DNA from: an uncultured Paracoccaceae bacterium
Lineage (GTDB): Bacteria; Pseudomonadota; Alphaproteobacteria; Rhodobacterales; Rhodobacteraceae
Direction of reading: 5' to 3'
Assembly: GCA_913061275.1 (NCBI GenBank)
Contig: CAJXSR010000025.1
Location: 1 to 47,448, forward strand
DNA length: 47,448 nt
Every line of letters begins with the position of its first letter. Within the stretch, counting starts at the first letter, position 1. Both the position numbers and the translations under genes were made by a program. The notes below the pieces were generated by a model. It was not told the DNA's origin and made no database searches. It saw only the letters and a list, made by a program, of their open reading frames with translations. Positions 1 through 47,448 of this stretch are shown here, one piece after another.

Positions 1-347
1 TGGGGAAATATTTTCCAATTTTGGCCGAAAACGGAGTTTTTCAACAGAATAGGCCCAAAGCTGCCTTTCGGAACGCACTAATTTTAGAACCCCAAACTTC
101 CCGAAAACAGACATTAGCAAAAAGCGGTTTAATGTTCACATTCTAGACTATGTGCCCACAAATCCATGTCCCAAGAGATGAATTCGTTTCCATTACCAAC
201 TTTGATTGTTTTGGGGTAGCCGACTTACCGGCAAGTGATATCTAAGGTTTCAACGACATTTTTTCCCCTTTAACTGAACCGCGCATCAATTACAGGGCAG
301 AACCTTGTAAACCTGTCGACAACAGTCAAAATGCGCAACTTGGGATC
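1..347. other. Intergenic, no gene recognised
   Basis: No open frame here resembles a known protein. The stretch is AT-rich with short poly-T tracts and lies 3' of the convergent-facing AraC gene. It resembles decayed intergenic sequence; I see no tRNA, terminator or repeat I can support. Confidence 0.5.
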
Positions 348-1250
348 TTATCTAAGAACTTTGCCCACTTCTATATGGCCCATTCGGAAACTGTTTGGTG
401 ACACGCCTGTTTTGGATTTGAAAAACCGGGTAAAATGACCTTGCGCGGAAAAGCCCAGCAATTCAGAGATTTCTGCGATCGGTAGCCCTGGATCACTGAG
501 CAGACTGGCGGCCCGCTCGCAGCACAATGTGTCAATGTATGTTCTCGGGCTAAGTCCAGTACACAGTCGAAATCGTGAATAGAATTGCGAGCGGGACAGT
601 CCGACGTCTTTGGCAACCCGATTCAGGTCTATTTCTTTTGAAGGCTCCTCTCGAAAGACTCGTATTGCTCTGCGGACACGTGGATCGCTGGCGAACGTCC
701 GCTGTGAAGTTACATCTGAAATTGCATCTGTTTTCGAACACTGAAGAACTGAAAAGAACAATTCGCGCAACAATGAGTCAAAATGATCATCTTCTGTATG
801 AAAATCGGCCATTTGATCCGCCAAATTTCGAGCCTGGTAATGCAGTGCGGAACTGATTGCGGCTGTCGCTTGATGAAAGGGCAACTTGTGAAAGCCCGTC
901 AGGATGTTATTGCCTTGCTCCCCAAACCACAGCATATCTATATAGAGCGCAAGCAAGATTGTGGGCTCAATTCCGGTTTCTCTTTCATTAGAGTGCACGA
1001 CCCAGGGATTGACCAGTATCATCTGACGATCTGTCAGTTGGTCGATTTTTCCATCAACTCGGAAACTCAAATCTGGCCCAGATATTTTGATCAGGGCATG
1101 CACTTGAGAATGAGCATGATCCAAAACTGGTTCCGTTGCCGACAAAAGAGCAACCCGCCCAAATGCACCTACAGCGATTCCTAATGCTTCAGCCAAGTCG
1201 CCTCCAAAAGCTGTGTCAAAAAAATAATCGGACAAAAAGGTAAATAGCAC
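348..1250 (-). CDS. AraC family transcriptional regulator
   Basis: A DNA-binding regulator of about 300 residues. The N-terminal half is a cupin-like sensor region (around GRVALLSATEPVLDHAHSQ and the following strands). The C-terminal ~100 residues hold the two helix-turn-helix motifs of the AraC/XylS family, with LNRVAKDVGLSRSQFYSRF in the first and IAEISELLGFSAQGHFTRFF in the second. It is transcribed divergently from the aldehyde dehydrogenase operon across about 90 bp, so it is the natural candidate to control that operon, probably in response to the imported substrate or a pathway intermediate (inference). The start is uncertain: the GTG at 1250 has no Shine-Dalgarno, and family members usually begin close to the GRVALL motif, so an internal GTG or TTG roughly 20-30 codons downstream is possible. 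Confidence 0.85.
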   Translation of the reverse strand: MLFTFLSDYFFDTAFGGDLAEALGIAVGAFGRVALLSATEPVLDHAHSQVHALIKISGPDLSFRVDGKIDQLTDRQMILVNPWVVHSNERETGIEPTILLALYIDMLWFGEQGNNILTGFHKLPFHQATAAISSALHYQARNLADQMADFHTEDDHFDSLLRELFFSVLQCSKTDAISDVTSQRTFASDPRVRRAIRVFREEPSKEIDLNRVAKDVGLSRSQFYSRFRLCTGLSPRTYIDTLCCERAASLLSDPGLPIAEISELLGFSAQGHFTRFFKSKTGVSPNSFRMGHIEVGKVLR

Positions 1251-1340
1251 TTGGGGGAGGCAAAGACAACCCCACGCATAATAGTTAACGTCAAGTCAAC
1301 GGAAGCGTGATGCGAAACGCAAAAATTAAAGGAATTGATT

Positions 1341-2810
1341 GTGGTAAAATTGCCAGAGTTTTTAAAAACAGACTGCTATGTCGGAGGCAAATGGGTTGCT
1401 GCATCCTCTGGGAGGCGCATGGATGTGACCGATCCTGCCACGGGCGTGCTTTTGGCATCAGTTCCGCGAATGGGTGCGGCTGAAACTGATGATGCAATCG
1501 CGGCAGCGCAAGCAGCGTTTCCTGACTGGAGCCGCCGCACGGCTGCTGAGCGCGCCACGGTCCTTCAGAAATGGGCGGCATTGGTTCGCGTGCACTCCGA
1601 AGATCTGGCACGTCTCATGACGCAGGAACAGGGCAAGCCGTTTGCGGAATCCGTTGGGGAAATTGAGTATGCCGCAAGTTTCTTGAGCTGGTTCGCCGAA
1701 GAAGGCCGTAGGCTTTATGGCGATATCATCCCTCCACATCGCAATGACACCCGCATATTGGTTACGCGCAATCCTCTAGGTGTGGTCGGTGGCATCACGC
1801 CTTGGAATTTCCCTGTGGCCATGGTCACGCGAAAAGCAGCACCTGCGCTGGCTGCTGGTAATTGTATGGTTCTGAAACCAGCCGAAGCAACGCCGCTCTG
1901 CGCCCTTGCGGTTGCAGCATTGGGCGAAATGGCTGGACTGCCAGCTGGTGTCTTTAATGTGGTGACAGGTGCCCGCGAAGATGCTCCAGCAATCGGAAAG
2001 GCATTGGTTGATAGCCCGTTGGTACGCAAGATTGGATTCACCGGCTCCACCGCGGTTGGCAAGCAACTCATGCGTGACTGCGCTGGTGATTTGACAAGAA
2101 TCAGTCTGGAACTTGGCGGAAATGCCGCCTTCATCGTATTTGACGACGCAGATATTGAAGCCGCATTGGACGGCATTCAGATCTGCAAGTTCCGGAACTC
2201 TGGTCAGACATGCATCGCCGCAAACCGCATTCTCGTGCAGGAAAGCATTCACGACAAGTTCGTAGCTGCCCTAAGTGCGCGCGCCGGGCAAATCCAAGTA
2301 GGTCACGGACTTGAGAAAGCAACAGAAATGGGGCCCTTGATAGACGAACGAGGTTTGGAAAAAGTTGAACGCCTTGTCGCTGATGCAATCAGTAAAGGGG
2401 CAAAGATACACGTGGGTGGTAACCGTCATGAAGCCGGTGGTACGTATTTTCAGCCTACTGTGATGACAGATGTATCGACGAATATGGATCTGGCCCATGA
2501 GGAGCTGTTTGGCCCAGTCGCTGCGATCTCGACATTTCGCGATGAACAGGACGCCATTTCGGTGGCAAATGATACGCCGTATGGCCTAGCTGGTTATTTC
2601 TATAGCCGAGATGTTGGTCGGATCTTCCGGGTCGCTGACGCACTTGAGGTAGGTATTGTCGGCGTGAACACCGGTCTCATTTCAACCGAAGTCGCGCCCT
2701 TTGGTGGGGTCAAGGAATCCGGGATCGGCCGTGAGGGTTCAAAATACGGCATCGATGACTGGACAGAGCTTAAATACATCTGCCTTGCAGGTTTGGGGGC
2801 AGCAGCATGA
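1341..2810 (+). CDS. NAD(P)-dependent aldehyde dehydrogenase, succinate-semialdehyde dehydrogenase-like
   Basis: Oxidises an aldehyde to the acid with NAD(P)+. The whole ALDH fold is present at normal family length (489 residues). The cofactor and oxyanion motif TPWNFP is near residue 150, the GFTGSTAVGK loop near 230, the general-base Glu is at about 257 in ELGGN, and the nucleophilic Cys is at about 291 in NSGQTC. Sequence character is closest to the GabD/succinate-semialdehyde branch, but the substrate is not proven. GTG at 1341 is preferred because AAAGGA lies 7 nt before it; TTG at 1335 is too close to that site. It is the first gene of a nine-gene operon and overlaps the NIPSNAP gene by 4 bp (ATGA), implying translational coupling. 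Confidence 0.88.
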   Translation: MVKLPEFLKTDCYVGGKWVAASSGRRMDVTDPATGVLLASVPRMGAAETDDAIAAAQAAFPDWSRRTAAERATVLQKWAALVRVHSEDLARLMTQEQGKPFAESVGEIEYAASFLSWFAEEGRRLYGDIIPPHRNDTRILVTRNPLGVVGGITPWNFPVAMVTRKAAPALAAGNCMVLKPAEATPLCALAVAALGEMAGLPAGVFNVVTGAREDAPAIGKALVDSPLVRKIGFTGSTAVGKQLMRDCAGDLTRISLELGGNAAFIVFDDADIEAALDGIQICKFRNSGQTCIAANRILVQESIHDKFVAALSARAGQIQVGHGLEKATEMGPLIDERGLEKVERLVADAISKGAKIHVGGNRHEAGGTYFQPTVMTDVSTNMDLAHEELFGPVAAISTFRDEQDAISVANDTPYGLAGYFYSRDVGRIFRVADALEVGIVGVNTGLISTEVAPFGGVKESGIGREGSKYGIDDWTELKYICLAGLGAAA

Positions 2811-3124
2811 TAGTTGAAGAACGTATCTACACGTTACACATTGGCAAGGTTCCTGAATACCTTAAGCTGTACGAAGCTGATGGATTAACCGTACAAACAC
2901 GCATTTTGGGCAATCTTCTTGGGTATTATCAAGTTGAGTTTGGGCCGCAGAACCAGATCGTGCACCTTTGGTCGTACTCTGACCTTGCAGACCGAACTGC
3001 CCGCCGCAAAGCGCTCGTGGGTGATCCCGACTGGCAGGCTTACGTCAAAAAAATCCGCCCGCTTGTGCGCTATCAGGAAAACAAATTGCTGATACCCGCA
3101 CCGTTTATGCAGCCAAAATCTTAG
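2807..3124 (+). CDS. NIPSNAP family protein
   Basis: A small protein of 105 residues with the dimeric ferredoxin-like alpha/beta barrel typical of NIPSNAP proteins. The opening EERIYTLHIGKVPEYLKLYE, the central GNLLGYYQVEFG...HLWSYSD and the later RRKALVGDPDWQAYVKKIRPL are all characteristic. Bacterial NIPSNAPs occur beside catabolic aldehyde and acid enzymes, but their biochemical role is not settled. Its start overlaps the dehydrogenase stop. It probably assists, or acts on an intermediate of, the same pathway (inference). Confidence 0.8.
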   Translation: MIVEERIYTLHIGKVPEYLKLYEADGLTVQTRILGNLLGYYQVEFGPQNQIVHLWSYSDLADRTARRKALVGDPDWQAYVKKIRPLVRYQENKLLIPAPFMQPKS

Positions 3125-3144
3125 AGTTTTAAGGAGAGTTATTC

Positions 3145-3774
3145 ATGGAACTTCATTTGTATGAAGACATTATTGCAGCAGGGCAGAAAGTTACGCTTTC
3201 AGATACCATAGCGCGCGCAATTTATGTGACTGCCGGTAAAATTTCAACCGAAGGTCAGGACATTGCTTGTGACGATGGGCTTGTCGCAGATGGGCCAGTA
3301 ACGCTTGTTACAGGACCTGAAGGCGCATCATTGTGGCGCTGGGATTTGTCTGATGCAGATCAAGAGGCGCCCACACACAGGGTCGTTAAGAAGTTGTCAG
3401 GTTCTGTGCCAACAGCTTTGGCAAATTCTGACAGCTTTCTTCGGCTCGACAGTGTGGCGTTCCCACCTGCAGGGACAGCCATGCTACATACGCATCAGGG
3501 CCCTGGTATTCGTTGCCTACGTGAAGGCTTGGTCCGGATTGATACAGAAGGCACATCAACCTCGTATGGCCCTGGCGGTCCGTGGTTTGAAGGTGGGCCT
3601 GAGCCGGTTTTCCTACAAGCCGTTGAGGGCATTCCAAGTCGATTCATTCGTGCGATGGTGTTGCCGAAAACACTGCTTGGAAAATCATCCATCCACTATG
3701 TGAACGAAGAAGATCGCTCAAAACCCAAGTCACAATCTTATCGGAACTTTGGTGAGATTGGGCTGGCACTGTGA
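3145..3774 (+). CDS. Cupin-like protein of unknown function
   Basis: A 209-residue protein with a likely double-stranded beta-helix (cupin) fold. The stretch AMLHTHQGPGIRCLREG, around residues 113-128, gives a His-x-His pair plus a later Glu-bearing strand that would suit a metal site. No signal peptide or membrane segment is visible, so it is probably cytoplasmic. A clear AAGGAGA ribosome site precedes ATG 3145. The stop codon overlaps the GTG start of the ThDP enzyme. Candidate roles are an isomerase, a lyase or a metal-dependent hydrolase of the pathway intermediate; none can be chosen from sequence. Confidence 0.65.
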   Translation: MELHLYEDIIAAGQKVTLSDTIARAIYVTAGKISTEGQDIACDDGLVADGPVTLVTGPEGASLWRWDLSDADQEAPTHRVVKKLSGSVPTALANSDSFLRLDSVAFPPAGTAMLHTHQGPGIRCLREGLVRIDTEGTSTSYGPGGPWFEGGPEPVFLQAVEGIPSRFIRAMVLPKTLLGKSSIHYVNEEDRSKPKSQSYRNFGEIGLAL

Positions 3775-5465
3775 ACATCTCGCATCAAGATAATGCTCTG
3801 ACGGGAGCGCAGAGTTTGGTTGAATGTCTGCGCCAGCAGGACGTGAAACACACGTTTCTTGTTCCGGGCGAAAGCTATCTGGCGGTTCTAGACGCCCTAA
3901 CAGACGCACCAGAAATTGAGCTTACGGTCTGTCGTCAGGAAGGCGGCGCGGCGATGATGGCTGCGGCCTCCGGCAAGCTAACTGGGCGACCTGGCATTTG
4001 TATGGTGACGCGTGGGCCGGGGGCGACAAATGCGTCAGCCGGTTTGCATATCGCACGCCAGGATGCGATCCCGATGATCCTGTTTGTTGGTCAAGTGGCC
4101 CGCGACATGCGCGAGCGCGAAGCGTTTCAGGAAATCGACTATCGCCGGATGTTTGGTCAGGTCGCCAAGTGGGTGGCCGAAGTTGATAGCCCGGACCGTA
4201 TGGCCGAAATGGTGTCACGCGCCTTTCATGTGGCAATGTCGGGGCGTCCCGGCCCCGTGGTTCTGGCTCTGCCCGAAGATATGCTGACTGAACTCGCCAC
4301 AATGCCAGTGCCGGATTTGGGGCCTGCTAACCCACCGCGCGCATCGATAACTGCGCAGGACGCCGACCAACTTTTGAATACGCTTGCGACAGCAACCGCG
4401 CCGCTTATCATTGTCGGTGGTGGTGTATGGTCTGACAAGGCACGCCTTGATCTGCAAGCGTTCGCTGAAAAATGGGCTGTGCCCGTTGCGGCGTCGTTTA
4501 GGTGTCAGGATTATTTCGACAATGAGCACCCTTGTTATGCCGGGGATGCAGGCATCGGCATTAACCCAAAACTGGCCGCTCGGATCAGAAGTGCGGATGT
4601 CTTGATATTATTAGGTACACGGTTCAGTGAAATGGAATCCAGTGGATATTCGTTGGTGGGCATTCCCAAGTGTGCACAGCACCTTATCCACGTGTACCCT
4701 GAACCAGATGAGATTGGCCGCGTCTACAAACCACAGCTTGGTATTTCTGCGCCTCCCGATGAGGTCATTGCATCACTGTTACGTTGTGAAGGTCCCGATT
4801 TTGATCTGTCGAAACGACAAGCGACAAATGCTGAATGCAACGCAGAATACCGTGCTTGGTCGACGCTGCCCGAAGCGCGTGGTGACCTTGCCATGGCAGA
4901 GGTCATGAACCATATCGAAAGTTCTCTTGCGACCGATGCAATCGTGACAAATGGGGCCGGAAACTACACCGTTTGGGTTCATAGGTTTCACAGACATCGC
5001 CGTTATGTCACGCAACTTGCGCCGATTTCGGGATCGATGGGATATGGGCTACCTGCTGCTGTGGCGGCGGCGCGTGTGATGCCTGATCGGCAAGTGGTCT
5101 GTTTTGCTGGTGACGGGTGTTTTTTGATGCACGGTCAAGAACTTGCAACTGCGGTTCAGTACACTGCAAATCTGACAGTGATTGTGGTCAACAACGGGAT
5201 GTATGGCACAATCCGCATGCATCAGGAACGGAATTATCCGGGCCGGGTAAGCGCGACTGATCTAATCAATCCTGATTTCGCCGCACTTGCGCAATCCTAT
5301 GGCTGTCACGGTGAAACGGTTACCATGACTGATCAATTTGCAGGTGCGTGGGAGCGTGCTTGCGAACATGAGGGGCCAAGTTTGATCGAGCTGCAGGTTG
5401 ATCCTGAGCTGATCACACCAACGCAAACGATAAATGACATCAGGCAAGTTGCGCGGTCAAAATAG
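3771..5465 (+). CDS. Thiamine diphosphate-dependent enzyme, acetolactate synthase-like
   Basis: A ThDP enzyme of 564 residues with the three-domain IlvB/pyruvate-oxidase layout: N-terminal PYR domain, central Rossmann-like domain, and C-terminal PP domain. The cofactor-activating Glu is Glu57 in CRQEGGAA. The ThDP/Mg motif runs from GDG at 447-449 to NN at 474-475, the expected spacing. Members of this family decarboxylate 2-oxo acids or make or break carbon-carbon bonds. Nothing here is a small IlvN subunit and no branched-chain genes are near, so a catabolic role is more likely than isoleucine/valine synthesis. It starts at GTG 3771 (GTGA overlap with the cupin gene). Confidence 0.82.
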   Translation: MNISHQDNALTGAQSLVECLRQQDVKHTFLVPGESYLAVLDALTDAPEIELTVCRQEGGAAMMAAASGKLTGRPGICMVTRGPGATNASAGLHIARQDAIPMILFVGQVARDMREREAFQEIDYRRMFGQVAKWVAEVDSPDRMAEMVSRAFHVAMSGRPGPVVLALPEDMLTELATMPVPDLGPANPPRASITAQDADQLLNTLATATAPLIIVGGGVWSDKARLDLQAFAEKWAVPVAASFRCQDYFDNEHPCYAGDAGIGINPKLAARIRSADVLILLGTRFSEMESSGYSLVGIPKCAQHLIHVYPEPDEIGRVYKPQLGISAPPDEVIASLLRCEGPDFDLSKRQATNAECNAEYRAWSTLPEARGDLAMAEVMNHIESSLATDAIVTNGAGNYTVWVHRFHRHRRYVTQLAPISGSMGYGLPAAVAAARVMPDRQVVCFAGDGCFLMHGQELATAVQYTANLTVIVVNNGMYGTIRMHQERNYPGRVSATDLINPDFAALAQSYGCHGETVTMTDQFAGAWERACEHEGPSLIELQVDPELITPTQTINDIRQVARSK

Positions 5466-5498
5466 GCGCAGGTGCAAGAAACTCGGGAGGAAAAGACA

Positions 5499-6251
5499 AT
5501 GGACCAACAAGAAGTTGTAATCGTAACTGGTGGATCAATGGGCATAGGTCGCGCTATTGCTGAACGATTTGCTAAAGACGGCGCTGCAGTCGTAATAGCG
5601 GACGTGGCTGGGGCCGTGGAAACGGCTGCTGAAATGACAGCGATTGGCGCCAAGGCTATTGGCGTGACGTGTGACATCTCAGACTCTGCCTCATGTGAAG
5701 CCATGGCTGCGGCGGCAGTGGATGCATTTGGCCGTATTGATAAACTGGTTAACAATGCAGGCTTGTATTCCACGCTGAAACTAACCGAGTTTTCCAAGAT
5801 AACGCCTGAAGAATGGCAAAAAGTTCTGAACGTCAATGTCATGGGCCAGGCCTTGGTTACCGCTGCCGTTTTACCAACGATGCAAGCGCAAGGTGCTGGC
5901 GTGATTGTGAACATGTCGTCAGGGACCCCGTTCAAGGGGGTTCCTTATTTACTACACTACGTTGCCAGCAAAGGCGCCATCAATGCGATGACGAAAGCAC
6001 TGGCAAAAGAACTGGGTGAATTTGGCATTCGGGTTAACGGTGTTGCACCAGGCTTCACGTTGTCAGATGGGGTCAAAGCAAACCCGCATCAAGTCGAAAA
6101 ACTGCAAGAAATATCTGTCAAATCGCGTGTTATCGCCCGCGACCAACTGCCAGAAGATGTTGTTGGTGCGGTGGTATTTCTTGCCTCAGACGATGCTGCA
6201 TTCATGACAGGTCAAACGCTTGTCGTCGATGGTGGCGCTTATTTTCACTAA
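5499..6251 (+). CDS. Short-chain dehydrogenase/reductase (SDR)
   Basis: A classical SDR of 250 residues. It has the cofactor loop TGGSMGIG near residue 9, NNAG near 85, the catalytic Ser in NMSSG, the Tyr/Lys pair in YVASKGA near 150-155, and the C-terminal TGQTLVVDGG. It would interconvert an alcohol and a ketone with NAD(P)(H). ATG 5499 is chosen because GGGAGG lies 8 nt upstream; the open frame continues to a GTG at 5472 without a ribosome site. It follows the ThDP gene by 33 bp and belongs to the same operon, probably oxidising the imported polyol or hydroxy acid (inference). Confidence 0.85.
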   Translation: MDQQEVVIVTGGSMGIGRAIAERFAKDGAAVVIADVAGAVETAAEMTAIGAKAIGVTCDISDSASCEAMAAAAVDAFGRIDKLVNNAGLYSTLKLTEFSKITPEEWQKVLNVNVMGQALVTAAVLPTMQAQGAGVIVNMSSGTPFKGVPYLLHYVASKGAINAMTKALAKELGEFGIRVNGVAPGFTLSDGVKANPHQVEKLQEISVKSRVIARDQLPEDVVGAVVFLASDDAAFMTGQTLVVDGGAYFH

Positions 6252-6284
6252 CACATACAATCAAACAAAATGGGAGAAAACAAA

Positions 6285-7271
6285 ATGAAACGACGTACAT
6301 TTTTGAAGACAACAACACTGACAGCGGCAGCTTTGGCTACACCCGGGTTGCTTAGAGCAGCGTCCGCTAAAACGCTTCGGATCGGCACGATTACGCCGGG
6401 CAGCCACTTCTGGACACAGACAATGGATCGGGTTGGTGTCTCACTGGCTGAAAAAAGTGGTGGGATGTTTGAAACTCAAGTGTTTCCGTCAGGTCAGCTT
6501 GGCAACGAAGCAACAATGATCCAGCAAATTCAGGCCGGTGGCCTTGAAATGGGTTTTTTGACGGTAGCCGAGTTTTCAAACCGAATTGATGACATGAGTG
6601 CGCTGTTTGCACCTTACCTTGTACCAGACGTCGCGCATGCTTCAAAACTTCTGACGGGCGAAACCGCAACTGGAATGCTTGATCAATTTTCGACATTAGG
6701 CATGAAAGGACTTGGTTTTGGACTGGGGGGCATGCGCCATCTTATCTCACGTGATGACGCACAAACATCGGCAGACCTTAGCGGTCGCAAATACCGGATT
6801 ACACCATTTGCAGCCCTGCGTGATTTTTACGAACTGATGGGCGTCGCACCAACCCCGGTGCCTTTGCCCGGATTGTTTGATGCTTTGGCAAATGGCCAGG
6901 TTGACGGCGCTGACATCGATCTCGAACTCGCCTGGAAATTGAAGCTGTTTGATCAAGCTCCAAATCTCAAGACCACCAGCCAGATGATGTTCCCTGTGGT
7001 TGCCGTTGTTTCGGGTAAATACTGGGCCGCTCTGAGCGATGCTGAAAAGCAAATGCTCTCGGAAACCGTATCCGAGCAAATTGACTGGCTCTTTAGTCAA
7101 TACATTGAGTTTGAACCCAAGTGGCTCGATGATTTAAAAGGGACGGGAATGAACGTCACAACGGCAGAACCCGAATTCTTTGGGGATACCCTAAGTAAAT
7201 GGGCCGGTATCTGGGAGCCAAAAGCACCTTCCATCATTGGTCTGCGCAACGAAGCCGCAGCTTTGATGTAA
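6285..7271 (+). CDS. TRAP transporter substrate-binding protein, DctP family
   Basis: The periplasmic receptor of a tripartite ATP-independent transporter, 328 residues. A twin-arginine-type leader (KRRTFLK then an alanine-rich stretch, cleavage likely after AASA) sends it to the periplasm. The mature part shows the DctP/TAXI-like alpha/beta pattern, with the substrate-clamping Arg expected near GRKYRIT at about residue 168. ATG 6285 has GGGAG 8 nt upstream; the ATG at 6270 would extend the leader without a ribosome site. It is followed by a hairpin and then the two permease genes. Substrates of the family are organic acids, which suits a sugar-acid or keto-acid operon. Confidence 0.88.
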   Translation: MKRRTFLKTTTLTAAALATPGLLRAASAKTLRIGTITPGSHFWTQTMDRVGVSLAEKSGGMFETQVFPSGQLGNEATMIQQIQAGGLEMGFLTVAEFSNRIDDMSALFAPYLVPDVAHASKLLTGETATGMLDQFSTLGMKGLGFGLGGMRHLISRDDAQTSADLSGRKYRITPFAALRDFYELMGVAPTPVPLPGLFDALANGQVDGADIDLELAWKLKLFDQAPNLKTTSQMMFPVVAVVSGKYWAALSDAEKQMLSETVSEQIDWLFSQYIEFEPKWLDDLKGTGMNVTTAEPEFFGDTLSKWAGIWEPKAPSIIGLRNEAAALM

Positions 7272-7278
7272 GGTTTGA

Positions 7279-7308
7279 GAATCGCCTGTTTTCAGAAGCA
7301 GGCGATTC
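7279..7308 (+). promoter_or_regulatory. Intercistronic stem-loop between DctP and DctQ
   Basis: A perfect 10-bp inverted repeat, GAATCGCCTG and CAGGCGATTC, with a 10-nt loop begins 7 bp after the DctP stop codon and has no T-tract. In binding-protein-dependent systems such hairpins commonly protect the upstream message and let the binding protein be made in excess over the permeases. That role here is inference. Confidence 0.6.
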
Positions 7309-7333
7309 AACCGTGTTACTGGAGGCAACAATC

Positions 7334-7885
7334 ATGAACTACATCGTCAAATTATCGTCCCGCATTACCAAAGTAGAGGCCGCCGCATTGAAGGTGTTGG
7401 TGGCCTCCGTACTGGTGTTGATGGTTATCAACGTCGCGAGCCGTGCATTGAATTCGTCTTTGTATTGGGCGGACGAGCTTGCGATCAATTTAATGGTGGT
7501 ATTCGCCTTTGTTGGATCCAGCCTGATGTTTGCGCAAAGACGAAATTTTGCAGTTACGCTCGTGTCGGATGCTGTTTCCGATAAGAACCGCCGCCGAATG
7601 TCGATTTTCGTACAATGCGTGAACGTGCTTTTTGCGCTCTTTCTGGCCTATGCAACCTGGCTTTGGTTTGACCCGCTAACCTTGGCAAGAAACGGTTTTC
7701 AATTGCAGGGCTTTTTTGAAGAAACTTACAACAGCGTCTATCAAGAAGTCACAAACACCATCGGTGTACGCCGGGTGTGGTTCTTCCTTGTGATGCCCGT
7801 GTTCGCGTTCACATTATTGGTTCACAGCTCGGCCTGCCTCATTCAGGACATCCGCACCCAAAACACATTGGATATGTCAAAATGA
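7334..7885 (+). CDS. TRAP transporter small permease, DctQ family
   Basis: The small membrane subunit, 183 residues, with four predicted transmembrane helices (first near residues 18-38, second near 48-68, third near 90-110, last near 145-168). The WADELAINLMVVFAFVGSS segment after helix 1 is typical of DctQ. ATG 7334 follows GGAGG by 8 nt; the frame extends upstream into DctP but that part is not a plausible protein. The stop overlaps the DctM start (ATGA). Confidence 0.85.
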   Translation: MNYIVKLSSRITKVEAAALKVLVASVLVLMVINVASRALNSSLYWADELAINLMVVFAFVGSSLMFAQRRNFAVTLVSDAVSDKNRRRMSIFVQCVNVLFALFLAYATWLWFDPLTLARNGFQLQGFFEETYNSVYQEVTNTIGVRRVWFFLVMPVFAFTLLVHSSACLIQDIRTQNTLDMSK

Positions 7886-9138
7886 TCACCGCCATTGTCT
7901 TTGTTGTATTGCTGTTCGTTGGCGCGCCCATCGGGGTTGTTCTTGCTGTTTCTGCGGCTGCGTACCTGATTGATGCGGGCAACACTGCCTTGATCGGATC
8001 CTACGCGCTACAGCTGATGTCTGGTATCGGTAAATACGGGTTGCTGGCCATCCCTCTCTTTATGCTTGTTGGCGAAATGATGAATGGGGGCGGTATCACG
8101 ATCAGGTTGGTTGGTATGGCCCGGGCAATTGTCGGCACTATGAAAGGTGGCCTTGTCTATGTGAATATCCTTGCAAACATGATGATGGCTTCGATCCTTG
8201 GGTCGGCCACAGCGCAAATCGCGATCATGTCGAAAGTCATGGTTCCCGAAATGGAACGCGAAGGATACTCAAAAACTTTCGCAGTGGCCACAACAACGGC
8301 CGCCGGACTTTTGTCTCCTGTCATTCCACCCTCAATGATGTTTGTTGTCTATGGTGTGCTTGCTCAAATCTCGATTGGCGATCTCTTCATTGCTGGCATC
8401 GTACCGGGGTTGATGATGGCCGGTGGATTCATGGTTGTGATTTTCATTATGGGGTTGATCAATCCGTTTCCCGAAGCCCCCAAATTGTCAAAGCCGGAAC
8501 GTATCGCATTGTTTCGCGATGGCTTAATCACGCTGGCCATTCCGGCGTCAATTATCGGCAGCATTACTCTGGGATTGGCGACACCAACAGAATCTGCCGC
8601 CATCGCCGCCGTCATGGCATATCTGATTGGCAAGTTCGTAACCAAAGAATTGGTTGAACGTGACATACCGCAAATGCTGCTCACAGCAGGCTCCAACGCG
8701 GCGCTTGTTTTGTTCATGGTGGCCACTGCAAATGTCTTTAGCTGGATATTGATCTATGGCCAGATTCCGCAAAGCTTGGCGGCATGGATCGTCGTCATTG
8801 CTGACAACCCCATTCTATTCTTACTACTGCTTAACCTCATTATGCTGGCAGTCGGTATGGTGATTGATGGGATACCTGCGCTGATTATGGTCGTTCCGAT
8901 TGTTCTGCCGATTGCGACATCAGTCTACGGGATCGACCCTTATCATCTGGGGATTGTCCTATGTCTGAACCTGACCTTGGGGCTTGTGACTCCGCCGGTT
9001 GGTGTCGCGCTCTACGTCGCCGCAACGGTTTCAAACGTAAAAGCCGGGGCCATTTTCAAATCGGCATTGCCTTTTGTGGCCGTCGCCGCAGTTGTTGTGG
9101 TTCTCATAAGCGTTTTTCCCGCTTTGATAATCCGCTGA
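7882..9138 (+). CDS. TRAP transporter large permease, DctM family
   Basis: The large membrane subunit, 418 residues, hydrophobic throughout with about 12 predicted helices. It moves the substrate together with sodium. Family landmarks include GLLAIPLFMLVGEMMNGGG near residue 52, the ATAQIAIMSKVMVPEM segment near 110, PVIPPSMMFVVYG near 145 and GLVTPPVGVALYVAA near 370. The true start is ATG 7882, overlapping DctQ by 4 bp; an in-frame start at 7777 lies inside DctQ. Confidence 0.9.
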   Translation: MITAIVFVVLLFVGAPIGVVLAVSAAAYLIDAGNTALIGSYALQLMSGIGKYGLLAIPLFMLVGEMMNGGGITIRLVGMARAIVGTMKGGLVYVNILANMMMASILGSATAQIAIMSKVMVPEMEREGYSKTFAVATTTAAGLLSPVIPPSMMFVVYGVLAQISIGDLFIAGIVPGLMMAGGFMVVIFIMGLINPFPEAPKLSKPERIALFRDGLITLAIPASIIGSITLGLATPTESAAIAAVMAYLIGKFVTKELVERDIPQMLLTAGSNAALVLFMVATANVFSWILIYGQIPQSLAAWIVVIADNPILFLLLLNLIMLAVGMVIDGIPALIMVVPIVLPIATSVYGIDPYHLGIVLCLNLTLGLVTPPVGVALYVAATVSNVKAGAIFKSALPFVAVAAVVVVLISVFPALIIR

Positions 9139-9193
9139 GCAGTCGAAAAATTTATGAAATTCAACGCAGTCACCAATTGGGACATTAAAAGAC

Positions 9194-10708
9194 ATGACAT
9201 TCACACCACATGGCAAACATCTTATCGCGGGCATTTGGGTTGGAGGCGAAACCAGATTCACCTCAGAACCGGCCCATGGCCCCGCTCATAATTTCTCTGC
9301 CGGATCACCCGAGCACATAGATCAAGCCGTCAACGCCGCTGAAGACGCTTTTTGGTCCTTTGGCTATTCCAGTCGTAAAGACCGCGCCGCGTTTTTGAAC
9401 GCAATTGCGGATGAGATTGAGGCGCGCGGCGAAGCAATCACAGAAATTGGCACGCAGGAAACAGGATTGCCTGTGGCGCGTTTGCAAGGCGAGCGTGGCC
9501 GCACGACAGGTCAACTGCGCTTGTTTGCAAGCCATATTCTGAGCGGAGATTATCTAGATCGTCGTCACGACGAAGCGATGCCGGAACGTGCGCCGTTGCC
9601 GCGCTCGGATCTGAAAATGATCCAACGGCCCATTGGCCCTGTCGCAGTGTTCGGTGCGTCCAACTTCCCGCTCGCATTTTCGACCGCTGGCGGCGACACA
9701 GCTGCCGCTTTGGCTGCGGGCTGTCCGGTGATTGTGAAGGGCCATTCAGCACATCCTGGCACAGGCGAGATCGTCGCAGAAGCGGTTCACGCGGCAATCG
9801 TCACATGTGACATGCACCCCGGCGTTTTCTCATTTGTGCAGGGTGGCAGTCTTGAAGTGGGACAAGCCTTGGTGCAGCATCCACTGATCAAAGCGGTCGG
9901 CTTTACGGGATCATTGGGCGGTGGCCGTGCCTTGTTTGATCTTTGTGCCCGCCGACCTGAACCCATCCCATTCTTTGGCGAACTGGGCTCAATCAACCCG
10001 ATGTTCATTCTTGAAGGTGCTGGCAAGGCACGAGGGGCTGATATTGGCACAGGATGGGCAGGTTCCCTGACGATGGGGGCTGGGCAGTTTTGCACAAACC
10101 CCGGGACCGTTGTGATCCTGAAAGATCAGGCTGAATTGTTTACTACAGCAGCTGCAAAAGCGTTGGAACAGATCGACACGCAAACGATGCTGACGGATGG
10201 GATCGCATCGGCATTTCGCAAAGGGCAATCGCGCATCGCGGCCAGCGAAGGCGTTCAGGCCGTACTGACGACGACCTGTGATGGGCGCGGTGCCACGCCC
10301 TATCTCTACCAAACGACCGCCGCACAATGGTTGGCCAATGATGACTTGGGTGAAGAGGTTTTTGGCCCATTTGGTCTGGTTGTCCTCGCCGACGATTTAG
10401 AGCAAATGCACAGCGTGGCCCATGCACTGCAAGGCCAGCTGACATGTACACTACAAATGGAAGCCTCTGACGAAGAAGCCGCTAAATCACTGATGCCAAT
10501 TTTGGAACGCAAGGCTGGACGCATTTTGGCCAATGGTTTACCTACGGGCGTCGAGGTCAGTGAGGCGATGGTTCATGGTGGCCCTTATCCAGCGTCCACT
10601 AACTTCGGAGCCACTTCCGTCGGCACCATGTCCATTAGGCGCTTCACTCGGCCGGTTTGTTATCAAGATATTCCTCCTGGTCTCTTGCCGGACTGTTTTC
10701 AAATCTAG
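9194..10708 (+). CDS. Alpha-ketoglutaric semialdehyde (2,5-dioxovalerate) dehydrogenase-like
   Basis: An aldehyde dehydrogenase of 504 residues in the branch that oxidises 2,5-dioxovalerate to 2-oxoglutarate in pentose, aldarate and hydroxyproline breakdown. The branch shows in the N-terminal ETGLPVARLQGERGRTTGQL motif and the C-terminal RRFTRPVCYQDIP. The general-base Glu is at 263 in FGELGS and the catalytic Cys at 300 in GAGQFCTNPG. It is the last gene of the operon, 55 bp after DctM. It implies that the pathway may end in 2-oxoglutarate, but no sugar-acid dehydratase is present in the operon. Confidence 0.85.
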   Translation: MTFTPHGKHLIAGIWVGGETRFTSEPAHGPAHNFSAGSPEHIDQAVNAAEDAFWSFGYSSRKDRAAFLNAIADEIEARGEAITEIGTQETGLPVARLQGERGRTTGQLRLFASHILSGDYLDRRHDEAMPERAPLPRSDLKMIQRPIGPVAVFGASNFPLAFSTAGGDTAAALAAGCPVIVKGHSAHPGTGEIVAEAVHAAIVTCDMHPGVFSFVQGGSLEVGQALVQHPLIKAVGFTGSLGGGRALFDLCARRPEPIPFFGELGSINPMFILEGAGKARGADIGTGWAGSLTMGAGQFCTNPGTVVILKDQAELFTTAAAKALEQIDTQTMLTDGIASAFRKGQSRIAASEGVQAVLTTTCDGRGATPYLYQTTAAQWLANDDLGEEVFGPFGLVVLADDLEQMHSVAHALQGQLTCTLQMEASDEEAAKSLMPILERKAGRILANGLPTGVEVSEAMVHGGPYPASTNFGATSVGTMSIRRFTRPVCYQDIPPGLLPDCFQI

Positions 10709-10714
10709 TTGGGG

Positions 10715-10743
10715 CCACTTGTGAATTGAGCATTCATAAGTGG
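10715..10743 (+). terminator. Possible operon-end hairpin
   Basis: CCACTT...AAGTGG with an inner TGAAT/ATTCA pairing and one mismatch forms a hairpin 7 bp after the last catabolic gene. There is no T-run after it, so it is a weak terminator candidate or a 3'-end stabiliser. Confidence 0.35.
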
Positions 10744-11187
10744 TTCAGTGAATGTTCGGCTCTTCCCGATACCGCAATCCGCAACATTCGAATTGCTGAC
10801 CAAAGATAGGATTGGTCCGAGGTTGATGCTGCCAAGGTCCGTTCCCGTGTCATTGCTTCCATTGCTGCGGACTGCAGCATCGGGTAAATTGGGCTCGGAG
10901 CTACAATATGGCATTGCAAAGGATTTCTCAGTTTTAGGTTAACACCAATGTCGGCTCTCAGCGGTGTGGCACGATCAGTTAGCGAATGTAACCAACATCC
11001 GCTTTCCGCCCATAGTTACCAAGTCATCTAACGGTCCAAACCAGACCTTGGTGCCAGATGGACGTGGCATAGAAATGTGCTTGTTGGAAAGTTTGGGACT
11101 GGTTAATCTTCCTCTGACAGCACCCCTCGTAGGATTGCGTAGTTATGGTATTTTGAGACAAGTTGAATTTGTCTGACAACACCGCAT
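10744..11187. other. Decayed intergenic sequence with short repeats shared with 24.3-24.6 kb
   Basis: No convincing gene. Two short blocks recur in the same order and orientation downstream of thiQ: a 29-bp block at 11006-11034 (two mismatches to 24359-24387), and TTTGTCTGACAACACC at 11168-11183 (identical near 24603). Read on the minus strand, the first block could encode PLDDLVTMGG, like the tail of a transposase. This suggests remnants of one mobile element family (inference). Confidence 0.45.
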
Positions 11188-12111
11188 TTACCCCTGTGGT
11201 GTCATAACCTTGCGCTGTTTTGACCTTTCCAAACCAAGTTTTCTTTCGCGCCATATAATCAACACCCCGGCCAAAATAACAAGGAATGCGCCAGCCAACA
11301 TTGTTAAAGTTGGTGTTTCGTTAAAGACAAAGTATCCAATTCCCAAAGCCAAAATCATTGATGTATACTCAAAAGGCGCAATGACAGAAGCGTCAGCAAA
11401 ACGATAACTACTAGTCAAAAGAATTTGTCCGATTCCGCCAAATAAACCAGCCAGTATAAGTAACATCGCTTCGCGTGGCCCAGGCATTTCCCATCCGAAC
11501 GGTATTGTGAGCAACGACAATAATGTTGATGTCACAGTGAAGTAAAATACGATTGCAGAGGTCTTTTCCGTAAAGACCATTTTGCGGATAAACACCTGAG
11601 CTAGCGCTGCACAACCTGCGCCCATTAGAACAACCGTTGCACCAAGAGTTTCTCGGCTAGCCAAATCGGAATTCGAAAATGCTTCCAGTCTTGGAGACAG
11701 AACTATGAGAACTCCAACAAGGCCCAAGACAACTGCACTTAAGCGAAATGCGCGGACTTGTTCACCAAGAAACATTGCAGCAAGAATAACTGTCAATAAC
11801 GGGGCGGCGTATCCGATGGCTGTAACTTCAGGTAGGGGCAGCAAACCCAAACCAGTGAATCCTAATCCCATCGCAACTGTTCCAACCAACCCACGCCAGA
11901 GGTGCTGCATCGGATGCGAGGTTTTCAGTCCGGTTTTCAAGTCACGTTTGAAAATCAACCAAATCAATATGACAGGGAGTGCAAAGAACGAGCGGAAGAA
12001 GACGGCTTCACCGGCAGGAACATGATCCGAGGTTACTTTGATCAGGCTCGCCATAACTATGAAAGTTGTAACTGAGGCAATTTTCAGAATAATTCCACGG
12101 ATAGCTTCCAT
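11188..12111 (-). CDS. EamA/DMT family transporter
   Basis: An inner-membrane exporter-like protein of 307 residues made of two EamA repeats, with ten predicted helices. Repeat 1 includes EAVFFRSFFALPVILIW and GYAAPLLTVILAAMFLGE; repeat 2 includes FEYTSMILALGIGYFVFNE. DMT proteins of this size export metabolites or amino acids, and the substrate cannot be read from sequence. ATG 12111 has AAGGA 9 nt upstream; the frame runs three codons further to a TTG. It stands alone and ends with a short basic tail. Confidence 0.85.
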   Translation of the reverse strand: MEAIRGIILKIASVTTFIVMASLIKVTSDHVPAGEAVFFRSFFALPVILIWLIFKRDLKTGLKTSHPMQHLWRGLVGTVAMGLGFTGLGLLPLPEVTAIGYAAPLLTVILAAMFLGEQVRAFRLSAVVLGLVGVLIVLSPRLEAFSNSDLASRETLGATVVLMGAGCAALAQVFIRKMVFTEKTSAIVFYFTVTSTLLSLLTIPFGWEMPGPREAMLLILAGLFGGIGQILLTSSYRFADASVIAPFEYTSMILALGIGYFVFNETPTLTMLAGAFLVILAGVLIIWRERKLGLERSKQRKVMTPQG

Positions 12112-12406
12112 CGATTTCAATCCTTGCGTGAAGGCGGTTTTCAGTTTTAGTTTGGTACAGTTGAGGTATCGCGCGCGATGATATTAATGTCCATCTTATG
12201 ATGTTTTGGGGTGCGGTGTTTTTTTGTTGGGCCTGCTGGCACGGCGCCAGCAATAGACAAACAACCAAAGTGCAATCAGCGCCGCCAAAAGGAACCACTT
12301 CTACACGCGGGGATGACCTCACCACTTTTTGCCAAGTGCGCCTTCAATAAATCAGCCTGTATGTACTTCTCGGCATACATTTTGGCGTTGTCATAGGAAC
12401 TAGCCG
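12112..12406. other. Intergenic between EamA gene and htpG, possible small decayed gene
   Basis: No firm gene. On the minus strand, 12196-12300 reads through one hydrophobic helix (LLAALIALWLFVY) followed by a basic tail and a stop, preceded by an in-frame TAG and without a start codon. It could be the end of a lost small membrane protein. Confidence 0.3.
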
Positions 12407-14272
12407 CTATAAGGCACAATACATAACTGAGTTGAGGCGGCGAACAAATTCCGTTGGGTCAGCCGGGGCTTTACCATCAGAAATCCTGGCTTGGTCTAGC
12501 AATAAGTGAGCAGCATCCTTCAACAAAGCATCAGATGCAGCTTCATTACCTTTTGCACGTTCGGCCAGTTTCTTAACAGTTTTGTGGTTCGGATTTAGCT
12601 CTAAAACACGCGGCATGTTGTCCTTCAATTGACCATGCTGCTTCAACAGTCTTTCCATATTGACGTCCATATCCCCATCGTCAGCGATAAGGCACACAGG
12701 ACTATCGGTTAGTCGCTTCGATGGACGGACATCCTTAACTGATTCACCGAGTTCCAGTTTTATTGCAGCAATCAAGTCATTGAGCGCCGGAGAATTTTCA
12801 TCGTCCTTTTCGTCATCCACTTTTTGATCACTATCAATCTTATCGAGATCAGTCGCTCCGCGTGTTACGGATTTGAATTTCTTGCCTTCAAATTCAGTAA
12901 TATGCTGAAGCCAGAACTCATCTACATGATCTGACAATAGCAGTACTTCTACACCCTTAGCTTTAAAGCCTTCCAGATGAGGAGAATGCACTATCTTATT
13001 AGCGTCTTCACCAGCCATGTAATAAATCGTGTCCTGCCCGTCTTTGCATCGCCCAATGTAATCTGACAAGCTTGTCAATTCACCATTGTGGGTCGAAGAA
13101 AATCGGCAAATCTCGAGAATCCTATCCCGCAAACTTGGATCTTCGATCAGGCCTTCCTTTAATACTGCCCCAAAATTCTCCCAAAAATTAACATACTCTT
13201 GGGGAGCTTTGCTGGCATTCTTCTTTAAGGCGCCAATCGCTTTCTTGCTTAGTGCTGTTTTGATTTTAGCAAGTTTTGGGTCAGACTGAAGCATCTCCCG
13301 AGAAACATTAAGTGAGAGATCTTCTGAATCGACAACACCACGAAGAAACCTCAGATAGGTAGGTATAAGTCCATTAGTGTTCTCCGATATAAATACTCGA
13401 TTCACATATAGCTTTACATGGCTTTTGCGTTCAGCATCATACAAATCAAATGGTGCAGACGAAGGTATGTAGAGAAGGCTAGTGTGGCTCACCGCGCCTT
13501 CAATCTGGTTATGCAGGACAAGCCAGGGTTTATCGAATGCGTGCGATGTATGATGATAAAACTCTGTGTGCTGTTCCTCGGTCACATCCTTGGGTGCGCG
13601 GGTCCAAATGGCAGAGGCAGAATTTAGCGTTTCCACTCCCAGCATCACTGGAAAACTAATATGATCAGAATAAGTTTTGATTATATGGCGAACGCGGGTT
13701 TCTTCAAGAAATTCTTTTGCGTCTTTTTTTAAGTGTAAAACTACAGTGGTGCCGCATTGTTCCCTTTCACCCGGCTCAATTGTAAACTGGCCTTTTCCAT
13801 CGGATGACCACTGCCAACTTTTTTCTTCGCCAGCTTTTCGCGTCAAAACATCAACGCTATCGGAAACCATGAATACAGAATAGAAACCAACGCCAAATTG
13901 ACCAATGAGACCTAATTCTCCTTTTTCGCCATCCTTCAGGGACTCAAGAAAAGCGCCAGTACCTGATCTCGCGATTGTTCCAAGTGTTTCAAGTAAATCG
14001 TCGTGGCTCATTCCAATACCGTTGTCAGAAACGGACAGCGTCTTCGCTTTCTTATTTATCTCAAGCGAAACTGAAAATTGATCAGAATTTTCTGCTAATG
14101 CAGGGTTGGTAAGAGCTTCATAGCGAAGCTTATCACAAGCATCAGAAGCATTTGACACTAACTCTCTGAGGAAAATTTCACGATTTGAGTAAAGAGACCC
14201 GGCAACAATATCAAGTAATTGACCAACCTCCGTTTGGAAGGAATAAGTTTCTTTAGCATTCTCATCAATCAC
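12407..14272 (-). CDS. htpG: Molecular chaperone HtpG (bacterial Hsp90)
   Basis: ATP-dependent cytosolic chaperone, 621 residues, full length for the family. The N-terminal GHKL ATPase domain shows YSNREIFLRELVSNASDACDK, the DNGIGM motif, GTIARSGTGAF and GQFGVGFYSVFMV. The middle domain carries RGVVDSEDLSLNVSREMLQ with the catalytic Arg. The C-terminal domain ends without the eukaryotic MEEVD tail. Start is GTG 14272, with AGGAG 8 nt before it. It is monocistronic, with its own promoter region upstream. Confidence 0.96.
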   Translation of the reverse strand: MIDENAKETYSFQTEVGQLLDIVAGSLYSNREIFLRELVSNASDACDKLRYEALTNPALAENSDQFSVSLEINKKAKTLSVSDNGIGMSHDDLLETLGTIARSGTGAFLESLKDGEKGELGLIGQFGVGFYSVFMVSDSVDVLTRKAGEEKSWQWSSDGKGQFTIEPGEREQCGTTVVLHLKKDAKEFLEETRVRHIIKTYSDHISFPVMLGVETLNSASAIWTRAPKDVTEEQHTEFYHHTSHAFDKPWLVLHNQIEGAVSHTSLLYIPSSAPFDLYDAERKSHVKLYVNRVFISENTNGLIPTYLRFLRGVVDSEDLSLNVSREMLQSDPKLAKIKTALSKKAIGALKKNASKAPQEYVNFWENFGAVLKEGLIEDPSLRDRILEICRFSSTHNGELTSLSDYIGRCKDGQDTIYYMAGEDANKIVHSPHLEGFKAKGVEVLLLSDHVDEFWLQHITEFEGKKFKSVTRGATDLDKIDSDQKVDDEKDDENSPALNDLIAAIKLELGESVKDVRPSKRLTDSPVCLIADDGDMDVNMERLLKQHGQLKDNMPRVLELNPNHKTVKKLAERAKGNEAASDALLKDAAHLLLDQARISDGKAPADPTEFVRRLNSVMYCAL

Positions 14273-14279
14273 AGAAGTA

Positions 14280-14360
14280 GCTCCTTGTTTTTCTTGTAAA
14301 ATTATTTGAATTCGCTAGCCAATATAGGGAGGTGAAAATGGGATTACAACCTCCTGAACG
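14280..14360 (-). promoter_or_regulatory. Candidate htpG promoter region with a GGAGGT/ACCTCC stem
   Basis: On the minus strand a GGTTGT element is followed about 18 nt later by CTATATT, which would suit a heat-shock-type or housekeeping promoter. The interval is bracketed by a GGAGGT...ACCTCC inverted repeat at 14328-14354. Assignment to RpoH is inference from the gene's identity. Confidence 0.35.
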
Positions 14361-14972
14361 ATGCAAGATAAAAATAAAATAATGAAAATACTGCTTTAGT
14401 CCAATTCAGGGCATCGTCAGAGGAAATTTAGTCAAAACAGGTTGGGTGGTGAGGGCTAGGTAGATAGTTGGCATATGACCGTTCGTATTAAATTTGCTGT
14501 CTTTCATTTTCCTTCTTATATGTACCCAGTAAAGCTACAGTATGGTTTTCTTTACTCGCCATGGTCAAACAACTGTATATGCCCCACCCCAATCGCCCTA
14601 AGCGATGCTCTATGTCCGTAAGGACGTTGAGGAAGGGGGTGCCTTGGCTTTACGCACACGGGAACTTCCTTGAGATGCTCCGCTTGTTGCGTCGCCAAGA
14701 CCTATCGATATTTTGGGATTGGCAGGGACTGGTTGTTGTGCAATGCGTGGCGCGAAGCTTTTCCTTCCAAGCTGACGCGCTGGCCGATATCGCAACTTTC
14801 AGTGGATATACTGGGTTGTTGAAATTCCTCCTGCCTAACGGTCACAACAAATTAAATGCTTTAACTACAGACAAAGATCGTTGTAATAGATGTAGTTCAA
14901 AACCCAATCACAGGGCGTGTTATTGAAGAGCCATCGTCTAGTGCCTGCATAATTGGGTGAAAGGAAATTGAC
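14361..14972. other. Gene-free stretch before ltnD
   Basis: About 600 bp lacking a recognisable gene. The longest open frame (14561-14926, plus) has no ribosome site and no familiar motif, and its minus-strand shadow is equally featureless. The promoter of the ltnD-otn operon must lie at the right end, and an AAGGAA ribosome site precedes ATG 14973. No regulator gene survives here. Confidence 0.5.
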
Positions 14973-15887
14973 ATGGAAAATGATCCCACAATCAAACGTA
15001 ATCTGGCCGTGATTGGACTTGGCGCCATGGGGTACGGAATGGCGACTTCCGCGTTACGTGGTCAGCACAAGGTTTGGGGTATAGATATCAATCTGAAACG
15101 TGTAGCACAGCTTCAGGCCGAAGGCGGTCAGAAGAGCAATCTGGCCGATACGGCGGGTTTATTGGATGTAATTGTAGTTGTGGTTTTGAACGCGGCCCAG
15201 ACAGAGGATGTTCTGTTTGGTAAAAACGGGATAGTCCCGAGCCTCAAACCTGGTGCTGTGGTGTTGGTATGTGCGACCGTACCACCTGCTTTTGCGAAGA
15301 ACATGGCGGCACGCTGCGCGGAGGCTGATGTACATTATCTAGATGCGCCAATTTCGGGCGGATCGGTCAAGGCTGCCAATGGTCACCTGTCCATCATGGC
15401 GTCAGGATTGCCAGAAGCGTTTGGCGCAGCACGTCCGATTCTGGACAGCATTGCTGAGACAGTGTTTGAACTGGGCGAGGAGGTCGGAGCCGGCAGCGCC
15501 ATGAAAGCGGTGAACCAGCTTTTGGCGGGTGTTCATATCGCCACCATGGCTGAGGCGTTGACTTTCGGTATGTCTCAGGGTGTATCGCCCGATAAATTCC
15601 TCGAGGTGATCAGCAAATGCGCTGGAACCAGCTGGATGCTGGAAAACCGCACGCCGCATATCATTAAAGGTGACTACATGCCTCGAAGCTCAGTAAACAT
15701 CTGGCCAAAGGACCTTGGCATCGTTCTGGACATAGCCAAATCAGCTCAATTCAGCGCACCGATCACGGAAGCCGCCTTGCAGCAATTCGTAACCGCTGTC
15801 GATATGGGGTTTGGGTCGGAAGATGATGCCGCTGTGGCAAAGGTTTATGCTCGCAACGCAGGCCTGACCCTTCCGAGCGAGGCATAG
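14973..15887 (+). CDS. ltnD: L-threonate dehydrogenase-like, 3-hydroxyisobutyrate dehydrogenase family
   Basis: An NAD-dependent beta-hydroxyacid dehydrogenase of 304 residues. It has the Rossmann motif GLGAMG near residue 16, the substrate motif DAPISGGSVKAANG near 123, and the catalytic Lys in GSAMKAVNQLLAG near 172. In the pathway defined for ltnD/otn clusters it oxidises L-threonate (or D-erythronate in the PdxB-independent variants) at C2 to 2-oxotetronate. The assignment rests mainly on its otnK, otnC and otnI neighbours, since relatives in this family act on other hydroxy acids. Confidence 0.85.
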   Translation: MENDPTIKRNLAVIGLGAMGYGMATSALRGQHKVWGIDINLKRVAQLQAEGGQKSNLADTAGLLDVIVVVVLNAAQTEDVLFGKNGIVPSLKPGAVVLVCATVPPAFAKNMAARCAEADVHYLDAPISGGSVKAANGHLSIMASGLPEAFGAARPILDSIAETVFELGEEVGAGSAMKAVNQLLAGVHIATMAEALTFGMSQGVSPDKFLEVISKCAGTSWMLENRTPHIIKGDYMPRSSVNIWPKDLGIVLDIAKSAQFSAPITEAALQQFVTAVDMGFGSEDDAAVAKVYARNAGLTLPSEA

Positions 15888-16107
15888 TCCGGTGACTAGC
15901 CTTACCGCACATTATACTCAGAAGAGAGCCACAGTAGGAGGGAAGCTGGAGCGATCGAAATTTTTCATCGATCCAACGACGATTGTGCCACGCGATGTGA
16001 GTGTAACATCACTGCTCCGTTTAGCGATCCTCTATGATGCGCCTATGGTGAAATCAGGTCGTGGATCAATTTACTGTGTAAGACATTGACAGGCGGGGAA
16101 TGAAGAC

Positions 16108-17379
16108 ATGACGACGGTTTTAGGGTGCATAGCAGATGATTTCACCGGGGCAACGGATATAGCTGGACTGTTGGCACGCAGTGGCGTGCGGGTCTCACTC
16201 AGGATTGGAGTTCCGTCAGTGCCGCCGCGTGATACGGTAGCTATCGAAGTTATTGCCCTTAAATCCCGCACCGCACCAGTGTCAGAAGCCGTGTCAGAAA
16301 CCCGTGCCGCTCTCAGATGGCTGCAGGCCGCCGGAGCGCAAAGGTTCTTTTGGAAATACTGTTCGACTTTCGATAGCACGGCAAAAGGTAACATCGGCCC
16401 AGTGGCCGAGGCGCTGATGGAAGATCTAGGCACTGATCAAATAATCTACTGCCCGGCGTTCCCCGAAAACGGGCGATCGATCTTTATGGGGAACCTCTTT
16501 GTCGGTCGACAGCCTCTGGCCGAAAGCCCAATGAGGAGTCATCCACTCACGCCGATGCGTGACAGTAATCTGATACGACTTCTCGAACCTCAGGTGACGC
16601 GGCCTGTGGGGTTAGTAGACCATTTTACTGTGGCGCGTGGGCCAGAAGCGTTGCGTACGGAACTGGGGGCCTTAAGGGATCAAGGCGTGGCCCATGTGGT
16701 TGTTGATGCTGTGGCCAATTCTGACCTTGTAGTGATCGCCGAGGCATGCCGCGACATGCCGTTGATGACAGGAGGCAGCGCGGTGGCGATGCCGCTCCCC
16801 GGGCTCTATCTTGCGGATGGCACACTTTCGGCAGATGCCTTCAAGCAAAAGGCGCCTAGGCTAGCGGTCAAAACCATTGTGCTGTCGGGCAGCTGCTCAG
16901 AGATGACGAACATGCAGGTGAACGACTATACGCACCGAGGGGCACCGGCCTACAGGCTTGATCCTTTAGAACTTACCAAAAGTGGACCGCAGACGGCGAT
17001 TGATTGGTTATCGCAACAGGAATTGATCCGGGCCCCGATCCTCTATGCGACAACTGATCGGGCAAGTGTGAAGGTAGCCCAGGACATGCTGGGCGTGGCA
17101 CAAGCTGGCGAAATCGTTGAACAGGCACTGGCTGCCTGCGCAGTGGCCGCGCGTGATGCCGGTGCACGGCGTTTTATAGTTGCGGGTGGCGAAACTTCAG
17201 GTGCCGTAACTAAGGCACTTGAAATCAACCAACTTGACATCGGGGCCGAGATTGCGCCGGGCGTACCTTGGACATTCTGTCATTCTAGAAGGCATCAGAT
17301 CGCCTTGGCCTTGAAATCGGGAAACTTCGGAACCGAGTCCTTCTTTTCGGATGCCCAAGCTAAACTGGAGACCGCATGA
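16108..17379 (+). CDS. otnK: 3-oxo-tetronate kinase
   Basis: Four-carbon acid-sugar kinase (DUF1537 family), 423 residues. It phosphorylates 3-oxotetronate to the 4-phosphate with ATP. The N-terminal substrate-binding domain opens with CIADDFTGATDIAGLL, and FWKYCSTFDSTAKGNIGP near residue 90 is diagnostic. The C-terminal nucleotide-binding domain has GSCSEMTNMQ and VAGGETSGAVTKAL. A gap of 220 bp after ltnD holds no credible gene, so this may have a second promoter. It overlaps otnC by 4 bp (ATGA). Confidence 0.92.
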   Translation: MTTVLGCIADDFTGATDIAGLLARSGVRVSLRIGVPSVPPRDTVAIEVIALKSRTAPVSEAVSETRAALRWLQAAGAQRFFWKYCSTFDSTAKGNIGPVAEALMEDLGTDQIIYCPAFPENGRSIFMGNLFVGRQPLAESPMRSHPLTPMRDSNLIRLLEPQVTRPVGLVDHFTVARGPEALRTELGALRDQGVAHVVVDAVANSDLVVIAEACRDMPLMTGGSAVAMPLPGLYLADGTLSADAFKQKAPRLAVKTIVLSGSCSEMTNMQVNDYTHRGAPAYRLDPLELTKSGPQTAIDWLSQQELIRAPILYATTDRASVKVAQDMLGVAQAGEIVEQALAACAVAARDAGARRFIVAGGETSGAVTKALEINQLDIGAEIAPGVPWTFCHSRRHQIALALKSGNFGTESFFSDAQAKLETA

Positions 17380-18026
17380 GCGAAAACACCAAACTACGCG
17401 AACAGATATGCCTCTTGGCAAAATCCATGTTCGACCGCGGCCTGACGGGCGGAAGCACTGGAAATATATCGGCCCGAACGTCCGACGGCGGATTATTCGT
17501 GAGTCCGACCGGCACCAGCTTTGGTAGCCTCGATCCCGGCCGTCTTAGCCATTTAGATGCGCAAGGTACTCTGATTGGCGGTGACAAACCGACCAAGGAA
17601 ATGCCTCTGCACAGTGCGTTTTATGACACACGCAGTACTGCAGGAGCAGTTGTACATTTGCATTCCTGTCATTCCGTGGCTCTGTCGTTGATGCCGGATA
17701 TAAACGAAGATAATTTTCTACCGCCGCTGACGCCCTACGGGATCATTAAACTGGGCAAGGTGAAATTGCTGCCTTTCTTCTTGCCAGGTGATCCAGCGAT
17801 GGGAGAGGCAGTACGTGGGCTGGCCGGAAAACGGTCGGCGGTCATGCTTGCCAACCATGGGCCAGTGGTTGCGGGCAAGGATGTCGAGGCCGCCTGCAGT
17901 GCAATCGAAGAACTTGAAGACACCGCACGTCTGGCGATGATGACACGCGGAATGAACCCACGCACTCTAACAACCACTGATGTTCATGCCCTCGTGATGA
18001 AATTTAATGTGGAGTGGGATGTTTGA
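17376..18026 (+). CDS. otnC: 3-oxo-tetronate 4-phosphate decarboxylase
   Basis: Class II aldolase/adducin-family enzyme, 216 residues, that converts 3-oxotetronate 4-phosphate to dihydroxyacetone phosphate and CO2. The phosphate-binding GSTGNISAR is near residue 27, the acidic residue near KEMPLHSAFY, and the zinc ligands are expected from HLHSCH near 90 and NHGPV near 155. It is tightly coupled to otnK upstream and to otnI downstream. Confidence 0.92.
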   Translation: MSENTKLREQICLLAKSMFDRGLTGGSTGNISARTSDGGLFVSPTGTSFGSLDPGRLSHLDAQGTLIGGDKPTKEMPLHSAFYDTRSTAGAVVHLHSCHSVALSLMPDINEDNFLPPLTPYGIIKLGKVKLLPFFLPGDPAMGEAVRGLAGKRSAVMLANHGPVVAGKDVEAACSAIEELEDTARLAMMTRGMNPRTLTTTDVHALVMKFNVEWDV

Positions 18027-18784
18027 AATTCTCTGCCAACCTTGGATTTCTATGGAACGACCGTCTGCTCCCAGATGCAATCCGAGCAGCCAAAGCGGCA
18101 GGCTTTGATGCAGTGGAATGCCATTGGCCTTATGAAGTACATGCCGAGGACGTGAAAACTGCGCTCGAAGAAACCTGCATGACGATGTTGGGCCTTAACA
18201 CAAGGCGCGGCAAAGTTGAGGCCGGCGACAACGGTCTGTCCGCAATTCCCGGGCGCGAGGTCGAGGCTCGTGCAGCGATTGATGAGGCCTTGACCTATGC
18301 GCGTGCAATCGCCGCGCCAAACATCCATGTCATGGCCGGGTTCGCCAACGGGGGCGAAGCGCACAGAACCTTTGTGACAAACCTGAAATATGCCTGCGAA
18401 CGGGCCACATTACACGGCATCACCATCCTGATCGAACCGCTGAACAAATATGACGCACCGGGGTATTTCCTCACGAGGACTGAACAGGCGTTAGAGGTGA
18501 TGGACATGGTTGGTGCCGCCAACCTGAAGTTAATGTTCGACTGTTATCATGTCCAGTTGATGGAAGGAGATCTAACCCACCGGATCGAAGCGTTGATGCC
18601 TCGGATCGGCCACATCCAGTTTGCATCTGTACCGGACCGGGGCCCCCCAGATCACGGAGAAGTGGCCTATAAACATATCTTCGAAACCATAGAGAGGCTC
18701 AGCTACGCAGGGCCTCTTGGAGCCGAGTACAAACCGCTTGGAGACACTGACGATACGCTTGGATGGCTAAGCAAACTGCGGTGA
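18023..18784 (+). CDS. otnI: 2-oxo-tetronate isomerase
   Basis: TIM-barrel enzyme of the hydroxypyruvate isomerase (Hyi/OtnI) family, 253 residues, isomerising 2-oxotetronate to 3-oxotetronate. Metal and catalytic acids are expected in LIEPLNKYDAPGYFL near residue 139, MFDCYHVQLMEGD near 173 and GHIQFASVPDR near 197. TTG 18023 is preferred: GGAG lies about 8 nt upstream and the start overlaps the otnC stop as TTGA. A GTG at 18014 is too close to the ribosome site. Order ltnD-K-C-I gives a full route from threonate-type acids to DHAP. Confidence 0.9.
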   Translation: MKFSANLGFLWNDRLLPDAIRAAKAAGFDAVECHWPYEVHAEDVKTALEETCMTMLGLNTRRGKVEAGDNGLSAIPGREVEARAAIDEALTYARAIAAPNIHVMAGFANGGEAHRTFVTNLKYACERATLHGITILIEPLNKYDAPGYFLTRTEQALEVMDMVGAANLKLMFDCYHVQLMEGDLTHRIEALMPRIGHIQFASVPDRGPPDHGEVAYKHIFETIERLSYAGPLGAEYKPLGDTDDTLGWLSKLR

Positions 18785-18906
18785 CCAGCCGACTGCCAAC
18801 ACCCATTTCCAGACGACAAAGAGCAAATACATTGCTTCTATTTTTGTGACCTCATCTTACTAAAAATATTTCTAATAAATGTATTCATCATGCATAGGAA
18901 GAAACG

Positions 18907-18938
18907 CCCTACCATGGCGCCACGGCTCCATGGTAGGG
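18907..18938. other. Perfect 11-bp inverted repeat after the otn operon
   Basis: CCCTACCATGG and CCATGGTAGGG flank a 10-nt loop about 125 bp after otnI. No T-tract follows on either strand. It may be a factor-assisted terminator or an orphaned operator. Confidence 0.45.
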
Positions 18939-18991
18939 ACAGATACGCGTCTTCCAGTTACACCCCATGACCGATATGACAGGAATCCGAG

Positions 18992-19333
18992 ATGTTTTTT
19001 GCCCCGTGCCGTCGGGGTCCTGTGAATATTCAAATTGCGACAAGGCCATATATGTCATATCGCCATGGTATGGCGTGCGGGTCGAACGGGACCCCCAGGT
19101 ATATATCCCCCTGCGAGACGATCGATACAGATAATGCCGTGATCATGGATGTTGAGGCCACGCGGTCCGTTCGCCAATCCGAGGTCGGGGCAGTCAAAAC
19201 CATGATTGACCGAGTGCAAAAGGTGCACGATCTTATGCCCGAACGCCTCATCGCCGGTACAACCTATGGTTCAGGCCCGATGTTGGATTGGTTGGTCGAG
19301 CTACTAATAAAAAAGGTTGGCACGCAAAAATAA
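18992..19333 (+). pseudogene. IS1182-type transposase fragment
   Basis: The open frame contains about 55 residues of a DDE transposase: TIDTDNAVIMDVEATRSVR, VGAVKTMIDRVQKVHDLMP, then ERLIAGTTYGSGPMLDWLV. This is the part around the second catalytic Asp of IS1182/IS5-like transposases (the usual DxxYGS reads GTTYGS here). Upstream of about 19122 and downstream of about 19297 the sequence no longer fits the family, and the end runs into an AT-rich terminator. It is a dead remnant and lacks inverted ends. Confidence 0.75.
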
Positions 19334-19345
19334 TGCGTGCCAACC
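19306..19345 (-). terminator. Rho-independent terminator of the DUF1127/cuckoo RNA transcript
   Basis: On the minus strand, GGTTGGCACGCA pairs perfectly with TGCGTGCCAACC over a 7-nt loop, followed immediately by TTTTTT. It lies about 115 bp after the second DUF1127 gene and defines the 3' end of the small RNA region. Confidence 0.85.
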
Positions 19346-19450
19346 GATAGAACGAGCTCCGAGTAGAATTCTCGTCTAGTAAGGCGCCAGGTAACTCTGG
19401 GAGGAGCGAGTCTGGTACCGTCTAATCCCGCGCCTACACCAGCGCGGTAT
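19346..19450 (-). ncRNA. Probable cuckoo-type (CcsR-like) small RNA in the DUF1127 3' UTR
   Basis: On the minus strand the loop of a hairpin (19383-19419; CCAG-ACTC pairing with GAGT...CTGG) exposes GCTCCTCCCA, including the anti-Shine-Dalgarno CTCCTCCC. In Rhodobacterales, cuckoo RNAs with a CCUCCUCCC loop are processed from transcripts of DUF1127 genes (CcsR RNAs of Rhodobacter sphaeroides). Position, loop motif and the strong terminator all match that arrangement. A second small stem (CCGCGC/GCGCGG, 19428-19447) lies just after the gene. Such RNAs act in stress responses by base-pairing with purine-rich targets. The first base of the nonamer is G rather than C. Confidence 0.7.
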
Positions 19451-19458
19451 TTCGTTTT

Positions 19459-19725
19459 TTAGAGACCATCATATTCGTAGGTAATTAACATACGGGCATG
19501 GTCCCTTATGTCCTTGCGCAGCACGCCTATGTGTTCAAGTTGCTCATCAGAGTAAGCAGTCAACGCGGACGCCATCCGACCAATCCGCATAGCCAACATG
19601 ATACGAGTTGTCGCCTCTGAGATTTTTTGGGCCAGCGACCCTATGCATGCTTTGGTTGCTGTCAAAACTTCATTCAAATGAATTCCGATAGATGCGCCGC
19701 TTAAAACGTTTCCAGATTGTTTCAT
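19459..19725 (-). CDS. DUF1127 domain protein (second of two)
   Basis: An 88-residue protein whose C-terminal third matches the DUF1127 pattern: ALTAYSDEQLEHIGVLRKDI, then a short basic tail. The N-terminal part is a predicted amphipathic helix region. It overlaps the upstream DUF1127 gene by 4 bp (ATGA). Proteins of this kind in alphaproteobacteria are small, Arg-rich and linked to RNA binding or stress and phosphate metabolism; no specific role can be given here. Confidence 0.7.
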   Translation of the reverse strand: MKQSGNVLSGASIGIHLNEVLTATKACIGSLAQKISEATTRIMLAMRIGRMASALTAYSDEQLEHIGVLRKDIRDHARMLITYEYDGL

Positions 19726-19961
19726 TTGGCGCCTACTTTCATGGCTTCTTCTTTCGCCAATTTAGCTATGTTCGACCTTGAGGTACCCATATCTGCTAGA
19801 TCGCGATCTGAAAGTGCGGACAACTTTTTATACGTTTCCTTATATCGCGCCCTACGCTGCTGATAGATCGTTTCAGCATCCTTTAATGCAACCCACCACA
19901 CACGAAGATGGTTGAAAGCTGTAATTGACAATTGGTTACTTTGTGAAATTGCTTTTAACAT
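19722..19961 (-). CDS. DUF1127 domain protein (first of two)
   Basis: About 79 residues from ATG 19961, which has GAGAG about 10 nt upstream. The frame is open back to an ATG at 20114, but that would place the start inside the divergent LysR gene and leave no promoter. The C-terminal YKKLSALSDRDLADMGTSRS is a clear DUF1127 motif. It is head of a two-gene unit ending in the cuckoo-like RNA. The N-terminal helix (LKAISQSNQLSITAFNHLRV) resembles extended members of the family. Confidence 0.68.
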   Translation of the reverse strand: MLKAISQSNQLSITAFNHLRVWWVALKDAETIYQQRRARYKETYKKLSALSDRDLADMGTSRSNIAKLAKEEAMKVGAK

Positions 19962-20112
19962 TTGTTTGCCGCTCTCGTGATTGTAATAGTTATTCTGTGC
20001 TTCGAAATAATATTTAGCGCTAACGGTGACAGCTCTCAATGGGTCGAATACGCATAGGGGCTTTTCCAAATTCGCATAGGTTGGAGCGCTAAATTTAGTA
20101 TAGTGTGTGCAC

Positions 20113-20733
20113 ATGGATATTTCGTCTCAATTGCTTTTGTTCGTAAAGGTTGTAGACTTGGGCAGCTTCTCCGCTGTCTCGAGATCAAGTGGCCAAACTC
20201 CATCGGCTGTCAGCAAACAAATTAGTCAACTAGAAGATCATGTTGGACGGCGCTTGTTGCACCGTACACGGACTGGGGTTGTAGTCAGCGAAGATGGAGC
20301 AGAATTTTATAAGAAATGCTGCGCAGTTGCAGAAAAATACCAAGAAGCAACGGATCACATAACCAATTTTGATCCTGAGCCTAATGGCTTGTTGCGCATT
20401 GCATCAAGTGTAGCGTTTGGTAAGTTTCAGCTCATCGCAGCCTTACCAGACTTTCTGGCAAAACATCCGAAAATCACAGTATCACTCGAACTTACAGATC
20501 GCCACGTCGACATCGAAGAAGAACAATTTGATATAGCGATTAGTTTTGCTGAACAACTGACCAATCCTAACATGATAGCCCGTAAGATTATGCGTAACGA
20601 ACGTGTTTTGTGCGCTTCACCCGATTTTATCTCGCAACACGGCATGCCAGGGTCATTTCAAAATTTGGAACAGTTCAATTGGCATTGTCAGATTAAACCT
20701 AAGGGGCGGCACAATCATGCTCAAGAGGTTTAA
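20113..20733 (+). pseudogene. Truncated LysR family regulator
   Basis: The N-terminal winged helix is intact (SQLLLFVKVVDLGSFSAVSR, SAVSKQISQLEDHVGRRLL), and the first effector subdomain follows through CASPDFISQHG. The frame then switches to unrelated sequence (GRHNHAQEV) and stops at about 206 residues, where the family is near 300. The second half of the effector domain is missing and the thiBPQ leader begins at once, so a deletion or rearrangement joined them. It may still bind DNA but probably cannot respond to a ligand. ATG 20113 is used; GTG 20107 is an alternative. Confidence 0.75.
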
Positions 20734-20770
20734 CTTGCCCCTGTCTTTAATCCGATATAACTACGTCGCA

Positions 20771-20852
20771 CCTCGGGGGGCCTAACAAGGCTGAGATGCG
20801 TAATGCGGACCCGTAGAACCTGAACCGGTTAAGACCGGCGGAGGGAAGGTTT
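20771..20852 (+). promoter_or_regulatory. TPP riboswitch (THI element)
   Basis: Conserved core blocks are in order: CCTCGGGGGGCC (P1/P2), CTGAGATGCG, GGACCCGTAGAACCTGAACC, then GGTTAAGACCGGCGGAGGGA. These are the thiamine diphosphate aptamer elements. It ends about 48 bp before thiB, so bound TPP most likely blocks translation or transcription of thiBPQ. Confidence 0.93.
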
Positions 20853-20899
20853 AGCATTCACGCTATCCCCCAATCCGCCAGTTGCATTTGGAGGATACG

Positions 20900-21889
20900 A
20901 TGCTAAAAACCACTTATCTACCAGCTGTTGCGGGACTTGCCCTTTGTGCCACAGGTGCATCGGCCGAGACCCCAGTGCTGCAAGTTATGACATACGACAG
21001 TTTTGTTACAGAATGGGGCCCAGGCCCTGCGATTGAGACTGCTTTTGAAGCAGAATGTGCCTGCGATCTGCAGTTTGTGGGTGCTGGCGACGGTGCTGCA
21101 CTGCTTGCACGTTTACAGTTGGAAGGGCCACAAACTGATGCGGATGTTGTCTTGGGTTTGGATACAAACCTGATAGTAGCAGCGCGAAAAACAGGGCTTT
21201 TTGCCCCACACGGCGTGGATGCAGAACTCAGCTTACCCGTTGCATGGGCTGATGCTGAATTTCTACCCTTCGATTGGGGTTATTTTGCCTTTGTTGGCAA
21301 TAAGGGTGCTGCTGCACCAACATCATTGCGGTCCTTAGCTGATAGCGATATCAAAATCGTTATCCAAGATCCGCGCTCATCCACCCCTGGTTTGGGGTTA
21401 CTGATGTGGGTCAAGACGGCCTATGATGATCAAGCGGCTGGCCTTTGGGCTGATCTGGCTGACAACATTGTCACCGTCACTCCGGGCTGGTCCGAGGCAT
21501 ACGGCATGTTCCTTGAAGGTGAAGCTGATGCAGTTCTGTCCTACACGACATCCCCAGCTTATCATTTGATTGCCGAAGAAGACGATAGTAAGACAGCATG
21601 GGGCTTCGACGAAGGTCACTACATGCAGGTTGAAGTTGCAGGTAAAGTTGCAGGCACAGATCAGTCCGAACTGGCAGACAAATTCATGGCTTTTATGCTC
21701 TCTGATGCGTTCCAAGGGGTGATCCCGACGACAAATTGGATGTATCCTTCGGTAACACCTGACAGTGGCTTGCCTGCGGGTTTTGAAACGCTTCATACAC
21801 CTGCAACGGCTCTGCTGTTGTCGCCTACAGATGCAGCTAATATGCGTGACGTAGCGCTGGACGAATGGCGCACAGCCCTATCCAAATAA
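20900..21889 (+). CDS. thiB: Thiamine ABC transporter substrate-binding protein
   Basis: Periplasmic thiamine/TPP receptor, 329 residues. A Sec signal peptide (hydrophobic core LPAVAGLALCATG, cleavage after ASA) is followed by TPVLQVMTYDSFVTEWGPGP, a typical ThiB N terminus; VIQDPRSSTPGLGLLMWVKT near residue 155 and SYTTSPAYH near 215 are family landmarks. ATG 20900 has GGAGG 5 nt upstream. A TPP riboswitch precedes it, which fixes the substrate assignment. Confidence 0.95.
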   Translation: MLKTTYLPAVAGLALCATGASAETPVLQVMTYDSFVTEWGPGPAIETAFEAECACDLQFVGAGDGAALLARLQLEGPQTDADVVLGLDTNLIVAARKTGLFAPHGVDAELSLPVAWADAEFLPFDWGYFAFVGNKGAAAPTSLRSLADSDIKIVIQDPRSSTPGLGLLMWVKTAYDDQAAGLWADLADNIVTVTPGWSEAYGMFLEGEADAVLSYTTSPAYHLIAEEDDSKTAWGFDEGHYMQVEVAGKVAGTDQSELADKFMAFMLSDAFQGVIPTTNWMYPSVTPDSGLPAGFETLHTPATALLLSPTDAANMRDVALDEWRTALSK

Positions 21890-23394
21890 TCTCCCGTTGG
21901 CCCAGTGCTGCTGCGGCAGCACTGGTGCTAATGTTGTCTCTCGGGACGCTGGGTGCAGTTGCGTGGCGTGCTGAATGGGGCAGCGGTTTAGCCTCATCTG
22001 ATTGGGCGGCAATTCGGTTTACCATCCTTCAAGCATTTCTCTCTGCTGTTATCAGCGTTATTGTGGCGATCCCTGTTGCGCGCGCACTTGCGCGTCGTCG
22101 CTTTGTCGGGCGGCAGGTGTTGATCACACTGCTAGGGGCACCTTTCTTATTGCCAGTAATTGTTGCAGTCTTAGGTCTGCTGGCTGTGTTTGGTCGAGGG
22201 GGTATTTTTAATGACGGCCTGGCAATACTTGGCTTTGAACCTATTTCAATCTTTGGAATACATGGTGTTATTTTAGCACATGTTTTCTTTAACTTACCGC
22301 TTGCTATCCGTTTTATACTGCAAGGTTGGCTCAGCATTCCAGCCGAGCGGTTTCGGTTGGCTGCTACACTGAACGTACCTATTGGACGATTGCTGGAATG
22401 GCCGATGTTGCGTGCTGTGGTGCCGAGCACGTTCCTTGTTGTCTTCCTAATTTGCCTAACAAGCTTTGCTGTAGCACTCACAATGGGTGGCGGCCCACGT
22501 GCAACAACGGTGGAGTTGGCAATCTATCAGGCACTACGATTTGATTTTGATCTCGGTCGTGCGGCTTTGTTGGCCTGCATCCAATTTGCGCTTTGCATTG
22601 GCGCTGCCCTTCTGGCTTGGCGCGCCACAGGAAATGACCCTATGGGCTCTGGCTTGGATCGTATCGTCCAACGCTGGGATCTGGGGAGGTCAACCGTTGA
22701 TTATGGGATGATCGGGATAGCAGCATTGTTCTTGCTGGTGCCATTGGGGATGGTGGTGATTAATGGCCTTCCTGGAATGTTCGATTTGCCAGAAACAATT
22801 TGGATGGCTGCATTGCGGTCGGTCTTAGTGGCTTTGGGATCTGCATCGCTGTGTATCATTATGTCGTTGGCGCTAGCCCTACGCGGTGGCGCCTTAGTTG
22901 CAGTGATTGGCGTGTTACCGTTGGCGGCATCGGGCCTTGTGGTCGGCACGGGTGCATTCCTACTGGTGTTCCCGTTCGTCCGTCCATCAGATGTAGCACT
23001 GATCATTACGATGTTGGTGAACGCAACACTGGCCTTGCCATTCGCACTACGATCAATTGCCCCAGCTGTTGCACAGGTATCGGCCGATTATGGTCGCTTG
23101 GCCACATCTCTTGATATGCGCGGGTGGACTTGGGTGCGCTTAATTGTGCTATCACGTATCCGCCGCCCGCTGGGCTTCGCCGCAGGTATAGCGGTTGCGT
23201 TGTCCATGGGTGATTTGGGTGTTATCGCATTGTTTGCGGGACAAGCAGAAGAAACACTACCGCTGGCAATGTACCGGCTAATGGGTTCATACCAGATGGA
23301 TGCCGCGGCCAGTGCCGCATTGGTTCTCTTAACTATCAGTCTGCTGCTGTTCTGGATTTGTGATCAAGGAGGTCGCACCGATGCTGACATGTAA
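21865..23394 (+). CDS. thiP: Thiamine ABC transporter permease
   Basis: Integral membrane protein of 509 residues with about 12 helices in two tandem permease halves, as in ThiP. Each half carries an EAA-like loop; the first is near FRLAATLNVPIGRLLEWPML and the second near YGRLATSLDMRGWTWVRLIV. It begins inside the last 25 bp of thiB and overlaps thiQ by 14 bp, so the three genes are translated together. Confidence 0.93.
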   Translation: MAHSPIQIISRWPSAAAAALVLMLSLGTLGAVAWRAEWGSGLASSDWAAIRFTILQAFLSAVISVIVAIPVARALARRRFVGRQVLITLLGAPFLLPVIVAVLGLLAVFGRGGIFNDGLAILGFEPISIFGIHGVILAHVFFNLPLAIRFILQGWLSIPAERFRLAATLNVPIGRLLEWPMLRAVVPSTFLVVFLICLTSFAVALTMGGGPRATTVELAIYQALRFDFDLGRAALLACIQFALCIGAALLAWRATGNDPMGSGLDRIVQRWDLGRSTVDYGMIGIAALFLLVPLGMVVINGLPGMFDLPETIWMAALRSVLVALGSASLCIIMSLALALRGGALVAVIGVLPLAASGLVVGTGAFLLVFPFVRPSDVALIITMLVNATLALPFALRSIAPAVAQVSADYGRLATSLDMRGWTWVRLIVLSRIRRPLGFAAGIAVALSMGDLGVIALFAGQAEETLPLAMYRLMGSYQMDAAASAALVLLTISLLLFWICDQGGRTDADM

Positions 23395-24088
23395 AGGTTT
23401 GGAATTGCGACAGGGATCGTTTTCGCTGACGGCGGATGTGACGTTCGATAGCGGTCAGATTATCGCATTGATTGGCCCTTCGGGGGCGGGAAAGTCCACA
23501 CTACTCGCTGCCATCGCAGGCTTCCTGAAACCTGTAGCGGGCCAAATCTCATGGGGCACTCAGGATTTAACGGATTTACCACCAGGTGCGCGTCCAATGA
23601 GTATGTTGTTTCAGGATAACAACCTGTTTCCGCATTTGACAGCTGCGCAGAATGTTGGTCTAGGTTTGCGACCTGATCTGCGCCTATCGAAAGATGAACA
23701 GAAAACGGTGGAGGCCGCGTTGACGGACGTGGGATTAGAAGGTTTAGGTCTACGTAAGCCAAGCGCATTATCTGGCGGACAACAAAGTCGTGTTGCTCTG
23801 GCACGTGTATTGATCGCAGGCCACCCTTTGGTCTTGCTGGACGAACCTTTTTCCACGCTTGGCCCCGCGCTAAAAGATGAGATGCTGGTTTTGGTAAAAG
23901 ACAAACTTATCGCGACAGATAAGACTGTACTAATGGTGACCCATGATCCTGCGGATGCCAGACGGATTGCGGATCAGGCTGCACTTGTTGCTGATGGTTT
24001 TGTGGCAGCACCGGTCAAAACAGATGTTCTTTTGGACAATCCCCCATCAGCCTTGGCCGCCTATCTGGGCACTGTCAGAATAAGCTGA
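23381..24088 (+). CDS. thiQ: Thiamine ABC transporter ATP-binding protein
   Basis: ABC ATPase of 235 residues. It has the Walker A GPSGAGKST near residue 33, Q-loop in LFQDNNLFPH, signature LSGGQQSRVALAR near 129, Walker B VLLDEPFSTLGP near 150 and the H-loop VMVTHDPADA. ATG 23381 has AAGGAGG 8 nt upstream. It energises thiamine uptake by ThiBP. Confidence 0.95.
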   Translation: MLTCKGLELRQGSFSLTADVTFDSGQIIALIGPSGAGKSTLLAAIAGFLKPVAGQISWGTQDLTDLPPGARPMSMLFQDNNLFPHLTAAQNVGLGLRPDLRLSKDEQKTVEAALTDVGLEGLGLRKPSALSGGQQSRVALARVLIAGHPLVLLDEPFSTLGPALKDEMLVLVKDKLIATDKTVLMVTHDPADARRIADQAALVADGFVAAPVKTDVLLDNPPSALAAYLGTVRIS

Positions 24089-24734
24089 TTTGCTATGACA
24101 AACAGCAGTTTTGGGTTAATTTCGAGTAATAAGTGGTTGGTTATTTGCCAAGGATTATAACAAGCAGTCTAAATCTGTAATTATATTCGAGAAATTAAGA
24201 TCCCAACTCCATTTAATCTAACAATGTCTTTAGTTGATTTGCGGCGAATGTACTTGATGCGAATGGCCGCTTTGTGGGAATCAACTTATAAACTGGAATT
24301 TATAGCGAACGTCTGCTTTCCTAAAAGATTAAAGTGTTGCGCTCACCAGTTGAAACCACCGCCCATAGTTATCAAGTCAGCTAACGGCACATGAGTTCAT
24401 GTTACTGCGGCACAACTTCTCCAAAGCAGCCATTGGTACGTTATGCAGCTACCACGCGCAGATATATTACCACTTTAATCACGAGAGACATTTGGAAACC
24501 AGACACTCCATCAAGCAATAACGTGCAACTGCTCTCACGGAGTGGTTCAATTTCTGTGTAACATGATGTTGAACCTGACGTGCCTTTTGAGGTGTGCTCA
24601 AGTTTGTCTGACAACACCCTTGCGGCGTCCGCATTGACGCATATGTCCATTTTGTTAAAATGCGGTACAACAAAGTGGTATTGGAATATGAAAATTAAGG
24701 AAATTCGCATTCATCCAAGATTGATTGCCCTTAA
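24089..24734. other. Decayed intergenic DNA after thiQ
   Basis: No intact gene. It holds the second copies of the 29-bp block (24359-24387) and of TTTGTCTGACAACACC (near 24603) seen at 11.0-11.2 kb. A minus-strand frame at 24441-24710 matches nothing familiar. Base composition drops toward the AT-rich level of the downstream locus. Confidence 0.45.
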
Positions 24735-24946
24735 GGCAAAATCAATGAAGCACAGCACCAGTTGGATGTAAAAGGGCATTTAGTTGCAGAACATAAAGCC
24801 ATCTTAGGTGAAATCCGCGAGCGCTATGAAACTCTGAATAATAAAGTGATAAATGAAGTAAAAAATGCCGAATAACACGGACGCCACGTCACTGATCTCG
24901 AGAAAAATATAAGGCTTTGGTTGGATGGTCTTGGTAAGATAATATG
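24735..24946 (+). pseudogene. Broken small coiled-coil protein gene
   Basis: Codons from about 24735 read GKINEAQHQLDVKGHLVAEH and on through AILGEIRERYETLNNKV to an in-frame TAA near 24872. In the same frame after that stop the sequence continues HGRHVTDLEKNIRLWLDGLG. The continuity of helical, charged sequence across the stop, and the lack of a start codon at the 5' end, indicate a gene inactivated by a nonsense change and 5' loss. Family not recognised. Confidence 0.5.
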
Positions 24947-25030
24947 ATTACATAAATGAAAGCTTTACACAACAAAACAAGAAGAACAAAGTATTAGAAT
25001 ATAACTTACTAGAATAGGATTATTTTTTTA

Positions 25031-25645
25031 ATGAGAATACTATTAGCAGATGATCACGATCTTGTTCGAGAAACTCTTTCCGCTTATTTAGAAAAAGAAG
25101 ACGGATTTACTGTCGCACAGGCAAATGACCTTGCGCAAACAAAACGCGCTATGGAGACTCATGAACCTTTCGATCTAATACTTCTTGATTATGAAATGCC
25201 AGGTATGAATGGTTTAGATGGGCTTCTAAGCATAATGAAAACTGCAGGTCGTAAACCAGTTGCGCTGATTTCAGGGACCGCAAACAAAAGTATTGCTGAA
25301 AAAGCATTGGAATTAGGTGCTGCAGGGTTTTTACCTAAATCTATGGCAGCCTCATCATTGATTAATGCCGTGAAATTTATGGCTATGGGTGAGAAATATG
25401 CACCTTTGGACTTTATGACCAGTGAAGATGAGGTACCGGATCACCCTCTTAGACAGCAACTTAGCGAAAGAGAGTTGCAGGTTTTATCTGGCTTATGCCA
25501 AGGACTAGCAAATAAGGAAATTGCACGTGAAATTGACTTAAAAGAAGTGACAGTCAAACTTCACGTTAAAACCTTATGCCGAAAATTGGATGCAAAAAAT
25601 CGCACACACGCAGCAATGATTGCAAAGGACGCTGGTCTATTTTGA
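25031..25645 (+). CDS. LuxR/NarL-type response regulator
   Basis: A two-domain regulator of 204 residues. The receiver domain has the acidic pair Asp7-Asp8, phospho-acceptor Asp53 in LILLDYEMPGMNG, and the conserved Lys in FLPKSMA near 105. The C-terminal GerE helix-turn-helix runs from LSERELQVLSGLCQGLANKE to AKNRTHAAMIAKDAGLF. No kinase is adjacent; the nearest is the hybrid kinase at 34.7-37.2 kb in the same locus, whose HPt domain is the natural phosphate donor. I infer that it binds the recurrent 14-bp palindrome upstream of the alg and secretion genes. No such site is seen before its own start. Confidence 0.9.
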   Translation: MRILLADDHDLVRETLSAYLEKEDGFTVAQANDLAQTKRAMETHEPFDLILLDYEMPGMNGLDGLLSIMKTAGRKPVALISGTANKSIAEKALELGAAGFLPKSMAASSLINAVKFMAMGEKYAPLDFMTSEDEVPDHPLRQQLSERELQVLSGLCQGLANKEIAREIDLKEVTVKLHVKTLCRKLDAKNRTHAAMIAKDAGLF

Positions 25646-25663
25646 CCACCGCCATTATTGAGA

Positions 25664-28366
25664 TTATATCAATAGACCATCAGTCACTTCATCGATAAAA
25701 ACGGCACCTATTTCATAACTATCCGCCAATGTAATATAACTGTTTCCAATGGTTATAGTTAGACTGTTATCAACATTTTGAGTTACATTTTGGGTAATCC
25801 AATCTGTATCGGCTTGCCCAATACTGGCAAGATTTAACAACCGCAAATCAAGCCTGTCTTGTTCGCCACCACTGCGCCGAAAATCACTGATCTCATCGTG
25901 ATACCCGCCCAAGTCGTCCGATCTAAATACAAACTGATCAGATCCAGAACCGCCGTTGATGATATCGTTTCCTGCGCCAGAAAATATCTTATCATTGTTG
26001 GCACCACCAAAGATCACATCATCGCCAGTACCAGCATTTATATAATCTTTACCATCATCACCACTGATCGTGTCATTTCCTGATCCACCATACAGTTTAT
26101 CCTTACCATCATCACCTTGAAGGTCATCATGCCCGGTGCCGCCTTTTAAAACGTCATTTCCATCGCCACCAGAAAGCGCATCATCTCCCGAACCGCCATT
26201 CAGGCTATCCGCGTCAGTCCCGCCAATTAACGCATCATTCCCAGAGCCACCAAATAAATCATTCAATCCAGCGATATCCGTAAGCGTATCATTATTGGAA
26301 CCGCCCTCTAATCGGTCATTACCATAACCACCGAACAACTGATCATTACCAACGCCACCGAACAAGAAATCATCGCCAAGACCGCCATTGAGGATATCCA
26401 CACCAGCACCGCCTTGAAGGTTGTCATCATCAGACCCACCGTCAAGCATATCGTCCCCCGAACCACCAACCAGCGTGTCGTTCCCAGAATCGCCGTATAT
26501 TTGATCATCTTGGCCACCACCATTCAGTTGGTCTTGGCCTTCGCCACCATGCAGGGTGTCATTACCCGTACCACCAGAAAGATCATCCTCTCCAGAACCA
26601 CCATCTAGATAATCATGCCCTGCAGAACCATCCAGTAAATCATCACCAATGCCGCCATAAATTCGATCATCATCTTCTGGAAGTATATTTCCAAATTGAT
26701 CATATCTAACGCCATCGTCATCATAAATAGAAACCAAACCATTATATTGCCAATTTGGACCAGCTCCGCCATAAAGCGCATCCTCGCCTGTTCCGCCAGA
26801 TAAAGTGTCTCCATCAGATGATCCAACAATCTGATCGTTCCCTAGGCCACCATATGCATCATCATGCCCAGCGCCGGCATTGATTTGGTCATCGTAACTG
26901 TTGTCCGCTTGTGCTGTTGATACCAATTCAGGGGAACGGATCAGAACGCTTGCGGAAACATCAACTTCGTTGAAAGGATCAGCAGAGCGAGGGTCAATCG
27001 CGCCATCATTAGATGATGACCTTGGAGCATCAGAAACAAGTTCCAAGTAACCCGTACCAGTGGCCGCATCTTGGTGCACAGTATAAATACCCCCAGAGGT
27101 GCCCGTATCTGAATTCAAATCGTGATCACCATTGTTGCCTCCAACATATAGATTGCCATCACCATCTATCATTGCGGCCCCATATGCCGTATTGGCCATG
27201 CCATTTTGCAACTCCCCGTCAACCATAGTGCCTGTAAGCTCAATAATTGAGAAGATGGGTTCCCCTCCTGACGCAACTGCGGACACATCGATACTCATAA
27301 GTTTGCCATTTCCACCATCTTGATTTGGTGAGACAACGCCAAAGAACATCTGACTCTGAGCATCATATGATACATCCCACACGCGGTCCGTAATCATGCT
27401 GGATGGAAACTTAAATGTGGTCGAAACTGGATTACCATACGTATCTAAAGTTCCCACATCGATCATAGTCACGCGATCCATACTGGAATGAAAAGCCCAT
27501 AGGTTTCCACTATCATCGAAATCACCAGTCCATGACGCATATGGGGTTTCACCGATACGGTAACTGTTACCACTTGCATCCATCATGACTAAGTCAGTTC
27601 TGGACACTTGATTTCCCAAAGCATCCACCCCGTTACCAACGGCAATACCATAAATCATGTCGTCTTCTTGATTAAAGCCTACCGCATTGATCACCACAGA
27701 AGCTACATTTCCCGCGGCCGTATAAGTTTCAGTAATCGGATCAAAGACGTGTAACGCACCATTCAACACTTGGTAGATACCAGTTTGACCTGGGGCAAAA
27801 GCATTTACATTCACCGTTTCAGTGCCGACCTGCATATCAGTCTCATAATAGAAAATTGGTGCGTCTGTTTGAATGTTAAGAGGGTCGTCCTGAGTTGACT
27901 CTATCGAACGAAAGGTTAGTTGCCCTTCCCCACCCGTTCCTGAAAAGGAAATTGCATGAGGATCAAATGTAGCACTATTCGTATCAAAACTATCGATAAC
28001 AATGCCATTCCAAAGCACTTCTACAGCTCCTGACAATGTGGAAGACCCATAGTTTGCAGCTATCTCAAAATTGACTGTGTAGTCTGCGCCAGCCTCTGTT
28101 ATCACCGATTGGCTCATCGAGGTGTAGCCGTTCGCTTCTTCTTGAACAGTCCAAGCGCCTGTAGCCCCGAATTGCGCAAAACTAGTGGCGCCCTCAGTAC
28201 CTGTTAACAGGTTCTGTTCAACGTAATCCCCATAGATTATATCGTCGCCATCGTTTGCGTTAATAATATCGTCGCCGGCAAGTGCGATGATTGTTTCTGC
28301 AACATTGGTACCGTCGATTGTTTCGTGAACATCGGTACCAATGATTGAAGGTGTTTCTTCTACCAT
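25664..28366 (-). CDS. RTX repeat protein, probable type I secretion substrate
   Basis: A 900-residue acidic protein with no Sec signal. Residues ~1-55 hold a short RTX-like patch (GDDIINANDGDDIIYGD). Residues ~60-180 look like a jelly-roll, carbohydrate-binding-type domain. Residues ~185-460 are a repeat-rich, propeller-like region (VWDVSYDAQSQMFFGVVSPN, AAMIDGDGNLYVGGNNGD). Residues ~490-810 are calcium-binding nonapeptides (GGxGxDxLx), and the last ~90 residues form the C-terminal secretion cap (FVFRSDDLGGYHDEISDFRR). It lies 31 bp after algD with no promoter site between, so it is probably cotranscribed. The T1SS genes at 44.2 kb are the likely exporter. No epimerase, lyase or protease active site is seen; a matrix or adhesin role is inferred. 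Confidence 0.85.
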   Translation of the reverse strand: MVEETPSIIGTDVHETIDGTNVAETIIALAGDDIINANDGDDIIYGDYVEQNLLTGTEGATSFAQFGATGAWTVQEEANGYTSMSQSVITEAGADYTVNFEIAANYGSSTLSGAVEVLWNGIVIDSFDTNSATFDPHAISFSGTGGEGQLTFRSIESTQDDPLNIQTDAPIFYYETDMQVGTETVNVNAFAPGQTGIYQVLNGALHVFDPITETYTAAGNVASVVINAVGFNQEDDMIYGIAVGNGVDALGNQVSRTDLVMMDASGNSYRIGETPYASWTGDFDDSGNLWAFHSSMDRVTMIDVGTLDTYGNPVSTTFKFPSSMITDRVWDVSYDAQSQMFFGVVSPNQDGGNGKLMSIDVSAVASGGEPIFSIIELTGTMVDGELQNGMANTAYGAAMIDGDGNLYVGGNNGDHDLNSDTGTSGGIYTVHQDAATGTGYLELVSDAPRSSSNDGAIDPRSADPFNEVDVSASVLIRSPELVSTAQADNSYDDQINAGAGHDDAYGGLGNDQIVGSSDGDTLSGGTGEDALYGGAGPNWQYNGLVSIYDDDGVRYDQFGNILPEDDDRIYGGIGDDLLDGSAGHDYLDGGSGEDDLSGGTGNDTLHGGEGQDQLNGGGQDDQIYGDSGNDTLVGGSGDDMLDGGSDDDNLQGGAGVDILNGGLGDDFLFGGVGNDQLFGGYGNDRLEGGSNNDTLTDIAGLNDLFGGSGNDALIGGTDADSLNGGSGDDALSGGDGNDVLKGGTGHDDLQGDDGKDKLYGGSGNDTISGDDGKDYINAGTGDDVIFGGANNDKIFSGAGNDIINGGSGSDQFVFRSDDLGGYHDEISDFRRSGGEQDRLDLRLLNLASIGQADTDWITQNVTQNVDNSLTITIGNSYITLADSYEIGAVFIDEVTDGLLI
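25940..26900 (-). repeat. RTX nonapeptide tandem repeats
   Basis: About three dozen degenerate 27-bp coding repeats for GG-x-G-(N/D)-D-x-L-x. Each block of repeats winds a calcium-bound beta-roll outside the cell. The DNA repeats differ mainly at third positions, so this is an old array rather than a recent expansion. Confidence 0.85.
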
Positions 28367-28397
28367 AATCTTTTCCTTGTTAAGTCATTTTGATTTC

Positions 28398-29798
28398 TTA
28401 CCAGCCAATGCCAGCATAGTTTTCTAATTGAGGAAGATCGTCGAACAAGCGAACAACATCGATTACTGGCGTGTTGCCTGCAGCTTGAGCTGCACTTTGA
28501 TAAACATCGTTTTTATGCGTCACGATCAATGCGTCGGATTGTGCGATCACATCTTTGATATCGTCTCGCAGCATTATTGGCAGGTCTTTTGCAAGCGCCT
28601 GCAAGCCAGGGCTGCCATGGCGTACATAAGCGAGTTGGCCAGCCAAAGGTGTGTCTTCGGTGATAGCCATGTCATGGATTGTGATTTCAATGCCATCCGC
28701 ATTTAAAGCAGCAATAACCTCTAGTATTGGGCTTTCGCGTAGATCATCCGTGCCCGGTTTGAATGCCAGACCAAGAATACCAATTTTACGCGCGCCAGTT
28801 TCTTTTGCCATCCTTATAGCTTCAGATATTTGCGTCTTATTTGACTTGCCAAGGCTGTTAATCAACGGTAAATCAATGCCCAGATCTTGAGCAATATGCG
28901 TTACCGCGCGCACTTCTTTTGGCAAACATGAACCGCCAAAAGCAAAGCCAGGCTTCAGGTAATATGGCGATAAGTTTAACTTCGTATCTTGCACGAAAAC
29001 GTCCATGACTGCGTGACTGTCAACGCCAAGGGGTTTGCATAATCTTCCTACCTCATTTGCAAAACAAACCTTTGTAGCGTGCCATACGTTATCAACGTAT
29101 TTTACCATTTCCGCAGTTTCAACAGAGGTGATGATAGGGGTTTCATCAACAGCATCGTAGATACGGGATAAAATACGTGCGGACTTAAGATCATCAGCAC
29201 CAATAACTGTTTTGGGAGGTGCATAAAAATCCTCAACGGCTACGCCTTCGCGCAAGAATTCGGGATTAAAGCAAACGCCGAAATCGACCCCTGCTTTCAA
29301 TCCAGAGACTTCCTCAATAATCGGAGCCATAAAGCCCATAGTGACACCTGGAGGGATAGAGCATCGCATCACGACTACATGAAAGTCATTTTTAAGTTTT
29401 AAACCTTCGCCAATTGAACGGGCGGCAGCATCAATATACGAATAATCACACCCACCATCTTCAGCTGTTGGTGTGCCTACCGATACAAACGTAACATCCG
29501 TATCAATAACGGCTTGTGTCAGGTCATTCGTTGCAGAAACTAAGCCTTCAATAATACCTTCGTGCAACAATTTACCTAGGTCTTTTTCATGAATAGGTGA
29601 AACACCATTGGCGATGCAATCCACCTTATTCATATCAATATCGACACCTACAACACGATGCCCAAGACTGGAGAGGCATGCGGTTGAAACCGCCCCAACA
29701 TAACCCAAGCCAACAATACTTATGGAAGGTTTCTCGTCAATAACACGCAAATTTTGCGCGGTTGTATACATTGCTTGGTTAGTTGGGTTATCAAACAT
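28398..29798 (-). CDS. algD: GDP-mannose 6-dehydrogenase
   Basis: Makes GDP-mannuronic acid from GDP-mannose with two NAD+, the committing step of alginate-type synthesis. 466 residues: Rossmann motif GLGYVGAV near residue 31, GTPTAEDGG near 110, the catalytic Cys291 in FAFGGSCLPKEVRA, and the C-terminal GLAFKPGTDDLRESP. FGGSCLPKE is the GDP-mannose rather than UDP-glucose dehydrogenase form. A 20-25 residue N-terminal extension is supported by AAGGA 8 nt before ATG 29798. A palindromic operator lies about 100 bp upstream, and the RTX gene follows. Confidence 0.93.
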   Translation of the reverse strand: MFDNPTNQAMYTTAQNLRVIDEKPSISIVGLGYVGAVSTACLSSLGHRVVGVDIDMNKVDCIANGVSPIHEKDLGKLLHEGIIEGLVSATNDLTQAVIDTDVTFVSVGTPTAEDGGCDYSYIDAAARSIGEGLKLKNDFHVVVMRCSIPPGVTMGFMAPIIEEVSGLKAGVDFGVCFNPEFLREGVAVEDFYAPPKTVIGADDLKSARILSRIYDAVDETPIITSVETAEMVKYVDNVWHATKVCFANEVGRLCKPLGVDSHAVMDVFVQDTKLNLSPYYLKPGFAFGGSCLPKEVRAVTHIAQDLGIDLPLINSLGKSNKTQISEAIRMAKETGARKIGILGLAFKPGTDDLRESPILEVIAALNADGIEITIHDMAITEDTPLAGQLAYVRHGSPGLQALAKDLPIMLRDDIKDVIAQSDALIVTHKNDVYQSAAQAAGNTPVIDVVRLFDDLPQLENYAGIGW

Positions 29799-29886
29799 TT
29801 TTCGTATCCTTCATTTCCGTTAAGATGAAGCTAACTGTTTGTTTTAAATTATTCTTTGTCTGGGTTGTATAGTTTTAAGATACTTT

Positions 29887-29915
29887 GACTAACCTAACTA
29901 TCCTTTAGGTTAGTC
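29887..29915 (-). promoter_or_regulatory. algD upstream palindrome and operator
   Basis: Arms GACTAACCTAA and TTAGGTTAGTC (11 bp, perfect) surround a 7-bp centre. Inside it, 29899-29912 reads TATCCTTTAGGTTA, one base off the perfect TATCCTTTAGGATA palindrome found before alg44. It lies about 101 bp before the algD start. Confidence 0.7.
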
Positions 29916-29935
29916 GTCCCTACACATTAGAAAAC

Positions 29936-29965
29936 ATAAAAAAGAAACGGCCCCGAAGGGCCGTT
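29936..29965 (-). terminator. Rho-independent terminator after algA
   Basis: On the minus strand AACGGCCC-TTCG-GGGCCGTT is followed by TCTTTTTT. The stable UUCG tetraloop and T-tract make a strong intrinsic terminator 34 bp after the algA stop, separating algA from algD. Confidence 0.92.
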
Positions 29966-29998
29966 GAAGTTGTGTGAGAGTGTATGTTCTTTTTATTG

Positions 29999-31426
29999 TT
30001 ATGCTGCTTTATCTCGGGCGTAGATATCTTCGTACCTCACAATATCATCTTCGCCTAAGTATGCGCCCGTTTGCACTTCGATCAGATGCAATGGAACTTT
30101 CCCTGGGTTCTGCATTCGGTGGATAGCACCCAATGGAATATAGATAGATTCATTTTCTGAAACGAGTTTCACATCCTCATTCACGGTGACATATGCCGAG
30201 CCTTGAACAACAATCCAATGTTCAGATCTGTGGACATGGCTTTGTAATGAAAGTGCTGCGTCGGGATGAACGACTATGCGTTTAACTTGGAAACGTTCAC
30301 CTAGTGACAGCGTTTCAAAATAGCCCCATGGACGATGATCACGTGGGAACGATTCTGCTTGCTTTGCCTTCTTAGCTTTCAGTTTTTGAACAGCCAGTTT
30401 CACATTTTCTGATTGACTGATATCGGCTACTAGAACGGCATCGCCCATAGCAATAGCAACGATATTTTTAAGCCCCATTCCAACCAATTCTACACCATCT
30501 ATTTCCGAACGTAGTAATGTATTCTTGCAATCGATCGCTGTTGTTGATCCATTTTCAACAACGCCATTTTCATCCGCATCACCCTCTTCCCAAACAGAGC
30601 CCCAACTTCCCATATCGCTCCAACCACAATCTATAGGCACAACAGATAGTGTTTCGCATAGTTCCATTACTGCATAATCTATAGAAACATCTTCTGCTGA
30701 TTTATAAGCCTCTTCTTCTAAACGGAAAAAACCTAGGTCTTTGGTGCCAAATGATACAGCACGTCGGCAAGGTACTGTTAATTTAGGAGCTAATACTTCA
30801 AATGCTTCTAAAATATCGGCTACTTTAAACATGAAGATACCCGCATTCCAAAGATAGCGACCAGATCTCAGGTATTCTTCAGCAGCCAACGCATTTGGCT
30901 TTTCAATAAAAGCGCTTAAAGGCAATGCTGACGCGTGTTCATAGATGATTTCATCAGCAACTTCTAAGTAGCCGTAACCCGTTTCGGCTCGTGTTGGTTT
31001 CACACCGAAAGTAACTAGCTTGCCCGCTTCAGCTGCAGAACAGGCAGTCTCAAGTGTAGTTCTAAAAGCCTCTTCATTCTTGATTATGTGATCTGAAGGC
31101 ATTACCAACATGATTGCATCAGGTTGTTTTTCCAACTTAAGTGCTGCAGATAAAATAGCGGGTGCCGTATTACGACTTTCTGGTTCTATAATAATAGTAG
31201 GCTCCGTAACACCAATATTTACTGCCTGTTCTTGTACAGTAAAACGGTAATCCGAATTCGTCATCAGAATTGGATCTTCAAATTCTGCGCCTTGAATACG
31301 TTTCAATGTTAGCTGGAATAGGCTTGTATCGCCAGATAAGTTCGTGAATTGTTTTGGATAACTTTTACGTGACAATGGCCACAAGCGTGTACCACTACCG
31401 CCGCATAGTATTACTGGGTAAATCAT
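29999..31426 (-). CDS. algA: Mannose-1-phosphate guanylyltransferase / mannose-6-phosphate isomerase
   Basis: Bifunctional enzyme that makes GDP-mannose from fructose 6-phosphate by way of mannose 1-phosphate; the phosphomannomutase step (AlgC) is not in the window. 475 residues: N-terminal nucleotidyltransferase GGSGTRLWPLSRKSYPKQF, FIEKPN near 175, and a C-terminal cupin isomerase domain with QSHVHRSEHW and GAIHRMQNPG. ATG 31426 has AAGGAGA 6-7 nt upstream; the frame runs eight codons further. It has its own operator and its own terminator, so it is monocistronic. Confidence 0.93.
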   Translation of the reverse strand: MIYPVILCGGSGTRLWPLSRKSYPKQFTNLSGDTSLFQLTLKRIQGAEFEDPILMTNSDYRFTVQEQAVNIGVTEPTIIIEPESRNTAPAILSAALKLEKQPDAIMLVMPSDHIIKNEEAFRTTLETACSAAEAGKLVTFGVKPTRAETGYGYLEVADEIIYEHASALPLSAFIEKPNALAAEEYLRSGRYLWNAGIFMFKVADILEAFEVLAPKLTVPCRRAVSFGTKDLGFFRLEEEAYKSAEDVSIDYAVMELCETLSVVPIDCGWSDMGSWGSVWEEGDADENGVVENGSTTAIDCKNTLLRSEIDGVELVGMGLKNIVAIAMGDAVLVADISQSENVKLAVQKLKAKKAKQAESFPRDHRPWGYFETLSLGERFQVKRIVVHPDAALSLQSHVHRSEHWIVVQGSAYVTVNEDVKLVSENESIYIPLGAIHRMQNPGKVPLHLIEVQTGAYLGEDDIVRYEDIYARDKAA

Positions 31427-31532
31427 TTTATTTCTCCTTACACTTCTCAATTTGTAAATTTTTTATAAATGACGTTGTGAAAGAGTGATGCAGTGCAAGA
31501 GAACAGTATTTAACTCAACGGATCATGGCGTA

Positions 31533-31546
31533 TATCCCAAAGTATA
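31533..31546. promoter_or_regulatory. Putative operator upstream of algA
   Basis: TATCCCAAAGTATA, a near-palindrome of the recurrent alg-locus type, 107 bp before the algA start. Confidence 0.6.
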
Positions 31547-31561
31547 TTTCGGATTTATATT

Positions 31562-33145
31562 TTATAAGATTACTGGCATCGGCAGTAGGTCAATATAGAT
31601 GGCGAGACCTATTACAAAAGCACAAACTGTTGTTATCATTTGAATTTTAGCCATACAGTTTTGAACGCTTTCGATCAGACCCGTCTCGTCACCTGCTGAT
31701 TGATTGCCACGGTTTGACCATTTCTGTTTGCTTAAATGAAAGATCATAAACACTTTCACACACGCATTAATGATCTGGTTAAAGTATAAAATGAATGGCC
31801 AACTTAAGTCAGTACTGCGAGCATAACGGAATAGGAATAGGCATAGGATAGTACGCGATAAAACAATCCAGATTAGGCAATGAAGTAAATACGTAGGATA
31901 AATAAACAAGGTTAAGAGGGCGAGTGTTGGGCTGACTAACATCGTCCACATTGCGATTCTCTGATCGACGATGCACCACCAAATAAATGGTTTTACTTGT
32001 CGTGGGCCAAGCGCAATGGCACGCGACCCATTACGCAACATATTTCCAGACCAACGGCGGAAGTTTTGTATCATTCGCCCTGTGCCAGAACCCTCGATTT
32101 GTTCAATGGTGTAAACACAAGCATCAGGTACATAAGTCATTTTTGCACTGCGGGTTAGTAGATGATACCAAGTGCTTTTATCATCACCAGAGAGAAATCG
32201 AAAACGGCCCCATAACCAATGATCCAAATGGTCTGCCTCGACCGTGCGGATAAATTTTTCATCCACGATATGTTGAGCTCGAAAAATGCTCATCCGTCCA
32301 GTTAGAGTTAAGACTTTATCCGATAGAGCATGGCTTTGCATTGCCAAACGTCTTTGCGCAAACCGCATAGACAGCCAACTTTGTATCCATTTCGGCCCAT
32401 AACAAATCACTTCTTCATTTGTCGTTAAAGCTTGCAATTCAGTGTCAGATCCAAACATGGAGCAGATTTTTTCTAAAACATCGTTTCCATATACTGCATC
32501 ACCATCCATAAAGATGACCAAATCGTCTGGGTCAATAATAGACCGGTTCATGGCGCGTAATATCATCCCGATCGCCATGCGTTTACCAGGTTGGTTTTGA
32601 CGTAGAAAAACCAAATCAGCATCTAGGTCTGCAGCATGGGTGCGCACAAAATCGGCGATGATTTCTTCGTCATAACTTGATCCAGTACCAACCCATAACG
32701 TTGTTGCAATACCTTCCCGCCTAATCTGGCTTATAATAGATCCAATAACACGGCGCGTGATAGCAGGTTCTTCATAATAGGTTGTCATTTGAATATGAAG
32801 CCGTCCAGGGCGCCACCCTGCCTGCCATACGGCATCTGCGCGCCTTCGCATCCTCGGCCATTTATAGGTTGAGTAGATTTCGGCACGCACGGCGTGTGTA
32901 AACCACCAACCAAACCGCCATAACCCTAATGTACCTAAAATAATAGATACTGATAAAACGTCTGGTTCAAAAAATCCGTTTGGCAAATACACAAGTGCCG
33001 CAATCAAAAGTGTGCATAATGCAGAAAATTGAAGCCAGAATTTTAGTGTCCATTTCTTCAGTCCCTTAGGCATCGGGCCCGATAACGCCTCAAGCCATTG
33101 GTCTAGATGCTTTTCAAATGCATAGAGTGTGTCAGGTGCCTTCAT
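31562..33145 (-). CDS. alg8: Mannuronan synthase glycosyltransferase subunit
   Basis: Inner-membrane GT2 processive polymerase, 527 residues, that joins GDP-mannuronate. Two N-terminal helices (residues ~40-85) precede the catalytic domain with TTYYEEP, MDGDAVYGND (the metal DxD-type motif), SGDDKSTW and NFRRWSGNMLRNG (the R/QxxRW-type motif). C-terminal helices follow. ATG 33145 has GGAGG 8 nt upstream and overlaps alg44 by 14 bp. Polymerase and co-polymerase are thus made together. Confidence 0.92.
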   Translation of the reverse strand: MKAPDTLYAFEKHLDQWLEALSGPMPKGLKKWTLKFWLQFSALCTLLIAALVYLPNGFFEPDVLSVSIILGTLGLWRFGWWFTHAVRAEIYSTYKWPRMRRRADAVWQAGWRPGRLHIQMTTYYEEPAITRRVIGSIISQIRREGIATTLWVGTGSSYDEEIIADFVRTHAADLDADLVFLRQNQPGKRMAIGMILRAMNRSIIDPDDLVIFMDGDAVYGNDVLEKICSMFGSDTELQALTTNEEVICYGPKWIQSWLSMRFAQRRLAMQSHALSDKVLTLTGRMSIFRAQHIVDEKFIRTVEADHLDHWLWGRFRFLSGDDKSTWYHLLTRSAKMTYVPDACVYTIEQIEGSGTGRMIQNFRRWSGNMLRNGSRAIALGPRQVKPFIWWCIVDQRIAMWTMLVSPTLALLTLFIYPTYLLHCLIWIVLSRTILCLFLFRYARSTDLSWPFILYFNQIINACVKVFMIFHLSKQKWSNRGNQSAGDETGLIESVQNCMAKIQMITTVCAFVIGLAIYIDLLPMPVIL

Positions 33146-34559
33146 TATCGCCGCCTCCAATCAAGCCTGATAGAATATTGCGGTGAAGTCGAACGCCAGC
33201 AGGTGCATTGTGTCGAAACCACTTACGTGTTTTTTTCAACCCTGCATTATCTGCCTTTATTGTTATGACCATACCAAACTTACCAGGTTGAACCGCATCA
33301 CTTCCCGCCTGTAAATCAAGTATGGTTCCAGTCACAGATTTCGCTTTACCTCGGAAAGAGTATGAAATTGTTGCGGGCATTCCAATATAAACACTGCTGA
33401 CCATACGATCATCAAGCCAACCGATAGCCACACGAGGTGTATTTTCTTCGACTGTGATAACAATTTCAGACCTACTGGCAAAACTATCTTGTAAAACAGG
33501 AATAGAAGAAACTACGCCGTCTGTGCGTGCGATGATATGCAATTCATCAGCAGCAGCTTTCTTATTGCTCAAATCGCGTTTCCAGCGACGTAAATCTAAA
33601 TAAAACTCATCCACACGCCTTTGAAGGTCTTGTAAAGTATCATGATAACTTCCAGGCTTTAATATTTCTCCGCCATCAAATCGATTCAATGTATTCCATG
33701 CTTTTTGAACATCCATAGGATAATCATCGTACAAATGTTCCGATTGATCCCACGGGGACCAAAGACGGTAAAATGCATCCCAATAAGTCTGCCTGAATTC
33801 ATCTAACCTTGCCATATGATTATCCAGTTGTGATTGAGCTTGGTTTAAACGCCGTTCAGCAATCCTGATTTCAGTGCGAACTTCATCAACAAGCCCCTCA
33901 CGGTCAGGATCTTCTAGGCGTATCAAGATATCACCGGAGGAAACATTTTCCCCTTCTTTAACCAATATCTTTTGGATGTAGGCTGACTCTGGTGCCTTGT
34001 AGATAACGATTGGCGCAACAAAACGGCCATGATCAAGCTCTAGGTAAGAAAGCCGTTTCCAGACTTGGTTGCCAACAAATCCAAATAAAAATGACGCCAA
34101 CAGAATGTAAAAAATAACATTCCAAATAATACGTAGTATTCTAGGTTTGGCCTTGGCTAAGCCAGATGCCATTTCACTTTCTGTTTCCCCCATGGGAACA
34201 AGGTCCACGGGGGTATCAAGGCTTGTGATCATTTCAGCGCTTGAAACCATCCGCCCTGTTAAAATACCTTTGTAAAACATCGCTAATGTTTCGCGTTGGC
34301 GCACAGTTAAATTCGCGAATGTAAATACACCTGCCTCCTCTGTATGTTCAGCATCAATAGGAAATTTTATATCTATACCTTGAAACGGAATAGACAGTTG
34401 CAAGCCTTCAGGCAGATCCCCTTCAAATTTATCAAGGATAAAACCAGCCAACGACCAACGGTCAATTGTATATGTCTGCCCGTCCGCTGCATATAAATAC
34501 AACGGGGCTGTAACCCTAAAAGATAGGTCGGGCATTGGACATTCATGACGAATGTTCAT
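33132..34559 (-). CDS. alg44: Alginate co-polymerase Alg44-like, PilZ plus HlyD-type
   Basis: 475 residues: an N-terminal cytoplasmic PilZ-like domain (~1-120), one membrane helix (~148-168), then a periplasmic HlyD-like part with a lipoyl-like half (YIQKILVKEGENVSSGDILI), a coiled coil (~235-345) and a C-terminal barrel. In Pseudomonas, PilZ binding of c-di-GMP switches Alg8 on. Here the usual RxxxR pair is not visible, and the D/NxSxxG motif reads RWSLAG, so c-di-GMP binding is doubtful. ATG 34559 has AGGAG 7 nt upstream. It is first of the alg44-alg8 unit. Confidence 0.88.
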   Translation of the reverse strand: MNIRHECPMPDLSFRVTAPLYLYAADGQTYTIDRWSLAGFILDKFEGDLPEGLQLSIPFQGIDIKFPIDAEHTEEAGVFTFANLTVRQRETLAMFYKGILTGRMVSSAEMITSLDTPVDLVPMGETESEMASGLAKAKPRILRIIWNVIFYILLASFLFGFVGNQVWKRLSYLELDHGRFVAPIVIYKAPESAYIQKILVKEGENVSSGDILIRLEDPDREGLVDEVRTEIRIAERRLNQAQSQLDNHMARLDEFRQTYWDAFYRLWSPWDQSEHLYDDYPMDVQKAWNTLNRFDGGEILKPGSYHDTLQDLQRRVDEFYLDLRRWKRDLSNKKAAADELHIIARTDGVVSSIPVLQDSFASRSEIVITVEENTPRVAIGWLDDRMVSSVYIGMPATISYSFRGKAKSVTGTILDLQAGSDAVQPGKFGMVITIKADNAGLKKTRKWFRHNAPAGVRLHRNILSGLIGGGDNEGT

Positions 34560-34682
34560 GGGCCGTCTCCTGCATACATTTATATTGGTTTCCCAATATC
34601 TCTCACCCCTAGAATGTATGCGAAATGGTGATTATCGTATTGTGTCCAAGAGGTATAATACACAAAAACATGTATAGTTGTT

Positions 34683-34696
34683 TATCCTAAAGGATA
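34683..34696. promoter_or_regulatory. Perfect palindromic operator upstream of alg44
   Basis: TATCCTAAAGGATA, a perfect 14-bp palindrome (best copy in the locus), 124 bp before alg44 and only 2 bp from the end of the kinase gene. Confidence 0.65.
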
Positions 34697-34698
34697 GG

Positions 34699-37236
34699 TT
34701 ACTTATTAATCTCTTGAAGGCTTTCTAAAGTTACACCCCAGACTTGAGAGAGGTTTAATAACTCAGCAGATATTGTATTTTGCGCTTCTACTTTAGCGGC
34801 GCTTTCCATCGTACGTAATGTTTGTGTCAAACGGTCTGCCCCAAGAATGCCAGAAGACCCTACAGATTTATGTGAAATTGCTGCCAATTTATCAAATTCA
34901 CGATCCAGAAGGAGTTGGGGGACAGCTTTAATAAGTTCGGATATCTCGGATTGAAATTTGTTTAAAATGTCCGCAAATTGTTCCTCACCAAGTGCGTTCT
35001 TAATTTCATCAACAGTTTTTTGATTTAAGAAATGTACATCGCTTTCAACTACCTGAACGGGTTTTTCCATTTCATTCGTGATGAAAAAGCTTTCTATACT
35101 ATGACCCAAAACATCATGCGATATTGGTTTGCACAGACACGCATTCATTCCAGCAGTAAGGAACGTTTCATGTTCCTTTGATAATGCGTGCGCAGTTAAG
35201 CCAATGATTGGTACTGCAGCTGAGATACCTTGAGAATTGCGGATTTTTTGGGTTGCGTCAATTCCGTTCATAATAGGCATACTGACATCCATCAAAATAA
35301 GATCGAAATAATATTTATCAGCCATTTCCACTGCTTCCAAGCCATTGGTCGCTTCAGAAATAATAGCACCATCATTTTCCAACATTTCACGCACAATACG
35401 TCTGTTTATATCATTGTCCTCTACCAGTAATATCTTGCGCGAGTTAAGGTTTTCGGGATTGTAACTTGAAACTGTTTCAACTTCAGTCACGACAACATTT
35501 TTATCCAGTATCAATGGCACACTAACCGTAAATGTCGTACCTTTTCCAACTTTACTTATCACAGATATGTCGCCTCCCATTAAATCGACAATACGCTTAC
35601 AGATGGCCAATCCTAAACCTGCACCTGGTGCCATGCGATCATAGGACTTATCTTGTGTATAAAACTCTTCGAAGATATGATGAATATCACCGTCGGTAAT
35701 GCCAATACCTGTATCAGAAACAGAAAATTCTAAATCAGTTTTTGATATCAAGGATGCTGTAACTTCCACTGTACCCTCATTTGTAAACTTAATTGCGTTC
35801 CCGATTAAGTTAGATGTAACCTGTCGTAATCGATGTTCATCCATCCAAACGTTTTGATTTGGCATGCTTCCTAGGTTTAAAATCAATCGGTTCTTTTTCG
35901 TAGTGGCAGTAGTTTTATTTGTTATGATAACATTTTCAAAGAATAGCTCTAGATCAAAGGACGTAGGCGCTAAATCCATCTTTGCAGCATCAAGCCTTGA
36001 TACATCCAAAACGTCATTCACATGATGTAAAAGTATATCGCTAGAGTTTTTAGCTAAGGTTAAATATTCGGTTTGCTTTTTCGATAGTTTTGTCTCTTGA
36101 AGCAATTCAATTGTTCCAAATAACCCGTTCAATGGCGTTCGCATTTCATGGCTCATAACGGCCAAAAAATTAGACTTTGCTTTGTCAGATTCTAAAGCTT
36201 TATCACGTACAATACGTAACTCTTCTTCAGCGGCAAGGCGTTCTGTAATATCCCTGATATACGCCACAAAAATAGAACCATTTTCATCTTCGGCATGTCC
36301 AATTGCAATCTCGATTTGAAATTCTTCGCCAGATTTACGCAAAGCCGTAATTTCGATGCGACCTTGACCAACCAATTTTGCAGATTTTGTTTCATTAAAC
36401 CGTTTCATACCTACATGGTGGGCATCACGATATTGTTTTGGGATGATGAAGTCGGCAATTTCATGCCCGACAATCTCGCTAGCAGAGTAGCCAAAAACCG
36501 TTTCAGCAGCCTCATTGAATTCTGTAATCTCGCCCCTTGCATTTGCAACAATAATTGCATCAAGGGATGTATCAAAACTGGACTTTAAGCGAATACTTGC
36601 GCGTTCAATTGCGCCTGATACCTGTTCGGATTTTTTATGTTGGTGAAATAGAAAATATGAAAACAGCACCAAGAAAGCAATCAATGTTGCCGATACAATC
36701 GCGGCAATAAGCAACAGTTTTGAAAAACGAGCGCGCTCTACATCGGTATCGATTGCACGCAAACGAATACCAGTTAATGCGATGTCATGCGCTACGTTTC
36801 GTACTTTACGTAATTCCGTTTCTAAGGCAGGTATATTGCTGAGCAATAGATCGTCAGATGCATCGATAAATTTTACTAATTTATTAATGCATAATTCTAA
36901 CATTTTAAGATGCTTAGAGAACTTTTTATCTTGGCGCATTTCTGCAAAAACGTTACTTTGGCGCATTAGGGATACACGGCTGTAAAGATTGTTAAATCGA
37001 CGTCTAACCTCTTTAAATTGCGATTTATCCTGCCCAACTAATGATGCCGCATCAGATAGTAAAAGAACTTCGACTTCGACTTGGGAAAGCGTCCAGAATA
37101 AGTTATCGTTCGGCGCCTCTCTTAGATCTACTAAACGTGTCGTAATATTATAAAAAAGACCCGCTAAAACTAGCAAGCCAATTATGATTAAACTTAATGG
37201 CAACACACGGCCAAATATAGCGTGTTTGGCGTTCAT
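34699..37236 (-). CDS. Hybrid sensor histidine kinase with PAS, receiver and HPt domains
   Basis: A complete phosphorelay in one protein, 845 residues. Helix 1 (~10-28), a helical periplasmic sensor (~30-165), helix 2 (~172-195), PAS (~210-330), HisKA with His363 in MSHEMRTPLNG, HATPase_c (NLIGNAIKFTNEG, DTGIGI, GLGLAI), a receiver with Asp650 in LILMDVSMP, and a C-terminal HPt with His789 in ISHKSVGSSG. The HPt can pass phosphate to a separate regulator; the LuxR-type protein at 25.0 kb is the only one in the window. ATG 37236 has GGAAG 8 nt upstream; ATG 37251 is an alternative. It follows the oxidoreductase-fold gene by about 22 bp. Confidence 0.9.
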   Translation of the reverse strand: MNAKHAIFGRVLPLSLIIIGLLVLAGLFYNITTRLVDLREAPNDNLFWTLSQVEVEVLLLSDAASLVGQDKSQFKEVRRRFNNLYSRVSLMRQSNVFAEMRQDKKFSKHLKMLELCINKLVKFIDASDDLLLSNIPALETELRKVRNVAHDIALTGIRLRAIDTDVERARFSKLLLIAAIVSATLIAFLVLFSYFLFHQHKKSEQVSGAIERASIRLKSSFDTSLDAIIVANARGEITEFNEAAETVFGYSASEIVGHEIADFIIPKQYRDAHHVGMKRFNETKSAKLVGQGRIEITALRKSGEEFQIEIAIGHAEDENGSIFVAYIRDITERLAAEEELRIVRDKALESDKAKSNFLAVMSHEMRTPLNGLFGTIELLQETKLSKKQTEYLTLAKNSSDILLHHVNDVLDVSRLDAAKMDLAPTSFDLELFFENVIITNKTTATTKKNRLILNLGSMPNQNVWMDEHRLRQVTSNLIGNAIKFTNEGTVEVTASLISKTDLEFSVSDTGIGITDGDIHHIFEEFYTQDKSYDRMAPGAGLGLAICKRIVDLMGGDISVISKVGKGTTFTVSVPLILDKNVVVTEVETVSSYNPENLNSRKILLVEDNDINRRIVREMLENDGAIISEATNGLEAVEMADKYYFDLILMDVSMPIMNGIDATQKIRNSQGISAAVPIIGLTAHALSKEHETFLTAGMNACLCKPISHDVLGHSIESFFITNEMEKPVQVVESDVHFLNQKTVDEIKNALGEEQFADILNKFQSEISELIKAVPQLLLDREFDKLAAISHKSVGSSGILGADRLTQTLRTMESAAKVEAQNTISAELLNLSQVWGVTLESLQEINK

Positions 37237-37258
37237 GTCCGCGGCTTCCATTCTATTG

Positions 37259-37774
37259 CTACTGAACAGATGTTAGGCGGTCTAATTGCCAAATGGAACG
37301 GGAATAAATCACTTCAGTACGATATTTTGCATCCTGGTCATACGGGTATACGACCCATAAGGGTCCTTTTTCCCTTACAGACATTATTTCACCATCAATA
37401 TGGTATGCGACCATTGGCGCATCTACATCTCCCATGCCCGCAGGAATATCCACTTTATAATCATTCAAAGTGATTGCATGGATAAGCGTACCTGAAGCTC
37501 CAGCGTAGTCTAAGATTTCTTTCAAATTCACACCTGTAAATTCTACTGCTTTTTCTAGCCAAATCGTATTTGTTTTGAATGTTGTAACGGGCATTTCTTG
37601 CAACATTGCCAAATCCAATTCTAAACGCCCATCATCAGTGTTTGTATTCGTGATTTCGCCTGAAAGCCTTAATATGATATCACCAACTGGACGTGGTACT
37701 TCATCGGCAAAGGCTGTTAACCCACTAAAGATCGATAATATTGCGACGCATAGAATATTCTTAAAAAGTAACAT
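37259..37774 (-). CDS. Periplasmic oxidoreductase molybdopterin-binding-fold protein, probable kinase partner
   Basis: About 171 residues with a Sec signal peptide (cleavage after TAFA). The mature part resembles the sulfite-oxidase-type molybdopterin domain: WLEKAVEFTGVNLKEILDYA, ITLNDYKVDIPAGM and REKGPLWVVYPYD. No Cys remains in the mature protein, so the molybdenum thiolate ligand is missing and catalysis is unlikely. Proteins of this short type occur next to membrane kinases and cyclases, which suggests a ligand-sensing accessory role (inference). ATG 37774 is preferred because GAGAG sits 9 nt upstream. It heads the two-gene unit with the kinase. Confidence 0.75.
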   Translation of the reverse strand: MLLFKNILCVAILSIFSGLTAFADEVPRPVGDIILRLSGEITNTNTDDGRLELDLAMLQEMPVTTFKTNTIWLEKAVEFTGVNLKEILDYAGASGTLIHAITLNDYKVDIPAGMGDVDAPMVAYHIDGEIMSVREKGPLWVVYPYDQDAKYRTEVIYSRSIWQLDRLTSVQ

Positions 37775-37858
37775 GGAAACCATCTCTCACTTGGTTTGGG
37801 TGCCTTAATATATAGCATTCACTAACGAATATTATAATTGCGGAGCCGTATAGGCGAC

Positions 37859-37893
37859 TATACCAAAGTATAGCCGCCCTATCCTAAAGGTTT
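37859..37893. promoter_or_regulatory. Tandem operators upstream of the sensor-kinase unit
   Basis: TATACCAAAGTATA (37859-37872) and TATCCTAAAGGTTT (37880-37893) are spaced 21 bp apart, two helical turns. The first lies within a longer inverted repeat (GGCGGCTATAC / GTATAGTCGCC on the minus strand). They lie 85 and 106 bp before the start. No T-tract follows, so a terminator for algX is less likely than an operator. Confidence 0.6.
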
Positions 37894-37900
37894 GGTGGCT

Positions 37901-39196
37901 TTAATATAATAGGCTCGCGGATAGGCTTTGATTGGCCTTAACACCTTTCAATCTTACCTTCATTTTCTTAATCTCTGAAATATCCAGCCCTTCCAAAGAC
38001 ACAGTCCATTTATCCGATTGGAGTTGTGTTGGAACTCGACTAGATTTTCGTAGTTTCAATCGCGTTTTTTCATTCGCTTGATTGTAAAGTTCGACATCAA
38101 CTTGTTTAAGTTCAGAGCTATCCGCTACAATCTGTAGGGCAAAATTTCCTGCAAGTTTCAGAGATAGTGGAATAGATTGCCAATCTGACCCAACAGTACC
38201 TTTGTAAACTTCATTCACTTCACTATATTCAAAGACCCTCAATGCGCCTAGAATTTGCCTAAGGCTATAAATGTCCGACAAACTTTGTGTGTATGGAACC
38301 TCCCATATTACGGTCTGATAAGCATTTCTTTGGAATGTATCACTTAAAATTAGTGTCTCCAACGCGCTGATAATTCCCCCACCAGAGATAGAGTGATTTT
38401 CGACTGGAGCGTCTAGCGCAAATGATAAGGCATCACTGAAGCGATACACATCGCGGTTGTACCGATTTGAAAAGCTTGTTCCAGCAAGAGCTACTTTTTG
38501 TACTTCACTTGGGTTTTCAGACAATAAATCCGATGCGTAACCACGCTTCGAAAAGCTTGATGCCATTACCTCTTCGGGCTTTAAAGTTGTCTCGCAGACT
38601 TTATCTACGACGGTGGTGAGGGAACCTTTTTCTGAATAAACCTCGATAAAATCCAATCCAGAAAACGATTTTTTAAACTCATCGGCTTCACCAATTTTAT
38701 GCGCTAATGTTATTGCAGCGAACGCTGCACCCTTTGGAGTCCAATGTGTGTCACGTTGAAAATAAGCGTCGGTGCCCAATGAAGCTTGCATCGGAGTTAG
38801 TAAATCTGGTGCAATCACACCCGTATCAGTAATATTTCTCAAATATGTTAAGAAGCTATCTGTAGCCTTATTCTTGTCATAGCCTTCAATAACGGCAGAC
38901 ATAAACAATGGGCGCGGTGGTGGTACCGCCAGCACAAGCTTTATACCACGCGCATCAAATGCTTCTGCTATCTTCGTCATTAGAAAACGCGGTTCTTCCC
39001 CAAAACTAAAATCAGTGATCAATTGATCACCCGCGATAATCCATCCCTGACCCGCATCAGAATAAAAAGGGCCTTTCTTTTTGTATTTTTTGGGTAGTGT
39101 ATCAACCTTCATCAAGGCATCACAATATGGGACGGCATGGACTGCTGACGTACATATGGCTGTAGATAGCATCATAGCTATGAAAGAACGTTTCAT
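37901..39196 (-). CDS. algX: Alginate O-acetyltransferase AlgX-like
   Basis: Periplasmic SGNH-type acetyltransferase, 431 residues, that moves acetyl onto the polymer. Signal peptide ends near AVHA. Catalytic Asp149 and His151 are in RDTHWTPKG and the nucleophile Ser241 in AGTSFSNR. A C-terminal beta-rich part (~320-431) corresponds to the carbohydrate-binding module of AlgX. Its start overlaps the algJ stop (ATGA). It is the last gene of the algE-F-I-J-X unit. Confidence 0.85.
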   Translation of the reverse strand: MKRSFIAMMLSTAICTSAVHAVPYCDALMKVDTLPKKYKKKGPFYSDAGQGWIIAGDQLITDFSFGEEPRFLMTKIAEAFDARGIKLVLAVPPPRPLFMSAVIEGYDKNKATDSFLTYLRNITDTGVIAPDLLTPMQASLGTDAYFQRDTHWTPKGAAFAAITLAHKIGEADEFKKSFSGLDFIEVYSEKGSLTTVVDKVCETTLKPEEVMASSFSKRGYASDLLSENPSEVQKVALAGTSFSNRYNRDVYRFSDALSFALDAPVENHSISGGGIISALETLILSDTFQRNAYQTVIWEVPYTQSLSDIYSLRQILGALRVFEYSEVNEVYKGTVGSDWQSIPLSLKLAGNFALQIVADSSELKQVDVELYNQANEKTRLKLRKSSRVPTQLQSDKWTVSLEGLDISEIKKMKVRLKGVKANQSLSASLLY

Positions 39197-40233
39197 TTTG
39201 ATAAATCCTGTGTTGTGTATCGCTCTGGGATTTCCCAGATGATTAATTTAGGGGGAGTATTTTTGAAAGGGTTTGATTTCAAATAATCGCGCATCGGCAC
39301 AAAAGGACCTTTTCCTTCTTGTGACATATTCAAAATATCTACGGATAAGGCTTGTTTTAGAAATCCATCAAAGTGCCAATTAGATTTGGCACTAAAACTT
39401 GTGCCAATCAGCACGACATCAATTGCAGCATCACCAAAAAGGCTGACATTGTTTTGAACTGTTGTCTCAAAGCGTTCTATGGTGCGTTCATCAGGCCCAA
39501 TATAAGGCCGTAAAGCTCCGGTAGGGACATACTTCAACAAATCACCATCAAACGGTTCGGAACCTATACTATTAGTCTGAACTTGAACGCTTTCTAGCAA
39601 CCCTGGCACAATGGACTGTCCAATATACTCAGCAACAGATTTCGCACCAAAAGGCGACCAATGTGTGTCGTGGCGCATAAACACATCGGCAATAGGTTTA
39701 TCACGCTGTAAGGGAACTAATGCAGATATTGTCGCAATTTCATTCTCGCGTAGTTTAGACAATAAAACGCCATATCTGTTTGATATATCTGCACTGCGAT
39801 TTTGCTTTAAGTTTTCTTTATAAACGCGGGCTTTATCGGGTATTATAACAGGTACTAGTGCGATGTTACGAACATGCAATGCATCATGAACTTTAACAAT
39901 CTCTTTAATAGACGCTTCAAGATTAGCAATATGGCCCGTTTCACCTGTCAATTCTTCTGTAGTGAACAACCAATCATCCTTTCCAACAAGTGCACCATTG
40001 GACGCCTGATCTAAAACTTTGTATTTAAATGCCCCCCATATATCGATGGAAGCTTTGCGCAAAGGGTTAGAACTACTGAACGTATCTTCGTACGTGCTTT
40101 GGAGGTTCCCCTTTAGAATGGACATATTACCCTGCGATTTTGGTCTTTCGTGACTGAGTATCCCTAAAGTGGTTAACCCTATTAAAAAGGCACCGCAGAA
40201 AGCTTGTTGAAATTTATCATTGAAACGTTCCAT
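39193..40233 (-). CDS. algJ: Alginate O-acetyltransferase AlgJ-like
   Basis: A membrane-anchored SGNH-type acetyl carrier, 346 residues, with one N-terminal helix (FCGAFLIGLTTLGIL). Catalytic Asp189 and His191 are in RHDTHWSPFG and Ser279 in GTSFSAK. It relays acetyl from AlgI towards AlgX. ATG 40233 has AAGG 8 nt upstream; the frame runs 17 codons further into the intergenic gap. It follows algI by 10 bp. Confidence 0.87.
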   Translation of the reverse strand: MERFNDKFQQAFCGAFLIGLTTLGILSHERPKSQGNMSILKGNLQSTYEDTFSSSNPLRKASIDIWGAFKYKVLDQASNGALVGKDDWLFTTEELTGETGHIANLEASIKEIVKVHDALHVRNIALVPVIIPDKARVYKENLKQNRSADISNRYGVLLSKLRENEIATISALVPLQRDKPIADVFMRHDTHWSPFGAKSVAEYIGQSIVPGLLESVQVQTNSIGSEPFDGDLLKYVPTGALRPYIGPDERTIERFETTVQNNVSLFGDAAIDVVLIGTSFSAKSNWHFDGFLKQALSVDILNMSQEGKGPFVPMRDYLKSNPFKNTPPKLIIWEIPERYTTQDLSK

Positions 40234-40243
40234 ATCATTGCCC

Positions 40244-41629
40244 TTAAAACTGGAAGTACAAAAAAGGTGAATAAGATTGCGCAATCATAGATGAAGATGC
40301 GATTACAAACAGAACAGCTACTGAACTTAGGTACAAGGGCTGTGGAATAGTTTGCCCAACCCATCTGATAGATGGGCCACAAACGCTTATCGTTGCACCG
40401 ATTAACAATGCACAAATTTCTGAAGGTTGTATTTGCCATGCTTGGTCTAATGAAACGGCCCAACCGTTAATACCTGTCATCCCTTGATACATCTTTAAAG
40501 CATTACTGAATGTTGCAGCTCGAAACACAACCCAGCCAAGGACCACAATTAAAGCTGTCATCGGCCACGCCATAAATCGCGGCCATATAGAACCGCCAAA
40601 CATACGTTCAATGGCTAACCAGCCACCATGCCATGCACCCCAGACAAGGAATGTCCAATTTGCACCATGCCAGAAACCACCCAAAACCATTGTCAGCATA
40701 AGGTTGATATATGTACGAACTTTTCCCTTACGATTTCCACCCAATGGCACGTACAGATAATCCCGCAACCAATGCGAAAGGCTGATATGCCACCTACGCC
40801 AAAACTCAGTAATAGACAGGCTGATGTATGGTGAATTAAAATTCTCGATGAATTTAAAGCCAATCATAAGCCCCAAACCAATTGCCATCGCTGAATACCC
40901 AGCGAAATCGAACAGCAGTTGAATGGAATATGCGACGGCACCTAGCCATGCCTCACCGGCCGTTGGTGCAGACAGGCCAAACATACGATCAGCAAAGGGT
41001 GCTACATTGTCTGCAATCAAACATTTCATCGCAAAACCCTGGGTGAAGCGCACAATACCTTGTGTGAATTTTTCTACTGTATGGCTGCGGGTTTCGAATT
41101 GATCCGCCAAATCTTTGTATCGCAATACTGGCCCAGCAATAAGTTGTGGAAACAGAGACCCAAAAGCTAAAAAATCAACCAAACGACGTGCAGGCGGTGC
41201 ATCTCCTCGAGAAACATCAATAATGTAACTGATGGACTGGAATGTATGAAAACTAATACCAATAGGTAGAATGATTGCAGGAACACTAAGCGAACCAGTT
41301 CCAAGGGCTATAGAAAGATCACTAAGGCCAGACATAAAAAACATAGTATATTTGAAATAACCAAGAACGATTAAATCAAAGGTTACGCCAAAACGAACAG
41401 CCCATGTTTTCTTTGTTTCTGTCTTCGCATTATACGCAACCTGCGCAGCTGCGTAACTCAGCAAAGATATGCCAAAGATAAGCGCCAGATAATCTAAACG
41501 CCACCAACCGTAAAATGCATAGCTTCCCAACAGAATAACCCATGATTTACCTAGTTTCGGAGTGCTGTAGTAAGCAATCAAAAACAACGGTAGAAAACCG
41601 AAGATAAAGATGGAGCTAGAAAAAATCAT
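40244..41629 (-). CDS. algI: MBOAT acetyltransferase AlgI
   Basis: Membrane-bound O-acyltransferase, 461 residues and about 11 helices, that brings acetyl from the cytoplasm across the inner membrane. The signature region ITEFWRRWHISLSHWLRDYL is near residue 275, and the conserved His pair is in GGFWHGANWTFLVWGAWHGG near 315-325. It follows algF by about 10 bp. Confidence 0.95.
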   Translation of the reverse strand: MIFSSSIFIFGFLPLFLIAYYSTPKLGKSWVILLGSYAFYGWWRLDYLALIFGISLLSYAAAQVAYNAKTETKKTWAVRFGVTFDLIVLGYFKYTMFFMSGLSDLSIALGTGSLSVPAIILPIGISFHTFQSISYIIDVSRGDAPPARRLVDFLAFGSLFPQLIAGPVLRYKDLADQFETRSHTVEKFTQGIVRFTQGFAMKCLIADNVAPFADRMFGLSAPTAGEAWLGAVAYSIQLLFDFAGYSAMAIGLGLMIGFKFIENFNSPYISLSITEFWRRWHISLSHWLRDYLYVPLGGNRKGKVRTYINLMLTMVLGGFWHGANWTFLVWGAWHGGWLAIERMFGGSIWPRFMAWPMTALIVVLGWVVFRAATFSNALKMYQGMTGINGWAVSLDQAWQIQPSEICALLIGATISVCGPSIRWVGQTIPQPLYLSSVAVLFVIASSSMIAQSYSPFLYFQF

Positions 41630-41638
41630 ATCAACCCC

Positions 41639-42232
41639 CTACTCAGCATTTGCGCCAAAACGGTCTTCGATAATACGAACACCGCTATGGTCAGCGAAGA
41701 AAGTGATGTTTTGGCCGCGGCGAAGAGCAACATCAAAACGGGCCATAGGTTTTAGGTCTCGTTTGTTGAAGATACCGAGTTCAATTTTAATTGCGTTTAC
41801 AGCACGTTGCCCTGATGAAAATGCACCAATATCAGAAATGACGTCCATAGAGCCATCAGCCACTCCAAGAGATAGAACCTGGTCATACGCATTCAACAAA
41901 GTTATAAAGACTTTCCTTGGATCATCCCGCAACCCTTCTTGTACCGTTACAATAGAGCCATCAGAGTTCTTTAAAAGACTGTAGAATGACCCTTTAACAA
42001 TACTTTCTAAATCAGCCGATGAAACAGGCACATAAGCATCTGCTTCACCGGATTTCATCGTGAAATCTTTACCCGAAAACTGGACAATCTCACCTGTATC
42101 AAAACCAAAAAAGCGTACGAAGCTTGCATCAACTGGCGGTGCAGTTGCGTACAGTGCTTCATCATTCGCCAACAACTGAGTTGGTGACAACAACAAGAAT
42201 AGAGTAAACATAAATGTTATGATATTTGGCAT
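41639..42232 (-). CDS. algF: Alginate O-acetylation protein AlgF-like
   Basis: Periplasmic 197-residue protein with a signal peptide (ITFMFTLFLLLSPTQLLA) and the AlgF-type start ALYATAPPVDASFVRFFGFD. The rest is two small beta-sandwich domains (SKVRF-like SFYSLLKNSDGS). In Pseudomonas it links AlgJ/AlgX-type components in acetylation. ATG 42232 has AGGA 9 nt upstream. It lies 10 bp after algE. Confidence 0.82.
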   Translation of the reverse strand: MPNIITFMFTLFLLLSPTQLLANDEALYATAPPVDASFVRFFGFDTGEIVQFSGKDFTMKSGEADAYVPVSSADLESIVKGSFYSLLKNSDGSIVTVQEGLRDDPRKVFITLLNAYDQVLSLGVADGSMDVISDIGAFSSGQRAVNAIKIELGIFNKRDLKPMARFDVALRRGQNITFFADHSGVRIIEDRFGANAE

Positions 42233-42242
42233 GATTGAGTTC

Positions 42243-43481
42243 CTAGAAATAACGTGTTGCACGTATGTAAAACCGTTTTGTTGAGTTTTTGTTTTGATAA
42301 GCTGAGCCAGCCTGAAACACGCCAGCACCAAATTCAACTTTCATTTTCTTTGTTGGGCGCCACGCCCCAATCAAACTTACTTCCGCTCCTAAATATGAAG
42401 AATTGCCTGTTGTAGATCCTGATAGGCGCGCTGAAGGCGTTGTTGCTTGTTTACTCACCTGCACATATAAATACGTATTAAGATCGACAGAGAATTTACG
42501 GTTGGGACGCAAGGCAAGACCAGCAGATGCAACTGCTAAATTTGTCAGATCAGGTTGATATACAAAGCCATAACGGTTGCATAACGTTTGCCCGCCATCA
42601 TTTGTTTTATTACTTTGTAAACCAGTCTGGCGGAACCCTATAGACCCCATAGCAAAACCAAATGTAATTTGTGGATTTAATGCATGTTGAGTGATTTTCT
42701 GTGTCGCACGAAAATCAAATCCGAACCCGTTTTGTTTACCAACTATTGCGTTACCCAAAATACCACCAACATTAGCAGTATATGTAAACCGGGCATTTTT
42801 TTGATTGTTAATATAGCCAACCAAATGACCCAAGCTTGCAGATTTCGAACGCTCGGCGATAGCATAGACACCTATCGTATGCTTCTTTTGGAAATGTGTA
42901 TAATGTGCCAATGCATATGTACCGTCATTATGATCATCATCATTTACAATCGCAATCTCAAAACCTGAATTTTGAAACCGACGCGAAAAGTGAATGCCAT
43001 CAACGGCTTTATCTGCAACCCATTTATTCTTATCAGATAATCTTAAATGCCCTAGTGAAACCGTAGCGTCATTGGTAAGCTTATAAGCAACAAACGCTTC
43101 TTTGATACGAACATCTGATATCATATCATACATTTTTATATGTGTTTCTTTTCCCTTAAAACTGAATTCAAGATGAGCGAATGCTGTGAAATTTTCTGAT
43201 ACTCTGGCGCGCCCAACAACCTCCAGAATTGTTTTATATTGATTTGAATAATCATTTTTTTGATCATCCAATTTCAAATTTATCTCACTTAAATACGAAG
43301 CCGAAACATTGCCAGAAAATGACATGTAGTTATTTATTATGATCTTTGTTTTCTTACGTGTAGTAAGATCAAAACTTAAAGGTGATCGCGCAGGCTTTAT
43401 AGCAGCATATGTGCAATCCATTCCGTAAGCCCATATTACAAAAGCCCCAAATATCAATTGCATCTTCTTACTATAAGTCAT
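42243..43481 (-). CDS. algE: Outer-membrane polysaccharide export porin, AlgE-like
   Basis: A 412-residue beta-barrel precursor. The signal peptide core is MQLIFGAFVIWAYGMDCTYA, and alternating aromatic strands run through to the C-terminal Phe (FYIRATRYF), as needed for barrel assembly. It has the general features of the alginate export porin family (YKTILEVVGRARVSENFTAF, GHLRLSDKNKWV, DGIHFSRRF), but is shorter than Pseudomonas AlgE. It heads the acetylation/export operon. Its promoter, leader and first ~33 codons are duplicated in inverted orientation before the T1SS genes. Confidence 0.8.
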   Translation of the reverse strand: MTYSKKMQLIFGAFVIWAYGMDCTYAAIKPARSPLSFDLTTRKKTKIIINNYMSFSGNVSASYLSEINLKLDDQKNDYSNQYKTILEVVGRARVSENFTAFAHLEFSFKGKETHIKMYDMISDVRIKEAFVAYKLTNDATVSLGHLRLSDKNKWVADKAVDGIHFSRRFQNSGFEIAIVNDDDHNDGTYALAHYTHFQKKHTIGVYAIAERSKSASLGHLVGYINNQKNARFTYTANVGGILGNAIVGKQNGFGFDFRATQKITQHALNPQITFGFAMGSIGFRQTGLQSNKTNDGGQTLCNRYGFVYQPDLTNLAVASAGLALRPNRKFSVDLNTYLYVQVSKQATTPSARLSGSTTGNSSYLGAEVSLIGAWRPTKKMKVEFGAGVFQAGSAYQNKNSTKRFYIRATRYF

Positions 43482-43601
43482 TTTACCAATCCTCTCACCG
43501 ATATGGGTAAGGAATTGATATCCTTTTATTAGCTTATCATTCGACGTAGCATTAGGTGATCAGTTGCTGCATTCGCCTATCATCCATATTCAAAAGTATA
43601 G
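43381..43601 (-). repeat. Inverted repeat, copy 1: algE promoter and 5' coding region
   Basis: 221 bp running from the operator, through the promoter and leader, into the first ~33 codons of algE. It matches 43934-44154 on the other strand with about 13 mismatches and no gap by my count; the inner 180 bp differ at about five positions. Confidence 0.93.
43587..43600. promoter_or_regulatory. Putative operator upstream of algE
   Basis: TATTCAAAAGTATA, 106 bp before the algE start; the duplicate site before the T1SS leader is identical. Confidence 0.6.
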
Positions 43602-43933
43602 GATGGGAACAGAAACAAATCTGATTTGTATAATAATCGTAAGTTCGGTTCATATGTAAGGGAAGTTAATATTCATATTGCGAGTTTCCTGTTTGCATAT
43701 GAAAAATTAAGTATGATGCATTACAAGATGCACGTATCAGAAACTATGCTCTATCTACTTTTGTATCTTATCATTTGTAGAGGCCACCGTTCAATTGATA
43801 TATTATGTATGTATGCGGAGTTTAGTATCAATTTTAACAATAACAACCATTGGTACTACTATCAAAAATAAAACAGAGATCTAAATAGTATTCATAATAA
43901 CTATATAAGTTATGTTCGTTATTTATTGCTAAA
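43602..43933. other. AT-rich spacer between the inverted repeat copies
   Basis: About 330 bp, very AT-rich. An open frame at 43626-43871 lacks a ribosome site and recognisable motifs and is probably chance. The two promoters fire outward from either side of this spacer. Confidence 0.55.
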
Positions 43934-44154
43934 CTATACTTTTGAATATCGGCAATAGACGAATGTAACCACTGATCACCTAATGCTACGTCGAATGATA
44001 AGCTAGTAAAAGGATATCAATTCCTTACCCATATCGGTGAGAGGATTGGTAAAATGACTTATAGTAAGAAGATGCAATTAATATTTGGGGTTTTTGCAAT
44101 ATGGGCTTACGGAATGGATTGCACATATGCTGCTATAAAACCTGCGCGATCACC
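43934..44154 (+). repeat. Inverted repeat, copy 2: algE promoter and 5' region placed before T1SS genes
   Basis: Second arm of the 221-bp inverted duplication. It carries the operator, promoter, ribosome site and first ~33 codons of algE, then departs from algE just after the codons for ARSP. Confidence 0.93.
43935..43948. promoter_or_regulatory. Putative operator upstream of the T1SS unit
   Basis: TATACTTTTGAATA (TATTCAAAAGTATA on the minus strand), 106 bp before the leader ORF start, the same distance as before algE. Conserved although the flanking 25 bp have drifted. Confidence 0.6.
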
Positions 44155-44182
44155 ATCTTTTAATCATTCGCTGGTTTATTGA
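44054..44182 (+). CDS. 42-residue chimeric leader peptide, truncated AlgE signal sequence
   Basis: ATG 44054 is the copied algE start with its original leader. It encodes the AlgE signal peptide with two substitutions (GVFAIWAYG in place of GAFVIWAYG), the first mature residues up to ARSP, then a new tail FNHSLVY and TGA. The stop lies 4 bp before the ABC gene start, which has no ribosome site of its own, so reading this ORF may be needed to start the ABC gene. Whether the peptide itself does anything is unknown. Confidence 0.6.
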   Translation: MTYSKKMQLIFGVFAIWAYGMDCTYAAIKPARSPSFNHSLVY

Positions 44183-44186
44183 TGAC

Positions 44187-45905
44187 ATGATACAAGATTC
44201 CAAATTAATCCAAGCTCGCAAGCAGGGCAGTAAGCTTTTATACGCAGTTGCCATTTTTAGTGCGTTTGTAAATATATTGATGCTAACAGGACCCTTGTTC
44301 ATGCTTCAAGTTTATGATCGTGTCCTTGGATCACGTTCCAACGAAACTTTAGTCGCATTGTTCATCTTGGTCGTCTTGCTCTATATTTTTATGGGCTGCC
44401 TGGATTATGCGCGCAGCCGTGTCATGGCGCGTATTGGGGCACGGTTTCAGGCTTTCTTAGATGAGACGGTCTTTAGAAGCTCCATAAAAAGCGCTATTGA
44501 CGAAAGTAATAGATCTAACCCATCAACAGGCTTACGTGATATTGAATGCATTCAATCTTTAGTCTCAAGCCCTGCTGCCTTTGCTATCTTTGATATTCCA
44601 TGGACACCTTTATTTCTGGCCGCCATTTTTATATTCCACCCATTACTCGGTTGGGTGGCTTTTGTAGGTGGGATCTTTTTATTGGTAATCACATTCTTAA
44701 ATCAACTTTTGACAAAAAAGACGGTTTTAGATGCTGCTATTAAATCTTCACAAGCGAATGCATTTGCAGAAGCCGCACGCCAAGCAACGGAGGTTATTCA
44801 TGCTCAGGGCATGCAATCTGCCATAACAAAACGGTGGTTAAAAAACCGCAATGCAGGATTAAAAGCCTCAATCAGGTCAACAGATCTTACTGGTGTTTTT
44901 TCTTCCCTGACAAAATCATTTCGCCTTCTTTTACAATCAACCATGTTGGCTGTTGGTGCATATCTAGTTTTAAAGAATGAGCTGACACCAGGAGCTATGA
45001 TCGCAGGATCTATCCTTCTTGGTCGTGCCTTAGCACCTCTTGAGATGGCAATTGGGCAATGGCCTTTGGTCGTACGCGCTCACAATGGCTGGAACTCATT
45101 AGAACATCTTTTGACAAATGAATGTATTGCTTCAGAAAAAATGTATCGGGCAAAACCAAAAGCACATCTTGTTGTTAAAAACTTGGGTCTAATTCCCCCT
45201 AGCGAACAGAAACCAACAGTTATGGGTATCAATTTTGAATTGAAGCCCGGTGAAGTATTAGGCGTTCTTGGGAAAAGCGGCTCAGGCAAATCGACACTTG
45301 CAAAAGCACTGGTTGGTTTATGGAAACCTGCTGCAGGAGAAATACGCTTGGATGGCGAAATGATTGAGAATTATGACACCGAGCTGTTTGGAAAGTATAT
45401 TGGTTATCTTCCACAAAATGTTAATTTATTCCACGGATCTGTCGCTGAAAATGTTGCGCGAATGGCAGAAAATCCAGACCCTGAAATGGTGAAAACAGCT
45501 ATAAATATAGCAGAGGCTGATGCTCTTGTTAAAAATTTACCAGAAAGCTTTGATACAATCATACAAAATGGTACAGGCAGATTATCTGGTGGTCAAAAAC
45601 AACGCCTTGGGCTGGCACGTGCTATATACGGCGACCCTGCGATGATAGTTTTAGATGAACCAAATGCAGCATTGGATGCGGATGGGTCATTAGCTCTGAA
45701 TGTTGCAATCAGTAGATTTAAACAACAAGGTAAAATTGTTATCATTATGACCCACCGCCCTATGGCGATTTCTGAATGTGATATGCTTTTATATATTGAA
45801 GATGGCCGCCAAAAAGCATTTGGCCCACGTGATGAAATCTTAAGTTCGATTATCAAGAATGCCAAGGATGTGGCAAAAATTGTTGCCAATGGGAAAGCAG
45901 CATGA
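44187..45905 (+). CDS. Type I secretion ABC transporter, PrtD-like
   Basis: Fused permease/ATPase of 572 residues, the size of the PrtD/LipB subfamily, without an N-terminal peptidase-like domain. Membrane part ~20-300 (FVNILMLTGPLFMLQVYDRV). The ATPase has Walker A GKSGSGKST near 363, signature LSGGQKQRLGLARAI near 465, Walker B MIVLDEPNAALDADG and H-loop IIMTHRP. ATG 44187 follows the leader ORF stop by 4 bp. Its likely cargo is the RTX protein at 25.7-28.4 kb. It overlaps the next gene by 4 bp. Confidence 0.92.
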   Translation: MIQDSKLIQARKQGSKLLYAVAIFSAFVNILMLTGPLFMLQVYDRVLGSRSNETLVALFILVVLLYIFMGCLDYARSRVMARIGARFQAFLDETVFRSSIKSAIDESNRSNPSTGLRDIECIQSLVSSPAAFAIFDIPWTPLFLAAIFIFHPLLGWVAFVGGIFLLVITFLNQLLTKKTVLDAAIKSSQANAFAEAARQATEVIHAQGMQSAITKRWLKNRNAGLKASIRSTDLTGVFSSLTKSFRLLLQSTMLAVGAYLVLKNELTPGAMIAGSILLGRALAPLEMAIGQWPLVVRAHNGWNSLEHLLTNECIASEKMYRAKPKAHLVVKNLGLIPPSEQKPTVMGINFELKPGEVLGVLGKSGSGKSTLAKALVGLWKPAAGEIRLDGEMIENYDTELFGKYIGYLPQNVNLFHGSVAENVARMAENPDPEMVKTAINIAEADALVKNLPESFDTIIQNGTGRLSGGQKQRLGLARAIYGDPAMIVLDEPNAALDADGSLALNVAISRFKQQGKIVIIMTHRPMAISECDMLLYIEDGRQKAFGPRDEILSSIIKNAKDVAKIVANGKAA

Positions 45906-47212
45906 GCAATGATATAACCCCAAATGAATGGTCAACATCCCGTCCGCTTGTTATTGGGTTTTCCAGTTTGATATTACTCGTCCTTGGTGTGGGGTTATGG
46001 AGTATTACAACACAGATATCAGGTGCAGTAATCGCCAGAGGTCGCATTCAAGTGGAAGCCAATCATCAAGTTATTCAACACCCAACAGGCGGTGTTGTTA
46101 GAGATATCATGGTGTCCGAAGGGAGTATCGTTGAAGCAGGTGATGTAGTTATCCGTTTCGATGATAGCGGTCTAAAATCCGAACTTGGAATTGTCGAAAG
46201 CCAATATTTTGAATTGATTGCACGTAAAGCCCTTTTCAAGGCTGAACAGAATGATAAATCTGAGCTAGTATATGATGCTGAACTTATGACTAGAGCCGAA
46301 CAAGATCCAAATATACTGTCCTTAATGGATGGGCAGTCTAACTTTTTTATAGCGCGAAGAGCTTCTCTTGATAAACAAAAAGAACAGCTGGCAGAACAAA
46401 CTATCCAACTGAATAATCAGGTTACAGGTGTTGAAGCACAGAAAAGAGCAAATCAAACACAGCTCGAACTTCTAAAAGAAGAATTAACTAACGCACAAAC
46501 ATTGTTGGATAAAGGCCTTACGCAAGTTTCACGTGTCTTAGTGCTACTGCGCGAAAAAGCACGGATCTCAGGTCAGGTGGGAAGTTTAACTGCTGATCTT
46601 GGGCGGCTAAAAGCAGCTATTAATGGCATTAACATCCAACTACTCCAATTGGATGCGGAGCGGCGTAGAAGTGCTATAGAAAGCCTGCGTGATATTGGTT
46701 ATCGCGTATTAGAATTAGCCGAGCGTAGGATCTCTATAAAACAATCTATATCTCAACTCTCTGTTCGTGCCCCAATGTCAGGAATTGTTCACGGTAATCA
46801 AATATTTGCATTACAATCAGTTGTTCAACCCGCGCAACCGATGATGTATATCATTCCAAGCGATTTACCTTTGGTAGTACAGGCACAGCTGGATGTTGTT
46901 CACGCAGATCAAGTCTATGTTGGTCAAAATACAACTTTAAATTTCTCAGCTTTTAGTCAGCGCACAACTCCGAAAATTTTTGGAACTGTAACAAAATTAT
47001 CTGCTGATGCGTTCACAGATCAAGTCTCTGGATTGAATTATTATCAAGTCGAGCTTGTGCCAAATCAAAGTGAGTTAGTAAAATTAAAGAACTTAGAGCT
47101 TTTACCTGGTATGCCTGTTGAGGCGTTTCTTAATACGGATGATCGCAGTGCTTTTTCCTATCTTATAAAACCAGTCACCGACTATTTTAATAAAGCTTTC
47201 CGTGAGGAGTAA
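45902..47212 (+). CDS. Type I secretion membrane fusion protein, HlyD/PrtE-like
   Basis: Periplasmic adaptor of 436 residues: a cytoplasmic N-terminal tail, one helix (~20-40), a lipoyl-like hairpin (GGVVRDIMVSEGSIVEAGDVV), a long coiled coil (~85-280), and the second lipoyl half SVRAPMSGIVHG followed by a beta-barrel region. It links the ABC transporter to a TolC-type channel, which is not in the window. It overlaps the ABC gene (ATGA). Confidence 0.92.
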   Translation: MSNDITPNEWSTSRPLVIGFSSLILLVLGVGLWSITTQISGAVIARGRIQVEANHQVIQHPTGGVVRDIMVSEGSIVEAGDVVIRFDDSGLKSELGIVESQYFELIARKALFKAEQNDKSELVYDAELMTRAEQDPNILSLMDGQSNFFIARRASLDKQKEQLAEQTIQLNNQVTGVEAQKRANQTQLELLKEELTNAQTLLDKGLTQVSRVLVLLREKARISGQVGSLTADLGRLKAAINGINIQLLQLDAERRRSAIESLRDIGYRVLELAERRISIKQSISQLSVRAPMSGIVHGNQIFALQSVVQPAQPMMYIIPSDLPLVVQAQLDVVHADQVYVGQNTTLNFSAFSQRTTPKIFGTVTKLSADAFTDQVSGLNYYQVELVPNQSELVKLKNLELLPGMPVEAFLNTDDRSAFSYLIKPVTDYFNKAFREE

Positions 47213-47448
47213 GTGTTATTTAGAGATATATAAATGAGGTTTCTATTGACTGTAGCAAGGTAAAGGTCCGCATGAAAAGCTATGCCTTGTGGGAATTCAA
47301 ACGAAGAAATTAAAATTCGTTTTAATACACATCTCAAAAAAGTGATATTTCTCTAAATTGACTTTGCATTGATAAAACTCATCTAACCTGCTTTGGACCT
47401 GTCGCGGTTTAGTGCCGCTCCATGTTCTCATTTAAGCGGCTATTCGTT
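47213..47448. other. End of window, no gene recognised
   Basis: AT-rich tail after the T1SS unit. No TolC gene start, terminator or IS end can be supported. Confidence 0.4.

Follow-up and report, generated by a model that had tools for sequence, protein, structure and literature searches.

Why does a type I secretion system (T1SS) at the edge of a polymer cluster stand behind a mirror-image copy of that cluster's own control region? The question arises in a window of 47,448 nucleotides, the whole of contig C25 in a 3.39-Mb draft assembly of 56 contigs. Here the genes of an alginate-like cluster occupy the minus strand between 43481 and 25664, and the T1SS genes lie to its right in divergent orientation. 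The junction between them has these features:

42243..43481, minus strand: AlgE-like outer-membrane polymer export gene, first of the cluster and promoter donor (PF13372)
43381..43601, minus strand: left arm, with the algE operator, promoter/leader and first 33 codons (repeat search and position-by-position comparison)
43602..43933, no strand: AT-rich spacer of 332 nt, unmatched elsewhere in the genome
43934..44154, plus strand: right arm, a copy of the algE control region plus 33 codons, before the T1SS genes (same basis as the left arm)
44187..45905, plus strand: type I secretion ABC transporter, PrtD type (TIGR01842)
45902..47212, plus strand: HlyD-type membrane fusion protein (TIGR01843)

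A repeat search returns two arms of 221 nt each, 94% complementary and 332 nt apart, and position-by-position comparison counts 13 differing positions in 221 with no gap. An E-value of 6e-94 excludes a chance origin. Both arms carry an ATG at offset 120, and the algE portion copied into the right arm amounts to 101 nt, or 33 codons. The right arm thus holds an operator, a leader, a ribosome site and 33 AlgE-like codons; 32 nt separate it from the start codon of the ABC gene. Identity is uneven along the arms, at 176/181 positions (97.2%) in the part distal to the spacer and 32/40 (80%) on the spacer side. GC content is 28.9% in the spacer, 38.9% in the left arm and 46.1% in the window. A preliminary description had reported an ungapped inverted repeat of 221 bp at about 94% identity around a 332-bp AT-rich spacer, with an inner 180 bp at about 97% and some 33 algE codons placed directly before the ABC gene, and had proposed aligning the arms; the alignment agrees with it on all these points.

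The assembly is a draft, and an assembly artefact might in principle have produced the arm pair, yet this has next to no chance of being right. A simple assembly or amplification chimera should give identical arms, whereas these differ at 13 sites. The junctions occur once in the assembly, and ordinary coding sequence flanks them on both sides. In a search of all 3.39 Mb, the arm region matches only itself, and the arms match each other.

The gene whose control region was copied heads a recognizable cluster. Its product scores 64.3 bits against PF13372 (Alginate_exp; cut-off 25.2). The export and acetylation part of the cluster comprises this AlgE-like protein, AlgF, an MBOAT acetylase and two AlgX-domain proteins; further genes encode a 174-aa protein without a Pfam match, a hybrid histidine kinase, an Alg44-like HlyD protein and a GT2 synthase; the remaining ones encode ManC-like and AlgD-like enzymes and a 900-aa RTX protein. 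A porin, a synthase, an Alg44-like protein, GDP-mannose enzymes and acetylation functions, as alginate biosynthesis requires, are therefore all represented (PF13372, PF13641, HlyD-like, PF00483/PF01050, PF03721, AlgF, MBOAT and two ALGX). Several gene names, among them synthase, Alg44 and AlgD, are those we presume from family and gene order. Since AlgG epimerase, AlgL lyase and AlgK have no Pfam match among the 20 window proteins scanned, the cluster is called alginate-like and its polymer is putative. Two genes at the cluster end matter for what follows:

25031..25645, plus strand: LuxR/NarL-type response regulator, candidate operator binder (PF00072, PF00196)
25664..28366, minus strand: RTX-repeat protein of 900 aa, candidate T1SS cargo (PF00353)

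The regulator gene is convergent to the cluster and is retained beside it in two other genomes, Amylibacter sp. SFDW26 and G242. SFDW26 is the nearest named relative with the same cluster, collinear gene by gene with kinase, regulator and RTX gene included. Its AlgE-like ortholog is 65% identical, its RTX gene is similar in the C-terminal part (61% over 412 aa), and its sequence at and before the algE start matches the window at 78% over 126 alignment columns. The cluster is otherwise rare. A close AlgE occurs in 2 of 61 genomes searched, the source genome and SFDW26; counting the source genome, AlgE matches appear in 3 of these 61, the third (G001) at 23% over part of the protein, and in 3 of 394 genomes of the family. 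The genome-contig scan gives one AlgE locus, and 14 plasmid records hold a relative of the synthase, every one below 60% identity.

On the recipient side, the ABC protein scores 629.6 bits against TIGR01842 (cut-off 510.15) and the HlyD-type protein 340.1 bits against TIGR01843 (cut-off 208.65), so both exceed the curated cut-offs of a PrtD-type T1SS. Compared with PrtD/PrtE-type systems, the two proteins are ordinary; their control region and location are what is unusual. The contig ends 236 nt past the HlyD gene, within a further feature:

47394..47448, plus strand: terminal part of a multi-copy IS-like element; the contig breaks off here

This element starts with TGGACCTGTCGCGG, and the source contig and five others begin or end there. 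No transposase is seen in it; it is a possible vehicle of the T1SS.

What the right arm brought to these genes can be read from the operator that it shares with the cluster. The form common to its sites is the palindrome TATNCTTTNGNATA, and the genome scan places it as follows:

43587..43601, minus strand: algE operator CTATACTTTTGAATA, exact
43934..43948, plus strand: T1SS-copy operator CTATACTTTTGAATA, exact
37859..37873, minus strand: operator before the 174-aa gene, exact
34683..34697, minus strand: operator before the Alg44-like gene, exact
31533..31547, minus strand: operator before the ManC-like gene, one mismatch
29898..29912, plus strand: operator before the AlgD-like gene, one mismatch, inverse orientation

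In the 3.39-Mb genome, CTATNCTTTNGNATA is exact at four sites, all four in the polymer cluster or the T1SS arm, where they precede algE, the T1SS, the 174-aa gene and the Alg44-like gene. The operator also stands before orthologous cluster genes in three further genomes. A set of 25 upstream stretches, 24 before cluster genes (source genome, SFDW26, G242 and G194) plus the T1SS arm, contains it exactly in 14, with one mismatch in 3 and with two mismatches in 2; the other 6, before RTX, regulator and G242 kinase genes, lack it (4-5 mismatches). At zero to one mismatch it is thus found in 17/25 stretches against 0.9% of 2,500 shuffles, all of the latter with one mismatch and none exact. None of seven other T1SS upstream stretches has it at this level, every site there having two or more mismatches; one of the seven, from a distant second T1SS of SFDW26, lies mostly inside the preceding gene.

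Because the pattern was defined after the sites had been seen and the arms are copies of each other, the 25-stretch test and the genome scan are partly circular, and among these results the genome-wide scans weigh more. Two analyses are less circular. A search with the arm's own 15-mer places all four of the best window matches listed in intergenic regions of the cluster, as it does several of those listed as best in SFDW26, G242 and G194, with others elsewhere. A 16-nt form built from the exact sites of G242 and G194, two other genera, has eight genome matches at up to one mismatch (reversed control: five), five of them in contig C25, which is 1.4% of the genome (binomial p 3e-8, counting the two copied arms as independent). 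Exact operators fall inside the cluster for one of two in SFDW26 (G017), three of four in G242 and two of three in G194; G032 has one genome-wide and G001 none. At up to one mismatch, operator and reversed-control counts are 18 and 25 in the source genome, 25 and 27 in SFDW26, 12 and 29 in G032, 19 and 20 in G001, 17 and 5 in G242, and 10 and 9 in G194. The control thus outnumbers the operator in four of six genomes, is about equal in G194 and is lower in G242, which makes lone one-mismatch sites outside the cluster uninformative. Operator-like sites also lie beyond the G194 cluster piece, in L041 (G194:C307) and at 10163 and 1202 of G194:C235, and are possibly further regulon members.

From this distribution, the arm most likely gave the T1SS the operator of the regulon, and the secretion genes probably became members of the polymer regulon in this way. 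NarL/FixJ (LuxR-type) response regulators bind operators with 7-nt half-sites. The operator here resembles these in consisting of two head-on 7-nt half-sites (TATNCTT/TNGNATA), with a gene for such a regulator at the cluster end; unlike in NarL/FixJ operators, the half-sites follow each other without a gap, and binding is a prediction.

The right arm carries more than an operator. Three features lie at or beyond the leaders:

43484..43520, minus strand: predicted leader hairpin including the algE ribosome site (coordinates by register with the right arm)
44015..44051, plus strand: predicted leader hairpin including the ribosome site (folding)
44054..44182, plus strand: truncated AlgE leader peptide of 42 aa; 4 nt separate its TGA (44180-44182) from the ABC start

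The right-arm hairpin spans 37 nt immediately 5' of the start codon. A right-arm piece of 76 nt folds at an MFE of -19.2 kcal/mol (z -2.7), both arms have a like fold there, and folding of the next 140 nt is unremarkable (z 1.1). The SFDW26 leader folds onto the same conserved ribosome-site strand with a different opposite strand; in the folded stretches of G242 and G194, which are partly coding, the same hairpin is not seen. The hairpin may possibly serve as a second layer of control. Downstream of it, the copied algE frame runs into unrelated sequence and closes after 42 codons. Four of the 33 codons shared between the arms differ, two silently (L, K) and two by conservative non-synonymous changes (A/V, V/A).

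The two non-synonymous changes among these four could mark the right arm as an inactive relic, left by the event through which the T1SS arrived, with the T1SS silent or driven from a promoter in the spacer, where a weak sigma-70-like match lies at 43834-43862 on the plus strand. Such a reading is unlikely. The arm retains an intact operator, leader hairpin and ribosome site, no stop interrupts its 42-codon frame, which closes 4 nt before the ABC start, and promoter-like matches in the region are at chance level: a sigma-70 scan of the arm region gives five, against 5.4 in shuffles, and no good match.

The spacer contributes little that can be recognized. One stop-free stretch reaches 89 codons and all others 55 or fewer. 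Its halves have no convincing similarity to each other, nor does the spacer to the region upstream of SFDW26 algE or to native T1SS upstream regions; the best match, between the right half and SFDW26, is equalled by 2.7% of 300 shuffles. Rfam has no match in 43300-44300. A perfect 15-nt palindrome, ACAAATCTGATTTGT, with a central T, lies at 43615-43629 next to a TATAAT-like sequence and is possibly another regulator's site. An inverted repeat of 221 nt around 332 nt should be able to invert by homologous recombination, and the arms might therefore serve chiefly for recombination, as part of a segment that inverts or is unstable, without any regulatory capture. This is very unlikely, because inversion of the spacer leaves both outward promoters as before, a recombinase domain is absent among the 20 window proteins scanned with Pfam, and the coding potential of the spacer is small. 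With both orientations pointing outward and no recombinase among those proteins, the segment also does not qualify as an invertible promoter switch.

Promoter capture predicts relatives whose T1SS lacks the arm, a comparison that the preliminary description had proposed. Blastn of window positions 43250-44400 against the T1SS loci of 11 relatives (L009-L019) finds no arm; similarity, where present, begins at or inside the ABC gene. In SFDW26 it starts inside this gene, and the upstream stretch in G006 has no match. The closest T1SS of SFDW26 (ABC 83% identical in amino acids) is on another contig, without the arm, flanked by Rhs-like and nuclease-domain genes on one side and UDP-sugar/YjbH genes on the other; at this locus (L021:131-9887) it adjoins a large RHS/FG-GAP-repeat protein and HNH and Tox-REase-7 domain genes. 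A more distant SFDW26 T1SS (ABC 35%) lies about 7 kb beyond its cluster. On the donor side, algE retains an intact left arm, and the promoter is conserved at SFDW26 algE; on the recipient side, its copy stands directly upstream.

Gene order adds an element of history beyond the original claim of capture. Three relatives, G032, G001 and G006, carry the T1SS with choline-oxidation genes on one side, represented by choline sulfatase in the first two and a GMC oxidoreductase in G006, and a YjbH/YjbF pair on the other. In the source genome, the equivalent locus is on C17. Its choline sulfatase is 90% identical to that of G032, and the members of its YjbH/YjbF pair are 78% and 70% identical to theirs in G032, but no T1SS stands between them; another YjbF/YjbH pair, along with a 184-aa gene, takes its place. 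Two neighbouring YjbF/YjbH pairs thus stand (L048:10002-16294) where three relatives carry a T1SS. The empty C17 locus indicates that the T1SS beside algE moved or newly arrived.

Trees and marker genes bear on which of these occurred. In a HlyD tree of 7 rows, the source T1SS groups with that of SFDW26 (98/97). By rpoB, SFDW26 and G032 are 96.0% identical in nucleotides, and the source genome is 84.5-87.0% identical to four others, nearest to G006 (87.0%). This conflict makes horizontal acquisition as likely as a move within the genome. The evidence favours some horizontal history for the T1SS, perhaps shared with the polymer cluster, given how few searched genomes have a close AlgE. An ABC tree of 9 rows, which omits several more distant T1SSs and the G006 ABC, does not resolve the T1SS history. 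The G006 ABC gene (L025:9522-11226) is split over two frames, by a natural break or a sequencing error. As for insertion sites, the window has no tRNA, and the nine loci examined have one, a tRNA-Phe in L027. By eye, an integrase-like frame and a stretch resembling a tRNA 3' end seem to adjoin the SFDW26 cluster (L020:7000-7480), a hint of a genomic island; ARAGORN reports no tRNA on L020.

How old is the copy? The preliminary description took the near-identity of the inner 180 bp to suggest recent duplication or ongoing gene conversion. With SFDW26 as a third sequence, the 40 nt on the spacer side show eight differences between the arms, eight between the left arm and SFDW26 and eight between the right arm and SFDW26; the corresponding counts in the inner 180 nt are 5, 70 and 71. 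The inner rate predicts 1.1 differences in 40 nt where eight are observed (Poisson p 2e-5), and the unequal divergence along the arms gives a Fisher p of 1e-4. With SFDW26 as outgroup, six of the 13 changes fall on the right arm, five on the left and two are unassignable. Spacer-side equidistance beside a near-identical inner part makes the arms a mosaic, and it casts doubt on the word recent.

An old duplication, in which recombination keeps the inner 180 nt alike and the spacer-side 40 nt escape, has an even chance of being right. It accounts for the contrasting counts in the two parts, for both p-values and for changes on both arms. It depends, however, on 40 nt with eight differences and on a loose SFDW26 alignment in the inner coding part, and the same pattern could follow from errors clustered at the duplication event or from selection favouring differing promoters. 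Mutation clusters are known to occur near template-switch junctions, and a recent duplication, with its spacer-side differences due to error-prone template switching or promoter-specific selection, would explain why only 5 of 180 inner positions diverge. This alternative is doubtful, since all eight differences fall within a stretch of 40 nt in which the conserved operator lies as well, and since the arms there are no nearer to each other than to SFDW26, as slow drift predicts. Inverted-arm gene conversion that fails near the spacer is perhaps the simplest account of the mosaic; clustered errors at the event, or a separate origin of the outer piece, are possible. Of the two options first offered, conversion fits better than recency. 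Rather more tentatively, with somewhat less than an even chance, the arms may evolve in concert: conversion across the 332-nt spacer would keep one cassette, made up of operator, leader hairpin, ribosome site and signal-peptide codons, nearly identical for two divergent operons, repairing itself and welding a mobile T1SS to the polymer regulon. The old-duplication reading bears on how old the arms are and how they are maintained, and it does not conflict with promoter capture.

The likely explanation as a whole, held with fair confidence, is an inverted copy of the algE control region before a relocated or newly acquired T1SS operon, which thereby joined the polymer regulon. It draws directly on the arms, the operator distribution, the gene order of relatives and the reading frame. 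The algE operator, promoter, leader hairpin, ribosome site and the end encoding the signal peptide would have been copied in mirror image, landing before a T1SS operon that had moved or been newly acquired. The T1SS genes would so enter an alginate-like regulon whose operons bear the same palindromic operator. From the spacer region, transcription would run both leftward into the polymer cluster and rightward into the ABC and HlyD genes, and T1SS and polymer genes would probably be switched on together. In the rightward transcript, the copied algE site would be where ribosomes load; after 42 codons they would meet the stop, 4 nt short of the ABC start, and reinitiate at that start. Promoter activity, the identity of the regulator, this translational coupling and the cargo are the parts predicted from sequence. 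The earlier claim of promoter capture by duplication therefore stands as to capture, with relatives that lack the arm, an arm that carries the operator, and a T1SS missing from the C17 locus and present there in three relatives; its recency is doubtful.

The likely benefit would be an exporter made together with its likely cargo, the RTX protein at the cluster end. RTX proteins are established T1SS substrates (see also PMC6891781), which makes this protein, with PF00353 in nine stretches and a G242 ortholog 53% identical over 891 aa, a natural candidate. The link is not unique, since RTX repeats occur on six further contigs of the source genome, and C44 carries another T1SS ABC gene at 60% identity. 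In the two pieces of about 20 kb examined from G242, a T1SS similar to that of the window was not found.

Two known systems place this arrangement. The Azotobacter-type epimerase exporter (Eex) is the T1SS of an alginate producer with RTX-containing cargo, according to PMC7385640 and PMC4465626. The window likewise sets a T1SS beside an alginate-like cluster and an RTX-containing candidate cargo. Unlike the Eex cargo, its RTX protein matches RTX and R-module families only, with no catalytic epimerase A-module, and its link to the T1SS is a copied promoter. The locus makes a coupling of polymer synthesis to the secretion of RTX proteins testable, and for alginate-like clusters in Rhodobacteraceae it supplies a motif that can be tested and a candidate regulator.

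Promoter capture itself is familiar chiefly from selection experiments, where it proceeds by tandem duplication or deletion. Cases of this kind described in PMC11111574 are the citrate transporter in the E. coli long-term experiment, the Salmonella histidine genes and transferred genes in E. coli. The word "inverted" does not occur in its main text, and a literature search with limited coverage of subscription journals found no report of an inverted algE-promoter/T1SS arrangement. As in those cases, a rearrangement has probably put a gene under a neighbouring promoter. Unlike them, the copy here is inverted and forms a divergent promoter pair, it carries a definable regulon operator, a leader and a truncated frame, and it is a natural case in which donor, recipient, unlinked state and T1SS-free locus are all visible in relatives.
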